Below, piece by piece: positions 1 to 64,000 of a DNA stretch of 64,000 bases. The notes beneath the pieces were generated by a model. It did not search any database. It was not told the DNA's origin and worked only from the letters and a program-made list of their open reading frames with translations. The stretch's first letter is position 1. Each line of letters begins with the position of its first letter. The translations under genes were made by a program, and so were the position numbers. The stretch is from Streptomyces sp. SJL17-4 (GTDB lineage Bacteria > Actinomycetota > Actinomycetes > Streptomycetales > Streptomycetaceae), in contig NZ_CP104578.1 in the NCBI RefSeq assembly GCF_036826855.1, forward strand, positions 5,863,501 to 5,927,500, given 5' to 3'.

Positions 1-860
1 AGACCGACTTCGTCGAGCTCTTCGAGGCCATGGACGGGCTGCCCGTCACGGTCCGGCTGCTCGACCCGCCGCTGCACGAGTTCCTGCCCGACATCACCGA
101 GCTGTCGGTGCGCGTCGCCCTCGCCGAGTCCCGCAAGGAGCCGCACGAGAACGACCTGCGCCTGCTCCAGGCCGTGCACCGGCTGCACGAGCAGAACCCG
201 ATGCTGGGTCTGCGCGGTGTCCGCCTCGGCCTGGTCATCCCCGGCCTGTTCACCATGCAGGTCCGGGCGATCGCCGAGGCCGCGGCCCAGCGCATCGACG
301 CCAAGGGCGACCCGCGCGTCGAGATCATGATCCCGCTCGTCGGCACCGTCCAGGAGCTGGAGATCGTCCGCGAGGAGGCCGAGCAGGTCATCGCCGAGGT
401 CCAGGCCCGCACCGGCGTCGAGCTCAAGCTCGCGCTCGGCACGATGATCGAGCTGCCGCGCGCCGCCGTGACCGCCGGTCAGATCGCCGAGGCCGCGGAG
501 TTCTTCTCCTTCGGCACCAACGACCTGACGCAGACGGTCTGGGGCTTCTCCCGCGACGACGTGGAGGCCTCGTTCTTCACCGCGTACCTGGAGAAGGGCA
601 TCTTCGGCGTCAGCCCCTTCGAGACCATCGACAAGGACGGTGTCGGCGCGCTCGTGCGCAGCGCCGTCCAGGCCGGCCGCGCCACCCGCCCCGACATCAA
701 GCTCGGTGTCTGCGGCGAGCACGGCGGCGACCCGGAGTCGGTGCACTTCTTCCACGAGGTCGGTCTGGACTACGTGTCCTGCTCGCCCTTCCGGATCCCG
801 GTGGCGCGTCTGGAGGCCGGCCGCGCGGCGGCCGAGTCGAAGGGCAGCGACAGCCGCTGA
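1..860 (+). CDS. ppdK: Pyruvate, phosphate dikinase, C-terminal part (5' end outside window)
   Basis: Catalyses interconversion of pyruvate, ATP and Pi with PEP, AMP and PPi. The reading frame is already open at base 3, so only the last 285 residues are visible. They form the PEP/pyruvate-binding TIM-barrel domain: an IMIPLVGTVQELE strand, the GTMIELPRAA and FFSFGTNDLTQ segments that line the active site, and GVCGEHGGDP, which carries the catalytic cysteine that protonates the enolate. Length and motifs match the family C-terminus, and the gene ends intact. Two strong hairpins follow the stop codon, so transcription probably ends here. In S. coelicolor ppdK sits, from memory, in the same neighbourhood. 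Function is very likely; the N-terminal nucleotide and phosphohistidine domains cannot be checked. Confidence 0.95.
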   Translation, partial: TDFVELFEAMDGLPVTVRLLDPPLHEFLPDITELSVRVALAESRKEPHENDLRLLQAVHRLHEQNPMLGLRGVRLGLVIPGLFTMQVRAIAEAAAQRIDAKGDPRVEIMIPLVGTVQELEIVREEAEQVIAEVQARTGVELKLALGTMIELPRAAVTAGQIAEAAEFFSFGTNDLTQTVWGFSRDDVEASFFTAYLEKGIFGVSPFETIDKDGVGALVRSAVQAGRATRPDIKLGVCGEHGGDPESVHFFHEVGLDYVSCSPFRIPVARLEAGRAAAESKGSDSR

Positions 861-863
861 GTC

Positions 864-920
864 CTGCTGAACGGGGGGTCAGGAGCGGCGGTCGGGCCCT
901 CCTGAACCCCCGTTCAGCAG
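864..920 (+). terminator. Long hairpin after ppdK
   Basis: Two 22-base arms (864-885 and 899-920) are complementary at 21 of 22 positions around a 13-base loop, starting four bases after the ppdK stop codon. There is no T-tract, as is usual for Streptomyces terminators. Confidence 0.8.
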
Positions 921-1009
921 CGGGAATCCCCGAACCACTCCGGTACGACCGGGGTCGCCGTCGGTCACCTCATCACCCTCACCGGCCGCCGGCGGCTCCG
1001 GAATCACAG

Positions 1010-1062
1010 CGACGGGACGGACACCTTTGTGCGGAGGTGTCCGTCCCGTCGTTTGTTTGTTG
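1010..1062 (+). terminator. Rho-independent terminator with T-rich tail
   Basis: A 17-base stem (1010-1026 with 1035-1051) closes a short loop and is followed by TTTGTTTGTTG. This is a canonical intrinsic terminator, the second after ppdK. The following stretch to 1437 holds no gene that I can support; the regulator promoter should lie in its last 100 bases. Confidence 0.85.
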
Positions 1063-1437
1063 AGCGGATGTGAGTAGTTGTTCAATTGCGCCTGATTGAA
1101 TTATTGGCCATTGAACTTCCTCGTTCCTCCGCAAAGGACCCACCGCAAAGAATGGGGCGGGCGCGACCCCCGGATCCCCACCCGGAGGCCGCGCCCTTTA
1201 CCGATGCCGGGCAGGTGAGCCGCAACCTCGCCGACCGCCGCCGGACGGGCAAAGCCCCCCACGGTCTTCACCACGTCCCTCGGTCCTGAAGGTTTCCTGC
1301 CCGGCCCGTACAGCTTTTCGGTTCCGCCCCCATTGCCGCGATGCTTTTCAACTGTGGCTGAAACACCCTGGTAACGTGCAGTGATGCTGTGCATACTCGT
1401 CGTCGGGGGTGGTTGCGAGTGCACAGGTGGGGACTTC

Positions 1438-2460
1438 ATGCTGCGGATTCATTTCACCGGAAACGACCTGGCGGGGGTGCGGACCGCCGCCCGGCCCGAT
1501 GTTCTGTGGGAAACGATTCTCAGCTTTCACCGTTTAAGGGACCGGCGCGGCCCCGTCGTCTTCGGAGAATGGCGCTCCGAAACCCGGATGCGGCTCGGTG
1601 GTGAGACCCGGCTCCTCGCGGCGCTCGTCCCCAGCCGCGGCTATTTCCCCGACTTCCTGACGCCCGCCGAGGGCGTCCACGGGCTCGACGAGGGCCTTGA
1701 GGCGATCCGCGCGACCGACTCCGGCCGGCTCCGCGGCGAACTCTCGCTGCTCACCGCGGACCGCTCCGGCGGACGGACCGTACCCCATTCGCTGCGCGCC
1801 CTCGCCGACGGCGGCGCGGAGCCCTTCGACCGGCTCGTGGGGGCGCTGCGGAGCTACCACCGGGCGGCCGTGGAGCCGTACTGGCCGCACATCAGGGCCC
1901 GCGTCGAGGCCGACCGGGCCCGGCGCGGCCGCGCGCTCCTGGACGGCGGCGCCGACGAACTCCTCGCCTCGCTGCCGCCGATGCTGCGCTGGCGCGCGCC
2001 CGTCCTGGAGGCCGACTACCCGGTCGACCGGGACGTCCACCTCGACGGGCGGGGGCTGCTGCTCCAGCCCTCGTACTTCTGCCGGGGGACCCCCGTGGTG
2101 CTGCGCGACCCCGCGCTGCCGCCGGTCCTCGTCTACCCCGTCACCCACGGGGAGGCGCCGACCGTACGCGCGCCGGGCGGCTCCTCGCTCGCCAAGCTGG
2201 TCGGCCAGACCCGTTCGACGGTGCTGCACGCCATCGGCGACGGCGGCACGACGAGCGAACTCGCCCGCCGGGCCGGGGTGTCGCTGGCCTCGGCGAGCCA
2301 GCACGCGGGCGTGCTGCGCGAGGCGGGGCTCATCGCGACCCTGCGGCACGGGAACGCGGTCCTGCACACACTGACGCCGTTGGGCGCCGCCCTGCTCGGC
2401 GGCGCCCAACGGACGGTGGATCTGCGGTGCTACGCGCGGAACGGGTCGGTCACCTCGTAG
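1438..2460 (+). CDS. ArsR-like winged-helix regulator (DUF5937 type)
   Basis: Probable DNA-binding repressor of 340 residues. The N-terminal half (MLRIHFTGNDLAGVR, PDVLWE, LHRLR-like helices) is typical of the Streptomyces DUF5937-plus-ArsR family. Residues about 275-325 form the winged helix: ELARRAGVSLASASQHAGVL is the recognition helix-turn-helix, followed by the wing LIATLRHGNAVLHTLT. I chose the ATG at 1438 because the protein family starts at MLRIHF and an AGGTGGGGA ribosome site precedes it; an in-frame ATG at 1381 would add 19 unconserved residues. The gene points towards and ends 26 bases from the opposite-strand PhoX gene. Its target is unknown; members of this family often regulate a neighbouring exporter, but none is adjacent here. 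Confidence 0.75.
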   Translation: MLRIHFTGNDLAGVRTAARPDVLWETILSFHRLRDRRGPVVFGEWRSETRMRLGGETRLLAALVPSRGYFPDFLTPAEGVHGLDEGLEAIRATDSGRLRGELSLLTADRSGGRTVPHSLRALADGGAEPFDRLVGALRSYHRAAVEPYWPHIRARVEADRARRGRALLDGGADELLASLPPMLRWRAPVLEADYPVDRDVHLDGRGLLLQPSYFCRGTPVVLRDPALPPVLVYPVTHGEAPTVRAPGGSSLAKLVGQTRSTVLHAIGDGGTTSELARRAGVSLASASQHAGVLREAGLIATLRHGNAVLHTLTPLGAALLGGAQRTVDLRCYARNGSVTS

Positions 2461-2485
2461 GGATCACGGGGCGGCAGGGGGCCCG

Positions 2486-3646
2486 TCAGGCGCGGAACGG
2501 GCCCGTCACCTCGTACGTGATGCCGGCGGAGGAGCTGCCGCTCGTGCCGCGCTGGCTGGAGAAGTAGAGGCGCTTGCCGTCGGGGGAGAAGGCCGGGCCG
2601 CAGATCTCCGAGGAGGACTGGCCGCTGATCCGCAGGAAGGGGGCGACGACGTCGTCCGGGGTGATGACGCAGATCTCCATGTTGCCGCCGTCCTCGGCGA
2701 TGAACAGGTCGCCGGAGGAGGAGCCCGTGACGTTGTCGACACCGGTGAGCGGGGCGGCGCCGCTCGGCACGAGCGAGTCGTCGTAGGCCAGCTCGTAGGT
2801 GTTGGTGGTGAGGTTGAGCTGCCAGAGGCGGTTGTCGCCCTTGGTGGTGAACCAGACGGTGTCGTTGGCGTAGTGGCAGCCCTCGCCGCCGTTGAACTTC
2901 TTCGACCCCGAGACCTGGCTGCGGGTCACGGTCGGGGAGCCGTCCGGGTCCGGCACGTTCTGCCAGGTGAAGGAGCCGGAGGTGGCGGTGCCCGCGACCA
3001 TCACCTGGAGGGTGCCGGCGGAGAGGTCGCCCCAGGTGGTGGGGACGAAGCGGTAGAAGCAGCCGCTCGTCTCGTCCTCGGTCAGGTAGACGACCTTGCG
3101 GACCGGGTCGGCCGCGGCGGCCTCGTGCTTGAACCGGCCCATGGCGGCGCGGCGGACGGCGGCGTTCACGCCGTACGGGTCGGTCTCGTAGACGTACCCG
3201 AGGCTGACCTCCTCGCAGGAGAGCCAGGTGTTCCACGGGGTCTTGCCGCCGGCACAGTTCTGGCGGGTGCCGGACAGGATGCGGTACGCGCCGGTGACGG
3301 CGCCGGTCGAGCTGAACCGCACCGCGCTCGCGCCGCCGCTCGGGTTGATCTCCGAGTTGGACACGTAGATCCAGCCGGTGCCGTCGGCGAAGCAGGCGCC
3401 GCCGTCGGGGGCGCTGTGCCAGGTGTACGAGGTGCCGGGCACGGTCTGGCCCGACCGGGCGATGACCCGGCTGGTGAAACCGGCGGGCAGCAGGATGCCG
3501 TTCGCGTCCGCCGCGCCGAGGGCGCCGTAGGGGCCGGCGCCGGGCTGCGCGGGGGCCGCGTAGGCGGCGCCGTGCATCAGGGTGCCGCCGAAGGCCGCCG
3601 CCGACGTACCGATGACCGCTCCGCGCAGAAAACTGCGTCGCTCCAC
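2486..3646 (-). CDS. Tat-exported PhoX-family (DUF839) protein
   Basis: Secreted protein of 386 residues, probably a phosphatase-like beta-propeller enzyme. The start is a GTG at 3646 preceded by CAGGAG. The N-terminus ERRSFLRGAVIGTSAAAFGG is a twin-arginine signal peptide with a cleavage region near AAYAAPA. The mature part carries PhoX/DUF839 features: LPAGFTSRVIARSG near the start, GGACFADGTGWIYVSNSE, WNTWLSCEE, GRFKHEAAAADP, VVYLTEDE, GCFYRFVP and a C-terminal FSPDGKRLYFSSQRG blade. Large PhoX enzymes are calcium-dependent alkaline phosphatases, but this protein belongs to the shorter DUF839 type whose activity is less certain. It is a single gene between two convergent or divergent neighbours. 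Confidence 0.8.
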   Translation of the reverse strand: MERRSFLRGAVIGTSAAAFGGTLMHGAAYAAPAQPGAGPYGALGAADANGILLPAGFTSRVIARSGQTVPGTSYTWHSAPDGGACFADGTGWIYVSNSEINPSGGASAVRFSSTGAVTGAYRILSGTRQNCAGGKTPWNTWLSCEEVSLGYVYETDPYGVNAAVRRAAMGRFKHEAAAADPVRKVVYLTEDETSGCFYRFVPTTWGDLSAGTLQVMVAGTATSGSFTWQNVPDPDGSPTVTRSQVSGSKKFNGGEGCHYANDTVWFTTKGDNRLWQLNLTTNTYELAYDDSLVPSGAAPLTGVDNVTGSSSGDLFIAEDGGNMEICVITPDDVVAPFLRISGQSSSEICGPAFSPDGKRLYFSSQRGTSGSSSAGITYEVTGPFRA

Positions 3647-3864
3647 GTCTCACTCCTGAGAAGGGTGGTGAACCGCCCCGTCAGCCCGGTCGGCGACGGG
3701 GTCGCGCGCTTCCGGAAACTAGGAGTACGGAATTGACTGTGCATCAACAAGCGATGAAGAGGAAGAGGCGGGGCCCTGTCGGGAGTGCGGGGGCCGGCCG
3801 GGGGCTCGTCGAGGCAGGTCTTTCGGCACTACGAGGGCCTCGTGGCGGCGGGCACACTGGGGGT

Positions 3865-4356
3865 ATGTGCGCCACCCGGGACATCAGCGGCCGAGACGAC
3901 CTCGACGTGCTGCTGCGGCGGTTCTACGCCGCAGCCTTCGCCGATCCGCTCATCGGCCCGTTCTTCACCGAGGTCGCCGGGACCGATCTGGAGGTCCACC
4001 TGCCGCGCATCACCGACTTCTGGGAGCGCGCCCTCTTCCGTACCGCCGACTACGGGCGCGACGCCTTCGCCCCGCACGCCGCGCTCCACTCCGCCCGGCC
4101 CCTCACCGCCGCCCACTTCGGGCGCTGGGTGCAGCTCTGGCGCGCCGCCGTCGACGGCCTCCACACCGGGCCGCTGGCCGAGCGGGCCAAGGTGCAGGGC
4201 GAGCGGATCGCCCTCGCGATGCTGCGACGGCTCGCCGAGCCCGGGGCCGGTACGGAGAACGGGGCCGGTACGGAGAACGGAGCCGGTGCGGAGGGCACGG
4301 GCACGGGCGGTGGATTCGTACCGTTGGCGGCCCTTGAGCTGCGCTCCGCCGCCTGA
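3865..4356 (+). CDS. Truncated haemoglobin, group III-like
   Basis: Small haem protein of 163 residues. The globin core spans residues about 10-130: LLRRFYAAAFADPLIGPFF, HLPRITDFWERALF, then FAPHAALH, whose histidine is the likely proximal haem ligand, and HFGRWVQLWRAAVDGLH with a final AKVQGERIALAML helix. The order and the short length fit group III truncated globins, whose roles in bacteria (oxygen, NO or peroxide chemistry) are poorly settled. I start at the ATG at 3865, where globin homology begins; an in-frame ATG at 3733 would add 44 basic, unconserved residues. The tail contains an 18-base tandem repeat (4247-4291) encoding GTENGA-type units, absent from the core family and probably a recent expansion. 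Confidence 0.8.
   Translation: MCATRDISGRDDLDVLLRRFYAAAFADPLIGPFFTEVAGTDLEVHLPRITDFWERALFRTADYGRDAFAPHAALHSARPLTAAHFGRWVQLWRAAVDGLHTGPLAERAKVQGERIALAMLRRLAEPGAGTENGAGTENGAGAEGTGTGGGFVPLAALELRSAA
4247..4291 (+). repeat. 18-base tandem repeat in globin tail
   Basis: Two and a half near-identical units of GCCGGTACGGAGAACGGG type encode repeated GTENGA in the C-terminal tail of the haemoglobin. The repeat keeps frame. Confidence 0.75.
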
Positions 4357-4472
4357 GCGCAAAAAATCTTCGGGAGAACGATGAGTTACGGGCGGGACGC
4401 CCGTCCTACCTCTTGAAAGCGCCGGAGCGACTGGAGCGACCGGAGCGACCGCAAGGGAAGAGAGAGCGCATC

Positions 4473-4886
4473 ATGGCCCCGCAGATGATCTTCGTGAACC
4501 TGCCCGTCAAGAGTGTCGACGCCAGCAAGGCCTTCTTCGAGAAGCTCGGCTTCTCCCACAACCCGCAGTTCAGCGACGAGACCACCGCCTGTGTGGTCTT
4601 CAGCGACACGATCTTCGCGATGCTCCTCGAAGAGGACAAGTTCAAGTCCTTCATGGCCCCCGGCAAGGAGATCTCCGACGCCACCAAGGCCACCGAGGTC
4701 CTGGTCACCCTGAGCGCCGAGAGCCGGGAGAAGTGCGACGAGCTCGCCGACGCCGCCCTCGCCGCCGGCGGTACCCCCGCGAAGGAGGCGATGGACATGG
4801 ACTTCATGTACGGCCGCTCCTTCACGGACCTGGACGGCCACCACTGGGAGGTCTTCTGGATGGACCCGGCGGCCGCCCAGGGCTGA
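4473..4886 (+). CDS. VOC (glyoxalase/bleomycin-resistance fold) protein
   Basis: A 137-residue protein with the paired beta-alpha-beta-beta-beta modules of the vicinal oxygen chelate superfamily. The start MAPQMIFVNLPVKSVDAS leads straight into the first module (SKAFFEKLGF), then CVVFSDTIFAMLLEE; the second module ends with FTDLDGHHWEVFWMDP, where H and E are the usual metal-ligand type residues. An AAGGGAAGAGAG purine stretch precedes the chosen ATG; an upstream in-frame ATG at 4413 would read through a GGAGCGAC-type repeat and is less likely. Members include dioxygenases, glyoxalases and antibiotic-binding proteins, and the substrate cannot be told from sequence. It is monocistronic and convergent with the SDR gene. 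Confidence 0.8.
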   Translation: MAPQMIFVNLPVKSVDASKAFFEKLGFSHNPQFSDETTACVVFSDTIFAMLLEEDKFKSFMAPGKEISDATKATEVLVTLSAESREKCDELADAALAAGGTPAKEAMDMDFMYGRSFTDLDGHHWEVFWMDPAAAQG

Positions 4887-4922
4887 GCCCCGCGCGTCAG
4901 GTGGAGATGCCGAGCCCCGCGG

Positions 4923-5687
4923 TCAGGCGGAGACGCCGCCGTCGATCACCAGGTCCGTGCCGACGGCGGAGCCGGCCGCGTCCGACGCGAGGTACAGCAC
5001 GGCCGCCGCGACCTCCGTGGCGGAGGAGATCCGGCCCAGCGGGGACTCCTGCTTCATCCGGACCTCCCGCTCGGCCTCCGTCTCGCCGGGCCGCAGCGAC
5101 ATCGCGGACTCCGAGGCGCCGGGGCTGACCGCGTTGATCCGGACCCCGTCGGCGATGTGGTCCAGGGCCGCGGCCCTGGTCAGCGCCGACACGGCCGCCT
5201 TCGAGACCTGGTAGCCGAAGACTCCGGGGATCCGGACGTGCGGGCCCAGGTTCGACGCGATGTTCACGATCGCCCCGCCCCCGTGCGCCCGCATGTGCGC
5301 CACCTCGGCCTGGAGGGCGTGCAGCACCCCGGTGACGTTGATGTCGAGCAGCGTTTGCCAGTCGTCCAGGGGGAAGTCGGCGGCGCTGTGGCCGCCCCGG
5401 AAGACCCCCGCGTTGTTCACGGCCACGTCGAGACCGCCGTAGATCTCGACCGTACGCCGGACCAGCTCCCGTACGGACCCGGCGTCGGCCACATCGGCCG
5501 TGACGGCCGTGCCGGCGCCCCCGGCCGCCTCGATCAGACCGACCGTCCCCTCCAGGGGCTCGGCGGTACGGCCGGCGACGACGACCTTCGCGCCCTCGGC
5601 GGCGAAGGCGAGCGCGATGGCGCGGCCGAGACCGGAACCGGCTCCGGTGACGAGGACGACGCGGTCGGTGAAGCGTGCGGCGTTCAT
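4923..5687 (-). CDS. Short-chain dehydrogenase/reductase
   Basis: NAD(P)-dependent oxidoreductase of 254 residues with all classical SDR signatures: TGAGSGLG cofactor loop at about residues 14-21, NNAG near residue 90, the IASN segment carrying the catalytic serine, and YQVSK with the catalytic Tyr and Lys around residue 160. An acidic or basic choice after the second strand (VVAGRTAEPLEG) suggests NADP use, which is inference. The ATG at 5687 has an AGGAG ribosome site. It lies directly downstream of the MFS gene on the same strand, 81 bases away, so both are probably one transcript controlled by the TetR protein further upstream. The substrate is unknown. Confidence 0.85.
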   Translation of the reverse strand: MNAARFTDRVVLVTGAGSGLGRAIALAFAAEGAKVVVAGRTAEPLEGTVGLIEAAGGAGTAVTADVADAGSVRELVRRTVEIYGGLDVAVNNAGVFRGGHSAADFPLDDWQTLLDINVTGVLHALQAEVAHMRAHGGGAIVNIASNLGPHVRIPGVFGYQVSKAAVSALTRAAALDHIADGVRINAVSPGASESAMSLRPGETEAEREVRMKQESPLGRISSATEVAAAVLYLASDAAGSAVGTDLVIDGGVSA

Positions 5688-5702
5688 GTGAGTCGACTCC
5701 TG

Positions 5703-5762
5703 TGTGGGTGTGACTGATGGGTGTGACGGAGGGGTGTGACGGAGGGGTGTGACGGAGGGCTG
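5703..5762. repeat. GGGTGTGACGGA tandem repeat
   Basis: Four to five 13-base units of the form GGGTGTGACGGAG lie in the gap between the SDR and MFS genes. They contain no stop-codon or hairpin logic that I can see; probably a slippage repeat. Confidence 0.7.
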
Positions 5763-5768
5763 TGCGTG

Positions 5769-7151
5769 CTACTTGGTGCGGATCGTGAGGACCGCGAGTG
5801 CCGCGAACAGGGCGGCCGCCGCCGCCAGGGACACCGCGTCCCCGCCGAGGGTGAGCAGGGCGGCGAAGACCACGGTCGGGCCGAGCTCCATCGCCGTGTT
5901 CAGGACGCCGCCCGCGAGGCCCGCCCGGTGCGCCGGGACGCCCTCGGTGGCCAGGACGGCGGCGGCCGCGAAGGACAGGGCGCCGCCGGCCGGCAGCAGG
6001 AGCAGGCCGGGGAGCAGCCCGTACGCGTACGGCACCGAGATGTCGGAACCGGTCGCGGCGAGCAGTCCGAGCCCCGCCGCGGCCGTCCCGAGCCCTGCCG
6101 CGGTCACCCGCCCGGGGCCGTACCGCCCGATCAGCGGGCCCGCCAGCCGCCCCGAGCCCAGCAGGGCGACCGCGAAGGGCACGAAGGCGGCGGAGGTCCG
6201 CAGTTCGTCCCAGCCGCGCTGCTGCTGGAAGGAGAGGGAGAGCAGGATGAAGACGGTGGCCGTGCCGGCCGCCGTGAGGCCGATCGCGGCCAGGCCCAGG
6301 ACCCGGCGGCCGTCGCGCAGGAAGTCCGGGGGCAGCAGAGGGTCGGCGGTGCGTCGCTCGACGGCCCCGAAGGCGGCCAGCAGGACGAGCCCGGCCAAGA
6401 GAGGGGCGAGGACCGGGGCGGAGCCCCACGCGTGGGCGTCGGTGAGGACGAGCCCGAAGCTGGCGAGCGTCATCCCGGCGGTGGCGAGCAGCGCGCCGGG
6501 GAGGTCGAGGGAACGGTTCTGTCCTGGTGCGTTCCGTCCTGGTGGCGTCCCGGGCAGGAGGCGCGGAGCGAGGAGCAGGGCCGTCAGCGTCACCGCGACC
6601 GGGACCGCGAACGTGCCGCGCCAGGACGTGGCCCCCGCGATCACCCCCGAGAGCAGGTTCCCCGCCGTCGCGCCCAGCACGGAGAGGCCGCCCCAGGTGG
6701 CCATCGCCCTGCCGTACGCGGCCGGTCCGGGGAACAGGGACCGGAGCACCGCCATCGCCGCCGGGGCGACGAGCGCCGCGCCCACACCCTGCCCGAACCG
6801 GGCGGCGAGCAGCGCCTCGTACCCGGGGGCGAGCGGCGCGAGGGCGGAGGCGGTGCCGAAGACCAGCAGCCCGGCGGTCAGCGTCCGGCGCCCGCCGAAG
6901 CGGTCGGCGAGCCGTCCGCCGAAGAGCAGCAGTCCGGCGAAGGTCAGGCCGTACGCGGCGCTCAGCAGGATCAACTGGGCGCGGTCGAGCCGGAATTCGT
7001 CGCCGATGCGGGGGAGGGGTACGGCGAGGGAGGCGAGCGTGAAGATGAGGGTCATCTGCACGGCTGCGAGGAGGGCGAAGCCTCCGCGTATACGGCTCCC
7101 GTCGCCCGTGACCCCCTCGGGTTCCCGCACCCGCACCTTCGTCGATGACAT
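5769..7151 (-). CDS. MFS drug-type efflux transporter
   Basis: Polytopic inner-membrane transporter of 460 residues, predicted to export a drug-like compound by proton antiport. The first membrane segments carry FTLASLAVPLPRIGDEF, then AAYGLTFAGLLLFGGRLADRFGGRR, the motif A of the major facilitator superfamily in the loop between helices 2 and 3. A long Ala/Leu/Gly-rich series of membrane spans follows to the end. I prefer the ATG at 7151, preceded by GGGGGCGGGA, over one 11 codons upstream that would fall inside the operator-like motif. The SDR gene follows on the same strand. The promoter motif at 7168-7185 matches that of the adjacent tetR gene, so the exporter is likely repressed by that protein. 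Confidence 0.85.
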   Translation of the reverse strand: MSSTKVRVREPEGVTGDGSRIRGGFALLAAVQMTLIFTLASLAVPLPRIGDEFRLDRAQLILLSAAYGLTFAGLLLFGGRLADRFGGRRTLTAGLLVFGTASALAPLAPGYEALLAARFGQGVGAALVAPAAMAVLRSLFPGPAAYGRAMATWGGLSVLGATAGNLLSGVIAGATSWRGTFAVPVAVTLTALLLAPRLLPGTPPGRNAPGQNRSLDLPGALLATAGMTLASFGLVLTDAHAWGSAPVLAPLLAGLVLLAAFGAVERRTADPLLPPDFLRDGRRVLGLAAIGLTAAGTATVFILLSLSFQQQRGWDELRTSAAFVPFAVALLGSGRLAGPLIGRYGPGRVTAAGLGTAAAGLGLLAATGSDISVPYAYGLLPGLLLLPAGGALSFAAAAVLATEGVPAHRAGLAGGVLNTAMELGPTVVFAALLTLGGDAVSLAAAAALFAALAVLTIRTK

Positions 7152-7167
7152 TCCCGCCCCCCCATAC

Positions 7168-7185
7168 TTGATCGTACGTTCCAAA
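7168..7185 (-). promoter_or_regulatory. Predicted TetR operator at the MFS promoter
   Basis: TTGATCGTACGTTCCAAA on the + strand lies 17 bases upstream of the MFS start and covers a possible -10 box (TACGAT on the minus strand). It matches the motif at the tetR promoter at 14 of 18 positions. Confidence 0.6.
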
Positions 7186-7239
7186 ATGAGCCCCGAAGAA
7201 AGGGCGCCCCGTGGGCGCCCTTTCCACTGTCTCGCAGGC

Positions 7240-7824
7240 TCAGTCCAGCAGATTCAGTGCCTGTTCCGCCGCGTCCCGCACCCTGGCCGGGTCGCTCGAC
7301 GCCTTGCCGACCACCCGGATCCCCTGGAGCAGCACCAGAAGCATCCGCGCCAGGGCGCGAGGGTCCCGGTCGTCCGGGAGTTCGCCCCCGGCGCGGGCCC
7401 GGGTGAGCGCCGCGTACAGGAGCGTCTCGACCTGCTCCCAGCTGAGCTCGACCCGGCGGGCCACCGCCGTGTCGTGCGGCCCCAGTTCCGCCGCCGAGTT
7501 GGTGACGAAGCAGCCGTTCAGCCGCTCGCCGTCGGCCGACGCCTCGGCGGCGAAGCGGCGGACGAGGGTGCGGACGGCCGGCAGGGCCGGTCCCGGTGCG
7601 GACAGTTCCTCGACGAGCCGCGGGTCCCGGGTCTCCAGGTAGCGGTCCATCGCCTTCAGGTACAGCTCGTGCTTGTTCCCGAAGGTCGCGTAGATGCTGG
7701 CCCGGCCGACACCGAGGTGCGCCACGAGGTCCGACATCGTCGTCGCCTCGTAGCCGCGCGCCCAGAACAGCTCAAGGGCTGCCTGGAGCGCGGCGTCGGG
7801 ATCGAATTCCTTGGTCCTGGCCAC
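7240..7824 (-). CDS. TetR-family transcriptional repressor
   Basis: DNA-binding repressor of 194 residues. The N-terminal 60 residues are a TetR helix-turn-helix: DPDAALQAALELFWARGYEA, then TTMSDLVAHLGVGRASIYATF with the conserved G-K-LY pattern (FGNKHELYLKAM). The rest is the helical ligand domain (C-terminal type seen in YxaF/LmrA-like regulators). The start is GTG at 7824 without a ribosome site; a TACGGT box ends 6 bases upstream of it and TTGACC lies 18 bases further up, so the mRNA should be leaderless. The same operator-like motif overlaps this promoter and the MFS promoter, which predicts autoregulation plus control of the MFS-SDR run. The gene is transcribed in the same direction as both neighbours. 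Confidence 0.85.
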   Translation of the reverse strand: MARTKEFDPDAALQAALELFWARGYEATTMSDLVAHLGVGRASIYATFGNKHELYLKAMDRYLETRDPRLVEELSAPGPALPAVRTLVRRFAAEASADGERLNGCFVTNSAAELGPHDTAVARRVELSWEQVETLLYAALTRARAGGELPDDRDPRALARMLLVLLQGIRVVGKASSDPARVRDAAEQALNLLD

Positions 7825-7830
7825 GAGAAG

Positions 7831-7860
7831 ACCGTACGACTATCTGGAACGATCGGTCAA
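7831..7860 (-). promoter_or_regulatory. tetR promoter with overlapping operator
   Basis: On the minus strand TTGACC (7860-7855), an 18-base spacer and TACGGT (7836-7831) form a good vegetative promoter whose start site falls on the GTG. The operator-like motif TTGACCGATCGTTCCAGA (7860-7843) covers the -35 box and spacer. Confidence 0.65.
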
Positions 7861-7861
7861 G

Positions 7862-8191
7862 CTAGTTCACGCGTACCGGGAACACCGTCACCGTGACCTC
7901 GTCGTCGTCCAGGCATCGGCCCGTCTCCAGGTCGAAGCGCTGCTTCAGGAGCGGCGAGGCCACGAACGGCCGTCCGTCCGCCGAGCCGACGAGCCCCCGG
8001 GAGAGCACCTGCGCCCCCGTGAACGGGTCGCGGTTGTCGATCGCGTACGTCCGGCCCGACCGGTCCCGGAAGACCGCCGCCTGCCGGCCGTCCGGCAGCA
8101 GCGCCGCCACGCCCCGGCCCGGGGTCAGCCGGGACTCCTCGCAGACCGTCATCCAGGAGTCGGGGGAGGGGGAGAGTTCGAGCGTCGTCAT
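7862..8191 (-). CDS. nirD: Nitrite reductase small subunit
   Basis: Rieske-fold small subunit (109 residues) of cytoplasmic assimilatory NAD(P)H-nitrite reductase. Visible family features are WMTVCEESRLTPGRGVAALL, QAAVFRD, YAIDNRDPFTGAQVLSRGLVG and the end FDLETGRCLDD followed by VTVFPVRV. As in other NirD proteins, the Rieske cluster ligands are absent; the fold is retained and helps assemble the large subunit. The ATG overlaps the nirB stop by ATGA, so translation is coupled. It is the last gene of the three-gene operon that starts at 12059, and its stop abuts the tetR promoter. Confidence 0.92.
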   Translation of the reverse strand: MTTLELSPSPDSWMTVCEESRLTPGRGVAALLPDGRQAAVFRDRSGRTYAIDNRDPFTGAQVLSRGLVGSADGRPFVASPLLKQRFDLETGRCLDDDEVTVTVFPVRVN

Positions 8192-10734
8192 CGGGAAGCC
8201 CCTTCCAGGGTGCTGTTCGTCGGGCCGAGCGTCAGGATCGTGAGATCCGGCTTGATCTGGTCGCGCTCCGGCATGAACCGGACCGACGGGTCCGGTGCCT
8301 CCGGCGCGTTCACGAAGGAGACGAAGCGCCGCAGCCGCTCCGGGTCGTCCAGGGTCTGGGCCCACTCGTCCTGGTAGCCGGCGACGTGCGCCGTCATCAG
8401 CGCCTCCAGCTCGTCGCAGAGCCCGAGCGAGTCGTGCACCACCACGTCCTTGAGGTGGTCGAGCCCGCCCTCCAGGCGCTCCAGCCAGGTCGAGGTCCGC
8501 TCCAGGCGGTCCGCCGTCCGGATGTAGAACATCAGGAACCGGTCGATCAGGCGGATCAGTTCGGCGTCCGAGAGGTCCTGGGCGAGCAGGTCCGCGTGGC
8601 GCGGGGTCGCGCCGCCGTTGCCGCCGACGTACAGGTTCCAGCCGTTGGCCGTCGCGATGATCCCGAAGTCCTTCGACTGCGCCTCGGCGCACTCCCGGGC
8701 GCAGCCGGAGACCGCCGACTTGAGCTTGTGCGGGGCGCGCAGGCCCCGGTAGCGCAGCTCCAGCTGGATCGCCATCTTCACCGAGTCCTGCACGCCGTAG
8801 CGGCACCAGGTCTGTCCGACACAGGACTTCACCGTGCGCAGCGACTTGCCGTACGCGTGCCCCGACTCGAAGCCCGCGTCGACCAGGCGGGTCCAGATCG
8901 CCGGGAGCTGGTCCACCCGGGCGCCGAACAGGTCGATCCGCTGGCCGCCGGTGATCTTCGTGTAGAGGCCGAAGTCGCGGGCCACCTCGCCGATCACGAT
9001 CAGCTTGTCCGGGGTGATCTCACCGCCGGGGATGCGCGGCACGACCGAATACGAGCCGTTGCGCTGCATGTTGGCGAGGAAGTGGTCGTTGGTGTCCTGG
9101 AGGGAGGCCTGCTCGCCGTCCAGGATGTAGCCGTCCAAGCCGATCGTCGGGGCCAGGCTGGCCAGGATCGAGCCGACGGTCGGCTTGCAGACCTCGCAGC
9201 CCTCGCCGCCCTTCGCCCCGTCCCGGCCGTGCGAGTCGAGCAGCGCGGCGAAGGAGGTCACCCGCAGGGTGCGGGCGATCTCGTACAGCTCGCTCCGGGT
9301 GTACGAGAAGCAGCCGCAGAGCCCCTTGTCCTTGGGCGCCGGCAGCAGCTTCTCGATCACCTTCACGCAACTGCCGCAGCCGGTACCGGCCTTGGTGCAC
9401 TTCTTCACCTCGGCGAGCGACTCGCACTGGCCGATCGCGTGCTTCGTCACGTTGTGGCAGGAGCAGATCACCGCGTCGTCCGGCAGCGCAGAGGGCCCCA
9501 GCGCCACCGGAGCGCCCGCGCCCGCCGGGAGGACCAGCTGCTCGGGGGAGACCGGCGGTACGGTGCCGGTGAGCGGGCGGAGCAGGCCGTACTGCTCGGC
9601 GTCGCCGACCAGGACGCCGCCGAGCAGCACCCCGTCACCGGAGATCACCAGCTTCTTGTAGACGCCCGAGCGGGAGTCGGAGTACACGACGTCGAGGCAG
9701 CCCTCGGCCGTGCCGTGCGCGTCACCGAAGGACGCGACGTCCACACCGAGCAGCTTCAGCTTCGTCGACATGTCGGCGCCGGTGAAGCCGTCGCCCTCGC
9801 CCGCCTCCTCCGCCAGGGTCGCGGCCACCGTCTGCGCCATCTCGTAGCCCGGCGCCACCAGTCCGTACACCCGCCCGTCCGAGGCGAGCGCGCACTCGCC
9901 GATCGCGAAGACCGCAGGGTCGGAGGTGCGGCACTGTTCGTCGACCGCGATGCCGCCGCGCTCCCCGACGGTCAGGCCGCAGTCGCGGGCCAGCTGGTCC
10001 CGGGGCCGTACACCGGCCGAGAACACCACCATGTCCGTGGCCAGTTCGGAGCCGTCCGACAGCTTCATGCCCGTCACCGAGCCGTCCGTCGTCACGACCT
10101 CCTGCGTGCCCGTCCCCGTGTGGACGGTCAGACCCATCCGCTCGATCGTGCGCAGCAGGGCGGCGCCGCCGCCCTCGTCGACCTGCACCGGCATCAGCCG
10201 CGGCGCGAACTCCACGACGTGGGTGTCGAGTCCGAGTCCCTTCAGCGCGCCGGCCGCCTCCAGGCCGAGCAGACCGCCGCCGACGACCGCGCCGGTCGTC
10301 GCCGTCTTCGCGTACTCCTCGATGGCGAGGAGGTCCTCGATCGTCCGGTAGACGAAACACCCGCGGGCGTCCTTGCCGGGGACCGGGGGCACGAAGGGGT
10401 ACGAGCCGGTGGCGAGGACGAGCGCGTCGTACGTGAAGACCTGCCCGGAGCGGGCGGTGACCGTACGGGCCTCCCGGTCCACCGACTCCGCCGCGTCGCC
10501 CACGTACAGCTCGATGCCGTGCTTCTCCATGAAGCCCGCCTCGACCATCGACAGGTCGTCCGGGGTCTTGCCGGAGAAGTACGAGGTCAGCTGTACGCGG
10601 TCGTAGGCGGGGCGCGGCTCCTCGCAGAGGACGACGATCCTGGCCCGCTCGGTGACACCGCGGTCGGCGAGCGACTCCAGGAACCGCTGGCCGACCATTC
10701 CGTGGCCGACCAGGACGATGGTGGGGGTGGTCAT
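8188..10734 (-). CDS. nirB: Nitrite reductase [NAD(P)H] large subunit
   Basis: Reduces nitrite to ammonium with six electrons from NAD(P)H in the cytoplasm; 848 residues, usual length. Domains in order: FAD-binding (VLVGHGMVGQRFLE at the start, LATGSYPFVPPVPG), NAD-binding (GAVVGGGLLGLEAA near residue 150), ferredoxin-reductase-like dimerisation part, a BFD-type [2Fe-2S] site (CSCHNVTK ... CTKAGTGCGSC near residues 430-465), then the two sirohaem/[4Fe-4S] half-domains. The sirohaem and cluster cysteines are seen in SCVGQTWCRYG and SGCARECAEAQ. The gene overlaps its neighbours by 4 bases on both sides. A GlnR-type box upstream of the operon suggests nitrogen control, known for nirB in S. coelicolor. 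Confidence 0.95.
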   Translation of the reverse strand: MTTPTIVLVGHGMVGQRFLESLADRGVTERARIVVLCEEPRPAYDRVQLTSYFSGKTPDDLSMVEAGFMEKHGIELYVGDAAESVDREARTVTARSGQVFTYDALVLATGSYPFVPPVPGKDARGCFVYRTIEDLLAIEEYAKTATTGAVVGGGLLGLEAAGALKGLGLDTHVVEFAPRLMPVQVDEGGGAALLRTIERMGLTVHTGTGTQEVVTTDGSVTGMKLSDGSELATDMVVFSAGVRPRDQLARDCGLTVGERGGIAVDEQCRTSDPAVFAIGECALASDGRVYGLVAPGYEMAQTVAATLAEEAGEGDGFTGADMSTKLKLLGVDVASFGDAHGTAEGCLDVVYSDSRSGVYKKLVISGDGVLLGGVLVGDAEQYGLLRPLTGTVPPVSPEQLVLPAGAGAPVALGPSALPDDAVICSCHNVTKHAIGQCESLAEVKKCTKAGTGCGSCVKVIEKLLPAPKDKGLCGCFSYTRSELYEIARTLRVTSFAALLDSHGRDGAKGGEGCEVCKPTVGSILASLAPTIGLDGYILDGEQASLQDTNDHFLANMQRNGSYSVVPRIPGGEITPDKLIVIGEVARDFGLYTKITGGQRIDLFGARVDQLPAIWTRLVDAGFESGHAYGKSLRTVKSCVGQTWCRYGVQDSVKMAIQLELRYRGLRAPHKLKSAVSGCARECAEAQSKDFGIIATANGWNLYVGGNGGATPRHADLLAQDLSDAELIRLIDRFLMFYIRTADRLERTSTWLERLEGGLDHLKDVVVHDSLGLCDELEALMTAHVAGYQDEWAQTLDDPERLRRFVSFVNAPEAPDPSVRFMPERDQIKPDLTILTLGPTNSTLEGASR

Positions 10735-12059
10735 GAGGAGCCTCCGTCGTGGGTGAGCAGGTGGAGCAGGGGGGCCTCGTCGGGGAGGGCTTCGTCGCCC
10801 TCCCAGGCCCGGGCGAGCGTGCCGACGGCGGCCAGGTCGCCGAGGAGGACGCCGCCGACGAGGCGGTCACCGCGGACGACGACCTTGCGGTAGGCGCGGC
10901 GGGTGGCGTCGGTGAGCTGGACGACGTCGTCGCCGGGTCGAGCGGTGGTTTCGCCGAAGGCGGCGAGGTCGAGGGGGGTGGCGCCGCCGAGTGTGAGGCG
11001 GGTGAGGGCGCGGGTCCCCGTGTACCCGGTTGTGGGCGCGTGTTCCGCGGGGGCGGTGCCCACCCCCGTTGTGGCCGTGTGCTCCGCGGGGGCGGCGTCC
11101 ACCCCCGTTGTGGGCATACGTCCCGCCCTGAGGGACGATTGCCCACACGGAGTCGTGGACGTCTCGGAAAGCAGGACCTCCGTCAGGGCGTCCGCCTGTT
11201 CCAGGGCCGGGCCCGCCAGGCCGTAGACCCTGCCCCCGTGTTCCGCGCAGTCGCCGATCGCGTGGATGTACGGGTCCGACGTGCGCAGCGCGTCGTCGAC
11301 CACGATGCCCGTCGCCACCGCGAGCCCCGCCTCCCTCGCCAGGGCCACCCTCGGGCGGACCCCGCACGCCAGGACCACGACCTGTGCGTCGAGGACGAAG
11401 CCGTCGGCCAGTTCGACCGCCGTGACCTCGCCGTCCCGCTGCCGCAGGCCGCTCACCCGGCACTCGGTGTGCACCTCGACCCCGAGGGACTCGACGTGCT
11501 CGCGCAGCAGGTCCGAGGCCGACGCGTCCAGTTGGCGTTCCATCAGGCGCTCGCCCTGCTGGGTGAGCATCACCTCCGCGCCCAGCGCCGCCAGCGCCCG
11601 AGCCGCCGAGACTCCGAGGAGTCCGCCGCCGATGACCACCGCCCGCGTCCCGGGCCGTACCCGGTCGCGCAGCGCCAGACAGTCGTCGAGCGTACGGAAG
11701 GCGTGGACGCCCTCCGGCAGCTCCGCCCCGCCCCGGCCGCGCAGTCCGCGCAGCGGAGGGAGCACCGGGTTGGAGCCCGTGGCCAGGACCAGGCGGTCGT
11801 AGCCGACGAGCGAACCGTCCGCGCACTCCACCGTCCGCGCCGCCCGGTCGATCCGCACCGCCCGCACCCCGAGCCGTACCGGCTCGCGGGTCCCGGGCAG
11901 GGCGATCACCTCGGGGGCGTACCGCCCGGCGAGGACGTCGGCGAGCAGCACCCTGTTGTACGGGGCGTGCGGCTCCTCGCCGAGGAGGGTGACGGGCAGG
12001 CGCTGGGCGAGCCGGGCGCCCGCCGTTCCGCCCCCGACCACCACGATCCGTGTACTCAT
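10731..12059 (-). CDS. NirB-like FAD/NAD(P)H oxidoreductase (nitrite/nitrate reductase companion)
   Basis: A 442-residue flavoprotein resembling only the first half of NirB: FAD motif VVVGGGTAGARLA at the N-terminus, LATGSNPVLPPLRG, NAD motif VVIGGGLLGVSAARAL near residue 145, and IGDCAEHGGRVYGLAG near residue 270. It has no Fe-S or sirohaem part, so it probably passes electrons from NAD(P)H to the nitrate or nitrite reductase, as NasB-type reductases do (inference). It is the first gene of the nirB operon and overlaps nirB by 4 bases. Residues about 300-350 differ from the family: two 13-residue TTGVxxAPAEHxx repeats and a sequence encoded by a large palindrome have been inserted in frame between the FAD domain and the C-terminal domain. 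Confidence 0.85.
   Translation of the reverse strand: MSTRIVVVGGGTAGARLAQRLPVTLLGEEPHAPYNRVLLADVLAGRYAPEVIALPGTREPVRLGVRAVRIDRAARTVECADGSLVGYDRLVLATGSNPVLPPLRGLRGRGGAELPEGVHAFRTLDDCLALRDRVRPGTRAVVIGGGLLGVSAARALAALGAEVMLTQQGERLMERQLDASASDLLREHVESLGVEVHTECRVSGLRQRDGEVTAVELADGFVLDAQVVVLACGVRPRVALAREAGLAVATGIVVDDALRTSDPYIHAIGDCAEHGGRVYGLAGPALEQADALTEVLLSETSTTPCGQSSLRAGRMPTTGVDAAPAEHTATTGVGTAPAEHAPTTGYTGTRALTRLTLGGATPLDLAAFGETTARPGDDVVQLTDATRRAYRKVVVRGDRLVGGVLLGDLAAVGTLARAWEGDEALPDEAPLLHLLTHDGGSS
11031..11109. repeat. 39-base in-frame direct repeats inside the flavoprotein gene
   Basis: A unit of 39 bases (13 codons) begins at 11031, 11070 and, truncated, at 11109; the full copies encode TTGVGTAPAEHAP and TTGVDAAPAEHTA. 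The multiple of three preserves the frame. Confidence 0.8.
11107..11150. repeat. Palindromic element inside coding sequence
   Basis: Arms at 11110-11124 and 11132-11146 (GTGGGCATACGTCCC with GGGACGATTGCCCAC) pair with one two-base internal mismatch around a 7-base loop. From memory, hairpins of this GTGGGCA-CGTCCC type recur between and within genes of other Streptomyces, so it may be a mobile REP-like element. Confidence 0.6.
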
Positions 12060-12082
12060 ACCGGGAAGCGTGCGCGGCCGGT

Positions 12083-12120
12083 GTTACCCGACGGCATCCC
12101 GACTGTTTCCCGTACGGAAC
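12083..12120 (-). promoter_or_regulatory. GlnR-type box upstream of the nitrite reductase operon
   Basis: Reading the minus strand, half-sites GTTCC, GAAAC, GATGC and GTAAC occur at exact 11-base steps, matching the GlnR pattern gTnAc-n6-GaAAc repeated twice (16 of the 18 to 20 defined positions depending on counting of the weak third site). The box ends 24 bases before the operon start. nirB is an established GlnR target in S. coelicolor. Confidence 0.7.
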
Positions 12121-12189
12121 GCTGATCTCCGTCCGCGGTCCCGAGCGCTGTGAGGCCCCGGCGGCGGCAACCGATGGTGCGGTCAGAGA

Positions 12190-12357
12190 GTGAGGGGGCA
12201 GGTCGAGGGCGTCGTGGATGGGTACGAAGACGATGCCGGGGTGGCTGTTGTAGCGGGCGGCGAGCACGCCCAGCGGGTGGACGCACCGCCCGGCGGCCAC
12301 CAGCGAAAGGATTTCGGCCCCCCGGCCCGCCGGCCAACCATCCTGACGGACCGCCAC
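12190..12357 (-). pseudogene. Remnant of a LysR-family regulator (C-terminal tail only)
   Basis: In the otherwise empty stretch between the nirB operon and the ferric-reductase gene, the minus strand reads GAEILSLVAAGRCVHPLG, AARYNSHPGIVFVPIHDALD. This is the final strand-helix part of a LysR substrate-binding domain (family pattern LVAAGRGVHP, RPDVxYVPIRDAP). No helix-turn-helix or remaining effector domain is present, and the frame then runs on into unrelated sequence. I read it as the relic of a regulator that was deleted. Weak alternative: chance similarity in a high-GC open frame. Confidence 0.55.
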
Positions 12358-12455
12358 CGACGTGCGAGGTTAATCCTCGGTGAGGCTCGGCTCAAGCCCG
12401 CCTTAAGGATCCCGGCGACGGGCCCGAGCCGCGGATTCCCGTATACGGGCAGACC

Positions 12456-12461
12456 TAGGGT
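12456..12461 (+). promoter_or_regulatory. -10 box giving a leaderless start for the reductase gene
   Basis: TAGGGT ends 7 bases before the GTG at 12469, and no ribosome site lies between. The -35 region is weak. Confidence 0.5.
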
Positions 12462-12468
12462 GCCGGAT

Positions 12469-13818
12469 GTGACCACCGAGGCCAGCCACCACCCTCTCTC
12501 CGTACCGCTCCTGCGGCTCGCCCCCGAGCGGCTGCGGACAGCGATCCTCGGCGGGGCCGGGGCCGTCGCCCTCCTGTGGGGTGTCCAGGCCCGGCCCTCC
12601 GCCCGCCTCGATGCCTTCTTCGCGTCGGGCGCGCACCTCACCGGCCTGCTCGCCGGGTACGGCGTCCTCGTCCTGCTGCTGCTCATGGCCCGCGTCCCGG
12701 CCGTCGAGCACGGCGTCGGCGCCGACCGGCTGGCCCGCTGGCACGCCCTCGGCGGCCGGTACGTCCTCGGCCTGATCGGCGCGCACGCGCTCCTCGCGCT
12801 CCTCGGTCACGCCGTGCACACCCGTACCGACCTCGTGACCGCCACCGGGGACCTCCTGGCGTACGGGGCGATCGCCGCCGCCACCGCCGGCACCGCCCTC
12901 CTCGTCGCCGTCGGCGTCACCTCCGCCCGCGCCGTACGGCGCCGGGTCCGGCACGAGACCTGGCGGGCCGTCCACCTCGGCGGGCTGCTCGCCGCCGCCC
13001 TCGGCTTCGTCCACCAGCTCGCCGGACCCGACATCGCCGACAGCCTCCTCGTCCGCTGGCTCTGGGCGATGGCCCACGGCACCGTCGCCGTCCTCCTCCT
13101 CTGGTACCGGCTCGTCGTCCCCGTCCGCGCCGCCCTCCGCCACGAGCTGCGGGTCGTCGAGGTCCGCGACGAGGGCCCCGGCGTCGTCTCGGTGCTCGTC
13201 CGGGGCAGGGGAGTGGCCCGGCTCCGCGCCGAACCCGGCCAGTTCTTCCGCTGGCGCTTCCTGCGGCGCGGACTCTGGTCGACCGCCCTGCCCTTCTCCC
13301 TCTCCGCGCCCGTCCGCGACGACACCCTGCGCATCACCGTCAAGGCGCTCGGCGACCACACCCGCCGTATCCGTCGCCTCCGCCCCGGCGTCCGGGTCCT
13401 CGCCTCCGGTCCCTTCGGCGCGCTCACCGCCCACCGCCGCACCCGCCGCAAGGTGCTGCTGCTCGCGGGAGGCGTCGGTATCACCCCGCTGCGCGCCCTG
13501 TTCGAGACGCTGCCCGGCGGGCCCGGGGACGTGACCCTCCTCTACCGGGCCTCGGACGCCGCCGGGCTCGTCCTGCGCGAGGAGCTGGAGTCCATCGCCC
13601 GCGAACGGCAGGCCGCGCTCCACTTCCTCCTCGGCCGATCCGACGACTCCTTCGACCCCCTCGCGCCGCGCGCCCTGCGCCACTTGGTGCCGGACCTCGC
13701 CGCCCACGACGTCTACCTCTGCGGGCCGCCCGCCATGGCCCGCGCCGCCACCGCCCATCTGATCAGGGCCGGGGTGCCGGCCTCCCGTATCCACAGCGAG
13801 GACTTCGACCATGCCTAG
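12469..13818 (+). CDS. Ferric-reductase-like membrane ferredoxin reductase
   Basis: A 449-residue membrane flavoprotein. Residues about 20-220 hold some six hydrophobic spans with the histidines expected for haem binding in the ferric-reductase-like transmembrane domain (RWHALGGRYVLGLIGAHALLA split by spans, HETWRAVHLGG, FVHQLAG). The C-terminal half is a FAD/NAD(P)H reductase: PGQFFRWRFL, LPFSLSA, then GGVGITPLRALFE and YLCGPPAMARAA for nucleotide binding. It has no [2Fe-2S] domain. The likely role is transfer of electrons from NAD(P)H across the membrane. The GTG at 12469 is chosen because residues from VTTEASHH fit and a -10 box sits 7 bases upstream. The next small ORF overlaps its stop by 8 bases. 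Confidence 0.85.
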   Translation: MTTEASHHPLSVPLLRLAPERLRTAILGGAGAVALLWGVQARPSARLDAFFASGAHLTGLLAGYGVLVLLLLMARVPAVEHGVGADRLARWHALGGRYVLGLIGAHALLALLGHAVHTRTDLVTATGDLLAYGAIAAATAGTALLVAVGVTSARAVRRRVRHETWRAVHLGGLLAAALGFVHQLAGPDIADSLLVRWLWAMAHGTVAVLLLWYRLVVPVRAALRHELRVVEVRDEGPGVVSVLVRGRGVARLRAEPGQFFRWRFLRRGLWSTALPFSLSAPVRDDTLRITVKALGDHTRRIRRLRPGVRVLASGPFGALTAHRRTRRKVLLLAGGVGITPLRALFETLPGGPGDVTLLYRASDAAGLVLREELESIARERQAALHFLLGRSDDSFDPLAPRALRHLVPDLAAHDVYLCGPPAMARAATAHLIRAGVPASRIHSEDFDHA

Positions 13819-14011
13819 ACACGGTGCTCCCCGCGTCCCGCGCGTCCCGTCCGTCGAGCAGGCCCGGCGCCGGCTCGCCGCCGCCCTCCTCGGTGCCGGC
13901 GCGCTCGCCGCGACCCTCCTCACGGCCTCCGTCTCCCCGGCCGCGCCACCGGCCCCCGACCGGGAACCGGGCGCCGCAACCTCAGACGTAGCTCAACGAT
14001 CAGGCGATTGA
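13811..14011 (+). CDS. Small exported or membrane peptide, possibly truncated
   Basis: A 66-residue protein whose ATG overlaps the end of the reductase gene (ATGCCTAG), so the two are translationally coupled. It has a basic N-terminus (MPRHGAPRVPRV), one hydrophobic stretch (LAAALLGAGALAATLLTASV) and a short polar tail ending VAQRSGD. I recognise no family. Ferric-reductase-like genes in Streptomyces are often followed by an exported FMN-binding protein of about 150 residues with a similar signal region; this may be a remnant of such a gene lacking its domain (inference). It may also be non-coding. Confidence 0.45.
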   Translation: MPRHGAPRVPRVPSVEQARRRLAAALLGAGALAATLLTASVSPAAPPAPDREPGAATSDVAQRSGD

Positions 14012-14035
14012 TGGACGGGGCAACGATCGTCTCCC

Positions 14036-14041
14036 TAGGCT
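14036..14041 (+). promoter_or_regulatory. -10 box giving a leaderless start for the exporter gene
   Basis: TAGGCT ends 7 bases before the ATG at 14049, with no ribosome site between. Confidence 0.5.
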
Positions 14042-14048
14042 CACGGGC

Positions 14049-14834
14049 ATGCCCGAGATCTCGCTGACCACCCTTGTCCTGCTGTGCCTCGCCGCGCTCG
14101 TGGCGGGCTGGATCGACGCCGTGGTCGGCGGCGGCGGGCTGCTCCTGATCCCCGCCCTGCTGCTCGGGCTGCCGAACGTCCAGGCCGCGCACATCCTCGG
14201 CACCAACAAGGCCGTGGCGATCGTGGGCACCACCGGGGCCGCGATCACCTACGTCCGCAAGGCGCCCGTGCACGTCTGGACGGCGGTACGCATCGGGCTC
14301 GCCGCCCTCGCGGGATCCATGGGCGGCGCGTTCTTCGCGGCCGGGATCAGCAGCGACGTCCTGCGCCCGGTCATCATGGTGGTGCTGCTCGCCGTGGCGG
14401 CCTTCGTCATGCTGCGGCCCTCCTTCGGCGCGAAGGCCGAGGGGGAGGACCGGGCGCCGCTGACCCGGGCCCGGATCGTCACCGCGATCGTCGTGGTCGG
14501 CGGCGGGATGGGCCTCTACGACGGGCTGTTCGGGCCCGGCACCGGCACCTTCCTGGTCCTCGCGCTGACCGCCGTCCTCCACCTCGACCTGGTGACCGCC
14601 TCCGCGACCGCGAAGATCGTCAACGTCTGCACCAACGCGGGCGCGCTCGCGATGTTCGCGTACCAGGGCAGCGTGTACTGGCAGCTCGCCGCGGTCATGG
14701 CGGTCTTCAACCTGCTCGGCGGGACGGTCGGGGCGCGCATGGCGCTGAGCAAGGGTGCCGAGTTCGTCCGCGGGGTGCTGCTCTTCGTGGTGCTCTCGCT
14801 GGTCGCGAAGCTCGCCTTCGACCAGTGGGCCTGA
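14049..14834 (+). CDS. TauE/SafE (TSUP) sulfite or organosulfur exporter
   Basis: Inner-membrane protein of 261 residues with about eight spans in two similar halves. Family hallmarks are the first-half segment AGWIDAVVGGGGLLLIPALLLGLP followed by GTNKAVAIVGTTGAAITY, and the second-half counterpart GLYDGLFGPGTGTFLVL with KIVNVCTNAGALA (segments quoted separately). TSUP proteins move sulfite, sulfoacetate or other small anions; substrate here is unknown. A TAGGCT box placed 7 bases upstream predicts a leaderless transcript starting at or near the ATG. It is convergent with the sortase gene, 31 bases away. Confidence 0.88.
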   Translation: MPEISLTTLVLLCLAALVAGWIDAVVGGGGLLLIPALLLGLPNVQAAHILGTNKAVAIVGTTGAAITYVRKAPVHVWTAVRIGLAALAGSMGGAFFAAGISSDVLRPVIMVVLLAVAAFVMLRPSFGAKAEGEDRAPLTRARIVTAIVVVGGGMGLYDGLFGPGTGTFLVLALTAVLHLDLVTASATAKIVNVCTNAGALAMFAYQGSVYWQLAAVMAVFNLLGGTVGARMALSKGAEFVRGVLLFVVLSLVAKLAFDQWA

Positions 14835-14865
14835 CCCCCACCGGACCGGCTACCGCACGGACTGG

Positions 14866-15483
14866 CTACCGCACCCCGATGAGGTGGCCGAAAGCCACCA
14901 CATTCCCCTGGTAGCCGTTCTTCTTCGAGAAGCCGCCGCCGCAGGTGATCACCCGGATCTCCGCGCGGTCCGCCTCGTCGTACACCTTCCGGTCCGGGAA
15001 GTCCTTGTTCTCGTAGACCTCGACCGCGTCGACCGTGAACACCGCGGTCCGCCCGTCCTGCCGGTCCACCTCGATCCGGTGGCCTTTCTTCAGGGCGCCG
15101 AGCGTGTAGAAGACGGCGGGGCCGTCGGCGTTGTCGACATGTCCCGCGACGATCGCCGTGCCCTTGGCGCCCGGCGGGGTGCCGTCCTCGTACCAGCCGG
15201 CCATGTTCCGGTTCCCGGCCGGCGGTACGTCGAGCGAACCGTCCGAGGCAAGGCCGAGCCGCATCATCGGGGTGTCCACGTCGGTCTCGGGGATGCGCAG
15301 CCGCACCGGCGCCGAGGGCGGCAGCGGGTCGGCGGCGGCGTCGGTGTGCACGCTCGGCCCGGCGGCGAAGGCCTGGGCGGCCGACGGTACGGGCGGGGTG
15401 ACCTGCTCAGAGCCGTTCTGGACGAGCCAGAGCCCGACGCAGGCGGCCACGGCTATGCCCCAGCCCTTGCTCCTGTTGCTCAC
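14866..15483 (-). CDS. Class F sortase
   Basis: Extracytoplasmic transpeptidase of 205 residues. A basic start and one membrane span (KGWGIAVAACVGLWLVQNG) anchor the protein; a Pro-rich linker precedes the catalytic beta-barrel. Catalytic residues are visible: His in TAIVAGHVDNAD, Cys in RVITCGGGF, and the C-terminal arginine in FGHLIGVR or RAEIR. The TCGG signature and short length place it in class F, typical of actinobacteria. The next gene upstream on the same strand encodes a small exported protein, which might be cell-surface material, although it lacks an LPXTG motif. Substrate unknown. Confidence 0.88.
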   Translation of the reverse strand: MSNRSKGWGIAVAACVGLWLVQNGSEQVTPPVPSAAQAFAAGPSVHTDAAADPLPPSAPVRLRIPETDVDTPMMRLGLASDGSLDVPPAGNRNMAGWYEDGTPPGAKGTAIVAGHVDNADGPAVFYTLGALKKGHRIEVDRQDGRTAVFTVDAVEVYENKDFPDRKVYDEADRAEIRVITCGGGFSKKNGYQGNVVAFGHLIGVR

Positions 15484-15562
15484 CTGGGTTCCCTAGGGTG
15501 TGGCCCTGCCCCCGCCGGGCCGTGTTCGGGCGCTCCGGCGGGGGCAGGACAGGCGGATGGTC

Positions 15563-16069
15563 TCAGTGGCCCTGCGCGCCGCTCGCCCGGCGGCGCAGGA
15601 GCCAGACCCCGCCCACGGCAGCCGCGGCCAGCACCGCCGCGCCCGCCGTGACCTGGGCGGTGTCGGGGCCGACGCTGCCCCCGACACCGGTCTGGACGTG
15701 GCCGCTGGGACGCCGGTGCTTGACGGTCAGGTCGCCCCGGGCCGTCTTGCCGTTGTCGCAGGCCACGCTGATGCCGTACGTACCGGCCTTGGCGTGCTCC
15801 GGTACGTGGAACTGGCCGACCACGACCTCCTTGTGCGTGCTCGGGCTCAGCTGGAACTCGCCCGCGCCGAGCGAGTTCGCGTCCCCGACGCCGCGACCGT
15901 GCTTGCCGCAGGCGAGCGTGTTCACGGTGACGGTGGTGCCGGGGTTGGCTTCGGAGGGGAAGAGTTCGAGCCACTCGGAGTCGCCGGCGAACGCCGAGGG
16001 GACGGCGAGGGCTCCGATCGCGGCGACCGTCAGCGCGGTACCGGTGAACAGGCGGACAGTGGTGCGCAT
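15563..16069 (-). CDS. Secreted surface protein, 168 aa, unknown function
   Basis: The ATG at 16069 has a GGAGG ribosome site, and the N-terminus MRTTVRLFTGTALTVAAIGA with cleavage near AFAGDSEW is a clear Sec signal peptide. The mature part looks like one Ig-like beta domain: PSEANPGTTVTVNT, then LSPSTHKEVVVGQF, AGTYGISVACDNG, ARGDLTV; two Cys (TLACGKHG and VACDNG) may form a disulfide. A C-terminal hydrophobic span (AGAAVLAAAAVGGVWLL) followed by RRR anchors it in the membrane. This layout is that of sortase-type surface proteins, but no sorting pentapeptide is present. It lies 79 bases upstream of the class F sortase gene on the same strand. I do not recognise a function. Confidence 0.7.
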   Translation of the reverse strand: MRTTVRLFTGTALTVAAIGALAVPSAFAGDSEWLELFPSEANPGTTVTVNTLACGKHGRGVGDANSLGAGEFQLSPSTHKEVVVGQFHVPEHAKAGTYGISVACDNGKTARGDLTVKHRRPSGHVQTGVGGSVGPDTAQVTAGAAVLAAAAVGGVWLLRRRASGAQGH

Positions 16070-16295
16070 GGGGGGCCTCCGGGGCGCGCGAGCGGTCGAG
16101 CGGGGCGGTCCTTCCGGGAGGGACTTCCCGGAACGACCTTCTGTGACCGAGATAAGAGCCGCCACGCGCGCCGCGCCTCCTGATGAGGCATCAGGATTGG
16201 GCCGTCCGATACGGTGTGTCGCCTGGATTTTCTGTGTTTACGCAGGTCAGAGCGGGTTACGTTGTGTCAGCTGATGCCCCGTGCCGAACGGGTGA

Positions 16296-16724
16296 TCAGA
16301 CGCCCGCCAGGCCGCCGATCGCCGCCAGCGCCCACTCCTGGGCCCCCACCGTCGCGCCGGCCGCGACGCCGGTGGCCACCGGGGCGAGCGCGCCCCGGAG
16401 CAGGGTGAGCGCCCGGCGCACCCTGCCCTCCTCGACCGGCTCCTCCTGGCTGATCACCGCCAGGACCTCCTCGGCCGCCTCCTGGGTGTCCTGCCGGTCC
16501 TGCTCGGCGAGCCCGGCCCCCGGGAGCTGCCGGAGGAGTTCGTTCACCCGCTCGGCGAGCACCTCGTACCCCGGTGCGACCGGGCCGGCCGGGCCGTTGT
16601 TCTGCTGGTTCTGGGTGGCGGTCTCGTTGTCCCAGGCGAACTGGCCCTGCGAGACGGCGCCGTGGAACACCGGTCCGTTGTAGTGGTTCACCTGCGGTGC
16701 GTCGTTCTCGTCCGGTCGGTTCAT
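16296..16724 (-). CDS. Small protein with N-terminal amyloid-like motif and hydrophobic C-terminus
   Basis: A 142-residue protein with no named family that I recognise. Residues 13-41 carry the motif NGPVFHG, QFAWDNE, QNQQ, which repeats gaplessly (15 of 29 identical) the end of the protein encoded just upstream. Residues 50-115 are predicted helical and charged (ERVNELLRQLPG, EEAAEEVLAVISQEE-like, VEEGRVRRALTLLRG), and residues 107-142 are hydrophobic Ala/Gly-rich helices (APVATGVAAGATVGAQEWAL, AAIGGLAGV). The start overlaps the upstream stop as ATGA, so the two are made together. N-terminal Asn/Gly-rich motif plus membrane-active-looking C-terminal helix resembles effectors of amyloid signalling pairs; this is inference. 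Confidence 0.65.
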   Translation of the reverse strand: MNRPDENDAPQVNHYNGPVFHGAVSQGQFAWDNETATQNQQNNGPAGPVAPGYEVLAERVNELLRQLPGAGLAEQDRQDTQEAAEEVLAVISQEEPVEEGRVRRALTLLRGALAPVATGVAAGATVGAQEWALAAIGGLAGV

Positions 16725-18433
16725 GATCGGGAATCGTCGCCTTCTGTCCTCTGCCGGTTCTGGATGACGTTCTCGTTGCCCCAGGCCACCTGGATGTCCC
16801 GGGTCGGTCCGTTGAAGACCGGTCCGTTGAAGATGTTGATGACCTGCTGGGGCGGCCCGGCGGGCTTCTCCGCGTGCCGGAGGACCTTGAGCGAGGTGCG
16901 CAGCCCGGTCGTCTCGACCCGGCCGTTGCCGACGACGGCCGCCCCGCGGGTGCCGTTCACCGTGCAGTCCAGCAGTTGCCCGCCCGCCTCCTCGTCGAAA
17001 CTCGCGCCTGCGGTCGCGCAGTCGGTGAACTCGCTCCGGGTGACGTTCAGGTACGCGGAGCCCGTCCCGTAGACGCCGAACGCCCCCGAGCCGTTCACGG
17101 TCAGGTTCCGTGCGATGAGCCGACCGCTGCCGAGGGCCCCGGCCCCGGCGCTGCTCACCGCCGTGACGACGCTGTCGGTGACGCGCAGTTGGGCCTCGTC
17201 GGAGACGCCGAAACCCAGCATGCCGTGCTCCGCCGTCACGTTCCTGAGCGTGACGCGGGACTGGCCGCCGATGGCCACGGCGGCCATCTCGCAGTCGCGG
17301 AACACCGTGTCGGTGACCTCGGCCGTGGTGCCGCCGTCGCCCCGGGCCTCCAGGCCGGACTGGCAGCGGTCCACGCGTACCTGCTCGAAGGTGGCCCCGG
17401 AGTCGTCGAAGACCCGCAGCGCGGCGTTCGTCAGGTCCTCGACCGCGATGCCGGTGAAGCGGCCCCGGGAGCTCTCGGTGACCGCGATCCCGACGTTGCC
17501 CCCGGCGATGCGGCCCCCGTGCACCTCCGGCGCGCCGCCCTTGGTCGCGAACACGGCGATATTGCCGGAGCCGAGCACCTGGCAGTCCTCGAACCGGCCC
17601 CGGGCGGCCGTCTGCACGTTGATGCCGGTGTCGCGGCAGTCGGCGAGGACACAGCCGCGTACCACCGGGTCGGCGCCGCTCGACGCGCCGATGCCGTGCC
17701 GCGCGCCGGTGACCCGGGTGGTGTCGACGGAGCCCCGGGACTGCTCGGTGAACATGATCCCCTCGGCGTGCACGGCGGTGATCACGCAGTCCGTCACGAC
17801 GAGCCGCGCACGGGCGTCCGCCCAGAGGGCCGCCTGCCCGGTGCCGGTCAGCTCGCAGCCGACGAGCTCGGCGTGCGCGTCGCTGACCCGGAGCCCGTGG
17901 ATCCTGCTCCCCTCGATCCGGCTGCCCCGGACGGAGACCCGGGCCCCTTCGATGACGGCGATCGCGTTGTCGGCGGCGTCGGTGAACCGGCACCGCTCGA
18001 CCAGCCCCGCACCCCCGGCGAAGAGCGCCCGGCCGTGGGCGATCAGACCGTCCCGCAGGGTGACCGTCGAGTGCGGCCGGGCGTGCACGGCGACGCCGTT
18101 GTGTGCCCAGACCTCGGTGTGGTCGAGGGTGAGCGTGCCCGCGTGGCAGGCGACGACGTCCGCCTCGCGGCCGACCAGCGTGAGGCCGTGCACCCGGACC
18201 GCTCCGGAGGCGTCCAGGACGGTGCCCCGGGGCAGGCCGACCACGACGGAACCGGGCCCCTCGGCCGCCACCAGCTGTACGTCACCCCGGACGACGAGGG
18301 CCTCCTCGTACCGGCCGGGCGCGATCTCGATCAGGGCCGGCCGGCCGCGCGCGCCCGCCGCCCGGAGCGCCGACGTGATGTCGGGGTGGGCGCGGCGGCC
18401 GCCGCGCGGCGAGACGACGTATCTCGCGACCAT
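16721..18433 (-). CDS. Right-handed parallel beta-helix protein with C-terminal shared motif
   Basis: A 570-residue protein. After MVARYVVSPRGGRRAHPDIT, residues 20-60 form the cap seen in periplasmic-type and Streptomyces beta-helix proteins (ALRAAGARGRPALIEIAPGRYEEA). Residues 60-525 are about 20 coils of a pectate-lyase-like solenoid with recurring patterns such as VRGSRIEGSRIHGLRVSDA and DCRDTGINVQ. In Streptomyces such helices are often fused to an AAA ATPase; here no ATPase follows. Instead residues 533-561 repeat the NGPVFNG ... AWGNE ... QN motif found at the start of the next protein. There is no signal peptide, so it is cytoplasmic. The ATG at 18433 follows GGGGGAG. Role unknown; a scaffold or sensor is plausible. 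Confidence 0.75.
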   Translation of the reverse strand: MVARYVVSPRGGRRAHPDITSALRAAGARGRPALIEIAPGRYEEALVVRGDVQLVAAEGPGSVVVGLPRGTVLDASGAVRVHGLTLVGREADVVACHAGTLTLDHTEVWAHNGVAVHARPHSTVTLRDGLIAHGRALFAGGAGLVERCRFTDAADNAIAVIEGARVSVRGSRIEGSRIHGLRVSDAHAELVGCELTGTGQAALWADARARLVVTDCVITAVHAEGIMFTEQSRGSVDTTRVTGARHGIGASSGADPVVRGCVLADCRDTGINVQTAARGRFEDCQVLGSGNIAVFATKGGAPEVHGGRIAGGNVGIAVTESSRGRFTGIAVEDLTNAALRVFDDSGATFEQVRVDRCQSGLEARGDGGTTAEVTDTVFRDCEMAAVAIGGQSRVTLRNVTAEHGMLGFGVSDEAQLRVTDSVVTAVSSAGAGALGSGRLIARNLTVNGSGAFGVYGTGSAYLNVTRSEFTDCATAGASFDEEAGGQLLDCTVNGTRGAAVVGNGRVETTGLRTSLKVLRHAEKPAGPPQQVINIFNGPVFNGPTRDIQVAWGNENVIQNRQRTEGDDSRS

Positions 18434-18468
18434 GCCGATGTCTCCCCCTGCGTCGATCCCGTGTCGCT

Positions 18469-19230
18469 CTACAACTCGTCCCACTCCACCGAGTCGTAGG
18501 TCGAGTACACCCGCTCCATGAGCTCCTCGTCCACCGCGAACGTCACCTCGTCGATCGCCGTCACGGGCGCGATGGAACGGGAGTTGGTGACGAAAGCGGC
18601 CCGGTAGCCGGAGAGATCGGCCAGCGTGACCGGGCGCCGGGCCGACTCCAGGCGCGGCTCCAGGAGGGCCATGGTGATGCCGTGGAGGCAGGGTGCCGAC
18701 GGCCAGACCACCGAAGTGCCGTCCCAGAAGGCGATGTTGGTGACCGCGCCCTCGGCGATCTCGCCGTACGGGGAGGTCAGCACGGCCTCGTCGTAGCCGG
18801 AGCGCCGGGCCGCCTCGCGGTGGTAGCTCTGCCCGAAGCCGCCCAGGTGCTTGATCTGCGGTGCGGGCCGCCAGTACTCGACGGTCGTCAGGCGCTGCGG
18901 GGCGCCGGGCCCGTCCGGGGCGGGGGCGGCGACGGTCACCGCGATCCGGACGTCCGGGTACGCGTACACCCGCACCGAGGCGTTCCGCTGCCCGGAGGTC
19001 TCCAGGGCGCCGGTGATCAGGGCGCGGACGTGCTTGCCGTCCAGTCCCCTGCCGAAGAGCTCGCGGTTCGCGCGGTCGAGCCGGTCGAGGTGCAGGTCGA
19101 GGCCCTTCACGCGCCCGTCCCGCACCTGCATCGCCGTGAAGTGACCGAAGCCGGTCATGAGGGCGGCGAGCAGCCCGGGGTCGGTCGCGGGGGTGCCGTC
19201 GATCTCGATGTGCGGGGTCGGAGTCGTCAT
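18469..19230 (-). CDS. Aminotransferase class IV family protein
   Basis: PLP-dependent fold type IV protein of 253 residues, related to branched-chain aminotransferase and aminodeoxychorismate lyase. Seen are HLDRLDRANRELFG near residue 50, KHLGGFGQSYHREAA near residue 127 where Lys is the probable Schiff-base residue, GYDEAVLTSPYGEIAEGAVTNI (quoted in parts: YDEAVLTS, EGAVTNIAFW) for cofactor phosphate binding, and FVTNSRSIAPVTAID at the end. The substrate cannot be assigned; many Streptomyces carry this paralogue outside amino acid operons. It lies 36 bases upstream of the beta-helix gene and may share its transcript. It is divergent from the FMN reductase gene. Confidence 0.82.
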   Translation of the reverse strand: MTTPTPHIEIDGTPATDPGLLAALMTGFGHFTAMQVRDGRVKGLDLHLDRLDRANRELFGRGLDGKHVRALITGALETSGQRNASVRVYAYPDVRIAVTVAAPAPDGPGAPQRLTTVEYWRPAPQIKHLGGFGQSYHREAARRSGYDEAVLTSPYGEIAEGAVTNIAFWDGTSVVWPSAPCLHGITMALLEPRLESARRPVTLADLSGYRAAFVTNSRSIAPVTAIDEVTFAVDEELMERVYSTYDSVEWDEL

Positions 19231-19284
19231 GCCCTCACCGTACGTCCGGGGAAACGGCCTTGGGGAAGAGCTTCGGATCGGCGC

Positions 19285-19315
19285 TTGACCTCAACCAAAC
19301 TTGAGGTACCACGAT
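19285..19315 (+). promoter_or_regulatory. SoxR box in a MerR-type promoter
   Basis: CCTCAACCAAACTTGAGG (19289-19306) is an 18-base dyad with the same arms and spacing as the E. coli soxS SoxR site. It sits between TTGACC (19285-19290) and CACGAT (19310-19315), a 19-base spacer characteristic of promoters activated by MerR-family proteins. The start site would be 19322, next to the ATG, so the mRNA is leaderless. Confidence 0.8.
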
Positions 19316-19322
19316 CATCGAC

Positions 19323-19979
19323 ATGGACCTCACGAACGCCACCACGGCCACCGATTCCCTCGCCTCCTCCGCGGCTCCCGCCGCCCCGGAGGACGCGACC
19401 GCCGCCCCCCTCACCCTTGCCCTCGTCGTCGCCAGCGACCGCGAAGGCCGCTTCGCCCCCGTCGTCACCGACTGGTTCCGCTCCCGCCTCGCCGAGCGCG
19501 AGGACTTCACCGTCACCGTCGTCGACCTCGCCGAGATCGATCTCCCCACCTCTCTCTCGTACGACCCGTCCCCCGCCGTCCGCGCTGAACTCGCCAAGGT
19601 CACCCCGGTGTTGGAGGCCGCCGACGCGTACGTCGTCATCACCCCCGAGTACAACCACTCCTTCCCCGCCGCCCTCAAGAACCTGATCGACCGGCACTAC
19701 ACCGAATGGCAGGCCAAGCCCGTCGGCTTCGTCTCCTACGGCGGGATCTCCGGCGGCCTGCGGGCCGTCGAGCAGCTCCGGCAGGTGTACGCCGAGATGC
19801 ACGCGGTCACCGTCCGTGACACCGTCTCCTTCCACAACGCTCACGGGCTGTTCGACGAGGACGGACGGCACAAGGACCCCGCCGCCGCCGAGGGCGCGGC
19901 CAAGGCGCTCCTCGACCAGCTCGGCTGGTGGGGACGCGCCCTCAAGGACGCCAAGTCCGTCCGCCCGTACGGCGCGTGA
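19323..19979 (+). CDS. NADPH-dependent FMN reductase (SoxR-regulated)
   Basis: Flavodoxin-like oxidoreductase of 218 residues. The core shows LALVVASDREGRFAPVVTDW for the phosphate loop, VDLAEIDLP, ADAYVVITPEYNHSFPAALK (the family signature PEYN), IDRHY, and PVGFVSYGGISGGLRAVEQLR. It should reduce FMN or quinones with NADPH in the cytoplasm. The N-terminal 30 residues are Ala/Thr-rich and not part of the fold. The promoter holds a SoxR box; an NADPH-dependent FMN reductase (SCO2478) is an established SoxR target in S. coelicolor, and I believe this is its orthologue. An ABC exporter gene follows 12 bases downstream and is probably co-transcribed. SoxR itself is not in the window. Confidence 0.88.
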   Translation: MDLTNATTATDSLASSAAPAAPEDATAAPLTLALVVASDREGRFAPVVTDWFRSRLAEREDFTVTVVDLAEIDLPTSLSYDPSPAVRAELAKVTPVLEAADAYVVITPEYNHSFPAALKNLIDRHYTEWQAKPVGFVSYGGISGGLRAVEQLRQVYAEMHAVTVRDTVSFHNAHGLFDEDGRHKDPAAAEGAAKALLDQLGWWGRALKDAKSVRPYGA

Positions 19980-19991
19980 GGGGAAGCCGCC

Positions 19992-21725
19992 ATGCTGCTG
20001 CGACTCCTCCTGCCCCGCCTCAGGCCGTACCGGCCGCTCCTCGTCCTCCTCGTCGTCCTCCAGCTCGTCCAGGCCCTCGCCTCGCTCGCCCTGCCCGCCC
20101 TGAACGCCGGCGTCATCGACCAGGGCGTCCTGCGCGGCGACACCGACCGCGTCCTCAGCGGCGGCGCCGCGATGGTCGCCGTCACCCTCGTCCAGGCGGC
20201 GGCCGCGGCCGCCGCCACCTACACCGGCGCCCGGGTCGCCATGGGCGTCGCCCGCGACCTCCGCTCCGAAGTCTTCCGCCGCGTCCAGGAGTTCTCGGCA
20301 CAGGAGCGGGGCCGCTTCGGCGCCGCCTCCCTCATCACCCGTACGACCAACGACATCCAGCAGGTCCAGACGTTCACCGTCCTCGTCCTGACCATGCTGG
20401 TCGCCGCGCCGCTCCTCTGCTTCGGCGGCATCGCCATGGCCCTGCGGCAGGACGTGCCGCTCGCCCTGGTGCTGCTTCTCTTCGTGCCGGTGATGACCGG
20501 TGCCGTCGGTGCCGTCGTCCTGCGGCTGCGGCCGCTCTTCAAGGGCATGCAGGAACGCGTCGACCGCGCCAACCGGGTGCTGCGCGAGCAGATCACCGGC
20601 GTCCGGGTGGTCCGCGCCTTCGTCCGCGACCGGCACGAGCGGGAACGGTTCGCCGCCGCCAACGACGAACTCCGGTCCGTCGGCCTCCGGGCCGGCCGGC
20701 TCCAGGCCCTGATGTTCCCGACGGTGCTCATCGTCTGGGAGCTGACGACCGTCGTCCTCGTCTACGTCGGAGCCCATCGCATCGAGTCCGGCGCCCTCCA
20801 GCCGGGCGGGCTCGTGGCCTTCCTCGGCTATCTGCTCCAGATCTCGATGTCCGTGATGATGGTCCTCTTCCTCCTCATGCACATGCCCCGGGCCGAGGCG
20901 GGCGCCGAGCGCGTCCGCGAGGTCCTCGACACCCACTCGTCCGTCGTCCCGCCGGTCCGTCCGGTCAGGACCTCGGACGGCCGGGGCCATCTGGAGGTCC
21001 GGAGCGCCGACTTCCGGTACCCGGGTGCGGAGGAGCCGGTCCTCAGGGGCGTCGCCGTCGAGGCCCGGCCCGGTGAGACGACCGCGGTCATCGGGTCCAC
21101 GGGAAGCGGCAAGTCGACCCTGCTCGGGCTCGTGCCCCGGCTCTTCGACGCCACCGGCGGCGAGGTCCTCGTCGACGGTGTCGACGTCCGCGAGCTCGAC
21201 CCCGCGCTGATGGCGAGGACGGTGGGACTCGTCCCGCAGAAGCCGTACCTCTTCTCCGGGACCGTCGCCACCAACCTCCGGTACGGGAAGCCCGACGCGA
21301 CCGACGAAGAGCTCTGGCACGCCCTGGAGGTCGCCCAGGCCGCCGACTTCGTCCGCGGGCTCGACGAGGGGCTCGACGCGCCCGTCTCCCAGGGCGGCAC
21401 CAACTTCTCCGGCGGCCAGCGGCAGCGCCTCGCGATCGCCCGGGTCCTCGTCGCCCGCCCCCGCCTCTACCTCTTCGACGACTCCTTCTCCGCCCTCGAC
21501 CCCCGGACCGACGCCCGGCTCCGCGCCGCCCTCCGCGAGGAGACGGCCGACGCCACCGTCGTCATCGTCGCCCAGCGGGTCTCCACCATCCGGCAGGCCG
21601 ACCGGATCGTCGTCCTCGACCGGGGCCGGAACGTCGGCACCGGCACCCACACGTCCCTGATGCGGGACAACCCCACCTACCGGGAGATCGTCCTCTCCCA
21701 GCTCACCGAGGAGGAAGCGGCATGA
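19992..21725 (+). CDS. ABC exporter half-transporter (TMD-NBD), first of a pair
   Basis: Membrane-bound ATP-driven exporter subunit of 577 residues. Six spans occupy residues 1-310; the nucleotide-binding domain follows, with Walker A GSTGSGKST near residue 370, Q-loop VPQKPYLFSG, signature NFSGGQRQRLAIAR, Walker B LYLFDDSFSALD and the H-loop region (VIVAQRVSTI, where Gln replaces the usual His). The degenerate H-loop His suggests a heterodimer in which one ATP site is non-hydrolytic, as in BmrCD or TM287/288 (inference). The gene lies 12 bases after the SoxR-type FMN reductase and overlaps the partner gene by 4 bases. Its NBD is almost identical in DNA to that of the pair at 36-40 kb. Confidence 0.9.
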   Translation: MLLRLLLPRLRPYRPLLVLLVVLQLVQALASLALPALNAGVIDQGVLRGDTDRVLSGGAAMVAVTLVQAAAAAAATYTGARVAMGVARDLRSEVFRRVQEFSAQERGRFGAASLITRTTNDIQQVQTFTVLVLTMLVAAPLLCFGGIAMALRQDVPLALVLLLFVPVMTGAVGAVVLRLRPLFKGMQERVDRANRVLREQITGVRVVRAFVRDRHERERFAAANDELRSVGLRAGRLQALMFPTVLIVWELTTVVLVYVGAHRIESGALQPGGLVAFLGYLLQISMSVMMVLFLLMHMPRAEAGAERVREVLDTHSSVVPPVRPVRTSDGRGHLEVRSADFRYPGAEEPVLRGVAVEARPGETTAVIGSTGSGKSTLLGLVPRLFDATGGEVLVDGVDVRELDPALMARTVGLVPQKPYLFSGTVATNLRYGKPDATDEELWHALEVAQAADFVRGLDEGLDAPVSQGGTNFSGGQRQRLAIARVLVARPRLYLFDDSFSALDPRTDARLRAALREETADATVVIVAQRVSTIRQADRIVVLDRGRNVGTGTHTSLMRDNPTYREIVLSQLTEEEAA

Positions 21726-23611
21726 GTACGGCCACGGAGAGCCGCACCCCGAAGGAGACACCCGTCGCGACCGCCCCCGCCCGCACCGGTCCCCCCTCCC
21801 CGCAGCGCGGCCCCGGCCTCCCCGCCGCGCCCGGCCTCGAACGCTCCCTCTCCTTCCGCTCCTCCGGCCTCCGCCTCCTCCGCACCCTCGCGCCCGACCG
21901 GGCCCGCCTCTTCGGCGTCCTCGCCGCCGGTGCCGCCGGCGTCGCCCTCACCGTCCTCAACCCCCTCCTCCTCGGCCGCGCCACCGACCTCGTCATCACC
22001 GGCGCGACCGGCCCCGGCAGGGTCGACTTCCCGGCCGTCGGCAGGCTCCTCGCCCTCTCCGTCCTGGTCGTCGCCGGGTCCTCCTTCTTCACCTGGGTCC
22101 AGTTACGGACCGCCACCACCATCGTCCAGCGGGCCGGCCACCGGCTCCGCGAGGAGGCCCAGCACAAGCTGGCGAAGCTGCCCCTCGGCTACTTCGACCG
22201 GCAGCCGCGCGGCGAGGTCCTCTCCCGCACCACCAACGACATCGACAACATCACCCAGACCCTCCAGCAGGCCTTCAGCCAGATGGTCCGCGCGCTGCTG
22301 ACCCTGGTCGGCGTCCTCGCGATGATGTTCTGGGTCTCCCCGGTGCTGGCCCTCGTCGCCCTCGCCACCGTGCCCGTCTCGATCGCCGTCGCCGGCTTCG
22401 TCGGCCGCCGCGCCCAGCCGCAGTTCGTGAAGCAGTGGGCGGTCACCGGCCGGCTCGGCAGCCACGTCGAGGAGATGATCACCGGGCACACCGAGGTCGT
22501 CGTCTTCGGCCGCCGCGAGGAGGCCGTGCGCCGCTTCGACGAGCTGGGCGAGGAGCTGTACCGGGCGAGCTTCCGCGCCCAGTTCGTGTCCGGGTTCATC
22601 CAGCCCGCGCTGACCTTCGTCGGCAATCTGAACTACGTCGTCATCGCCGTGGTCGGCGGACTGCGGGTGGCGAGCGGCACGCTGTCCGTCGGCGACGTCC
22701 AGGCCTTCATCCAGTACTCGTACGACTTCAACGGTCCGATCACCCAGGTCGCCGCCATGGCCAACCTCCTCCAGTCCGGAGTGGCCTCCGCCGAACGGGT
22801 CTTCGACCTCCTCGACGCAGAGGAGGAGGACCCGGACCCGGCCGAGCCGCGGAAGCCCGCCGAGCTCCGGGGCAGGGTCTCCTTCGAGAAGGTCGCCTTC
22901 CGCTACGAGCCGGGCAAGCCGCTGATCGAGGACCTCTCCCTCACCGTGGAGCCCGGCCGGACCGTCGCCATCGTCGGCCCCACCGGCGCGGGCAAGACGA
23001 CCCTGGTCAACCTGCTCCTCCGGTTCCACGAGGTGACCGGCGGCCGGATCACCGTGGACGGCGTCGACACGGCGGCGATGACCCGGGAGGAGCTGCGCTC
23101 CGGCATCGGCATGGTCCTCCAGGACACCTGGCTCTTCGGCGGCACCATCGCCGACAACATCGCGTACGGGGTGCCCGGCGAGGTCTCGCGCGAGCGGATC
23201 GTCGAGGCGGCCAGGGCCGCGCACGCCGACCGGTTCGTCCGCACCCTGCCCGCCGGGTACGACACCGTCCTCGACGAGGACGGCGGCGGTCTCAGCGCCG
23301 GCGAGAAGCAGCTGGTCACCCTCGCCCGCGCCTTCCTCTCGGACCCGGTGATCCTCGTCCTCGACGAGGCCACCAGCTCCGTCGACACCCGTACCGAACT
23401 CCTCGTCCAGGAGGCGATGGCCTCGCTCCGGGCCGGCCGCACCAGCTTCGTCGTCGCCCACCGGCTCTCCACGATCCGGGACGCGGACACCATCCTGGTG
23501 ATGGACGGCGGCTCGATCGCCGAGCAGGGCAGCCACGAGGAACTGCTCGCCGCCGGGGGCGCGTACGCCCGGCTGCACGCGGCCCAGTTCGCCCGTACCG
23601 TGGAGGCGTGA
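21722..23611 (+). CDS. ABC exporter half-transporter, second of the pair
   Basis: Partner subunit of 629 residues. A Thr/Pro-rich N-terminal extension of about 45 residues precedes six membrane spans; the NBD has Walker A GPTGAGKTT, Q-loop VLQDTWLFGG, signature GLSAGEKQLVTLARAF (LSAGE variant), Walker B VILVLDEATSSVDTRTE and H-loop VVAHRLSTI with the canonical His. Together with the preceding subunit it gives a heterodimeric multidrug-type exporter. The start ATG overlaps the upstream stop (ATGA) and the stop overlaps the next gene (GTGA), indicating tight co-expression. Exported substrate is unknown; the upstream SoxR box hints at a redox-active compound. Confidence 0.9.
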   Translation: MSTATESRTPKETPVATAPARTGPPSPQRGPGLPAAPGLERSLSFRSSGLRLLRTLAPDRARLFGVLAAGAAGVALTVLNPLLLGRATDLVITGATGPGRVDFPAVGRLLALSVLVVAGSSFFTWVQLRTATTIVQRAGHRLREEAQHKLAKLPLGYFDRQPRGEVLSRTTNDIDNITQTLQQAFSQMVRALLTLVGVLAMMFWVSPVLALVALATVPVSIAVAGFVGRRAQPQFVKQWAVTGRLGSHVEEMITGHTEVVVFGRREEAVRRFDELGEELYRASFRAQFVSGFIQPALTFVGNLNYVVIAVVGGLRVASGTLSVGDVQAFIQYSYDFNGPITQVAAMANLLQSGVASAERVFDLLDAEEEDPDPAEPRKPAELRGRVSFEKVAFRYEPGKPLIEDLSLTVEPGRTVAIVGPTGAGKTTLVNLLLRFHEVTGGRITVDGVDTAAMTREELRSGIGMVLQDTWLFGGTIADNIAYGVPGEVSRERIVEAARAAHADRFVRTLPAGYDTVLDEDGGGLSAGEKQLVTLARAFLSDPVILVLDEATSSVDTRTELLVQEAMASLRAGRTSFVVAHRLSTIRDADTILVMDGGSIAEQGSHEELLAAGGAYARLHAAQFARTVEA

Positions 23612-24327
23612 TCGTCACCGTCCGCACCACCACCGACGCCCGCGCCAAGGCCGACGCCCTGGCGCGCGGCGCCGTCGAGGCCCGGCTGGCCGCCTGCGCG
23701 CAGATCTCCGGGCCCGTCACCTCCGTGTACCACTGGCAGGGCGCGATCGAGACCACCGAGGAGTGGGAGGTGGTGTTCAAGACCACCGAGGCCCGCTACC
23801 CGGCCCTGGAGGCGCACCTCCTCGCCACCCACGACTACGAGACGCCGGAGATCCTCGCCACCCGGGTGACCCGAGCCGGTGAGGCGTACGCCGGCTGGGT
23901 CGAGCGGGAGACGGCGGCCGTCGAGGAGATCGAGACCCCGGAGCCCGACGAGCGGCCGTTCTTCGTCTACGGGACGCTGCGCCCGGGCGCGTACAACCAC
24001 GACCGGTTCCTCTCCGGCCGGATCGGCACCGAGGCGGACGCCGTGCTGCACGGGGCGGTCCTGCACGACGGACCCGGCTATCCGTACGTCGTCCCGGCGG
24101 ACGGGGGCCGGGTGGTGGGCACCCTGCTCACGCCCGCGCCCGGCGCCTACGGCGAGCTGTTCGGCCTGCTCGACCGTCTTGAGCTGCCCGTCGGGTACGA
24201 GCGGGTGGCGATGGACGTCGTACGGGTACGGGACGGCGCGCGGGTGTCCGCGTGGGTGTTCCTGGCGGCGCCGGACGCGCCCCTCGGCGCGGTCATCGAG
24301 AGCGGCGACTGGTTCAGCCGGCCGTAG
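23608..24327 (+). CDS. cutA: CutA-gamma-glutamylcyclotransferase fusion protein
   Basis: A 239-residue protein of two domains that are usually separate. Residues 1-105 are CutA1 (divalent cation tolerance): VIVTVRTTTDARAKADALAR, RLAACAQISGPVTSVYHWQG, EEWEVVFKTT, HDYETPEILA. Residues 115-239 are an AIG2-like gamma-glutamylcyclotransferase fold: FFVYGTLRPGAYNH is the family signature loop (YGTLRPG), then VVGTLLTPAPGAYGELFGLLDRLE with a Glu-like acid position, GYERVAMDVV and AWVFLA. CutA forms stable trimers that bind Cu; the second domain may cleave gamma-glutamylamines. The start is GTG at 23608 overlapping the ABC gene stop. The last 14 bases overlap the opposite-strand nasA gene end. Confidence 0.85.
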   Translation: MIVTVRTTTDARAKADALARGAVEARLAACAQISGPVTSVYHWQGAIETTEEWEVVFKTTEARYPALEAHLLATHDYETPEILATRVTRAGEAYAGWVERETAAVEEIETPEPDERPFFVYGTLRPGAYNHDRFLSGRIGTEADAVLHGAVLHDGPGYPYVVPADGGRVVGTLLTPAPGAYGELFGLLDRLELPVGYERVAMDVVRVRDGARVSAWVFLAAPDAPLGAVIESGDWFSRP

Positions 24328-26434
24328 CGTCCCCGGGGGAGAGCGGCTCCAGGCGTACCGCGCACACCTTGAACTCGGGCATCCGGGAGACCGGGTCGAG
24401 CGCCGGGTTCACCAGGGTGTTGGCCCGGCCCTCGCCCGCCCAGTGGAACGGCATGAAGACGGTGTCCGGCCGGATGGCCGTGGTGATCCGGGCCGGTGCG
24501 ACGGCCCGGCCGCGCCGCGAGACCACCGCGATCCGCTCGCCCTCGGCCACCCCGAGCCGCTCGGCGACCCGGGGATGGAGCTCCACGAAGGGGCCGGGCG
24601 CCGCCGCGTTCAGCTCGTCGACCCGCCGGGTCTGCGCGCCCGACTGGTACTGGGACACGACCCGGCCGGTGGTGAGGACGACGGGGTACTCGGCGTCCGT
24701 CTCCTCGGCCGCCGCCCGGTGCACCACCGGCACGAACCGGGCCCGGCCGTCGGGCGTCGCGAACCGGTCGAGGAAGAGCCGCGGGGTGCCCGCGTGGGCG
24801 GTCTCTCCCGTGCCGGTCTCCGGGCAGGGCCAGAACACGCCCTGCTCCTCCTCGATACGGCGGTAGCTGATGCCCGAGTAGTCGGCCGGACCGCCGCCGG
24901 AGGCCCGGCGCAGCTCGTCGAAGACCTCCTCCGGCTCGGCGGGGAAACCCTTCTCCCAGCCGAGGAGCCCGGCGAGCGCGTGCAGCACCTCCAGGTCGCT
25001 CCGTACCCCCGCGGGCGGGGTGAGGGCGCGCCGGCGGAGCAGCACACGGCCCTCCAGGTTGGTCATGGTGCCGGTCTCCTCCGCCCACTGGGTGACGGGC
25101 AGGACGACGTCGGCGAGCGCGGCGGTCTCGGAGAGCACCACGTCGGCGACGGCGAGGAAGTCGAGCGAGCGCAGCCGCCCCTCGATGTGCGCGGCGCGGG
25201 GCGCGGAGACGACCGGGTTGGAGCCCATGAGGAGCAGCGCCTTCACGTCACCGCCGAGCGCGTCGAGGAGCTCGTACGCGCTCCGCCCCGGCCCCGGCAG
25301 CGACTCGGGGGGCACACCCCAGACCCCGGCCACGTGCGCGCGTGCGGCCGGGTCGTCGAGCTTGCGGTAGCCGGGGAGCTGGTCGGCCTTCTGGCCGTGC
25401 TCGCGGCCGCCCTGGCCGTTGCCCTGGCCGGTGAGGCAGCCGTAGCCGCTGAGCGGCCGGCCGGCCTTCCCGGTGGCCAGGCAGAGGTTGATCCAGGCGC
25501 CGACGGTGTCGGTGCCCTTGGACTGCTGCTCGGGGCCGCGCGCCGTCAGGACCATGCCGGTGGCGGCGTCGCCGAACATCGCGACGGCCTCCCGGAGCCG
25601 GGGCACCGGCACGCCCGTGATGCGCTCGACCTGCTCGGGCCAGTGGGACATGGCCCCGGCCCGCGCGGCCTCCCAGCCGGTGGTGCGCGTCGCGACGAAC
25701 TCCTCGTCGACGCGCCCCTCGGCGACGACGAGGTGAAGCATGCCGAGGGCGAGCGCGAGGTCGGTGCCGGGGCGCGGCGCGAGGTGGAGGTCGGCCTGCT
25801 CGGCGGTGCGGGTGCGGCGCGGATCGATGACGATCAGCTTTCCGCCGTTCTCCTTCAGCTCGGTGAGGTACCGGAGGGCGGGCGGCATGGTCTCGGCCAG
25901 GTTGGAGCCGACGAGGATCACGCAGCCGGTCTTCGGGATGTCCTCCAGGGGGAAGGGGAGGCCCCGGTCGAGGCCGAACGCCCTGCCGTGCGCGGCGGCG
26001 GCCGACGACATGCAGAAGCGCCCGTTGTAGTCGATCTGCGAGGTGCCGAGCACCAGCCGGGCGAACTTCCCCAGCGTGTACGCCTTCTCGTTGGTGAGAC
26101 CGCCGCCGCCGAAGACCCCCACGGCATCGGGACCGTGGTCGGCGCGGGTCCGGCGCAGCCCGTCGGCGACGGCGGCGAGGGCCTCCTCCCAGGACGCGGG
26201 CACCAGGGCCCCCGTGTCAGGGCATCGGACCAGGGGCTCGGTGAGCCGGACCCGAGAGGAGAGCACGGCGGGGGCGGTGCGGCCCTTGCCGCACAGCGCG
26301 CCCCGGTTGACGGGGAAGTCGGTCCGCTCGACCACCTCGGCGGGCAGCTCCGGGGCGCCGGTGGGGCGGAGCGACATGCCGCACTGCAGGGCGCAGTAGG
26401 GGCAGTGGGTGGGTACGGCGGTGACCTCGGACAT
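24314..26434 (-). CDS. nasA: Assimilatory nitrate reductase catalytic subunit (molybdopterin oxidoreductase)
   Basis: Reduces nitrate to nitrite in the cytoplasm; 706 residues. The N-terminus has the [4Fe-4S] pattern HCPYCALQCGM ... GALCGKG; then VGVFGGGGLTNEKAY, RFCMSSAAAAHGRAFG where the Cys is the likely Mo ligand, NLAETMPP, IDPRRTRTAEQADLHL, GTDLALALGM, ARGPEQQSKGTDTV, CLTGQGNGQGGREHG, and the C-terminal MPT-binding barrel (LTTGRVVSQYQSGAQTRR, IRPDTVFMPFHW). No C-terminal [2Fe-2S] extension is present, so an external reductase is needed, perhaps the flavoprotein of the nirB operon. I start at MSEVTAV (26434); a GlnR-type repeat lies just upstream. From memory this is the nasA locus of S. 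coelicolor. Confidence 0.92.
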   Translation of the reverse strand: MSEVTAVPTHCPYCALQCGMSLRPTGAPELPAEVVERTDFPVNRGALCGKGRTAPAVLSSRVRLTEPLVRCPDTGALVPASWEEALAAVADGLRRTRADHGPDAVGVFGGGGLTNEKAYTLGKFARLVLGTSQIDYNGRFCMSSAAAAHGRAFGLDRGLPFPLEDIPKTGCVILVGSNLAETMPPALRYLTELKENGGKLIVIDPRRTRTAEQADLHLAPRPGTDLALALGMLHLVVAEGRVDEEFVATRTTGWEAARAGAMSHWPEQVERITGVPVPRLREAVAMFGDAATGMVLTARGPEQQSKGTDTVGAWINLCLATGKAGRPLSGYGCLTGQGNGQGGREHGQKADQLPGYRKLDDPAARAHVAGVWGVPPESLPGPGRSAYELLDALGGDVKALLLMGSNPVVSAPRAAHIEGRLRSLDFLAVADVVLSETAALADVVLPVTQWAEETGTMTNLEGRVLLRRRALTPPAGVRSDLEVLHALAGLLGWEKGFPAEPEEVFDELRRASGGGPADYSGISYRRIEEEQGVFWPCPETGTGETAHAGTPRLFLDRFATPDGRARFVPVVHRAAAEETDAEYPVVLTTGRVVSQYQSGAQTRRVDELNAAAPGPFVELHPRVAERLGVAEGERIAVVSRRGRAVAPARITTAIRPDTVFMPFHWAGEGRANTLVNPALDPVSRMPEFKVCAVRLEPLSPGDATAG

Positions 26435-26456
26435 GCGGCCAGCGTGGGTCAGGCGT

Positions 26457-26483
26457 GTTACGCGGGGCGGCACCGCTGATTAC
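26457..26483 (-). promoter_or_regulatory. Possible GlnR-type box upstream of nasA
   Basis: On the minus strand GTAAT and GTAAC occur 22 bases apart, the spacing of the two conserved GlnR half-sites, with a poor site (TGCCG) midway. It lies 23 bases before the nasA start and overlaps the end of the upstream gene. nasA is a known GlnR target in S. coelicolor. Confidence 0.5.
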
Positions 26484-27196
26484 GGGCGCGGTGCCATGCT
26501 CTCCGCTTTCTGCCGCTCCCGGGGTGAGGCCAGCGCCTCGGTGACGCCCTTCTCCCGGGGCCCGAGGAACCGCGGGTCGGGCCGGAGCACGGCGTCGAGG
26601 GAGGCCTTGCCGGCGGCGAAGAGCTCCCGGGTGGTGCCGTAGTACCAGGTGCGGTCGTGAGGTTCGGGGACCCCGACGCCGTACGCGTCGACGCCCGCCC
26701 GCCCGCACAGTGCGACGGCCCGCTTGATGTGGAAGTCCTGGGTGACGAGCACGGCCCGGTCGACGCCGAAGACCTTCCGGGCCCGGACGCAGGAGTCCCA
26801 GGTGTCGAAGCCCGCGTAGTCGCTGACGATCCGGTCGCCCGGCACCCCGCGCTCGGTCAGGTACGCGCGCATGGCGCTGGGCTCGTCGTACGCGGTCCTG
26901 CTGTTGTCACCGGTGACGAGCAGGACCTTGACCTTCCCCGTCCGGTACAGCTCGGCGGCCGTGTCGAGCCGGTGCGCGAGGTACGGGGTGGGGCGCCCCT
27001 TCCACAGCCCGGCGCCGAAGACGACGGCGACGTCCCGGGCGGGCACGTCGGCGGTGGTACGGAGCTTCCCGGCGGCGGTGGTGTGCATCCAGGTGACGGG
27101 GGTGAGCGCGAGGACGGCGCCCAGCATCACGGCCTGCACGGTGCGGCGGCGGGCCCGGGTGGTGCGCGGGATCAACCGGTGGAGCCGTGCCGGCAT
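26480..27196 (-). CDS. SanA/YdcF-family (DUF218) membrane protein
   Basis: A 238-residue protein with an N-terminal membrane anchor (RTVQAVMLGAVLALTPVTW) and an extracytoplasmic DUF218 domain. Family motifs are DVAVVFGAGLWKGRPTPYL near residue 56, RLDTAAELYRTGKVKVLLVTG, EPSAMRAYLTERGVPGDRI, DYAGFDTWDSCVRARKVFG, and VLVTQDFHIKRAVALC. E. coli SanA influences envelope permeability to vancomycin at high temperature; the biochemical activity is not known. It lies directly upstream of nasA on the same strand and its 3' end contains part of the nasA regulatory region. Confidence 0.85.
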   Translation of the reverse strand: MPARLHRLIPRTTRARRRTVQAVMLGAVLALTPVTWMHTTAAGKLRTTADVPARDVAVVFGAGLWKGRPTPYLAHRLDTAAELYRTGKVKVLLVTGDNSRTAYDEPSAMRAYLTERGVPGDRIVSDYAGFDTWDSCVRARKVFGVDRAVLVTQDFHIKRAVALCGRAGVDAYGVGVPEPHDRTWYYGTTRELFAAGKASLDAVLRPDPRFLGPREKGVTEALASPRERQKAESMAPRP

Positions 27197-27235
27197 GCGG
27201 GAACCTCCGGGGCGGGTGGAATCGGTGTCGCTCTG

Positions 27236-27958
27236 TCACCCCGTCCGACGCGCGGCGGCGGGATTCGGTTCGGCGGCGGCCCCATGTGTTCCGTACAACA
27301 CACCGGCCAGGACCATCCCGAGCAGCATGCCGAGCAGTTGGGCGGCGGCGAAGGCGGGGACCGAGCCGGGCGCGATCCCGGTGAAGGAGTCGGAGAACGC
27401 GCGGCCGACGGTGGCGGCCGGGTTGGCGAAGGACCCGGAGGAGGTGAACCAGATGGCCGCGCCGATGTAGCCCGCGACCGCGACCGGGGCGAGGCCGGGG
27501 CGGCCGATGTGGCGCAGGCCCCGGACGACGAGGACGAGCCCGGCGGTGGCGACGGCCTCGCCGAGCAGCAGATGAAGGGCCGAGCGCGACTCGGTGGCCC
27601 AGGCGCCGGGTGCCCGCCCGAACATCGCCTCGGCGAGCAGCGCGCCCGCCACGGCCCCGGCGAGCTGGGCGCCGATGTAGGCGAGGACCTCGCGGCCCGT
27701 CCCGGCACGGCGCCGGGACCACCACTCGGAGAGGGTGACGACGGGGTTGAAGTGGGCGCCGGAGAGCGGCCCGATGAGCGCGATGAGCAGCCCGAGACCG
27801 ATGGCGGAGGCGGCGGCGTTGGCGAGCAGCCGGACGCCGATGTCCTGGCTCAGGGTGTCGGCGCGGATTCCGGAGCCGACGATGACGGCGACGAGCGCGC
27901 CGGTTCCGATGAACTCGGCGGCGACGCGCCGGGGGAGAGCGGGCGGGGACATTCTCAT
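27236..27958 (-). CDS. Aquaporin (MIP family)
   Basis: Six-span membrane channel of 240 residues with the two half-helix loops of the family: HFNPVVTL near residue 69 (NPV instead of the first NPA) and FANPAATVGRAF near residue 178. Spans begin at AAEFIGTGALVAVIVGSG. The variant first box and the tight first loop resemble the aquaglyceroporin-like channels found in actinobacterial arsenic operons, but no ars gene lies beside it, so water, glycerol or metalloid passage cannot be separated. The ATG at 27958 is used; another ATG two codons later is equally possible. A short inverted repeat lies 13 bases upstream. Confidence 0.85.
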   Translation of the reverse strand: MRMSPPALPRRVAAEFIGTGALVAVIVGSGIRADTLSQDIGVRLLANAAASAIGLGLLIALIGPLSGAHFNPVVTLSEWWSRRRAGTGREVLAYIGAQLAGAVAGALLAEAMFGRAPGAWATESRSALHLLLGEAVATAGLVLVVRGLRHIGRPGLAPVAVAGYIGAAIWFTSSGSFANPAATVGRAFSDSFTGIAPGSVPAFAAAQLLGMLLGMVLAGVLYGTHGAAAEPNPAAARRTG

Positions 27959-27970
27959 AGTGGAAAAGAT

Positions 27971-27987
27971 ATTCCGTGATTCGGAAT
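27971..27987 (-). promoter_or_regulatory. Inverted repeat upstream of the aquaporin gene
   Basis: ATTCCG-TGATT-CGGAAT in an AT-richer patch 13 bases before the start codon is a candidate operator for an unidentified repressor such as an ArsR-type protein. Confidence 0.4.
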
Positions 27988-28021
27988 CGGGAAAGGGGGC
28001 AGGGGAGGTATGTGGAGTGGG

Positions 28022-28135
28022 TGACGCCGACCGCCCTGACGCCGCCTGACGCCGCCTGACGCCACCTGGCACCGACCTGACACCGCCTGGCACCGCCCTG
28101 ACACCGACCGACACCGCCTGGCACCGCCCTGACAT
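28022..28135. repeat. Degenerate 10-11-base tandem repeats
   Basis: About ten imperfect TGRCRCCGCC units fill the divergent gap between the aquaporin and chelatase genes. Confidence 0.7.
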
Positions 28136-28144
28136 TCGCCGGGG

Positions 28145-28182
28145 CACGCGCGTGAGGGCACCGAAACACGCGCGTGAGGGCA
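28145..28182. repeat. 16-base direct repeat
   Basis: CACGCGCGTGAGGGCA occurs at 28145-28160 and 28167-28182, a 22-base period of about two helical turns. Each copy contains the small dyad CACGCGCGTG. Placed about 70 bases upstream of the chelatase gene, it could be a pair of regulator sites. Confidence 0.6.
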
Positions 28183-28243
28183 TGGAAAACAGTCGTGACC
28201 CCCGTGCAACGGGCAGGCAACCTGCGCCCCGCAGGATCGGTGC

Positions 28244-29107
28244 ATGACGGAGCCGGACAGCACGTACGCCACCGCCGCCGGGCTGCTCGGCAGGATCACC
28301 GAGCAGCTCGGCGAGCAGCTCGGCCACCTCCCCCCGAGACCGCACCTGACCCCGCCCGCGGCCCCGCCCGCGCCCACCCTCGTCGCCGTCGGCCACGGCA
28401 GCCGGGACCCCCGCGCCCGCGCCACCCTCGCCCGACTCCTCGAACGGGTCAGGGAACTCCGCCCCGGCCTCGACGTACGGCTCGCGCACATCGAGCTGAA
28501 CACCCCGCTCCTCGACGTCACCCTCGCCGAGCTCGCCGCCGAAGGCCGGGACGCCGTCCTCGTCCCCCTGCTCTTCGCCCCCGGCCACCACGTCACCCAC
28601 GACCTGCCCGCCGCCCTCGCCGCCGTGCCCGGACTCCGCGCCCGCGTGGCCGAGCCGCTCGGCGCGCACCCGCTGCTCGTCGAGGCCCTCGCCGACCGGC
28701 TCGCGCACGCCGGCTGGGCCCCCGAGGACGGCATCTCACAGGCCGCCGCGGTCGTCCTCGCCTCCGCCGGATCCCGCGACCCCCGCTCCGGCGCCGAGCT
28801 CCGCCGGATCGCCGCCCGGCTCGGCGAGCGGCTCGGCGGCGTCCCCGTCGTCCCCGCCTACGCCTCCGCCGCCGCGCCCACCGTGGCCGAAGCCGTCCGC
28901 GCCCTCGCCGCCCGGGGCCGCCACCGGATCGCCGTGGCCTCCTGCTTCACCGCCCCCGGCCTCTTCGCCACCCGCGCCGCCGCCGACGCCCCCTGGATCG
29001 CCTCCGCGCCCCTCGGCGCCCACCCGGCCCTCGCCCGTCTGGTCCTGCACCGCTACGACCGGGCTCTCCGCGCCACCACCCGGGAGCGGGAACTCGCCAC
29101 CGTCTGA
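28244..29107 (+). CDS. Sirohydrochlorin chelatase family protein (CbiX/SirB type)
   Basis: A 287-residue cytoplasmic protein with two copies of the short CbiX fold. The first begins at residue 46 with [20 protein letters not shown] (GHGS holds the metal-binding His), followed by [15 protein letters not shown] and [12 protein letters not shown] with a second His. The second copy begins near residue 165 with [15 protein letters not shown], where the His is lost. These proteins insert Fe or Co into sirohydrochlorin; ferrochelation would give the sirohaem that NirB needs. The gene lies about 2 kb from nasA, supporting that role, but the metal is not proven. The dgt gene follows 35 bases downstream. 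Confidence 0.8.
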
Positions 29108-29142
29108 GCGCTTCTGTCGGTCCCTCCGGTTACCTTCGGTGC

Positions 29143-30489
29143 ATGGAAGGCATCGCAGACAGCGCAGACCCCAAGGGCAGCCCGGACCTCACCGACACCG
29201 CCGACGCCACCGGCACCCCCGGCTACGACGCCGACGCGACCGACCGCTGGGCCGCCGAGCCCGACAAACGCCCCGGGCGCACCGCCTTCCAGCGCGACCG
29301 CGCCCGCGTGCTGCACTCCGCCGCGCTCCGCAGGCTCGCCGGCAAGACCCAGGTCGTCACTCCCGGCACCCGGGGCCACGCCTGGGACGCCAGCCCCCGC
29401 ACCCGGCTCACCCACTCCCTGGAGTGCGCCCAGGTCGGCCGGGAGCTCGGCGCCGCCCTCGGCTGCGACCCCGACCTCGTCGAGGCCGCCTGCCTCTCCC
29501 ACGACATGGGCCACCCGCCCTTCGGGCACAACGGCGAGCAGGCGCTCAACGACGTCGCCAAGGACTGCGGCGGCTTCGAGGGGAACGCCCAGTCGCTCCG
29601 CCTCCTCACCCGGATCGAGCCCAAGCGCTTCGTGAAGGACGCCGAAGGGGAGCTCGTCAGCGTCGGGCTCAACCTCACCCGCGCCGCCCTCGACGCCGCC
29701 ACCAAGTACCCGTGGCCGCGCGGCGGCCACCCCGACGACCCCGGCTCGTCCAAGTTCGGCGTCTACGAGGACGACCTGCCGGTCTTCGCCTGGATCCGGC
29801 AGGGCGCCCCCGGCCACCGCAAGTGCTTCGAGGCCCAGGTCATGGACTGGTCCGACGACGTGGCCTACTCGGTCCACGACTTCGAGGACGGCCTGCACGC
29901 CGGGCACATCGACCCCAACCTCCTGCTCGCCGAGCCCGAGCGCGCCGACATCGCCGCCGTCGCCATCGGCCGCTACGTCCCCGAGGACACCGACCCGCAG
30001 GAGCTCGCCGAGGCCCTCGACCGGCTCGTCGACCAGGAGTGGTGGCCGCACGGCTACGACGGCTCGGCCGTCGCCCAGGCCCGCCTCAAGGACGCCACCA
30101 GCCAGCTCATCGGCCGGTTCGCCCTCGCCGCCGAGGGCGCCACCCGGAGCGCGTACGGCTCGGGCCGGCTCACCCGCTACGGCGCCGAACTGGTCGTCCC
30201 CCGGGAGACCCGTAACGAGTGCGCCGTCCTCAAGGCCGTCGCCGACCGGTACGTGATGCAGCGCGCCGAACAGGAGGCGCTCCGCGCCGACCAGCGCATC
30301 GTCGTCGCCGAACTCGCCGAGGCCCTCGTCGCCCGCGCCCCCGACGGACTCGAACCCCAGTTCCGGTCCCTGTTCGACCAGGCGCGCGACGACCGGGCCC
30401 GCAAGCGCGTCATCGTCGACCAGATCGCCTCCCTCACCGACGCCTCCGCCCGCGCCCTCCACGCCCGCCTCCGGCCGCACCACTCCTGA
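29143..30489 (+). CDS. dgt: Deoxyguanosinetriphosphate triphosphohydrolase-like HD protein
   Basis: Hydrolyses dNTPs to deoxynucleoside and triphosphate; 448 residues. The HD-domain metal ligands are visible: His in [14 protein letters not shown], the HD pair in [16 protein letters not shown], and Asp in [38 protein letters not shown] near residue 48 is the nucleotide-sensing start of the family. The first 30 residues are acidic and low-complexity. The ATG at 29143 has no ribosome site; a TACCTT box ends 6 bases upstream, so a leaderless mRNA is likely. Placement shortly before dnaG is conserved in Streptomyces from memory. Confidence 0.9.
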
Positions 30490-30606
30490 CACCCTCTTCC
30501 GCCCCCGGCGTCCGTGCGGGACGCTCGCATGCACGGCCCGGGCGGTACGGCCCGACGAACGCCCGGGGGCGTAGGTTGGAAGCGGTCGCAAAGAGGAGGA
30601 AACGAC

Positions 30607-31866
30607 GTGGTCGACGCAGATCAGACCTTTGTCATCGTCGGCGGGGGCCTGGCAGGGGCCAAAGCGGCGGAGACCCTGCGCGCCGAGGGGTTCAACGGCC
30701 GGGTGATCCTCATCGGCGACGAACGCGACCACCCCTACGAGCGCCCACCCCTCTCCAAGGGGTACCTGACCGGCGCGAAGGAACGTGACAGCGCCTTCGT
30801 CCACGAGGCCGCCTGGTACGCGGGCCACGACATCGAACTGCACCTCGGGCAGTCCGTCACCGCCGTCGACCGCGAGGCCCGCACCGTGCGCCTCGGCGAC
30901 GGCACCGTCATCCGCTACGACAAGCTGCTCCTCGCCACCGGCGCCGAGCCCCGCCGCCTCGACGTCCCCGGCACCGAGCTCGCCGGCGTCCACCATCTGC
31001 GCCGGCTCGCCCACGCCGACCGGCTCCGCCAGGTCCTCGCCTCCCTCGGCCGCGACAACGGCCACCTGGTGATCGCCGGCGCCGGCTGGATCGGCCTGGA
31101 GGTCGCCGCCGCCGCCCGCGGCTACGGCGCCGAGGTCACCGTCGTCGAGTCCGACCCCACACCGCTCCACCGCGTCCTCGGCCCCGAGCTCGGCCAGCTC
31201 TTCGCCGACCTGCACACCGACCACGGCGTCCGCTTCCACTTCGGCGCCCGGCTCACCGAGATCGTCGGCCAGGACGGAATGGTCCTCGCCGTCCGCACCG
31301 ACGACGGCGAGGAGCACCCGGCACACGCCGTGCTCGCCGCCATCGGCGCCGCCCCCCGCACCGCCCTCGCCGAGAACTCCGGGCTCGCCCTCGTCGACCG
31401 GGCCGACGGCGGCGGCATCGCCGTCGACGAGTCCCTGCGCACCTCCGACCCCGACGTCTACGCCGCCGGCGACGTGGCCGCCGCCCACCACCCGCTGCTC
31501 CACACCCGGCTCCGCGTCGAGCACTGGGCCAACGCCCTCAACGGCGGCCCCGCCGCCGCCCGCGCCATGCTCGGACAGCACGTCTCCTACGACCGCGTCC
31601 CCTACTTCTTCTCCGACCAGTACGACCTGGGCATGGAGTACTCCGGCTGGGCACCCCCCGGCACGTACGACCAGGTCGTGGTCCGCGGCGACACCGGAAA
31701 GCGCGAGTTCATCGCCTTCTGGCTCAAGGAGGGCCGGGTCCTCGCCGGGATGAACGTGAATGTGTGGGACGTCACAGACCCCATCCAGAAGCTCATCCGC
31801 TCCCGTACGGCCGTGGACCCGGAGGCCCTCGCCGACGCCTCCGTGCCCCTGGAGAGCCTGATCTGA
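30607..31866 (+). CDS. NAD(P)H-ferredoxin reductase (FAD-dependent, putidaredoxin-reductase type)
   Basis: A 419-residue flavoprotein. FAD motif FVIVGGGLAGAKAAETL, ERPPLSKGYL, LLATGAEPRRLDVPG, NAD motif VIAGAGWIGLEVAAAARGYG near residue 155, second FAD motif VYAAGDVAA near residue 285, then the Reductase_C domain (VEHWANALNGGPAAARAMLG, YFFSDQYDLGMEY). It should reduce a ferredoxin, typically for a P450 or an oxygenase, though no such partner is adjacent. The GTG at 30607 is preceded by AGAGGAGGA, an ideal ribosome site. It stands alone between dgt and dnaG. Confidence 0.9.
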   Translation: MVDADQTFVIVGGGLAGAKAAETLRAEGFNGRVILIGDERDHPYERPPLSKGYLTGAKERDSAFVHEAAWYAGHDIELHLGQSVTAVDREARTVRLGDGTVIRYDKLLLATGAEPRRLDVPGTELAGVHHLRRLAHADRLRQVLASLGRDNGHLVIAGAGWIGLEVAAAARGYGAEVTVVESDPTPLHRVLGPELGQLFADLHTDHGVRFHFGARLTEIVGQDGMVLAVRTDDGEEHPAHAVLAAIGAAPRTALAENSGLALVDRADGGGIAVDESLRTSDPDVYAAGDVAAAHHPLLHTRLRVEHWANALNGGPAAARAMLGQHVSYDRVPYFFSDQYDLGMEYSGWAPPGTYDQVVVRGDTGKREFIAFWLKEGRVLAGMNVNVWDVTDPIQKLIRSRTAVDPEALADASVPLESLI

Positions 31867-31920
31867 TCGGTGCGAGTCACCTGACCGCCACATCCCCGGG
31901 GGGCGACCCCCGGACCCCCG

Positions 31921-31926
31921 TACACT
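31921..31926 (+). promoter_or_regulatory. -10 box for dnaG, leaderless start
   Basis: TACACT ends 6 bases before the GTG at 31933, with no ribosome site between. Confidence 0.5.
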
Positions 31927-31932
31927 TCATGC

Positions 31933-33840
31933 GTGGCAGGCAGGATCAACGATGACGACGTGAAGGCGGTCCGGGACGCGGTCCCGATCGACGCCGTCGT
32001 GTCCGAGTACCTCCAGCTCCGCAACGCGGGCGGCGGAAACCTCAAGGGTCTCTGCCCCTTCCACGACGAGAAGTCGCCCTCCTTCCAGGTCAGCCCCAGC
32101 AAGGGACTCTTCCACTGCTTCGGCTGCCAGGAGGGCGGCGACACCATCGCCTTCGTGATGAAGATCGACCACCTCTCCTTCTCGGAGACGGTCGAGCGCC
32201 TCGCCGCCAAGGCGGGCATCACCCTGCGGTACGAGGAGGGCGGCTACAACCCCGGCCACCAGCGCGGCGAGCGCATCCGCCTGGTCGAGGCCCACAAGGT
32301 CGCCGCCCAGTTCTACGTCGACCAACTCGACTCGCCCGAGGCCGAGATCGGCCGGAAGTTCCTCGCCGAGCGCGGCTTCGACCAGGCCGCCGCCGCCCAC
32401 TTCGGCGTCGGCTACTCCCCGGCCGGCTGGGACCACCTCACCCGCTTCCTGCGCGGCAAGGGCTTCTCCGACAAGGAGCTGATCCTCTCCGGGCTCTCCC
32501 AGGACGGCCGCCGCGGCCCCATCGACCGCTTCCGCGGCCGCCTCATGTGGCCGATCAAGGACGTCGGCGGAGAGATCGTCGGCTTCGGCGCGCGCAAGCT
32601 CCGCGACGACGACAACGGGCCCAAGTACCTCAACACGCCCGAGACCCCGATCTACAAGAAGTCCCAGGTGCTCTACGGCATCGACCTGGCCAAGAAGGAC
32701 ATCGCCAAGGTCAGCCGTGCCGTCGTCGTCGAGGGCTACACCGACGTCATGGCCTGCCACCTCGCCGGGGTCACCACCGCCATCGCCACCTGCGGCACCG
32801 CCTTCGGCGGCGACCACATCAAGATCCTCCGCCGGCTCCTCATGGACAACGGCTCGGCCCGCGTCATCTTCACCTTCGACGGCGACGCCGCCGGCCAGAA
32901 GGCAGCCCTGCGCGCCTTCGAGGACGACCAGAAGTTCGCCGCCGAGACGTACATCGCCATCGCCCCCGACGGCATGGACCCCTGCGACCTGCGGCTCGCC
33001 AAGGGCGACGAGGCCGTCGCCGACCTCGTCCAGCCCCGCACCCCGCTCTTCGAGTTCGCGCTCCGCCAGATCGTGAAGCGGTACGACCTGGAGACCCCGG
33101 CCGGCCGCGCCGCCGCCCTCGACGAGGCCGCGCCCGTCGTCGCCCGGATCAAGAACATCGGCGCCCAGCACGAGGTCGCCGTCCAGCTCGCCGGGATGCT
33201 CGGCATCCTCGACACCCAGTTCGTCGTCAAGCGGGTCGCCCAGCTCGCCCGCTGGGCCCGCGACCGCGGCGGCAAGGGCCCCGAGCGGCAGCAGACCCCG
33301 CAGCGCGGCTACGACACCGCCGCCCCGGCCACGGCGGCCTCCTCCTCCTCCTCCTCCGGCCCCGCGCTCAACCTGCGCAGCCCCGCCCACCGCACCGAGC
33401 GCGAACTCCTCAAGCTCGCCCTCCAGCGCCCCGAGCTCGTCTCCCCGGCCTTCGACGCCTACGGGGTCGACGAGTTCACCGCCCCGCCCTACGCCTCCGT
33501 CCGCCAGTGCGTCCAGGACGCCGGCGGCGCCACCGGAGCCCCCTCCGACTACCTCGACACCGTCCGCGAGGCCGCGCCCAACGACACCGTCCGCGCCCTC
33601 GTCACCGAACTCGCCGTCGAGACGATCTTCGCCAAGACCGTCGACGAGGCCTACGCCGGCGACCAGCTCGTCACCGTCCGGCTCCGCGCCGTCGACCGCC
33701 GCATCCGCGAGGTCCAGGGCACCCTGGCCCGCCTCGGCCCCCAGGGCGACCCCGAGCGGCTCGCCGCCGTCCAGAACGAACTCTGGGTCCTCACCCAGTA
33801 CGGCCAGTCCCTGCGGAACAACGGCGCCGCCGCCCTCTGA
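31933..33840 (+). CDS. dnaG: DNA primase
   Basis: Synthesises RNA primers at the replication fork; 635 residues, normal length. Domains: N-terminal zinc-binding (CPFHDEKSPSFQV ... HCFGCQEGG, residues 38-65), primase core (RGRLMWPIKDVGGEIVGFGAR in parts, PETPIYKKSQVLYG), TOPRIM (VVVEGYTDVMACHLAG near residue 260, then FTFDGDAAGQKAALRAF with the metal-binding Asp residues), a Ser/Ala linker near residues 455-475, and a helical C-terminal helicase-binding domain (RTERELLKLALQRPELV). The GTG at 31933 follows a TACACT box by 6 bases, implying a leaderless transcript, unusual for such a central gene but common in Streptomyces. Confidence 0.95.
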   Translation: MAGRINDDDVKAVRDAVPIDAVVSEYLQLRNAGGGNLKGLCPFHDEKSPSFQVSPSKGLFHCFGCQEGGDTIAFVMKIDHLSFSETVERLAAKAGITLRYEEGGYNPGHQRGERIRLVEAHKVAAQFYVDQLDSPEAEIGRKFLAERGFDQAAAAHFGVGYSPAGWDHLTRFLRGKGFSDKELILSGLSQDGRRGPIDRFRGRLMWPIKDVGGEIVGFGARKLRDDDNGPKYLNTPETPIYKKSQVLYGIDLAKKDIAKVSRAVVVEGYTDVMACHLAGVTTAIATCGTAFGGDHIKILRRLLMDNGSARVIFTFDGDAAGQKAALRAFEDDQKFAAETYIAIAPDGMDPCDLRLAKGDEAVADLVQPRTPLFEFALRQIVKRYDLETPAGRAAALDEAAPVVARIKNIGAQHEVAVQLAGMLGILDTQFVVKRVAQLARWARDRGGKGPERQQTPQRGYDTAAPATAASSSSSSGPALNLRSPAHRTERELLKLALQRPELVSPAFDAYGVDEFTAPPYASVRQCVQDAGGATGAPSDYLDTVREAAPNDTVRALVTELAVETIFAKTVDEAYAGDQLVTVRLRAVDRRIREVQGTLARLGPQGDPERLAAVQNELWVLTQYGQSLRNNGAAAL

Positions 33841-33987
33841 CGCACGGTCAGTCACGCCCCGGTCTCAAAAAGTCACCGCACGCCCCTCGTGGGCTCACTG
33901 TGTCGTACCCCACACTGGGGAGCGGTGTCGTCCCGCTGCCCTACGCCCCCGGACCGGCAGCGATCACCCCCCTGGAGGTCGCCCGCC

Positions 33988-35004
33988 GTGCAGACCGAGA
34001 CCCGGACCGTGTCGCAGGAGCCGTCCCCCACCGCTCCGGACGAGCCGCCGGAGATACCCCCCCAACGCCGCCGCGCCGACCCCGGCGGCAACGGGCCCTC
34101 CTCCGACCTCTTCCGCCAGTACCTCCGCGAGATCGGCCGCATCCCGCTGCTCACCGCCGAGGAGGAGGTCGACCTCGCACGCCGCGTCGAGGCGGGTCTG
34201 TTCGCGGAGGAGAAACTCGCCAACACCCCCGACCTGGACTCCCGGTTGGCGAACGACCTGGACCGGCTCGTCGTCCTCGGCAGGATCGCCAAACGCAAGC
34301 TCATCGAGGCCAACCTCCGCCTCGTCGTCTCCGTCGCCAAACGGTACGTGGGCCGCGGCCTGACCATGCTGGACCTCGTCCAGGAGGGCAACCTCGGCCT
34401 CATCAGGGCCGTCGAGAAGTTCGACTACGCGCGCGGCTACAAGTTCTCCACGTACGCCACCTGGTGGATCCGCCAGGCGATGTCCCGGGCCCTCGCCGAC
34501 CAGGCCCGGACCATCCGCGTCCCCGTGCACGTCGTCGAACTCATCAACCGCGTCATCCGCGTCCAGCGCCGCATGCTCCAGGAACGCGGCTACGAACCCA
34601 CCGCCGAGGAGGTCGCCGCCCAACTGGACGTGGCCCCCGAGCGGGTCGGCGAGGTGCTCCGCCTCGCCCAGGAACCCGTCTCCCTGCACGCCCCCGTCGG
34701 CGAGGAGGACGACGTCGCCCTCGGCGACCTCATCGAGGACGGCGACGCCGCCTCACCCGTCGAGTCCGCGGCCTTCCTCCTCCTCCGCCGCCACCTGGAG
34801 GACGTCCTGTCCACCCTCGGCGAGCGCGAACGCAAGGTCGTCCAGCTCCGCTACGGCCTCGACGACGGCAGGCCCCGCACCCTGGAGGAGATCGGCCGCA
34901 TATTCGGCGTGACGCGCGAACGCATCCGCCAGATCGAGTCCAAGACCCTCACCAGACTGCGGGACCACGCGTATGCGGACCAGCTGCGGGGCTACCTGGA
35001 CTAG
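33988..35004 (+). CDS. hrdA: RNA polymerase principal-like sigma factor (HrdA type)
   Basis: A sigma-70 group 1/2 factor of 338 residues. Region 1.2 starts at [18 protein letters not shown]; region 2 holds [38 protein letters not shown] and [20 protein letters not shown] (the -10 recognition helix, quoted in parts); region 3 [18 protein letters not shown]; region 4 [20 protein letters not shown] and [18 protein letters not shown] for -35 contact. It lacks the long acidic region 1.1 of HrdB. The GTG at 33988 has GGAGG ten bases upstream; an earlier in-frame ATG at 33889 would add unconserved residues. Its place right after dnaG matches hrdA in S. coelicolor from memory; hrdD-type cannot be excluded. 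Confidence 0.85.
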
Positions 35005-35011
35005 GGTCTGG

Positions 35012-36199
35012 CTAGTCGATCTCCCCGACCTTGAGCGTCCACGGGCCCGCCGCGAAGTAGCGCAGCACCAGCGGGCCCGCCGAGAGCGGAACCGACCGCC
35101 GCATCCTGCCGTTGCTGGTGAACAACAGCCGGTTGTCGCTCGGCAAGCTCGTGAGGCCCTTCACCTCGTACGTGTAGAGGCTGGCGTAGCCGCCCTCGAT
35201 CTCGGTCGTGCCGAAGAAGTCGATCCGCAGGTCGGCGTTCCCGCCGGTGTGCAGGAGCGCCTCGGGACCGTAACCGTGCAGGACGTCCTCGATGCGGCGG
35301 GCCGCCGCCACGGGCTTCACCCGCAGCACCCACCGGCCCGTGGCGGTGAGCCGGAAGCGCAGCGGACGGCCTCTCGGGGCCTCCACGATCTTGCTGCCCC
35401 GGAAGTCGGGCAGCCCGGAGGCGAAGACGAAGTCCTCGTCCTTGTTCTTCGCGTCGAGCGGATGGAGGGAGACGTACCCCTCTCCCTCGTGCGCCAGCTC
35501 GACGAGGACGGGACCCGGGTGCGAGGGGTCGGCGGTGATCACCTGGTGGCCGTGCCCCTCGGCGGTGAAGGGCTCGAAGACCTCGCCGAACTCCCAGCCC
35601 TCGACCAGGTGGTAGGGCCGCTCAAGTGGCGGGAAGAGCCCCGGCACGTACCCGCCGGGGGTCGGTGCCTGTCCCCGCATCTTCACCACGCCGGTCAGCC
35701 GAACCGGCCCGAGGACCGGCACCCGCTCGTCCTCGGTGACCTCGACCCCGTACGCCGTGACGAGTCCCGCGAGCCCGGCGCCGTACCCCTCCCCGAGCCC
35801 GTCGAACTTCCAGCCGCCCGCCTCCCGGTAGAAGACACCGAGGGCGAGGGCGGGCAGGTCCGCCGCGTCCGCCGGCACGTACGAGAGGACGGCCGAACCG
35901 TCCGGGGCGACCGCGTCGAGCGACGGGGGTTCCCCGAAGCCGCCGTGCCGGCTCCACCCGGCGACCACGATCCGCTCGACCTCGGACTCGACGCCGTTCA
36001 GATCGAGTTCGAGCCCCGACGGGCCGAGCCGTACGGCCCCCGACGGGTGCGAGGGCTGCCCCTCGAAGACCAGATCCGCGTCGCCGCGGACCCGTCCGGA
36101 CCCGTCGAGGAGCAGGGCGGCCGTCTCCGCCCCCGGTATGCGTACCCGGAGGGCGACCGAGGGCACCCAGTAACCCTTGTTCTTCACCGATTGACCCAT
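35012..36199 (-). CDS. TerD-domain protein with C-terminal beta repeats
   Basis: A 395-residue cytoplasmic protein. Residues about 5-175 are a TerD domain: KNKGYWVPSVALRVRI, LDLNGVESEVERIVVAGWSR, ALALGVFYREAGGWKFDGLG, the calcium-binding type region of tellurium-resistance proteins, with acidic residues. The remaining 220 residues contain two related beta-sandwich units, VLVELAHEGEGYVSLHPLDA ... RFRLTATGRWVLRV and ADLRIDFFGTTEIEGGYASL ... LRYFAAGPWTLKV, joined by a helical segment (RRIEDVLHGYG). TerD proteins act with Ter operons in stress and phage response, but none is nearby. The ATG at 36199 is preferred, four codons after other ATGs. It ends 8 bases from the convergent sigma factor gene. 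Confidence 0.8.
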   Translation of the reverse strand: MGQSVKNKGYWVPSVALRVRIPGAETAALLLDGSGRVRGDADLVFEGQPSHPSGAVRLGPSGLELDLNGVESEVERIVVAGWSRHGGFGEPPSLDAVAPDGSAVLSYVPADAADLPALALGVFYREAGGWKFDGLGEGYGAGLAGLVTAYGVEVTEDERVPVLGPVRLTGVVKMRGQAPTPGGYVPGLFPPLERPYHLVEGWEFGEVFEPFTAEGHGHQVITADPSHPGPVLVELAHEGEGYVSLHPLDAKNKDEDFVFASGLPDFRGSKIVEAPRGRPLRFRLTATGRWVLRVKPVAAARRIEDVLHGYGPEALLHTGGNADLRIDFFGTTEIEGGYASLYTYEVKGLTSLPSDNRLLFTSNGRMRRSVPLSAGPLVLRYFAAGPWTLKVGEID

Positions 36200-36266
36200 G
36201 CCGCACATCATGCGGCACGGGTCATCGGCGAGTCGATCACTTCGGATCGGTGTGGATCGGTGCGGG

Positions 36267-38192
36267 TCAGTCGACCTCGGCGACCGCCTGCGCGAACTGC
36301 GCTGCGTACAACCGGGCGTACGCCCCGCCGCACGACAACAGCTCCTCGTGCGTGCCCTGTTCGACGATCGAGCCGTTCTCCATCACCAGGATCACGTCCG
36401 CGTCCCGGATCGTGGAGAGCCGGTGCGCGATCACGAACGACGTCCGCCCGTGGGCCAGTCGGGCCATCGCCTTCTGGATCAGGACCTCGGTCCGGGTGTC
36501 GACCGAGCTGGTGGCCTCGTCGAGGACGAGGATCACCGGGTCGGACAGGAACGCCCGCGCGATGGTGATCAGCTGCTTCTCGCCCGCGCTGACCCCCGCC
36601 CCGTCGTCGTCGATGACCGTGTCGTACCCCTCGGGCAGGGTGCGGACGAAGCGGTCGGCGTGCGCGGCCCGCGCCGCCTCCTCGATCTCCGCCCGCGTCA
36701 CCGCGCGCGTGGCGCCGTACGCGATGTTGTCCGCGATCGTGCCGCCGAACAGCCAGGTGTCCTGGAGGACCATGCCGATCCCGGCCCGCAGCTCCTCCCG
36801 GGACATCTTCGCGATGTCCACCCCGTCGAGGGCGATCCGGCCGCCCGTGACCTCGTAGAACCGCATGAGCAGGTTCACCAGCGTCGTCTTGCCCGCGCCC
36901 GTCGGGCCGACGATCGCGACCGTCTGGCCCGGCTCGACCGTGAGCGACAGGTCCTCGATGAGCGGCTTGTCGGCCTCGTAACGGAAGGAGACGCCCTCCA
37001 GGGAGACCCGGCCCACGCGGTCGGTCAACTCCTCGCTCGTCGGCGCGTCCGGCTCCTGCTCCTCCGCGTCGAGCAGCTCGAAGATCCGCTCGGCCGAGGC
37101 CACGCCCGACTGCACCAGGTTCGCCATCGACGCGACCTGCGTCAGCGGCATCGAGAACTGGCGCGAGTACTGGATGAAGGCCTGCACGTCACCGATGGAG
37201 AGCGTGCCGCTCGCCACCCGCAGACCGCCGACCACGGCCACGAGCACGTAGTTGATGTTCGAGATGAAGAACATCACCGGCTGCATCACACCGCTGTTGA
37301 ACTGCGCCTTGAACCCGGCCTCGTACAGCGCCTCGTTCTGCTCGCGGAAGTCCCTCGCGGACTCCTCCTGCCGCCCGAAGACCTTCACCAGCGTGTGCCC
37401 GCTGTACATCTCCTCCACGTGCGCGTTGAGCGCGCCCGTGGACTTCCACTGCTGCACGAAGTGCGGCTGCGAGCGCTTGCCGATCCTCGCCGCGACGAAG
37501 ACCGAGACCGGCACCGTCACCAGCGCCACGAGCGCGAGCAGCGGCGAGATCCAGAACATCATCGCGAGCACGCCGACGATCGTGAGCAGCGAGTTGATCA
37601 GCTGGCCCATCGACTGCTGGAGGGTCTGCGAGATGTTGTCGATGTCGTTGGTCGCCCGCGACAGCACCTCGCCGCGCTTGGCCTTGTCGAAGTACGACAG
37701 CGGAAGCCGCGCCAGCTTCGTCTGGACGTCCTCCCGCATCCGGTAGACCGTCCGGTTGATCACCTTGATCGACATCCGGGTGGAGACCAGCATCAGCAGG
37801 CCCGCCGCCACGTAGATGCCGAGGACCACGAGGAGCACCTCGCCGACGGCGGAGAAGTCGATCCCCTGCCCCGGCGTGAAGTCGACCCCGGTCAGCATGT
37901 CCGCCATGCCGGAGTCGCCCGAGGCGCGCAGCCTCTCGATGGCCTCCGCCTTCGTGCCGCCCTCGATCTGCCGCCCGATGACACCCGCGAAGACGAGGTC
38001 GGTCGCCTTGCCGAGGATCTTCGGGCCGACCACGGAGGCCGCCACCGACAGCACACCGGCGATCAGCATCACCCAGAGCGCGCCGCGCTCCGGCGCCAGC
38101 TGCTTGAGCAGCCGCTTGCCCGAGCCCTTGAAGTCCATCGACCGCTGGTCGGGGCCACCACCGGCCATCATGCGTCCGCCAGGACCGGCCAT
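36267..38192 (-). CDS. ABC exporter half-transporter, second subunit of the second pair
   Basis: A 641-residue TMD-NBD protein. A short Gly/Met-rich N-terminus (MAGPGGRMMAGGGPDQRSMD) precedes six spans with a longer first extracytoplasmic loop (residues 85-125), then the NBD: Walker A GPTGAGKTT, Q-loop VLQDTWLFGG, signature VSAGEKQLITIARAF, Walker B VILVLDEATSSVDTRTE, H-loop VIAHRLSTI with canonical His. It is the paralogue of the gene at 21722-23611. The ATG at 38192 overlaps the stop of the partner gene by one base. Predicted heterodimeric multidrug or lipid-type exporter; substrate unknown. Confidence 0.9.
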   Translation of the reverse strand: MAGPGGRMMAGGGPDQRSMDFKGSGKRLLKQLAPERGALWVMLIAGVLSVAASVVGPKILGKATDLVFAGVIGRQIEGGTKAEAIERLRASGDSGMADMLTGVDFTPGQGIDFSAVGEVLLVVLGIYVAAGLLMLVSTRMSIKVINRTVYRMREDVQTKLARLPLSYFDKAKRGEVLSRATNDIDNISQTLQQSMGQLINSLLTIVGVLAMMFWISPLLALVALVTVPVSVFVAARIGKRSQPHFVQQWKSTGALNAHVEEMYSGHTLVKVFGRQEESARDFREQNEALYEAGFKAQFNSGVMQPVMFFISNINYVLVAVVGGLRVASGTLSIGDVQAFIQYSRQFSMPLTQVASMANLVQSGVASAERIFELLDAEEQEPDAPTSEELTDRVGRVSLEGVSFRYEADKPLIEDLSLTVEPGQTVAIVGPTGAGKTTLVNLLMRFYEVTGGRIALDGVDIAKMSREELRAGIGMVLQDTWLFGGTIADNIAYGATRAVTRAEIEEAARAAHADRFVRTLPEGYDTVIDDDGAGVSAGEKQLITIARAFLSDPVILVLDEATSSVDTRTEVLIQKAMARLAHGRTSFVIAHRLSTIRDADVILVMENGSIVEQGTHEELLSCGGAYARLYAAQFAQAVAEVD

Positions 38193-39925
38193 CAGGCTGC
38201 CTCCGCCTCGGTGAGCTGGGAGAGCACGATCTCCCGGTACGTCTCGTTGTCCGCCATCAGCTCCTGGTGCCGTCCGGTGCCCACGACCCGGCCCTCGTCG
38301 AGGACGACGATCCGGTCGGCGTCCCGGATGGTGGAGACCCGCTGGGCGACGATCACGACGGTCGAGTCGGCCGTCTCCCGCGCGAGCGCGGCCCGCAGCA
38401 GGGCGTCCGTCTCGTAGTCGAGCGCGGAGAACGAGTCGTCGAACAGGTAGATCTCCGGCCGCTGCACCAGCGTCCGCGCGATGGCGAGCCGCTGCCGCTG
38501 CCCGCCGGAGACGTTGGTGCCGCCCTGCGCGATGGGCGCGTCCAGGCCGGCATCGAGGTTCCGTACGAAGTCGGCGGCCTGGGCGACCTCCAGGGCGTGC
38601 CAGAGCTCTTCGTCGGTCGCGTCGGGCTTCCCGTACCGGAGGTTGGTCGCGACGGTTCCGGAGAAGAGGTACGGCTTCTGCGGGACGAGTCCCACCGTCC
38701 TCGCCATCAGCGCGGGGTCGAGCTCGCGGACGTCGACGCCGTCGACGAGGACCTCGCCGCCGGTGGCGTCGAAGAGCCGGGGCACGAGCCCGAGCAGGGT
38801 CGACTTGCCGCTTCCCGTGGAGCCGATGACCGCGGTCGTCTCACCGGGCCGGGCCACCAGACCGACGTCCTTGAGGACGGACTCCTCCGCACCCGGATAC
38901 CGGAAGTCCGCGCTCCTGACCTCCAGATACCCCCGCCGGTCGAGCGCGGTGACCGGCTTCACCGGCGGCACCACGCTGGACTCGGTCGCGAGGACCTCCT
39001 CGATGCGCTCGGCACAGACCTCGGCCCGCGGCACCATCATGAACATGAAGGTGGCCATCATGACCGCCATCACGATCTGCATCAGATAGGCGAGGAACGC
39101 GGTCAGCGCGCCGATCTGCATCCCGCCGCTGTCGATGCGGTGCGCGCCGAACCAGACGACCGCCACGCTGGAGATGTTCACGACGGTCATGACCACCGGG
39201 AACATCAGCGCCATCAGTCGGCCGGTCGCCATCGACACATCGGTCAGCTCCGCGTTGGCGCCGCGGAACCTCTCCTCCTCGTAGTCGTCCTTCACGAACG
39301 CCCGGATCACCCGGTTGCCGGTGATCTGCTCGCGCAGCACCCGGTTCACCGTGTCGAGCCGCTCCTGCATCGTCCGGAAGAGCGGCCGCATCCTCCGGAC
39401 GATCAGGGAGACCGAGATCGCGAGGACCGGCACCACGGCGAGCAGCACACCCGAGAGCGCCACGTCCTGGCCGAGGGCCATCACGATGCCGCCGACACAC
39501 ATGATGGGCGCGGAGACCATCAGGGTGAAGGCCATCAGGACCAGCATCTGGATCTGCTGCACGTCATTGGTCGTACGGGTGATCAGCGAGGGCGCGCCGA
39601 AGTGCCCCAGCTCCCGCGCGGAGAACGACTGCACCCGGTCGAAGACCGCGGCACGCACGTCCCGGCCCAGGGCCGAGGCGGTGCGGGCGCCGTAGAACAC
39701 GGCCCCGATGTTGCAGACGGCCTGGACGACGGAGACGCCGACCATCAGGGCGCCGAAGCGCAGGATGTATCCGGTGTCCCCGGCGACGACACCGTTGTCG
39801 ATGATGTCCGCGTTCAGGGTCGGCAGGTAGAGGCTCGCGCTGGTCTGCAGGAACTGCAGCAGCACGAGCAGTGCGATTGCTTTTCGATAGGGCCCGAGGT
39901 GGGTTCGGAGAAGTCTTATGAGCAC
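38192..39925 (-). CDS. ABC exporter half-transporter, first subunit of the second pair
   Basis: A 577-residue TMD-NBD protein, exactly the length of its paralogue at 19992-21725. Six spans occupy residues 1-310; the NBD has Walker A GSTGSGKST, signature NVSGGQRQRLAIAR, Walker B IYLFDDSFSALD and the degenerate H-loop VIVAQRVSTI (Gln for His), so this is the non-canonical partner of a heterodimer. The NBD DNA between about 38567 and 38927 is nearly identical to 20991-21350 of the other pair, whereas the membrane domains have diverged. The gene is first in the two-gene run; a short 114-base gap separates its start from the kinase gene. Confidence 0.9.
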   Translation of the reverse strand: MLIRLLRTHLGPYRKAIALLVLLQFLQTSASLYLPTLNADIIDNGVVAGDTGYILRFGALMVGVSVVQAVCNIGAVFYGARTASALGRDVRAAVFDRVQSFSARELGHFGAPSLITRTTNDVQQIQMLVLMAFTLMVSAPIMCVGGIVMALGQDVALSGVLLAVVPVLAISVSLIVRRMRPLFRTMQERLDTVNRVLREQITGNRVIRAFVKDDYEEERFRGANAELTDVSMATGRLMALMFPVVMTVVNISSVAVVWFGAHRIDSGGMQIGALTAFLAYLMQIVMAVMMATFMFMMVPRAEVCAERIEEVLATESSVVPPVKPVTALDRRGYLEVRSADFRYPGAEESVLKDVGLVARPGETTAVIGSTGSGKSTLLGLVPRLFDATGGEVLVDGVDVRELDPALMARTVGLVPQKPYLFSGTVATNLRYGKPDATDEELWHALEVAQAADFVRNLDAGLDAPIAQGGTNVSGGQRQRLAIARTLVQRPEIYLFDDSFSALDYETDALLRAALARETADSTVVIVAQRVSTIRDADRIVVLDEGRVVGTGRHQELMADNETYREIVLSQLTEAEAA

Positions 39926-40039
39926 GGCTCCACTATCGCCCGCACGCCCGGGACGTTACGACTCGGTTTCGGCGTGCGGGGCGAGCCCTGGAGAAGACTT
40001 TACGAACGGGGTTCGGGCCCCCGGGTGACCCGGGTGACG

Positions 40040-41479
40040 TCACGCACCGAACGCGCCCGGGTGGAGCTGGTCCCGCGTCGCCACGTACTGCTGCCGCACC
40101 GCCCGGCCCGCGGGCAGGTCCTCGCCCGGCTCCAGGATCTGCGCGGCCGCGCCCTGCCAGGCCGGGGGAGTGGACGGCGACAGCGTGCCCCGCGCCACCC
40201 CGAGGGCCCAGGCGGCCTGCCGGGCCGCACCGAGCGCCGCGTAATCGGCCGGCTGGGGGACGACGACCTGCGCGCCGAACAGCGCGGGCGCGAGCGCCTG
40301 CACCGCCGGAAGGGCGGCCGCGGCGCCGAGCAGGAACACCCGGCGCACCTCGACACCGCGCCCGCGCAGCACGTCCATGGCGTCGGTGAGCGCACAGAGC
40401 ATGCCCTCGAACGCCGCCCGCGCCAGGTGCTCCGGCTTCATCGACTCGCGCCGCAGCCCGCTGAGCGTGCCCGCGGTGTGCGGCAGGTTCGGGGTCCGCT
40501 CGCCCTCCAGGTAGGGCAGCAGGACGAGCCCGGAGGCGCCCGGCGTCGACTTCAGGGCCAGCGCGGACAGCTCGTCCAGCGATTCCACGCCCAGCATCTC
40601 GGCGGTGCCGCGCAGCGCCCGCACCGCGTTGGAGGTGTGGACGACGGGCAGGTGCATGCCGGTGGCGTCGGCGAAGGAGGTGATCATGCCGCTGGGGTCG
40701 GCGAGGGCCTCGTGGTGGACGGCCATCACGGAGCCGGAGGCGCCGAGCGAGACCACCGCGTCCCCGGGACCGAGCCCCAGGCCCAGCGCGGCGGCCATCG
40801 TCTCGCCCGTACCGGCGGAGATGAGGAGCCCCTCGGGTGTGGTGCCGGCCGCGTCGGCCGGCCCGAGGACCTCGGGCAGCACGGCCTGGTGGCCGAGGGC
40901 CAGCTCGACGAGGTCGGGGCGGTACGTGCCGGTGCGGGCCGACCAGTAGCCGGTGCCGGAGGCGGCGCCGCGGTCGGTGGTGCGCCGGGCGGGCCGGCCG
41001 AGGAGCTGCCAGACCAGCCAGTCGTGCGGCTGGAGGACCATCGCGACCCGCCGGGCGTGCTCGGGCTCGGTCCGGGCCAGCCAGCGCAGCTTGGCCACCG
41101 GCTGCCCGGCCCCGGGCACGGAGCCGACGGCCTCGGCCCAGGCCTGACGGCCGCCGAGCGACTCGACGAGGTCGGCGGCGGCGATCTGGGCCCGCTTGTC
41201 GTTGCGGACGAGCGCGGGCCGCACCAGGCCGCCCTGCGCGTCGAGCGGTACGAGTCCGTGCTGCTGCGCGGACACGCCGATGGCCTGCACGCCCTCGAGG
41301 AGACCGCCGGTGGCGGCCTCCCCGAGCGAGAGCAGCCAGGTCTGCGGGTCGACGTCGACGGCCTTGGGTTCGCCCGGGTGAGGGGCGTATCCCTGCCGCA
41401 GTACGGCACCCGTGTCCGTGTCACAGACGACGATGCGTGTGAACTCCGCTGAGCTGTCGAGTCCGGCGACTATCCCCAT
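40040..41479 (-). CDS. xylB: FGGY carbohydrate kinase, xylulokinase type
   Basis: A 479-residue sugar kinase of the ASKHA fold. ATP phosphate-binding start GIVAGLDSSAEFTRIVVCD, substrate region IGVSAQQHGLVPLDAQGGLV (VSAQQHG matches the xylulokinase GQMHG-type loop), PALVRNDKR, QPHDWLVWQLLG, TDRGAASGTGYWS, the second ATP motif ISAGTGETMAAALGLGL and SLGASGSVMAV, and PYLEGERTPNLP near residue 330. It phosphorylates D-xylulose or a close pentulose. No xylose isomerase or transporter lies nearby, so the natural sugar is uncertain. Monocistronic; start ATG at 41479. Confidence 0.85.
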   Translation of the reverse strand: MGIVAGLDSSAEFTRIVVCDTDTGAVLRQGYAPHPGEPKAVDVDPQTWLLSLGEAATGGLLEGVQAIGVSAQQHGLVPLDAQGGLVRPALVRNDKRAQIAAADLVESLGGRQAWAEAVGSVPGAGQPVAKLRWLARTEPEHARRVAMVLQPHDWLVWQLLGRPARRTTDRGAASGTGYWSARTGTYRPDLVELALGHQAVLPEVLGPADAAGTTPEGLLISAGTGETMAAALGLGLGPGDAVVSLGASGSVMAVHHEALADPSGMITSFADATGMHLPVVHTSNAVRALRGTAEMLGVESLDELSALALKSTPGASGLVLLPYLEGERTPNLPHTAGTLSGLRRESMKPEHLARAAFEGMLCALTDAMDVLRGRGVEVRRVFLLGAAAALPAVQALAPALFGAQVVVPQPADYAALGAARQAAWALGVARGTLSPSTPPAWQGAAAQILEPGEDLPAGRAVRQQYVATRDQLHPGAFGA

Positions 41480-41509
41480 GACACTTGATTCTGCCGCACG
41501 CGGGGCGAT

Positions 41510-41818
41510 TCAGGTGTTGCTGGTGCCCCAGTCGTCGTCCTCGACCTTCCCGTTGGCCCCGCGCCCGGAGAGCGCGTGGAACCGGTCGGTCACCGAGGAC
41601 GGCAGCCGGTCGCCCACCTTGTCGCCCACGACGTGCGCGGCCTTGCCCGCGACCTGCCGCCCGGTCTGGGCGGCGGACTCGGCGGCGTTGCGCACGGCGG
41701 GGTTCTGCGCGAACGCCTGCGCGGACTTCTTCATCTGCTCGTAGCGCTCGCGTCCGGCCCGCGTGCCGACCACGAAACCGAGGGCGAGTCCTACGACGAA
41801 CGTCAGCTTGTATCGCAT
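41510..41818 (-). CDS. YtxH-like small membrane protein
   Basis: A 102-residue protein with one N-terminal span (YKLTFVVGLALGFVVGTRAG), the GxxxGxxxGTRAGRERYEQM pattern of YtxH-like proteins, a long amphipathic helix (AQAFAQNPAVRNAAESAAQT) and an acidic tail (KVEDDDWGTSNT). Such proteins are small membrane-anchored coiled-coil factors of unclear stress-related role. The ATG at 41818 is preceded by GGAAGGTGG. It ends 31 bases before the xylulokinase gene start on the same strand. Confidence 0.8.
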   Translation of the reverse strand: MRYKLTFVVGLALGFVVGTRAGRERYEQMKKSAQAFAQNPAVRNAAESAAQTGRQVAGKAAHVVGDKVGDRLPSSVTDRFHALSGRGANGKVEDDDWGTSNT

Positions 41819-41998
41819 GGCCACCACCTTCCCTGGAGAGCTTCCCTGATGCATCCCTGACGCATCGCTGGTGCCCAGGTGGTGCCCACGGCGATACCGA
41901 TTGGCGGAGCACCCCCCTGCTTGCGCTAATGTATGTCTCGCAGCGAGCGAGCGCCCTCCCGGACCACCGGACCGGGCCCGTTCGGTGCAACGCAGCAA

Positions 41999-42071
41999 TC
42001 CCCTGTAGCTCAATTGGCAGAGCAGCCGGCTGTTAACCGGCAGGTTACTGGTTCGAGTCCAGTCGGGGGAG
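41999..42071 (+). tRNA. tRNA-Asn (GTT), copy 1
   Basis: Acceptor stem TCCCCTG pairs with CGGGGGA, discriminator G, D-loop AGCTCAATTGGCAGAGC, anticodon GTT at 42032-42034 with stem GCCGG/CCGGC, T arm GTTCGAGTCC. No CCA is encoded. Confidence 0.96.
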
Positions 42072-42076
42072 CGCGA

Positions 42077-42149
42077 TCCCCTGTAGCTCAATTGGCAGAG
42101 CATTCGGCTGTTAACCGGAGGGTTACTGGTTCGAGTCCAGTCGGGGGAG
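42077..42149 (+). tRNA. tRNA-Asn (GTT), copy 2
   Basis: Same acceptor, D and T arms as copy 1; anticodon GTT at 42110-42112. The anticodon stem differs (TTCGG/CCGGA) with pairing kept. It starts five bases after copy 1, so both come from one precursor. Confidence 0.96.
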
Positions 42150-42156
42150 CGGAACG

Positions 42157-42182
42157 GAAAAGGACCCTTCGGGGTCCTTTTT
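42157..42182 (+). terminator. Intrinsic terminator after the tRNA-Asn pair
   Basis: AAAAGGACCC pairs with GGGTCCTTTT around a TTCG-containing loop and ends in a T-run. Confidence 0.88.
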
Positions 42183-42315
42183 CGCGTCTCGGGGAACCAT
42201 GCGGGGCGCGGTGCGGTCTTCATGGTCGAGCAGAGCCGATCTTCCGGAGCAGGAGATCGTATGAGCGGCTATGCTGCGGCAGACGGCGCGCACACATGTA
42301 CGCGCCTCACCGATC

Positions 42316-42392
42316 GGGGCGGTAGCTCAGCCGGTTAGAGCAGCGGACTCATAATCCGTCGGCCGTGGGTTCGAGTCCCACCCGCCCCACCA
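42316..42392 (+). tRNA. tRNA with CAT anticodon (elongator Met or Ile2)
   Basis: Acceptor GGGGCGG pairs with CCGCCCC, discriminator A, CCA encoded (42390-42392). Anticodon CAT at 42350-42352 in loop CTCATAA; T arm GTTCGAGTCC. Initiator features (mismatched first pair, GGG/CCC anticodon stem) are absent. Whether it is tRNA-Met or the lysidine-modified tRNA-Ile cannot be decided by eye. Confidence 0.93.
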
Positions 42393-42411
42393 TAGAAAAA
42401 CGTTCTGACCT

Positions 42412-42441
42412 GCGGAAACGCCCCTGGAGGGGTGTTTCCGC
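42412..42441 (+). terminator. Hairpin terminator after the CAT tRNA
   Basis: GCGGAAACGCCCC (42412-42424) pairs perfectly with GGGGTGTTTCCGC (42429-42441) around a four-base loop. Confidence 0.8.
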
Positions 42442-43736
42442 GTGTGGCGATCGCCTCGCATTGGTGTGGCGAAACGGGCGTCCTTGGTCTGACTCCCCGG
42501 GGCCGGACCGTCTTGGCCTGGGGCTTTCGGTGACATATGCGTGCGAGGCCATGACGATGGTCCCATGGAGATCCCACGCCCCCTGGGTGTGACACGCCGC
42601 ACACCGAGTCGAATTTCTATGCCCTTGCCGACGCCTTTTCGGTCAGGTGGTCGGACGCTTGTCGGTAGGGCTCCGGGGGTGCTTGTCCGGTCAGTGGCTG
42701 AGGCCGCTCCTGGTGGCTGGTGCAGATCAGCCGGTTCAGGGGCGACTCGGTGACGACCGAATTCGGGAAGAGCGGATACCGGTCGCGGGGCACCGGGTGC
42801 CTGCTACGTGCATAGGTCCTCGGGTGCGAGCACTTGAACACTGAGGCCGCCATCGTGGGCCTCCTCTCCGGCGGCACGGTCGTCACCTCCGCCGGCGAGG
42901 GGGAGCAAGGTCTAGCTCGTGCTGGACGGCTCGCCGTTCCGCGCCGAGGCCAGCGGATAGGTCGGCGATCCCAGGTCAGCGCCCCCTGGCTGTGGTCCGA
43001 ATCCTCGATCGGCTCCGACCTCCGCCGCGTCGAAGCCCTCACCGGCCACAGCGTCCTCCGTCACCAGGACACTGAGAACCTTCTGCTGAACGAGCTCGCC
43101 TCTCTCCTTGGAGCCCGCCCCAGCGCCCAGACCGCACTGGAGCGGCGGCGCGCCGCCCAGACTCTCGTCTGGCTGGTGACGACACTGGCCCGGGTCTTTC
43201 GGCATCCGAGCGGGAGGGTGCTGCCGGGCAGGGGCCGCTGCGAGGTTTGTGGCTCGCGCTGTGCGCCCGCCCGCTCGTCGGACAGGGTCTCGTGCGCGAT
43301 GGGCGGCCGAAGATCTGGATGCTTTCTGCCGGTTCTCACCGACCCCCAAGAACGCGTGGCGCTGGGTCGACACCGCGCTGTACAAGATCACCCAGCGCGG
43401 GAGACACCGCGCCGCCGGAGCCGTCGATCTCCTGGTGAGTTGGCGGCCAGGAGGCGGCGTGAGGCCCGGCCGAGGATCCTGACCATGCGCCACAGGGACA
43501 GTGCACAGGCGGGGCGTCTCGTAGGTCGGCTGTGATCCTGGAGACGTGGGCTGACCAGGGTTGTCCAACCACGCGGTTTCACCTGTGGCGGTGGCCGTCA
43601 GACAGAACCGGTTGGGGCTGGGCCGGTCGTGCATCAGCCACCCGGCGTGCGCGCCCTCCACCTCGTTCCACCGCTGACGAGGGCCGTGCTGCCATACCTG
43701 CAAAAGACATGCAATTGGCAAGTAATCTCCACGCGG
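42442..43736. other. Gene-poor 1.3 kb downstream of the tRNA genes
   Basis: I find no gene with a ribosome site, family motif and sustained high-GC third positions here. Short plausible coding pieces are scattered in different frames, for example IVGLLSGGTVVTSAGEGEQG near 42850 (+) and LDAFCRFSPTPKNAWRWVDT near 43315 (+), each ended by stops or frame changes. Base composition is less GC-rich than the flanks. This suggests decayed genes rather than regulatory DNA. No copy of the tRNA 3' end that would mark an integration site was seen. Confidence 0.5.
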
Positions 43737-43750
43737 TCGAAACGTTTCGA
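43737..43750. promoter_or_regulatory. Perfect 14-base palindrome upstream of the peptide gene
   Basis: TCGAAACGTTTCGA is a perfect dyad located 22 bases before the AGGAGG ribosome site, in an AT-richer patch. It is a candidate operator. Confidence 0.5.
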
Positions 43751-43782
43751 CATTCGAAGCGACAAATCTGCAGGAGGTAAGA

Positions 43783-43976
43783 ACGTTTGCCAAGCTGAGC
43801 GACAAGCTGGTTGGACTGGTGGTTCCCGAGGTCCAGGCGGCGGCCGTGACCTGCAGTGAGGCCCGGAACTACTGTGACGGCCCTGCCCGTTCTGGTTCTG
43901 GCGCCGTGCGCACTACATCAACTGCACCAACGGGGACAGCTGGACCGAGTTCGAGTGCTGCGGCTGCGGCTGCTGA
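43783..43976 (+). pseudogene. Cys-rich peptide gene with lost start codon and frameshift (RiPP-like precursor)
   Basis: AGGAGG at 43772-43777 is followed five bases later by ACG where an ATG would be expected, then FAKLSDKLVGLVVPEVQAAA, a leader-like helix ending in a Ala-rich cleavage-type sequence, then VTCSEARNYCDG. One base appears to be missing near 43880: the frame must shift for the rest, PCPFWFWRRAHYINC ... WTEFECCGCGC and a TGA stop at 43974. The joined product would have about 65 residues and 8 Cys in the last 45. Two independent defects argue that the gene is dead here, unless ACG initiation and frameshifting are real or the sequence has errors. A strong hairpin and an ABC transporter operon follow. 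I know no named family. Confidence 0.6.
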
Positions 43977-44018
43977 CACACGCTCAATGACCGCACTGGC
44001 CGGATAGGTACGGGTGCG

Positions 44019-44055
44019 GGGGTGTCGTGCCTTGACGAAGAGGGCACGACACCCC
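44019..44055 (+). terminator. Hairpin between the peptide gene and the ABC operon
   Basis: GGGGTGTCGTGCC (44019-44031) pairs perfectly with GGCACGACACCCC (44043-44055). It lies about 40 bases after the peptide stop and could end or attenuate transcription before the transporter genes. Confidence 0.75.
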
Positions 44056-44088
44056 TTCAGACCATTCTCTCCATGAGAACCTACCGAA

Positions 44089-44955
44089 ATGTTGAGCATG
44101 GAAGCCACGATCACGGTGCGGGGTTTACGCAAACGGTACGGTGCCAAGGAGGTGTTCGACGATCTGGATCTGGAACTCGGTCCGGGCGTCACGGGCCTCC
44201 TGGGACCCAACGGCGCGGGGAAGACCACCCTGATGCGCTGCCTCGCCACCGCCCTGACCCCGGACACCGGACGGATCGACATCCTCGGACTGGATCCGTC
44301 GTCTGCCGCCCAGCGCACGGAACTGCGCAGGCTCATCGGCTATCTGCCGCAGAACCCCGGGCTCTATCCGCACTTCACCGCGGCTTCCATGGTCGACTAC
44401 ATCGCGATCCTCAAAGAGATCACCGACCGAGCTGCCCGCAAGGACGAGGTCCGGCGTGTCCTCGCGGAGGTGGACCTGGCCGACTCCGCCGGCACAAAGG
44501 TTCGCAAGCTCTCCGGCGGCATGCGTCAGCGGCTCGGCATTGCCCAGGCTCTGATCGGCGATCCGCGCTTCCTCATCATGGACGAGCCGACGGTCGGACT
44601 CGACCCCGAGCAGCGGATGCGGTTCCGCACCCTCACCTCGCGACTGGGCGAGAACCGGACGGTGCTGCTTTCCACGCATCAGACCGAAGACATTGCCGCG
44701 CTGTGCGATCGCGTCATCGTGTTCAGCGGCGGCTCGGTGAAGTTCGACGGGGCCCCGAGGGAACTCGCTGCCGGGGCGAAAGGCCGCGTCTGGTCCTCCG
44801 ACACCCGGCCGACCAAGGCGCAAATCTACTGGCGAACTGCTGACGGCAGCTACCGCGTGGTCGGTGAACGGCCGTCGGACGGCTCCGCGGTGGAACCGAC
44901 CGTGGAGGACGGATACCTCCAGCTCCTGGGCACGGCCGCGAGGGTCGGGTCATGA
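44089..44955 (+). CDS. ABC transporter ATP-binding protein
   Basis: Stand-alone ATPase of 288 residues of the type that drives drug, lantibiotic or peptide export (CcmA/NatA class). Walker A GPNGAGKTT near residue 40, Q-loop YLPQNPGLYPHFT, signature KLSGGMRQRLGIAQAL, Walker B FLIMDEPTVGLDPEQ, H-loop LLSTHQTED. About 60 C-terminal residues (VWSSDTRPTKAQIYWRTADG onwards) form the usual accessory domain. The start could be 44089 or the ATG three codons later; neither has a good ribosome site. The stop overlaps the permease start (ATGA). With the following three genes it makes an operon next to the decayed Cys-rich peptide gene. Confidence 0.88.
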   Translation: MLSMEATITVRGLRKRYGAKEVFDDLDLELGPGVTGLLGPNGAGKTTLMRCLATALTPDTGRIDILGLDPSSAAQRTELRRLIGYLPQNPGLYPHFTAASMVDYIAILKEITDRAARKDEVRRVLAEVDLADSAGTKVRKLSGGMRQRLGIAQALIGDPRFLIMDEPTVGLDPEQRMRFRTLTSRLGENRTVLLSTHQTEDIAALCDRVIVFSGGSVKFDGAPRELAAGAKGRVWSSDTRPTKAQIYWRTADGSYRVVGERPSDGSAVEPTVEDGYLQLLGTAARVGS

Positions 44956-46415
44956 AGAAGCCACTCGCCGCGCTGATCACGACCGAATTCGTGCTCGCAC
45001 TGCGCAGTCCTCTGCTGTGGGCGCTCGCGCTGGTCACCGTCATCGGACGCATCATCACCACCTGGCAGACCATGCCCAACTGGTCGGTCCAGACCGTGGA
45101 CACCGCCACCTCCGCGGTCGTGGTCGGCGCCGGCGGGATGCTGGCGGCCAACCTGGCGATCCTGCGCGATGCACGCGCCGAGGCCGTAGAGCTGATGGAG
45201 CCGCTGCCCGTACGGCCACGGACCCGCACCCTGGCGGTCCTCATCGCCTACCCCCTCGCCGGTGGGTTCGTGGCCGCGCTGGCCATGGGCATCCAGCTCG
45301 GCAGCCTGCTGGTGAGCAGCCGCCCCGCCGGGCACTTCGACGCCGGGGAGCTGGCCGCCGGAGTGCTCCTGGTCGCCCTGATGACGACTCTGGGAATCGC
45401 CGCCGGCCGGTGGGTCCCGAGCCTGATCGCGGCTCCGATCGGGATCCTGCTGTTCTTCTGGACGCTGATGCAGTTCCCCCGGATCTGGCTCCTGCCCCAG
45501 GTCCCCGACCTCAAGCTGGCTGTCGATCCTGTCCGCCCGCCTGCCTGGCACCTGGTCTACGTCGTCGGGCTGGTTCTGCTCGCCGGGTCCGTCGCCCTGC
45601 TCCGGCACGGTCGGCGTCCTGCCTCCGTCGTCGTGACCGCGGGCGGCATGGCGGTCGTGCTCGCGGCTGGTGCGCTGACCCTCAACTCCCCGGCGGCGGA
45701 AGCTGCCGCGCGCGTCGGTGACCTCCGCCAGTCCACCGAATCCGTCACTACTGGCGCCGACGACTGCCGTAAGCCGGCCGATACCACGTACTGCGCGTTC
45801 CCCGGGTACGCCGAGTGGATTCCCCTGTGGCAGGACGCGGTCGAACCTGTGGTGGCGGCGGTCCCGGAAGGCGCGCGCGAGCAGCTGCCCGGCATCGTCC
45901 AGCGCGCCCCCACCGGGGTCCTCGATCCTGCGGTCGCCGACAAGAACATCCTGACGACGACGTCCTGGGGGCGCAACGGAGCGGAACGCGATTCCCGGCG
46001 GGCGCTGGCCGCGCAGATGGCCGCAGCCGCCAGCGGCTTCCCATGGGGAAGCCGGCGCGGCGGGGGCCCACAGGGCTGCGACGCCCGAGGGCAGGCGCGC
46101 ACCGTCGTGGCCCTGTGGCTGATCGGCCAGGTGGAGCGGCCGGTCGCTGCCACGACCACGCGTACATCCATTCGTACGGGCGACGGCAAGCAGAAGGCGA
46201 TGGAGGTGCCGCGCTCCGACCTCGGATCCGTGGACTTCGGCCCCTCCGAACTTGCCTATGCGAAGCAGCTGTTGGAGCAGTCCGGGGCCCGCGAACGAAT
46301 CTGGGCGAACTGGACCGTACTGACTGCTCCCACCACAACCGTCGATCAGGCGCTGCCATTGCTGGATCTGGACCGGGCCGCCGCCGAGACGCCGAAGGGA
46401 TCGCCATGCGAGTGA
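44952..46415 (+). CDS. ABC transporter permease with extracytoplasmic C-terminal domain
   Basis: A 487-residue membrane protein. The N-terminal 260 residues hold about six to seven spans, beginning LAALITTEFVLALRSPLLWA, with AAPIGILLFFWTLMQF and VVLAAGALTLNSP later. The last 220 residues are soluble and probably extracytoplasmic: DDCRKPADTTYCAFPGYAEW contains two Cys that may pair, followed by helical sequence (AVEPVVAAVPEGAREQLPGI) and GPSELAYAKQLLEQSG. This layout is known from unassigned Streptomyces ABC permeases; I cannot name the substrate. Overlaps: 4 bases with the ATPase gene, 10 with the next membrane gene. Translational coupling is likely. Confidence 0.78.
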   Translation: MKKPLAALITTEFVLALRSPLLWALALVTVIGRIITTWQTMPNWSVQTVDTATSAVVVGAGGMLAANLAILRDARAEAVELMEPLPVRPRTRTLAVLIAYPLAGGFVAALAMGIQLGSLLVSSRPAGHFDAGELAAGVLLVALMTTLGIAAGRWVPSLIAAPIGILLFFWTLMQFPRIWLLPQVPDLKLAVDPVRPPAWHLVYVVGLVLLAGSVALLRHGRRPASVVVTAGGMAVVLAAGALTLNSPAAEAAARVGDLRQSTESVTTGADDCRKPADTTYCAFPGYAEWIPLWQDAVEPVVAAVPEGAREQLPGIVQRAPTGVLDPAVADKNILTTTSWGRNGAERDSRRALAAQMAAAASGFPWGSRRGGGPQGCDARGQARTVVALWLIGQVERPVAATTTRTSIRTGDGKQKAMEVPRSDLGSVDFGPSELAYAKQLLEQSGARERIWANWTVLTAPTTTVDQALPLLDLDRAAAETPKGSPCE

Positions 46416-47032
46416 TCCGTACCTCCGGCCAGCTGCTCGGACCGCTGATCCGGGCGGTCGACTGGACTCCCGTGGCAGCGGTGGCCACGGTCTCGGTCGG
46501 CCTCGCGCTGGCCACGACCCCGGGCTCCCCGGTGGAGCCTGACAACGCAGCGATCACGCTGAGGATGGCCGGGGTGCTCCTTGGCGCTGCCGCCGGCTTC
46601 GCGCTGGTGGACACCGCCTCCGCCACGACGATGGTGGTTCCGGTACCGCGCTGGCTGCGGCAGTGGCTCCGGCTGTTGCTCGTGGCCGCCCCCATCGCCG
46701 CCGTCTGGGCGGGCACGTTCCTCATCCTGTCGGTCCGGCTCGCCGAAGGCGCGGAGCTGGCAGCCCCCGGGCTGGCGACGGAGGCGACAGTCTGTCTGCT
46801 GACAGGACTCGCCTGCACCGCGTTCGTCGTGCGGCAGAGGCCCGAGCGGCTCGCCGCGGTGATCGGGGCAGCGGTGCTCCTGGGCCTCGCCGTCATCACG
46901 CTGCCTTGGTTCGAAGCGGTCTGGCCGTATCCCGGCAGCCCTCGGTGGGACGAGGTGCATCAGGTCTGGCTGGCCGTGCTGCCCGTCCCTCTGGTGGGGC
47001 TGTTCCTCGCGCACAGGGAGGTACCTCGATGA
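46406..47032 (+). CDS. Integral membrane protein of the ABC operon
   Basis: A 208-residue protein with six hydrophobic spans, such as AAVATVSVGLALATTPG, MAGVLLGAAAGFALVDTASA, LLLVAAPIAAVWAGTFLIL, and the end VWLAVLPVPLVGLFLAHRE. No known domain is recognised. It overlaps the permease gene by 10 bases and the next gene by ATGA, so it is most likely a second permease or accessory subunit of the same transporter. The ATG at 46406 is chosen because an upstream continuation of the frame lies inside the permease gene. Confidence 0.75.
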   Translation: MRVIRTSGQLLGPLIRAVDWTPVAAVATVSVGLALATTPGSPVEPDNAAITLRMAGVLLGAAAGFALVDTASATTMVVPVPRWLRQWLRLLLVAAPIAAVWAGTFLILSVRLAEGAELAAPGLATEATVCLLTGLACTAFVVRQRPERLAAVIGAAVLLGLAVITLPWFEAVWPYPGSPRWDEVHQVWLAVLPVPLVGLFLAHREVPR

Positions 47033-47217
47033 CGGTGTCCGCCATAGTCGTCGGTTGCCAGGTGTTCATCGGCGTGGTCTTCCTCACCTCCTTCATCGGA
47101 ATGGTCCGGACGCGCGAGCGGTACGCGGACTTCGTGAAGGCGGCGGGAGAGCCGGCAGCCGGGTTGCCGGCGAAAGCCCTCACGTGCCGCAGAGGGCCGA
47201 GAACGAGAATTCCATGA
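47029..47217 (+). CDS. Truncated MauE/DoxX-like membrane protein
   Basis: A 62-residue reading frame. The first 45 residues, AIVVGCQVFIGVVFLTSFIG followed by RTRERYADFVKAAG, match the first span and the loop of MauE-type redox-associated membrane proteins (pattern GVVFLxxxxGKLR-F--FV), which normally have about 170 residues and four spans. After GLPAKALT the similarity stops and a basic tail ends the frame. The ATG overlaps the previous stop and the stop overlaps the next start. MauE proteins support disulfide chemistry, which would suit a Cys-rich peptide system. Read as a 3'-deleted gene. Confidence 0.6.
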   Translation: MTVSAIVVGCQVFIGVVFLTSFIGMVRTRERYADFVKAAGEPAAGLPAKALTCRRGPRTRIP

Positions 47218-47702
47218 GCGTTGTCCTGAGGCTTTTCCGAATCCATCCCAGGGAAATGGAGGCCGCCGGCACCGAGAGGGTTCTGGCAGACGTACCCCTG
47301 AAGTCAGACGAGGAGCGGTTCGCCGCAGCGCAGGACGCCGGGGTTCTCCTCGACCTCTCCCAAGAGTGGGAAGTGGTGCATGCGGCATTCACGGGAGGGT
47401 CGCCGGACACCCATGCGGCCGGATACCAGCCCGTCCTCGGAGGCGCGTTCCTGGGGCGTACCGAGACAGAGGTCCTGGTCGTTCTGCGGCCCGACGACGT
47501 ACGCAGGGTGTCGGACCACCTCGCCACTGTCGATCCGGAGCGCCGGGTGAACGACAGTCTCGACGCGATGGAGTCCGCGTTCGGAGACGAGATCGGGGAG
47601 AAGTTCGCGCGCTATCTCGCGACAGTCCTCCGTGACGTCGCGTCTTTCTACGCGGTAGCCGCGTCGAACGGCGACGTCGTGGTGAAGATCGCGTATTCCT
47701 GA
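47214..47702 (+). CDS. DUF1877 (YfbM-like) family protein
   Basis: A 162-residue soluble protein beginning MSVVLRLFRIHPREMEAAGT and containing LLDLSQEWEVVHAAFTGG, VLGGAFLGRTETEVLVVLRP, DDVRRVSDHLATVDPERRVN and a final ARYLATVLRDVASFYAVAAS. This order is that of YfbM/DUF1877, a family without known activity that is common in Streptomyces and toxin-immunity neighbourhoods. It starts inside the stop of the truncated MauE gene, probably because a deletion joined the two. Moderately sure of the family, not of any role. Confidence 0.7.
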   Translation: MSVVLRLFRIHPREMEAAGTERVLADVPLKSDEERFAAAQDAGVLLDLSQEWEVVHAAFTGGSPDTHAAGYQPVLGGAFLGRTETEVLVVLRPDDVRRVSDHLATVDPERRVNDSLDAMESAFGDEIGEKFARYLATVLRDVASFYAVAASNGDVVVKIAYS

Positions 47703-47870
47703 ACGTGACGTCCTCCGGCGCCGGTCGCCGACCTGCGCATCGAGATTGACGTACTCCCATCAACCTTCGCCCCCGGGCGCGCTTGCCGCTGGACTACTCG
47801 GTGACCAGTCTTCACATCGTGGACCGCGTGGTGGACGGGCTGCGACGGACGACCAACGACCCTTCCGCCG

Positions 47871-48842
47871 TCAGGCAAGCCCACCGATGCGGTCGCGCAC
47901 GAAGGCGAGCTGGGTCCGTTCGTGCACCCGGCCGCCGCCCTCGTGGCCGTTGAAGGGGTACACCTCGACCGCCTTGTCCGCGGCGTACCGGTGGTAGGCC
48001 GTGAAGGAGGTGGAGGGCGGGCAGATCGGGTCCATCAGGGCGATCGAGAAGAGCGCGGGCGCGTCCGCGCGGGCCGCGAAGTGCACGGCGTCGAAGTACG
48101 ACAGGGTGGTGAAGGTCTGCTCGACCCGGTCGCGGTGGAGGGCGAGGTACTGGGCGATCTCCGTGTACGGCGGCTCCGGGGCGATCTCGGCGCCGCGCCG
48201 GATGTGGCAGAGGAACGGCACGTCCGGCATCACTCCGGCCAGGCCGGGGACGAGCCCGGCGACGGCGAGCGCGATGCCGCCGCCCTGGCTGAATCCGGTG
48301 ACGACGATCCGCTCCGGGGCGACCATCGGCAGTGCGCGAGCCGCCTCGGTCCAACGCACGGCGTCGGTGAACAGCCGCCGGTAGTAGTGCGCTTCGGGGG
48401 CGTGGAGGCCGCGGGTGAGGAAGCCGGGGACGGTGCCGCCGGGGCCGGCGGCGGGGTCGGCGGTGTCTCCGGGGGCCGCGGACCAGCCCTGGCCCCGGGT
48501 GTCCATGAGGAAGTGGGCGTATCCGGCCGCCGGGTACAGCAGGTTCTCGTGGGGCAGGCCGCGACCGCGTCCGTATCCGAGGAACTCGACGACGCACCCC
48601 AGCGGCCCGGTCGCGCCGGTCGGAACGCGCAGCCAGCCGCGCACCTGCTGGCCGTCGAAACCGGCGATCGTCACGTCGTACGTGTCGATCAGCGTCAGGC
48701 CGTTGTCGACCCGGCGAAGGTCCGGAGCCACGGTCGCGGGCGCGGCGAGCGTACGGGTCCAGAAGTCGTCGAAGTCCGCCGGGGCGGGTAGGTCGGGCCG
48801 GTACGTCAGGCAGTCGTCCAGGGACAGGTCGGTGAGCGGCAC
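47871..48842 (-). CDS. Acetyl esterase, CE7 (acetyl xylan esterase/cephalosporin-C deacetylase) family
   Basis: A 323-residue alpha/beta hydrolase without signal peptide. CE7 landmarks: YRPDLPAPADFDDFWTRTL near the start, RGWLRVPTG, the RGQG oxyanion-type turn in MDTRGQGWS, nucleophile elbow GFSQGG near residue 185, catalytic Asp in SIALMDPICPPST near 265 and His in NGHEGGG near 298. Its promoter has TTGACC and TACAGT and the same operator-like motif as the sialic acid genes, and it faces away from the GntR gene cluster side. It may remove O-acetyl groups from sialic acids (inference); the general family acts on acetylated sugars. Confidence 0.85.
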   Translation of the reverse strand: MPLTDLSLDDCLTYRPDLPAPADFDDFWTRTLAAPATVAPDLRRVDNGLTLIDTYDVTIAGFDGQQVRGWLRVPTGATGPLGCVVEFLGYGRGRGLPHENLLYPAAGYAHFLMDTRGQGWSAAPGDTADPAAGPGGTVPGFLTRGLHAPEAHYYRRLFTDAVRWTEAARALPMVAPERIVVTGFSQGGGIALAVAGLVPGLAGVMPDVPFLCHIRRGAEIAPEPPYTEIAQYLALHRDRVEQTFTTLSYFDAVHFAARADAPALFSIALMDPICPPSTSFTAYHRYAADKAVEVYPFNGHEGGGRVHERTQLAFVRDRIGGLA

Positions 48843-48872
48843 GAAACGCCTCCGGATGGCAGGGAGAACAAG

Positions 48873-48892
48873 AGGTCTGATGTCTTATGTCC
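48873..48892 (-). promoter_or_regulatory. Predicted NanR-type operator, esterase promoter (site 1)
   Basis: GGTCTGATGTCTTATGTCC covers the predicted start site (about 48890) of the esterase promoter and shares the core GTCTGATGTC with three other sites. Confidence 0.65.
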
Positions 48893-48896
48893 CGGG

Positions 48897-48926
48897 ACTG
48901 TAAGGATCCCCCGGCCGACCGGTCAA
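48897..48926 (-). promoter_or_regulatory. Esterase promoter
   Basis: On the minus strand TTGACC (48926-48921), 18-base spacer, TACAGT (48902-48897). Confidence 0.65.
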
Positions 48927-49007
48927 GGAGGGGCCTACGCGACTGCGCCCGCCCGGTTCGGCCCGGGCGGGCGCAGTCGCGTCGGTGTGGGGACGTGGGG
49001 TGGGGGG

Positions 49008-49757
49008 TCAGGACCCGGCGTCGGGCGCCTTGCTTCGGGCCTCGGCGAGCCGCCGCCGCACCGGCGCGTAGTGGTCGGCGACGGCGGCGACGAACGCGGC
49101 CGGGTCGCCGGCCCGTGCCGCCTCGACGATCCGGCGGTGCACGTCCACCGTCACCTTCTCGTCCTCGATGGTCATGAGGTTGAGGTGCGGCGAGACGATC
49201 GAGTAGACGTCCCAGAACGCGAGCGTCAGTTGGCTGATCAGCTCGTTGCCGAGGGGCTCGACCAGCAGCGCGTGGAAGGCGCGGTCCGAGGCCACGAAGC
49301 CGTCGCCGCCGCCCGCTCCCTGCCGGTCCATCTCGGCGACCAGGCCGTCGAGCGTGTCGAGGTGCCGCGGGCTCAGCGCGCGGACGATCCGCTCGGCGTT
49401 GCCCCGCTCGAAGAGCTCTCTGACGTCGACGAGGTCGGCGTACACCTGGAAGTCGTCGTCCGGGCTCAGCATGCCGCGGAAGGTCATGGATTCGACGAGC
49501 GCCGAAAGGCTCAGTCGGCCCACATACGTGCCGTGGCCGTGACGCACCTCGACGATGTCCAGGGCGGCCAGGGTCTTCACTGCCTCACGGACGCTGGAAC
49601 GGCTCGCGCCCAGCGCGATGCACAGCTCCGCCTCGGTGGGCAGAGGATCCCCCGGGCGCATGCGCTTCTCGAGGATGTAGCGCTTGATTTCCTCCGTGAC
49701 CTCTTTGCGGAGCGTCGTGCGCCCCTGACGCACTTCCGAAATCTCAGGACTGGCCAC
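49008..49757 (-). CDS. GntR-family regulator, FadR/FCD type (NanR-like)
   Basis: A 249-residue DNA-binding protein. Residues 12-85 are the GntR winged helix: EVTEEIKRYILEKRMRPGDP followed by LPTEAELCIALGASRSSVRE and ALDIVEVRHGHGTYVG. Residues about 100-240 are the FCD effector domain with metal/ligand histidines (FHALLVEPLGNEL, DVHRRIVEAARAG, VADHYAPVRRRL). It is the only regulator in the sialic acid cluster, and a palindrome lies in the intergenic region next to it. It should repress the cluster and be released by sialic acid or a phosphorylated intermediate (inference from NanR-type systems). Start GTG at 49757. It is divergent from the importer operon. Confidence 0.85.
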   Translation of the reverse strand: MASPEISEVRQGRTTLRKEVTEEIKRYILEKRMRPGDPLPTEAELCIALGASRSSVREAVKTLAALDIVEVRHGHGTYVGRLSLSALVESMTFRGMLSPDDDFQVYADLVDVRELFERGNAERIVRALSPRHLDTLDGLVAEMDRQGAGGGDGFVASDRAFHALLVEPLGNELISQLTLAFWDVYSIVSPHLNLMTIEDEKVTVDVHRRIVEAARAGDPAAFVAAVADHYAPVRRRLAEARSKAPDAGS

Positions 49758-49760
49758 CTA

Positions 49761-49789
49761 TTGACCCCTCTCCCTCGTCCAGCTACGTT
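49761..49789 (+). promoter_or_regulatory. Promoter of the importer-nan operon
   Basis: TTGACC (49761-49766), a 17-base spacer and TACGTT (49784-49789) predict a start site near 49796, ten bases before operator site 2. Confidence 0.7.
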
Positions 49790-49805
49790 CACACGCTATC
49801 AAGGA

Positions 49806-49826
49806 GTCGGACATCAGACGTCCGAC
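49806..49826. promoter_or_regulatory. Predicted NanR-type operator (site 2)
   Basis: GTCGGAC-ATCAGAC-GTCCGAC is a near-perfect dyad with 7-base arms. Its minus strand reads ACGTCTGATGTCCGAC, the same core as sites 1, 3 and 4. Confidence 0.7.
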
Positions 49827-49865
49827 TTTGCTTCTTCCGAGTGAACGTCGTCCTAGGAGGACCCC

Positions 49866-51458
49866 GTGTCGCAGCGGACGCCCGCAAGATTCCCTCGCCG
49901 CAGTTTCCTGCGCTACGCCGGCGCCATCGGCACGGCGGCCGTTCTGACCGGCACCCTCGCCGCGTGCGGCGGTCCCGCCTCCACGGGTTCCGCGACCGGA
50001 TCGGGCGGCAACAGCAGCACGATCGAGGCCGGCATCTCGTACGCGCTGTCCACGGGATTCGACCCGATGACGGCGTCCGGTGCCACCCCCGTCGCCGCGA
50101 ACACGCATGTCTTCGAAGGCCTCGCCGACCTCGACCCGGCCACCCTGGTCGCGCGCCCCGCGCTGGCCACCGCCCTGCCGACGCAGGTCGACGCGACCAC
50201 CTACCGGGCGACCCTGCGCGCCGGCGCCACCTTCCACGACGGCTCCCCGGTGACCGCCGAGGACGTGGTCTTCAGCTTCGAGCGCATCCTCGACCCGAAG
50301 AACGCCTCACTCATGGCGCAGTTCCTGCCGTTCCTCGACAAGGTGAAGGCGGTCGACGCCAAGACGGTCGAGTTCAAGCTCAAGTACGCCTTCGACCTGT
50401 TCCCCTCCCGGGTCACCGTCGCCAAGATCGTCCCGAAGAAGCTGGTGCTGGCCGACCCCAAGGGCTTCGACGCCAAGCCGGTCGGCTCCGGTCCGTACCG
50501 CCTGGTCTCCGCCACCAAGGAAGACAAGATCGTCTTCGAGGCGTACGACAAGTACAACGGCCGCAACAAGGCCAAGGCCAAGACCATGACCTGGCGGCTC
50601 ATGTCGGACCCTGCCGCCCGGGTGAGCGCCCTGGAGTCCGGCCGCGTCCAGGCCATCGAGGACGTGCCCTACATCGATGCCAAGCGCCTGTCCGAGAAGG
50701 TCACCGTCGACTCGGTGCAGTCCTTCGGCCAGCTCTTCATGATGTTCAACACCCGGCAGAAGCCCTTCGACGACAAGCGCGTCCGCCAGGCCCTGCACTA
50801 CGCGCTCGACGTCGACAAGATCATCAACACCGCGATGATGGGCAACGGCACCGCCGCGCAGGGCTACCTCCAGACGACCCACCCCGACTTCCACAAGGCC
50901 TCCACGGTCTACACCTACGACCCGGTCAAGGCGAAGAAGCTCCTCGCCGAGGCCGGCGTGAACAACCTCTCGATCGAACTGCTCACCACCGACACCGGCT
51001 GGGTCAAGGACATCGCCCCGCTGATCAAGGAGAGCCTCGACGCGGTCGGTGTGAAGACGACGCTCGACATCGGCCAGGCATCCGCCCAGTACGCGAAGGT
51101 CGACGAGGGGCAGTTCCAGGTCCTCGTCGCGCCGGGTGACCCCTCGGTCTTCGGCAACGACCCCGACCTGCTGATGCGCTGGTTCTACGACGGCACCTGG
51201 CCGACCAAGCGGTTCCGCTGGGACGGCAGCGCCCCGGACAAGCAGGTCCGCGGGCTCCTCGACCAGGCCGCCCGCAGCTCCGACGAAGCCGAACGCAAGC
51301 GGCTGTGGGGACAGGTCACCGACATCATCGCCGACGAGGCCCCGATCTACCCGATCCTGCACCGCAAGCTGCCCACCGCCTGGAACGACAAGGCGCTGCC
51401 CGGGTTCAGCGCGCTGCCCACCACCGGCATGTCGTTCCTGAACGTCGGCCGTTCCTGA
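49866..51458 (+). CDS. ABC transporter substrate-binding lipoprotein (family 5, oligopeptide type)
   Basis: A 530-residue extracytoplasmic binding protein. The N-terminus has [19 protein letters not shown] and the lipobox LAAC, so it is a Tat-exported lipoprotein. Typical family-5 blocks follow: [95 protein letters not shown]. Although the family mainly binds peptides and nickel, sialic acid importers SatA and SiaE belong to it, and the operon continues into nanA, nanK and nanE, so sialic acid is the expected ligand. Start GTG at 49866 after AGGAGGA. First gene of the long operon. Confidence 0.85.
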
Positions 51459-51530
51459 CCGGGCCCGGGCCGGCCCGCCCCGTGTCCCGGGGCCGGCCCG
51501 GGTTCCCCTCCAACCGCTAGGAACCGAACG

Positions 51531-52481
51531 ATGGTTGTCTTCCTCCGGCTCGCATTGCGCCGCATCGCGATCATGCCGGTGATGATCCTCGGCATCACCC
51601 TGCTGGTCTTCGTGGTGCTGCAGTTCTCCCCCGCCGACCCCGCGTTCAACGCGCTCGGCGACGGCGCCACCCCCGAGGCCCGCGCCGCGTTCGCCGAGGA
51701 GCACGGGCTCAACGACCCACTGCCCCTGCGATACATGGACTTCCTCGGACAGCTGCTGCAGGGCGACCTCGGTGTCACCATGCCGCCGAGTCAGCCGGTC
51801 GCCGACCGGATCGCGATCGCGCTGCCCGTCACCATGCAGCTCACCGCCCTCGGCCTCGTCCTCGCGATCGTCCTCGCCGTCGCCATGGGCGTCACCGGCG
51901 CCGTGCAGCGCGACCGCTGGCCCGACCAGGTCACCCGGGTGCTGTCGATGGCCGGTATCGCGATCCCCTCGTTCTGGCTCGGGGTCGTCCTCATCCAGCA
52001 GTTCGCCCTGAACACCCCCGTCTTCCCGACGGGCGGCTACGTCAATCCGGCCGAATCCTTCTCCGGATGGCTGCAGGCCATGGCCCTGCCCGCGATCTCC
52101 CTGGCCATCCCCGTCGCCGCGTCGCTCGCCCGACTCATCCGGACCTCGATGGTCGCCGAGCTCGACCGCGACTACGTCCGCACCGCGACCGGCAACGGCC
52201 TTCCCCGGGCCCTGGTGATCCGCGGGGTCCTGCGCAACGCCCTGGTCACCCCGCTGACGGTGCTCGGCATCAAGGTCGGCTACCTGCTCAGCGGCGCCGT
52301 CGTCATCGAGACGATCTTCGACCTGCCCGGTATGGGCAAGCTCATCCTCGAAGGAGTCACCGGAGGCGACACGGCCCTCGTCCAGGGCACCGTGCTCACC
52401 ATCGCCCTCGCGTTCCTGGTCGTCAACGTCATCGTCGACCTCCTGTACCTGCTGGTCAACCCCCGTATCAGGACGGTGTGA
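51531..52481 (+). CDS. ABC transporter permease (DppB type)
   Basis: A 316-residue inner-membrane subunit with six spans. It begins LRLALRRIAIMPVMILGITL, contains the periplasmic loop EEHGLNDPLPLRYMDFLGQL, and the cytoplasmic EAA coupling loop RTATGNGLPRALVIRGVLRN, with LLSGAVVIETIFDLPGMGKL near residue 260 as in DppB. It pairs with the permease half of the next gene. A 72-base gap with no clear terminator separates it from the binding-protein gene. Predicted sialic acid importer subunit. Confidence 0.9.
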   Translation: MVVFLRLALRRIAIMPVMILGITLLVFVVLQFSPADPAFNALGDGATPEARAAFAEEHGLNDPLPLRYMDFLGQLLQGDLGVTMPPSQPVADRIAIALPVTMQLTALGLVLAIVLAVAMGVTGAVQRDRWPDQVTRVLSMAGIAIPSFWLGVVLIQQFALNTPVFPTGGYVNPAESFSGWLQAMALPAISLAIPVAASLARLIRTSMVAELDRDYVRTATGNGLPRALVIRGVLRNALVTPLTVLGIKVGYLLSGAVVIETIFDLPGMGKLILEGVTGGDTALVQGTVLTIALAFLVVNVIVDLLYLLVNPRIRTV

Positions 52482-52484
52482 CGC

Positions 52485-54452
52485 ATGTTCACCGGTCGCC
52501 TCGCCCAGAGGCTCTCCCGTCCCGGCATCCGCTTCCGAGCACTGCCGGTCACCTCCCGCATCGCCGTCGGCATCCTGCTGCTCGTCCTCGCGGCCGCCGT
52601 CCTCGCGCCGCTGTTCGCCGCCGACCCGCTGGCCACCGGCGCGCCGGTCCAGGGGCCCGGCGCGGAGCACTGGTTCGGCACCGACCGCGTCGGGCGCGAC
52701 GTCTTCTCCCGGGTCGTGTACGGCGCCCGCTACTCGCTCCTCATCGGCCTCGGCGCCACCGCCCTCGCGGTCGTCGGCGGAGCGCTCCTCGGCGCACTGG
52801 CCGCCACCTCCCGCAAGCTCGGCGACGAGTCCGTGATGCGCACCCTCGACGTCGTCATGTCCTTCCCCCCGATCGCGCTGGCCGCCGTCCTCGTGGCCGT
52901 CTTCGGTCCCAGCGTCCCCGTCATCATCGGCACCATCGCCTTCGTCTACGTGCCGTCCCTGGCCCGGGTCGTCCGCGCCAACGTCCTCTCCCAGTACGGC
53001 GAGGACTACGTGGCCGCAGAGCAGGTCATCGGTGCCCGCCGCGGCCACATCGTGCTGAGGCACGTCGCCGTCAACTGCGCCGCACCCGTGATGGTCTTCG
53101 CCACCGTCCTGGTCGCCGAGGCGATCACCTTCGAGGCGAGCCTGTCCTTCATCGGCGCCGGCGTGCAGGACCCCGACCCCAGCTGGGGCAACGTCCTGGC
53201 GTACGGACGCCAGATCCTGCTCTCCGGCGGCTGGTGGGCCACCTTCTTCCCCGGCGTGGTCCTGCTGATCACCGTCCTCGCGCTGAACATCCTCTCCGAG
53301 GGACTCACCGACGCCTCCGCCGCCCCGAAGACGGCCCGCACGGAGGACGGGAACACCAAGCGAGAGGCCGGCCGCCCGGCGGCGGAGCCCGGGGCGCGCG
53401 AGGAGATCGACGCCGCGCTCGCCCGGCTCGCCGAGGTCGTCCGCACCACTCCGCCGACCGCCCGGCCCGTGGCCGGCGACGCCGACGAGCTGCTCGTCGT
53501 CAAGGACCTCGCCATCCGCTTCCCGGACCGGTACGGCGACGTGAAGGTCGTCGACGGCATCTCCTTCACCGTCCGCGAGGGCGAGACCCTCGGTCTCGTC
53601 GGCGAGTCCGGCTGCGGCAAGTCCATCTCCAGCCTCGCCGTCATGGGTCTGCTGGCCCGCAACGCCGAGGTCTCCGGCAGCATCGAGTACCGCGGCCGGA
53701 ACCTGCTCACCATGGACCGCAAGGAGCGGCAGGCGCTCGCCGGGCCCGAGATCGCGATGGTCTACCAGGACGCCATGTCGTCCCTCAACCCGTCGATCCT
53801 CGTGGGCAAGCAGCTGAGCCAGCTCACCTCGCGCGGCGGCACCCGCACCCCGGCCGAGCTCCTGGAGCTCGTCGGCCTCGACCCGAAGCGCACGCTCCGC
53901 AGCTACCCGCACGAACTGTCCGGCGGCCAGCGCCAGCGCGTCCTCATCGCCATGGCGCTCTCCCGCAGCCCCCGGCTGCTCATCGCCGACGAGCCGACCA
54001 CGGCCCTGGACGTCACCGTCCAGGCGCAGGTGGTGGAACTCCTCGTCCGGCTCCGCGACGAACTCGGCTTCGCCATGGTCCTGGTCTCCCACGACCTCGC
54101 GCTCGTCGGTGACCTCTCCCACCGGGTCGCGGTCATGTACGCCGGTCAGCTCGCCGAGGTGGGCGACACCCGGTCGGTCCTCCAGGCTCCCTCGCACCAC
54201 TACAGCCGAGGTCTGCTCGGCTCGGTCGTCTCCCTGGAGGGGGGCGCGGACCGGCTCCACCAGATCCACGGCGTGGTCCCCGCCCCGAAGCGGTTCGGCG
54301 CCGGCTGCCGGTTCGCCTCGCGCTGTGACGCGGTCACGGAGCTGTGCCGTACGACGCCGCCGGAACCGACCGCGTCCGCCGGCCGGACCCACGAGTACGC
54401 CTGCCATCACCCGGCGGCGATCGCCGACCTTCAGAAGGAGGCGGTCCGATGA
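52485..54452 (+). CDS. Fused ABC permease-ATPase (DppC-DppD type)
   Basis: A 655-residue protein joining two subunits usually encoded separately. Residues 1-285 are a DppC-like permease: [20 protein letters not shown], the EAA loop [20 protein letters not shown] and [14 protein letters not shown] charged linker of about 50 residues ([20 protein letters not shown]) leads to the ATPase: Walker A GESGCGKS near residue 375, [15 protein letters not shown], Walker [14 protein letters not shown]-loop LVSHDLALV, and the C-terminal oligopeptide-transporter domain with [10 protein letters not shown] ... CRTTPP cysteines. Fusions of this kind are known in actinobacterial importers. Overlaps the next gene by ATGA. 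Confidence 0.9.
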
Positions 54453-55468
54453 TCCGCCTGGAGAACATCCACGTCCGGCACAAGGCCCGCGGCGGCGGAC
54501 TGTTCCGCCACGACTCGGTCCACGCCCTGACCGATGCCTCATTGGAGGTCGCCCAGGGCGAGATCGTCGGCCTGGTCGGCGAGTCCGGCTGCGGCAAGTC
54601 GACCCTCGCGCGCGTGCTCACCGGCCTCCAGAAGCCCACCGAAGGCACGGTGCACTTCCGTGGCGAGGACCTGTGGCGGATGCCCGCCGCCCGCCGTCGC
54701 AAGGAGTTCGGTTCCTCGGTCGGCGTGGTCTTCCAGGATGCCTCGACCGCGCTCAACCCCCGCATGTCCGTGGGCCGCATCCTCCGCGACCCGCTCGACG
54801 TCCACAAGCGCGGCACCGAGCAGCAGCGCGAGGAGCGCGTCGAGGAACTCCTCGACCTCGTCGGCCTCCCCGGACACACCCTGCGCGCCCTCCCCGGGCA
54901 GCTGTCCGGCGGTCAACGCCAGCGCGTCGCGATCGCGCGGGCGCTCGCCCTGGAGCCCGACGTCATCGTGGCCGACGAGCCGACCTCCGCCCTCGACGTC
55001 TCCGTCCGCGCCCAGGTCCTCAACCTGCTCGTCGACCTGCGCGCCCGGCTCGGCCTCGGCATGGTGTTCATCTCGCACGACATCCAGACCGTGCGCCACC
55101 TCTCCGACCGCCTCGCCGTCCTGTACCTGGGGCGCATCGTCGAGGAGGGCCCGGCCCGCGCGGTGTCGGCCGCCCCCGCTCACCCGTACACCGAGGCCCT
55201 GTTCTCCGCGACACCGAGCCTGCTGGAGCACACCGAGCGGATCATCCTGACCGGCCCGGTGCCCTCGGCGGTCAACCCGCCCAGCGGCTGCCCGTTCCGT
55301 ACCCGTTGCTGGAAGGCGGACGACGACTGCGCGACCGGCTTCCCGGCCGCGGGAAGCACGGCGGACGGCCACAGCTGGCACTGCGTCCACCCCTTGACGG
55401 GCGGCGCCCCCTCTTCTTCCCTCCCCCGTTCCACATCCCCCGCACACATCGCCAGGAGCACGTCGTGA
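54449..55468 (+). CDS. ABC transporter ATP-binding protein (DppF type)
   Basis: A 339-residue ATPase, second nucleotide-binding subunit of the importer. Walker [10 protein letters not shown] near residue 45, QDASTALNPRMSVG for the Q-loop, signature [17 protein letters not shown], Walker B VIVADEPTSALDVS, H-loop FISHDIQTVRHL, then the OppF-type C-terminal region with CPFRTRCWKADDDC. The ATG at 54449 has AAGGAGGCGG upstream and overlaps the previous stop; the stop overlaps the nanA GTG, so the transporter and catabolic genes are translationally coupled. Confidence 0.9.
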   Translation: MIRLENIHVRHKARGGGLFRHDSVHALTDASLEVAQGEIVGLVGESGCGKSTLARVLTGLQKPTEGTVHFRGEDLWRMPAARRRKEFGSSVGVVFQDASTALNPRMSVGRILRDPLDVHKRGTEQQREERVEELLDLVGLPGHTLRALPGQLSGGQRQRVAIARALALEPDVIVADEPTSALDVSVRAQVLNLLVDLRARLGLGMVFISHDIQTVRHLSDRLAVLYLGRIVEEGPARAVSAAPAHPYTEALFSATPSLLEHTERIILTGPVPSAVNPPSGCPFRTRCWKADDDCATGFPAAGSTADGHSWHCVHPLTGGAPSSSLPRSTSPAHIARSTS

Positions 55469-56394
55469 ACGCCCGTACCCCCCGCTTCACCGGAGTCATC
55501 CCGCCCGTGGTCACCCCCCTGACCGCCGACGGCGAGATCGACACCGCCTCCCTGGAGCGGCTCGTCGGCTTCCTCGTCGAAGGAGGGGTGACCGGCCTCT
55601 TCGCCCTCGGCAGCTCCGGCGAGACCGCGTACCTCACCGACACCCAGAAGGACGTCGTCGTCGACACGATCGTCGGCGCCACCGCCGGTCAGGTCCCCGT
55701 CGTCGTCGGCACGATCGAGCAGACCACCAACCGCGCCATCGAGCGGGCCAAGGCCGCACTCAAGAGCGGGGCGGACGCCGTCGTCGCCACCGCCCCCTTC
55801 TACACCCGCACCCACGAGACCGAGATCGACCGGCACTTCCGGCTCCTCGCCGACGCCGTGGACCTGCCGCTGCTCGCCTACGACGTACCGGTCTGCGTCC
55901 ACAGCAAGCTGTCGACCGACCTGGTGCTGCGGCTCGCCGCCGACGGCGTCATCGCCGGCATCAAGGACTCCAGCGGCGACGACGTCGGCCTGCGCTACCT
56001 CTGCCTCGGCGCCCGGGAACTGCCGGACTTCTCCGTCCTCACCGGCCACGAGGTCGTCGTCGACGCCATGCTCCTCGGCGGCGCCGACGGCGCCGTGCCC
56101 GGCCTCGGCAACGTCGACCCGCACGGCTACGCCCGCCTGGACCGCCTCGCCGCCGCCGGCGACTGGACGGCGGCGAAAGCCGAACAGGACCGCATCGCCC
56201 GGCTCTTCGAGATCGTCACGGTCGCCGCACCGGGCACAGCCTCGGCCACGGCGGGCGGCCTCGGCGCGTTCAAGACCGCGCTGAAGGTCCGCGGGATCAT
56301 CGACACCAACGTCGTCAGCCCGCCGATGCGCCCGCTCGACGCGGCCGAGACCGCGCGGATCGCGGAGATCCTGGAGCGGGCGGGGCTGCGATGA
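55465..56394 (+). CDS. nanA: N-acetylneuraminate lyase (DapA/NAL family)
   Basis: Splits N-acetylneuraminate into pyruvate and N-acetylmannosamine. TIM-barrel aldolase of 309 residues: GVIPPVVTPLTADGEIDTAS, LFALGSSGETAYLT (the GSSGE loop, GSTGE in many lyases), YDVPVCVHSKLS with the catalytic Tyr, and GVIAGIKDSSGD with the Schiff-base Lys near residue 168. Sequence alone fits several family members, including dihydrodipicolinate synthase; the assignment rests on the nanK and nanE genes that overlap it downstream. Start GTG at 55465 with CAGGAG upstream. Confidence 0.87.
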   Translation: MNARTPRFTGVIPPVVTPLTADGEIDTASLERLVGFLVEGGVTGLFALGSSGETAYLTDTQKDVVVDTIVGATAGQVPVVVGTIEQTTNRAIERAKAALKSGADAVVATAPFYTRTHETEIDRHFRLLADAVDLPLLAYDVPVCVHSKLSTDLVLRLAADGVIAGIKDSSGDDVGLRYLCLGARELPDFSVLTGHEVVVDAMLLGGADGAVPGLGNVDPHGYARLDRLAAAGDWTAAKAEQDRIARLFEIVTVAAPGTASATAGGLGAFKTALKVRGIIDTNVVSPPMRPLDAAETARIAEILERAGLR

Positions 56395-57293
56395 GCCCGG
56401 TCGCCGGAATCGACATCGGAGGCACGAAGACCGCCGCCGGTCTCGTCGACGCGAACGGCACCCTGCTCCGGCGCCACACGCTGCCGACCCCGGCCGCGGA
56501 CGGCCCGAGGGCCGTGGTCGCCGCCGCCGTACGGGCCGTGCGGGAGCTGGGGGAGCCGGTCGCGGCGGTCGGCGTCGGCAGCGCCGGCGTCGTCGACCCG
56601 GCGACCGGCCGGATCGTCTCCGCCACCGACGCCCTGCCCGGCTGGGCCGGGACCGAACTGCGCCGGGACCTGGAACAGGCACTCGGCGTCCCCGTCTCCG
56701 TCGACAACGACGTCCACGCCCACGCCCTGGGCGAGGCGTGGCTCGGTGCCGCCGCCGGCCGCCGTCACGTGCTGCTCGTCGCGGTCGGTACGGGAATCGG
56801 GGGCTCGCAGCTGATCGACGGCCGGGTGCACCACGGCGCGCGGTCAGTGGCCGGTCACGCCGGTCACGTCCCCGTGCCGTCGGCCGTCGGGGTGCCCTGC
56901 ACCTGTGGCGCGTCCGGTCACGCGGAGGCGGTGGCGAGCGGCCCCGCGCTCCTTGCCGCGTACGCGCGCCGCGGCGTGGCCCCTGCCTCATCCCTGGCCG
57001 AGGTGTCGGCCAGGGCCGGGGCGGGCGACCCCGCGGCCCGGCACGTGCTGCGGACCGGGGCCAAGGCATTGGGCGAGGCGCTCGGCGGGATCGTCAACAT
57101 GACCGACCCCGAGCTGGTCCTCGTCGGCGGCGGGGTCGGCAACTGCGGCCCGGAATGGTGGGAGCCGCTCCGGGACGCCTTCGCGGCCGAGCTCCTGCCG
57201 CCGCTCAAGGACGTGGAGCTGCGGCCGGGTTCGCTCGGCGGCGACGCGGCGGTCCTCGGCGCGGCCCGCCTCGCCTGGGAGGCCGTGCGATGA
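56391..57293 (+). CDS. nanK: ROK-family kinase, N-acetylmannosamine kinase
   Basis: Phosphorylates N-acetylmannosamine with ATP; 300 residues. ATP loop GIDIGGTKTAAGLVDANG at the start, GVGSAGVVDPATGRI near residue 60, active-site VDNDVHAHALGEAW near residue 103 with catalytic Asp, and the ROK zinc motif GHAGHVPVPSAVGVPCTCGA with His and three Cys, here CTCGASGHAE. VLVGGGVGN ends the fold. Glucokinases of the ROK family look alike; the operon context makes ManNAc the likely substrate. Overlaps nanA and nanE by 4 bases each. Confidence 0.9.
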   Translation: MSPVAGIDIGGTKTAAGLVDANGTLLRRHTLPTPAADGPRAVVAAAVRAVRELGEPVAAVGVGSAGVVDPATGRIVSATDALPGWAGTELRRDLEQALGVPVSVDNDVHAHALGEAWLGAAAGRRHVLLVAVGTGIGGSQLIDGRVHHGARSVAGHAGHVPVPSAVGVPCTCGASGHAEAVASGPALLAAYARRGVAPASSLAEVSARAGAGDPAARHVLRTGAKALGEALGGIVNMTDPELVLVGGGVGNCGPEWWEPLRDAFAAELLPPLKDVELRPGSLGGDAAVLGAARLAWEAVR

Positions 57294-57994
57294 GCGACCG
57301 TACGGAAAAGGCGGCGGTGCTCTCCCGGCTGCGGGGCGCCCTGATCGTGTCCTGCCAGGCCTATCCGGGCGAGCCGATGCGTGACCCGGACACCATGCGC
57401 CGGGTGGCCATGGCCGCACGCGACGGTGGTGCCGACGGCATCCGCGCCCAGGGACTCGACGACATCCGGGCGATCCACGGCGCGCTCGACCTGCCGCTGA
57501 TCGGCCTGTGGAAGGACGGGACGGAGGGCGTGTACATCACCCCGACGGCCCGTCACGCCCTCGGTGTCCTGGAGGCCGGAGCGGACATCGTCGCCCTGGA
57601 CGCCACCGACCGGCCCCGGCCGGACGGCCGGACGGTGGCCGCGTCCATCGACGCGGTGCGAGCGGCCGGCGGCCTCGTGATGGCCGACGTGTCCACGTAC
57701 GAGGAAGGGGTACGGGCCGCCGAACTCGGCGCCGACCTCGTGGGCACCACGCTGTCCGGGTACACCCCGGCCACGTACGACCGCAAGGCCTCGGGCCCGG
57801 ATCTGGAGCTGGTGGAGCGACTCGCGGGTGCGCTGGACGTGCCGGTCGTCGCCGAGGGCCGGATCCACAGCCCGGCGCAGGCGGCCCGCGCCCTGGAACG
57901 CGGGGCGTACGCGGTGGTCGTCGGCACGGCGATCACCCACCCCACCACCCTGACCGGGTGGTTCGCGGCCGCCGTGGCGGAGGGCCGGGTCTGA
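57290..57994 (+). CDS. nanE: N-acetylmannosamine-6-phosphate 2-epimerase
   Basis: Converts ManNAc-6-P to GlcNAc-6-P; TIM barrel of 234 residues. Family sequence runs LRGALIVSCQAYPGEPMRDP (conserved start), GADGIRAQGLDDIRAIHGAL, IGLWKDG for the catalytic Lys, ADIVALDATDRPRPDG with the acidic residue, MADVSTYEEGVRAAELGADL, GTTLSGYT, and VVAEGRIHSPAQA, VVVGTAITHP for phosphate binding. The last gene of the run of overlapping cistrons. The product enters amino-sugar metabolism through NagA, encoded elsewhere. Confidence 0.93.
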   Translation: MSDRTEKAAVLSRLRGALIVSCQAYPGEPMRDPDTMRRVAMAARDGGADGIRAQGLDDIRAIHGALDLPLIGLWKDGTEGVYITPTARHALGVLEAGADIVALDATDRPRPDGRTVAASIDAVRAAGGLVMADVSTYEEGVRAAELGADLVGTTLSGYTPATYDRKASGPDLELVERLAGALDVPVVAEGRIHSPAQAARALERGAYAVVVGTAITHPTTLTGWFAAAVAEGRV

Positions 57995-57998
57995 TCCC

Positions 57999-58074
57999 GT
58001 CGCCGACGCCACGGTCTGGTTCCGTCGGCGACGTCATGGGGCGTGGCCCTCCCGGGCGGAGAGGGCCACGCCCC
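57999..58074 (+). terminator. Two hairpins between nanE and the MFS gene
   Basis: GTCGCCGACG (57999-58008) pairs with CGTCGGCGAC (58023-58032); then GGGGCGTGGCCCTC (58038-58051) pairs perfectly over 14 bases with GAGGGCCACGCCCC (58061-58074). The second ends two bases before the MFS ATG, so it may act as terminator, mRNA processing barrier, or as a structure controlling translation. Confidence 0.75.
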
Positions 58075-58076
58075 TC

Positions 58077-59507
58077 ATGCTGTCCACCGTGAACCGCGCC
58101 ACACGAGACCCGCGCCCCTGGTACCGGCAGATCGGACGTGCCCGCTGGAAGGCTTTCGGAGGCGCGTGGATCGGCTATCTCCTGGACGGTTTCGACTTCG
58201 TCCTGATCACCCTGGTGCTCACCGAGGTGAGCGAGGAGTTCGGTCTCGAACCCGTGGCGGCGGCGAGCCTGGTCTCGGCGGCGTTCATCACCAGGTGGCT
58301 CGGGGGTGCCGTCCTGGGCATGGTCGGTGACCGGTACGGCCGCAGGACGGCCATGGTGATCAGCATCTGGCTGTTCTCCCTGGGCACCCTGGCGTGCGGC
58401 TTCGCGTGGAACTACGAGAGCCTGTTCGCGGCGCGGCTGGTGATCGGGCTCGGCATGGCGGGCGAGTACAGCGCGAGCGCGACCTACGTCATGGAGAGCT
58501 GGCCGGCCCGGCTGCGCGGCCGGGCCAGCGGCTTCCTGATCTCGGGCTACTCGATGGGCACGGTGCTGGCCGCCGAGGCCTACAGCGTGGTCGTGCCCGA
58601 GCACGGCTGGCGCTGGATGTTCTACCTCGGCGTCCTGCCGGTCGTCGTGGCGCTGTGGGTGCGGCGCGCGCTGCCGGAGGCGGAGCACTGGGAAGAGGCC
58701 GTCGCGGAGACGGCGACCCGGCCGAGCCCCTTCCGGCCCTTGCTCGCGGACCGGCGGCGGGCGGTGGTCAACGCATTCCTCGCGGCGGTGGCCCTGGGGG
58801 CGCTGTTCGCGGTGTTCGCCGGACTGGCGGGCGGCGCGACGGCGGCTCTGTCGGTCCTGGCGGGCGCGGTCATGGTGGCCTTCGCGGTCCAGCTCGGCGG
58901 CCGACGGGGGTGGGTCCTCCATCTGGCCCTGATCGGCACGGTGTTCGCCGCGTTCCTCTACAGCTGGCCGATCCAGGCACTGCTGCCCACCTACCTGAAG
59001 ACCGAACTCGGCTACACGCCGGAACAGGTGGCTCAAGTCCTCTACTACGCCGGTTTCGGCACGATGGCGGGCTGCTGGCTGTCCGGGTTCACCGGAGACC
59101 GGTTCGGGCCCTCACGGGCATACGCGTGGACGCTGCTCATCTCGCTCGCCTTCGTCTTCCCGGTCTTCGCGGCAGGCGACGACCTGCGGTTGCTCGGGGT
59201 GCTGCTGTTCGTGCTCCAGGCCCTGAGCTTCGGCATCTCGGGACTGCTGCCGCGCTACATCGGCGGGCACTTCCCGACGGAGCGGCGGGCCGCCGGGCTG
59301 GGGTTCACGTACAACGTGGGTGCGCTGGGCGGTGCGGTGGCGCCGGTCCTCGGGGCGCGGCTGGCCGAGGACATGGCGCTGGGGACGGCGCTGGCGGTCC
59401 TGACGTCCGGGCTGAGTCTGGTGGTGGTCGTGCTGGTGGGCTTCGACGTGCCGAGGCGGTTGCACAGGCGGATCGATCCAGGGGCCGTCGATCACCTGGC
59501 CGGCTGA
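58077..59507 (+). CDS. nanT: MFS transporter, NanT-like sialic acid permease
   Basis: A 476-residue inner-membrane symporter with 12 or more spans. WIGYLLDGFDFVLITLVLTE is the first span with the Asp-Phe-Asp pattern of SHS/NanT transporters; RWLGGAVLGMVGDRYGRR is motif A; IGLGMAGEYSASATYVMESW and RGRASGFLISGYSMGTVLA follow in the first half. LLPTYLKTELGYTPEQ and YNVGALGGAVAPVLGARLAE lie in the second half. NanT of E. coli brings in sialic acid with protons. It would duplicate the ABC importer; it may take a different sialic acid or have a different affinity. The ATG at 58077 is directly after a hairpin and has no ribosome site; GTG at 58089 is an alternative. Confidence 0.82.
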   Translation: MLSTVNRATRDPRPWYRQIGRARWKAFGGAWIGYLLDGFDFVLITLVLTEVSEEFGLEPVAAASLVSAAFITRWLGGAVLGMVGDRYGRRTAMVISIWLFSLGTLACGFAWNYESLFAARLVIGLGMAGEYSASATYVMESWPARLRGRASGFLISGYSMGTVLAAEAYSVVVPEHGWRWMFYLGVLPVVVALWVRRALPEAEHWEEAVAETATRPSPFRPLLADRRRAVVNAFLAAVALGALFAVFAGLAGGATAALSVLAGAVMVAFAVQLGGRRGWVLHLALIGTVFAAFLYSWPIQALLPTYLKTELGYTPEQVAQVLYYAGFGTMAGCWLSGFTGDRFGPSRAYAWTLLISLAFVFPVFAAGDDLRLLGVLLFVLQALSFGISGLLPRYIGGHFPTERRAAGLGFTYNVGALGGAVAPVLGARLAEDMALGTALAVLTSGLSLVVVVLVGFDVPRRLHRRIDPGAVDHLAG

Positions 59508-59529
59508 AGGGCGTCCGATGGACACATAA

Positions 59530-59556
59530 GGCATGTGACGTCTGATGTCCGATGCC
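59530..59556. promoter_or_regulatory. Predicted NanR-type operator (site 3)
   Basis: GGCAT, 17 bases containing GTCTGATGTCC, then ATGCC. It shares at least 20 identical bases with site 4. It abuts the predicted start site of a minus-strand promoter. Confidence 0.65.
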
Positions 59557-59562
59557 TCGGTG

Positions 59563-59592
59563 ACTCTAGAAGCCGCACCACCTCCCGGGCAA
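59563..59592 (-). promoter_or_regulatory. Possible antisense promoter facing nanT
   Basis: On the minus strand TTGCCC (59592-59587), 18-base spacer, TAGAGT (59568-59563). Start site would be near 59556, at the edge of operator site 3. The transcript would run antisense to the MFS gene. Confidence 0.4.
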
Positions 59593-59629
59593 GGGGGCGA
59601 GGAGCGGATTCCTCTGTCGCGCACAGGGG

Positions 59630-59658
59630 TTGACGACCCATGGGCGGCGATCTAGGTT
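59630..59658 (+). promoter_or_regulatory. Sialidase promoter
   Basis: TTGACG (59630-59635), an exact 17-base spacer and TAGGTT (59653-59658), a strong vegetative Streptomyces promoter; start site about 59665. Confidence 0.8.
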
Positions 59659-59665
59659 CACCCCA

Positions 59666-59684
59666 ACGTCTGATGTCCGATGCC
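59666..59684 (+). promoter_or_regulatory. Predicted NanR-type operator (site 4)
   Basis: ACGTCTGATGTCCGATGCC begins at the predicted transcription start of the sialidase gene, where a bound repressor would block initiation or escape. Confidence 0.75.
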
Positions 59685-59711
59685 TCCCTGTCATCCGTTG
59701 TGGAGGTGTCG

Positions 59712-61739
59712 GTGAAAACCGCCCGTTCTGCTCCTCTTGTCCTTCTTCTGGCCCTGGGCGCCGGCCTCCTCGCCGCGCCACCGGTCCCGGCCGCCGAGTC
59801 CTCGTCCACCGCAGGGGCCGCCGCCGCACGCGAGCGCCGGCTGACCGCCGACGAACCGCTCTTCGAGAGCACCGTCCTCGCCACCTCCGGCCAGGGCGCG
59901 CACACCTACCGCATCCCCGCCCTGGACACCTTGCCCGACGGCACGCTCGTCGCCGCCTACGACCGGCGCAACGACAGCTCGGCCGACCTGCCCGGCAACC
60001 TCGACGTGATGGTCCGCCGCAGCACCGACAACGGCCGCACCTGGACCGCCCCCCAGGCGATCGCCGACTACGACGACGGCATCGGCGCGGGAGACCCCAG
60101 CGTCGTCGTCGACCGGGTCACCGGCCGGGTCTTCGTCTTCTACGCGTACGGCCCCCAGGGCATCGGCTTCTTCAACTCCGGCACCGGCAACGCCAACGAC
60201 GCCACCGACTCCCTGCACGCCGACTACGCCTACTCGGACGACGGCGGCGTCACCTGGCGGACCCGCCGGATCACCCACGACATCAAGGACCCCGCCTGGA
60301 AGGGCATGTTCGCCTCCTCCGGCACCGGCATCCAGCTGTCGACCGGACGCCTGGTGCAGCAGTACGCCTTCCGGAAAGCCGACAGCAGCATCTGGGCGGC
60401 GAGCGCGTACAGCGACGACCACGGCACCACCTGGAAGATGGGCACCCCCGTCGGCCCGCTCATGGACGAGAACAAGACCGTCGAACTGGCGGACGGCCGG
60501 GTCATGCTCAACAGCCGTACGTCCAGCGCCAGGACCCGGCTCGTCGCGTACTCGACCGACGGCGGGATCACCTACTCCGCTCCCGTCCCGGACGACGAGC
60601 TGATCGACCCGACCAACAACGCCGCGATCCTGCGCTACGACGCCACCGCCGGCGCCGAGCGACCGGAATCCCACTGGCTGCTGTTCAGCAACACCGCGAG
60701 CACCACCACCCGTCACCGCCTGACCGTCAAGCTGTCCTGCAACGACGGTCTGACCTGGCCCACGTCCAAGGTCGTCGAGGCGGGCGGATCGGCGTACTCG
60801 ACCCTCACCCGGCTCGCGGACGGCACCTTCGGCCTGCTGTACGAATCCGGGCCGTACCAGCGCATCACCTTCGCGCGGTTCAACGCGTCCTGGCTGGGCG
60901 TGGACTGCCCGATCGACCAGGGGTACCCGAAGCTCGCCGCACAGACCGCCGTCCTCGACGGGCTGCTCACGGCCGGCTCGCCGAACACGGTGGAGGTACG
61001 CGTCACCAACCACGGGCACCTCGCCAGCCTCCCCGGCACGGCGACGCTCGGCGTGCCCGCCGGCTGGCCCGGAGCGGCGGCGCAGCAGATCCCGGCGATC
61101 GCGCCCGGCGCCACCGCGGCGGTCCGCTTCCCGGTGACACCCCCGACGGGTACGGCCACCGGCGAGCAGGACTTCACGGTCGCCCTCCAGTCCGGCGCGG
61201 CCACGACCTCCACGACCACGAGGCTGCTCGTCGTCGGCGGAAGCATGGCCCTCGACAGGGCACTCGCGAAGGACTTCGACGGCACGACCTCGTACACCGA
61301 TCTGACCGCGTCGCTGCCGGACGTCGCTCCGCTGACCCGCGGCGTGCTCACCGTACGGTTCCGCACCACGAGGGCGCCGGTCGCGGGGACCCTGCTGTCC
61401 GCCTCCGACACCACCGCGGCCTCGACCAACGTGACGCTTTCGCTCAACAGCGGTGTGCCGCACTTCGAGGCCCGCGTCGGCGGCGTCTACAGCGCGCGGC
61501 TCGACGGCACACGGTCGCTGGCCGACGGCCTCGACCACACCCTCGCGGTCGCCGTCACCGACTCCGGCACCACGCTCTACGCGGACGGCGTGCGCATCGC
61601 CTCGACCACGACCCCGTCACTCTTCGGACAGACCCCCGGCCTGAACGGTCTGTGGGCGGGGCGCAACGTCGACAACGGCGGCCCCCAGTGGCTCTACAAC
61701 GGCCGCATCGAACGGATCACCGTCCACCGGGCGAACTGA
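59712..61739 (+). CDS. Secreted exo-alpha-sialidase (GH33)
   Basis: Releases terminal sialic acids outside the cell; 675 residues. Signal peptide TARSAPLVLLLALGAGLLAA with cleavage near VPAAES. The six-bladed propeller starts with YRIPALDTLPDGTLVAAYDR (the F/YRIP motif with catalytic Arg), and Asp-box repeats STDNGRTW, SDDGGVTW, SDDHGTTW, STDGGITY follow. Catalytic Asp is probably in GIGAGDPSVV, Glu/Tyr pair in LLYESGPYQ. Residues about 400-480 form an Ig-like linker (NTVEVRVTNHGHLASLPGTA), and 490-675 a LamG-type concanavalin-like domain (FDGTTSYTDLTASLPD ... GPQWLYNGRIERITVHR). I start at GTG 59712, behind GGAGG, not the open frame further upstream. Confidence 0.93.
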   Translation: MKTARSAPLVLLLALGAGLLAAPPVPAAESSSTAGAAAARERRLTADEPLFESTVLATSGQGAHTYRIPALDTLPDGTLVAAYDRRNDSSADLPGNLDVMVRRSTDNGRTWTAPQAIADYDDGIGAGDPSVVVDRVTGRVFVFYAYGPQGIGFFNSGTGNANDATDSLHADYAYSDDGGVTWRTRRITHDIKDPAWKGMFASSGTGIQLSTGRLVQQYAFRKADSSIWAASAYSDDHGTTWKMGTPVGPLMDENKTVELADGRVMLNSRTSSARTRLVAYSTDGGITYSAPVPDDELIDPTNNAAILRYDATAGAERPESHWLLFSNTASTTTRHRLTVKLSCNDGLTWPTSKVVEAGGSAYSTLTRLADGTFGLLYESGPYQRITFARFNASWLGVDCPIDQGYPKLAAQTAVLDGLLTAGSPNTVEVRVTNHGHLASLPGTATLGVPAGWPGAAAQQIPAIAPGATAAVRFPVTPPTGTATGEQDFTVALQSGAATTSTTTRLLVVGGSMALDRALAKDFDGTTSYTDLTASLPDVAPLTRGVLTVRFRTTRAPVAGTLLSASDTTAASTNVTLSLNSGVPHFEARVGGVYSARLDGTRSLADGLDHTLAVAVTDSGTTLYADGVRIASTTTPSLFGQTPGLNGLWAGRNVDNGGPQWLYNGRIERITVHRAN

Positions 61740-61820
61740 GCACCCCTGGAGACGCCTGCCGCCGGACAGCCTCCGGCGGCAGGCTCCGAACCCGCCGCCC
61801 CCCACCGAAGAGGAACCACC

Positions 61821-62006
61821 GTGCGCGCAGACGCTCCATCCTTCTCGCCGTCGGCACGCTGACCGCCTCCCTTGCCACACCGCTCGGCCGGGCCCTCGCC
61901 ACTTCGCGAGGCGTTCGCGCAGGCCCCGCCCGGCGAACGCGAGGGCGCCTTCACGCTCGGCGCCGGCCAGTGGGGTGTCATCGGCGCCGTCGTCCTGCCC
62001 TTCGGT
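61821..62006 (+). pseudogene. Decayed gene for a Tat-exported protein
   Basis: GTG at 61821 follows AAGAGGA; but the next codons only make sense after a one-base shift, giving RRRSILLAVGTLTASLATPL, a twin-arginine-like signal peptide. A second frame change near 61900 gives REAFAQAPPGEREGAFTLGA and GQWGVIGAVVLPFGE, which keeps GC-rich third positions and looks coding. It then runs into the hexamer repeat. I cannot name the family. Probably an exported enzyme that once followed the sialidase in the same orientation. Confidence 0.5.
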
Positions 62007-62054
62007 GAACGGGAACGGGAACGGGAACGGGAACGGGAACGGGAACGGGAACGG
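62007..62054. repeat. GAACGG hexamer repeat, eight copies
   Basis: Eight perfect GAACGG units (48 bases) follow the decayed gene. Such a perfect short tandem array is prone to slippage and should vary among strains. Confidence 0.95.
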
Positions 62055-62055
62055 A

Positions 62056-62095
62056 CGAGGGCCGGTACGCGTCGGGGGACGCGCACCGGCCCTCG
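62056..62095. terminator. Bidirectional terminator
   Basis: CGAGGGCCGGT (62056-62066) pairs with ACCGGCCCTCG (62085-62095), and the inner arms CGCGTC and GACGCG pair around a GGGG loop. It lies just after the phospholipase stop and serves both directions. Confidence 0.85.
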
Positions 62096-62102
62096 CCGCT
62101 GC

Positions 62103-64000
62103 TCAGTAGGTCAGGATGGCCGGGTCCGTCACGCCCGCCGCGCCCGTCTCCACATGGCCGGCGAACCGGCGGACGTAGTCGGCGACGGACGCCGAGGTGA
62201 CCGTCACGTCGTACCAGTGCGCCGAGGCCGTCAGACCGACGGTGTGGGTCACCGTCGCACCCGTCGGGACGGAGACCGACTGCGGAGTGCCGCCGTACGC
62301 CTGGGTGACCGTCAGGGTGACGGCCGCCGACGTGCCGTTGGTGAAGGTGAGGTCCAGGTTGCCGGTGGTGGCGTTGTGGCGCGCCTTGACCTCGGGGACG
62401 ACGGTCTTGCCGGGGGAGCGGAAGCGCCGCAGGAAGCCGTTGGGGCCGTGGACCGTGAGGTCGGTGACGCCCTTGGAGTACTTGGTGTTCCAGGTGTCGG
62501 CGATCGACTTCCCGGCCTCGGCCGTGTACGTCCAGGGGGCGTCGGTGCGGTTCGCCGAGGTCACGTAGAACTGGGCGCCCGCCGAGGCGCCGCCGCTGAA
62601 GGTGAGGCGGTAGGTGCCGGCGGTCGTGTCCGCGGCGCCGTCCACGGAGGGTGCGTACTTCAGCGGGCGGGTGCGCTTGCCGCCGGGCTCCTGGCGGGGC
62701 ATCGTCCCGACGGCCGGGGCGGTGGCGAGGAAGTCGGGGTGGCGGTTCTTGTCCGGCGGGAAGTAGCCGGCGGTCGGCGGCAGCGGGGCGGCCTGGGTGT
62801 CCGTCCGCGAGAAGTCGAAGGCGGAGGTCAGGTCGCCGCAGACGGCCCGGCGCCAGGGCGAGATCTGGGGTTCCTGGACGCCGAAGCGCTGCTCCATGAA
62901 GCGGATGACCGAGGTGTGGTCGAAGGTCTCGGAGCAGGTGTACCCGCCCTTGGACCAGGGCGAGACGACGAGCATCGGGACGCGGGGGCCGAGACCGTAG
63001 GGGCCGGCGACGTACCCGGTCTTGCCGCCGAAGTAGTCGAGGGCGGTCGGGGCGGTGGAGAGGCCCTGCGCGGCGGAGCCGGGGGCGTACGGCGGGACGA
63101 CGTGGTCGAAGAAGCCGTCGTTCTCGTCGTACGTGATGAACAGGGCGGTGCGGGCCCACACGTCCGGGTTCGAGGTCAGCGCGTCGAGGACCTGCGAGAT
63201 GTACCAGGCGCCGTAGTTCGCCGGCCAGTTGGAGTGCTCGGAGAAGGCCTCCGGGGCGGCTATCCAGGAGATCTTGGGCAGCCGGCCGCCCTGCACGTCG
63301 GCGCGGAGCTGGTCGAAGAAGCCCTCGCCGGCCTTGGCGTTCGTGCCCGTGCGGGCCTTGTCGAACAGCGGGTTGCCGGGCTGGGCGTTGCGGTACGTGT
63401 TGAAGTACAGGAGCGAGTTGTCGCCGTAGTTGCCGCGGTAGGCGTCGTTGATCCAGCCCCAGGAACCGGCCGCGTTCAGCCCGTCGCCGATGTCCTGGTA
63501 GACCTTCCAGGACACCCCGGCCGCCTCAAGGCGCTCCGGGTAGGTCTTCCAGCCGTAGCCCGCCTCGGCGTTGTTGAGGACCGGGCCGCCGCCGGTGCCG
63601 TCGTTGCCGGTGTGGCCGGTCCACATGTAGTAGCGGTTCGGGTCGGTCGAGCCGATGAACGAGCAGTGGTACGCGTCGCAGATCGTGAACGCGTCGGCGA
63701 GCGCGTAGTGGAACGGGATGTCCTCGCGGGTGAGGTACGCCATCGTCGCCGGGGTCTTGGCCGGGATCCAGTTGTCGTACTTGCCCTTGTTGAAGGCGCT
63801 CTGGCCGCCCGCCCAGTCGTGGTTGAGGCCCTGGAGGAACTCCATGCCGAGCTTCGCGCTCTCCGGGCGGAAGGGCAGCGTGACCTTCCTGCCGTCCGAC
63901 TGGTTCCAGACCGACTTCCCGCTGGGCAGGGTCACCGGGCGGGGGTCGCCGAAGCCCCGTACGCCCTTCATCGCCCCGAAGTAGTGATCGAAGGAACGAT
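62103..64000 (-). CDS. Phosphocholine-specific phospholipase C (5' end outside window)
   Basis: Secreted enzyme that cleaves phosphatidylcholine to diacylglycerol and phosphocholine. The frame is open to the window edge, where RSFDHYFGAMKGVRGFGD is the conserved N-terminal block of the family, so the Tat signal peptide lies beyond 64000. Further landmarks: GLNHDWAGG, AYHCSFIGSTDPNRYYMWTG, the metal/active-site region LFITYDENDGFFDHVVPP and SPWSKGGYTCSETFDHTSVI, FMEQRFG. After residue 400, two C-terminal beta domains (DUF756 type) follow: GTYRLTFSGGASAGAQFYV and ATTGNLDLTFTNGTSAAVTL. About 632 residues are visible of a usual 680-690. Ends in a strong terminator. Confidence 0.92.
   Translation of the reverse strand, partial: RSFDHYFGAMKGVRGFGDPRPVTLPSGKSVWNQSDGRKVTLPFRPESAKLGMEFLQGLNHDWAGGQSAFNKGKYDNWIPAKTPATMAYLTREDIPFHYALADAFTICDAYHCSFIGSTDPNRYYMWTGHTGNDGTGGGPVLNNAEAGYGWKTYPERLEAAGVSWKVYQDIGDGLNAAGSWGWINDAYRGNYGDNSLLYFNTYRNAQPGNPLFDKARTGTNAKAGEGFFDQLRADVQGGRLPKISWIAAPEAFSEHSNWPANYGAWYISQVLDALTSNPDVWARTALFITYDENDGFFDHVVPPYAPGSAAQGLSTAPTALDYFGGKTGYVAGPYGLGPRVPMLVVSPWSKGGYTCSETFDHTSVIRFMEQRFGVQEPQISPWRRAVCGDLTSAFDFSRTDTQAAPLPPTAGYFPPDKNRHPDFLATAPAVGTMPRQEPGGKRTRPLKYAPSVDGAADTTAGTYRLTFSGGASAGAQFYVTSANRTDAPWTYTAEAGKSIADTWNTKYSKGVTDLTVHGPNGFLRRFRSPGKTVVPEVKARHNATTGNLDLTFTNGTSAAVTLTVTQAYGGTPQSVSVPTGATVTHTVGLTASAHWYDVTVTSASVADYVRRFAGHVETGAAGVTDPAILTY

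Follow-up and report, generated by a model that had tools for sequence, protein, structure and literature searches.

A motif shared at the facing ends of two adjacent Streptomyces proteins marks a candidate NLR-independent signalling or assembly module

The closest described systems are the bacterial amyloid-signalling (BASS) pairs, in which, according to the passages available from three papers, an NLR bears a short motif at its N-terminus and a Bell protein bears it at its C-terminus (PMC7889193, PMC8086366, PMC12261475). The portion of PMC12261475 concerned gives the motif a length of 21–40 residues; it is shared by adjacent or overlapping genes. A section of PMC7889193 asks whether signalling amyloids exist in NLR-independent pathways of fungi and bacteria, and the same source, in the part at hand, states that searches to date have been biased to the NLR/executor architecture. 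Another short motif of this kind, the RHIM, has the core G-(I,V)-Q-(I,V)-G, as given in an excerpt of PMC7885112.

Here we analyse a pair of overlapping genes in a 64,000-nucleotide stretch of DNA from Streptomyces sp. SJL17-4 (the window, meaning the whole stretch analysed), which encode a β-helix protein and a small helical protein (Table 1). No description of a β-helix/small-protein pair of this kind was found in the open-licence literature. An initial annotation of the window had given the coordinates and lengths of the two genes with their 4-base overlap, and had proposed that one Asn- and Gln-rich motif, alike over 29 residues without gaps, is carried C-terminally by the β-helix protein and N-terminally by the small one; all of this was confirmed. 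The two copies have 15 identical residues and 64 of 87 identical nucleotides, and their ungapped BLOSUM62 score is 84; the highest score among 300 whole-protein shuffles was 47, and 3000 shuffles confined to the two 70-residue tails gave at most 50. With composition adjustment off, blastp gives E 9e-8. The likeness is far beyond chance. Asn and Gln make up 31% of the copy in the β-helix protein compared to 4% of its residues 1–500, and 36% of the copy in the small protein compared to 8% of its residues 51–142. A motif profile (A1, 21 rows, the window's two copies among them) gave two matches at E ≤ 0.5 in the 8.5 Mb source genome, namely the two window copies.

Table 1. Positions of the two genes, their parts and the members of the sister subfamily
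Feature	Position	Strand	Role or support
β-helix protein gene, 570 aa	window 16721..18433	minus	putative sensor/scaffold; Pfam Beta_helix PF13229 and AlphaFold2 model
right-handed β-helix, residues 1-519	window 16877..18433	minus	Pfam, AlphaFold2, structural matches
C-terminal motif copy, β-helix protein residues 533-561	window 16751..16837	minus	profile A1, E 2.7e-16 for its genome
ATGA overlap, β-helix gene stop and small gene start	window 16721..16724	minus	sequence; kept in relatives
small protein gene, 142 aa	window 16296..16724	minus	putative effector/adaptor; 128 homologues besides itself, E<=1e-3
N-terminal motif copy, small protein residues 13-41	window 16602..16688	minus	profile A1, E 6.1e-17 for its genome
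four-helix domain, small protein residues 54-140	window 16305..16565	minus	AlphaFold2; distantly like DUF5955 and PADLOC PDC-M14B
sister subfamily members	L126:4866-5387, L131:4911-5375, L027:8535-9008, L161-L164; proteins P0242-P0258

The 570-residue protein matches the Pfam β-helix family with E 3.8e-46, and its AlphaFold2 model (35-row alignment) has a mean pLDDT of 91.8, with 483 of 570 residues at 90 or more. In the monomer the strands run to residue 519, and the tail 521–570 has block means of only 39–49. The structural matches of the model are carbohydrate-active enzymes, phage tail proteins and other β-helices, as expected of the β-helix fold generally. For the small protein (37 rows), AlphaFold2 places helices at residues 54–69, 74–91, 99–118 and 126–140 with block mean pLDDT of 78–90, and residues 8–45 of the monomer fall below 50. 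Both motif copies therefore probably lie in disordered tails, as judged from the models. The small protein had been proposed as a membrane-active effector, which our data do not support: its Kyte–Doolittle 19-residue maximum is 1.37, a value of 1.6 is reached by 4 of 120 members, and the model is a four-helix domain that is not clearly a membrane domain.

The four-helix part has two distant relatives, DUF5955 (PF19380), matched by 33 of 37 small-protein members at E ≤ 10 (best 1.7e-5), and the PADLOC defence candidate PDC-M14B, for which 34 of 37 members have a match at E ≤ 0.01, the best with E 4.6e-7. The window protein itself scores 17.9 bits against DUF5955, under the Pfam curated cut-off of 27.1, so the kinship is distant only; against PDC-M14B it matches profile positions 156–252 of 267 only (E 0.0016), and is not a full-length member. 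The kinship with PDC-M14B is a hint, no more, that the protein may have a role in defence. In the source genome, DUF5955 is matched at E ≤ 0.001 at one place only (C1:1723908-1724165), which lies about 4 Mb from the window pair and has no motif match.

The proposal that the two genes form a conserved neighbour pair was borne out. A scan of named genomes yielded 37 loci, 34 of them titled Streptomyces, with the motif-bearing small protein in all 37 and an adjacent β-helix gene with a C-terminal motif in 35, so that both genes and both motifs are present in 35 of 37. Within the genus, a full-length β-helix orthologue is found in 8 of 150 genomes (E ≤ 2.3e-187, next matches E ≥ 8e-25), the same eight have a close small-protein orthologue (≥60% identity), and each has exactly two motif-profile matches at E ≤ 0.5. 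When 394 genomes of the class were scanned, the motif was matched at E ≤ 0.001 in 12, with two adjoining matches in 8 and a single match in 4. G627 and G796, two of the 8 pair genomes, have a third copy at another place, and the pairing is thus not exclusive in every genome. The motif is present at E < 1e-3 in 120 of 120 β-helix homologues (the best 120 of 184), where it starts beyond 86% of the length, and in all 119 listed small-protein homologues (the best of 129, the window protein left out), where it starts within the first 34 residues; both sets consist of the nearest homologues and are little guide to distant ones.

After removal of two duplicates, 41 distinct pairs were available for comparison. 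Gene calling parsed 36 of them, and in all 36 the genes are adjacent with the β-helix gene first, while their upstream neighbours fall in 14 families. Of the 41 pairs, 34 retain the ATGA junction, which suggests translational coupling of the two genes. The positions most conserved in both copies are the same, i.e. G5, P6, V7, F8, Q16, A18, W19, N21, Q26, and Q28, and the core of the motif is mostly (S/A)-Q-(F/L/I/V)-A-W-(N/G)-N. The sensor copy is more conserved than the 25 residues that precede it (0.70 versus 0.41). Upstream of the window pair, a 253-residue gene on the minus strand (window 18469-19230) ends 35 bases before the β-helix start, and a similar gene is found at that place in 11 of 35 relatives with a parsed upstream gene; thus, the operon may share a transcript with it.

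The two copies also co-vary. When the two gene bodies are controlled for, sensor-motif distances correlate with effector-motif distances (partial Mantel r 0.46, permutation p 0.0002), and this value exceeds that of every one of 234 control window pairs, which have a mean of 0, an sd of 0.12 and a maximum of 0.28. Cognate copies share 14.4 of 26 positions compared to 13.5 of 26 for non-cognate copies (p 5e-5), a modest effect that amounts to about one residue more in 26. As related loci are not independent, we thinned them to clusters by β-helix identity: the median p is 0.001 with 34 clusters, 0.002 with 25 and 0.01 with 14, the signal is weak with 8 (a median p of 0.03, with 66% of the draws below 0.05), and it is absent with 4 (p 0.21). 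The partial r drops to 0.39 without locus L136, in which GPVF is lost from both copies and both read QIAVGNE, and to 0.33 without five divergent loci. The fraction of identical residues encoded by the same codon is 0.745 in cognate and non-cognate pairs alike (p 0.5); since cognate copies do not share codons more often, protein-level selection is a better account of the co-variation than recent gene conversion. A crude codon count gives nonsynonymous to synonymous differences of 13472 to 3125 and 9685 to 3080 in the two motifs, which is not a dN/dS in such GC-rich DNA and gives no sign of strong purifying selection, and therefore the case for constraint rests on the conserved positions rather than on a substitution ratio. 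One window of the β-helix body, at columns about 313–338 of the degapped alignment, has a partial r of 0.41 with the small protein's motif, and neighbouring windows have 0.22–0.29; these columns could mark a contact, or the correlation could be due to chance.

The matched ends and the joint change of the pair suggest a signalling switch laid out like the amyloid alarms of fungi and bacteria, with a different receptor. That the two proteins are motif-matched partners is well supported, and a putative amyloid templating between the copies is plausible. The reading we prefer, to which we give an even chance, is a two-protein signalling or assembly module, probably cytoplasmic, in which a homotypic contact between the motifs, probably by β-arch stacking, recruits or oligomerises the four-helix domain. 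The β-helix protein would be the receptor or scaffold, and its flexible C-terminal motif would recognise the N-terminal motif of the small protein, like with like, the two probably stacking as β-arches in a step resembling amyloid signalling. Once ligand-bound or clustered, the β-helix protein would recruit and oligomerise the four-helix domain, which would give the output. A direct motif–motif contact is what we infer; with less confidence, this contact may be a cross-β polymer, and the output might harm or arrest the cell.

Pairing, junction and co-variation would be explained equally well by ordered docking, where the motifs co-fold as a small β structure and hold the β-helix and four-helix parts in a stoichiometric complex with no polymer, and the low order of the free motifs would also fit such coupled folding. 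The copies, however, are alike rather than complementary and have their most conserved positions in common, so stacking of like with like fits better than two different docking faces, and the Asn and Gln content above 30% also speaks against docking. We regard docking as rather unlikely; if it is true, the module is a scaffold–subunit complex and not a templated switch.

The motif and the helical domain also occur without the β-helix partner. In a sister subfamily, a short conserved N-terminal extension (..LQREFDK.PIRI..) is followed by an almost identical motif and the same helical domain; its hosts are Actinosynnema, Amycolatopsis, Saccharothrix, Nocardia and some Streptomyces, and its genes are found on chromosomes and on plasmids (those of Saccharothrix and Nocardia). 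At 13 loci of motif-bearing small proteins that stand alone or are otherwise fused, phmmer finds no β-helix gene at E ≤ 1e-3 in the 7–17 kb examined, and no second motif there scores better than E 0.66. In G048 and G096 the small gene is present with a single motif in the whole genome. The G096 gene is split: it spans two reading frames (L028:8495-9069), near genes of transposase-like look. A homologue from another family (L095:7547-8131, G420; 45% identity over residues 37–138), more distant than the others, has the N-terminal extension and the helical domain, with a different glycine-rich stretch where the motif is expected; neither L095 nor L098, homologous in the helical part, has a motif-profile match at E ≤ 1, only a loosely similar stretch. 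Whether the motif always occurs in neighbouring genes had been raised in the initial annotation: it does so in 35 of 37 named-genome loci and 8 of 12 class genomes, and at the 13 partnerless loci it does not. That annotation had also held that small proteins with no motif or no partner would refute it, and this applies in part, the former kind being seen in L095 and the latter at the 13 loci.

Other arrangements were seen as well. G049, G087 and G101 (L031, L029 and L030) have two neighbouring small proteins, each with motif and helical part; the upstream one, about 500 bases off, carries the weak second motif (E about 0.01). The other is a more distant homologue of the window's small protein, phmmer finds no β-helix gene beside it, and the paired small proteins are a possible second architecture. 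The motif, or a motif-like stretch, also stands with the helical domain behind other N-terminal parts (L098:7021-7935, L138:3440-4507, L158 and L139:3773-4399), of which that of L139 is DUF1508 (E 1.8e-12) and some look winged-helix-like without Pfam support. As the motif is kept without a β-helix partner, it must also serve some purpose independent of one, self-assembly being the simplest, and the window operon may have arisen when a β-helix gene acquired a copy.

These partnerless proteins, and the motif inside proteins with other N-terminal parts, would also fit a shared ligand, i.e. a third partner such as a chaperone, a nucleic acid or a phage protein bound by both motifs with no mutual contact. 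Co-variation specific to each locus is not expected from a conserved common target unless that target also varies, and we consider this explanation improbable. A further alternative is a toxin–antitoxin-like arrangement, with the β-helix protein neutralising the small protein by holding its N-terminus. Overlapping genes, a patchy distribution and different genomic contexts would agree with it; the related small genes that stand without a β-helix gene do not, the sizes and gene order of the pair are unusual for toxin–antitoxin pairs, and its probability is very low. A recent functionless tandem duplication at the gene junction, to which the nucleotide identity of the window copies might point, has next to no probability and is regarded as already refuted by the motif in all 239 close homologues tested; the higher conservation of the sensor copy than of the residues before it and the lack of excess shared codons in cognate pairs also speak against it.

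As a further-reaching reading, we tentatively propose, with somewhat less than even confidence, a candidate NLR-independent bacterial amyloid signalosome. A β-helix receptor, itself a solenoid, would use its C-terminal β-arch motif to template the N-terminal motif of its partner, a four-helix effector of a new class, in the reverse polarity of the BASS pairs described in the papers cited above. Other actinobacterial proteins would have taken up the motif family for self-assembly, as an element inside the protein. The pair is a concrete, testable candidate: its motif matched no known family in this analysis, its receptor has a different fold, and its polarity is inverted. Its natural co-variation supplies cognate and non-cognate pairs for seeding assays, and it suggests for the first time what a group of hypothetical proteins, encoded on chromosomes and plasmids of actinobacteria, may do.

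To place the pair among known systems, we compared both proteins with their nearest counterparts. The next 14 matches to the β-helix protein in the 150 genomes of the genus have 27–34% identity (E 8e-25 to 1e-20) and longer frames, and both of the two tested have AAA and AAA_lid_6 domains, in agreement with the suggestion in the initial annotation that Streptomyces β-helix sensors normally have an AAA ATPase instead. At least 2 of the 120 listed β-helix homologues (the best 120 of 184) are named stage V sporulation protein K, and the β-helix AAA ATPases of Streptomyces are labelled SpoVK/CbxX-like. The window protein has a β-helix homologous to that of these ATPases; unlike them, it has neither AAA domain, ends in the motif and matches only β-helix-type Pfam families, and it is therefore not one of them. 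The motif resembles RHIM and PP motifs, as described in the part of PMC7885112 concerned, in its conserved central Gln, after which come a hydrophobic residue and a small one, and in flanking Asn. Its core residues differ from those of the RHIM in the 41 pairs, which rejects membership. Pfam includes a RHIM family, and no RHIM was among the Pfam matches of 21 motif peptides, in a search where HMMER filters drop most weak matches.

The likeness to BASS is one of layout. Both have adjacent or overlapping genes for one large receptor-like and one small helical protein, a short motif with Asn, Gln and Gly common to the two, and filamentous actinobacterial hosts, and the window pair, like BASS pairs, has a short motif shared by overlapping genes. 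Judged against the description of the Bell proteins, the small protein has a four-helix domain, and its hydropathy maximum is 1.37. On the other side, the pair has no NLR, its polarity is inverted and it has no clear membrane helix, and likeness of the motif to the one printed bacterial BASS3 peptide is no better than that of shuffles (820 of 5000 reach the score). Of the amyloid-signalling layout first suggested for the window, the adjacent genes and the terminal shared motif stand. As the layout is shared and the defining architecture is not, we do not file the pair as BASS; it is a new, NLR-independent version of the matched-motif layout.
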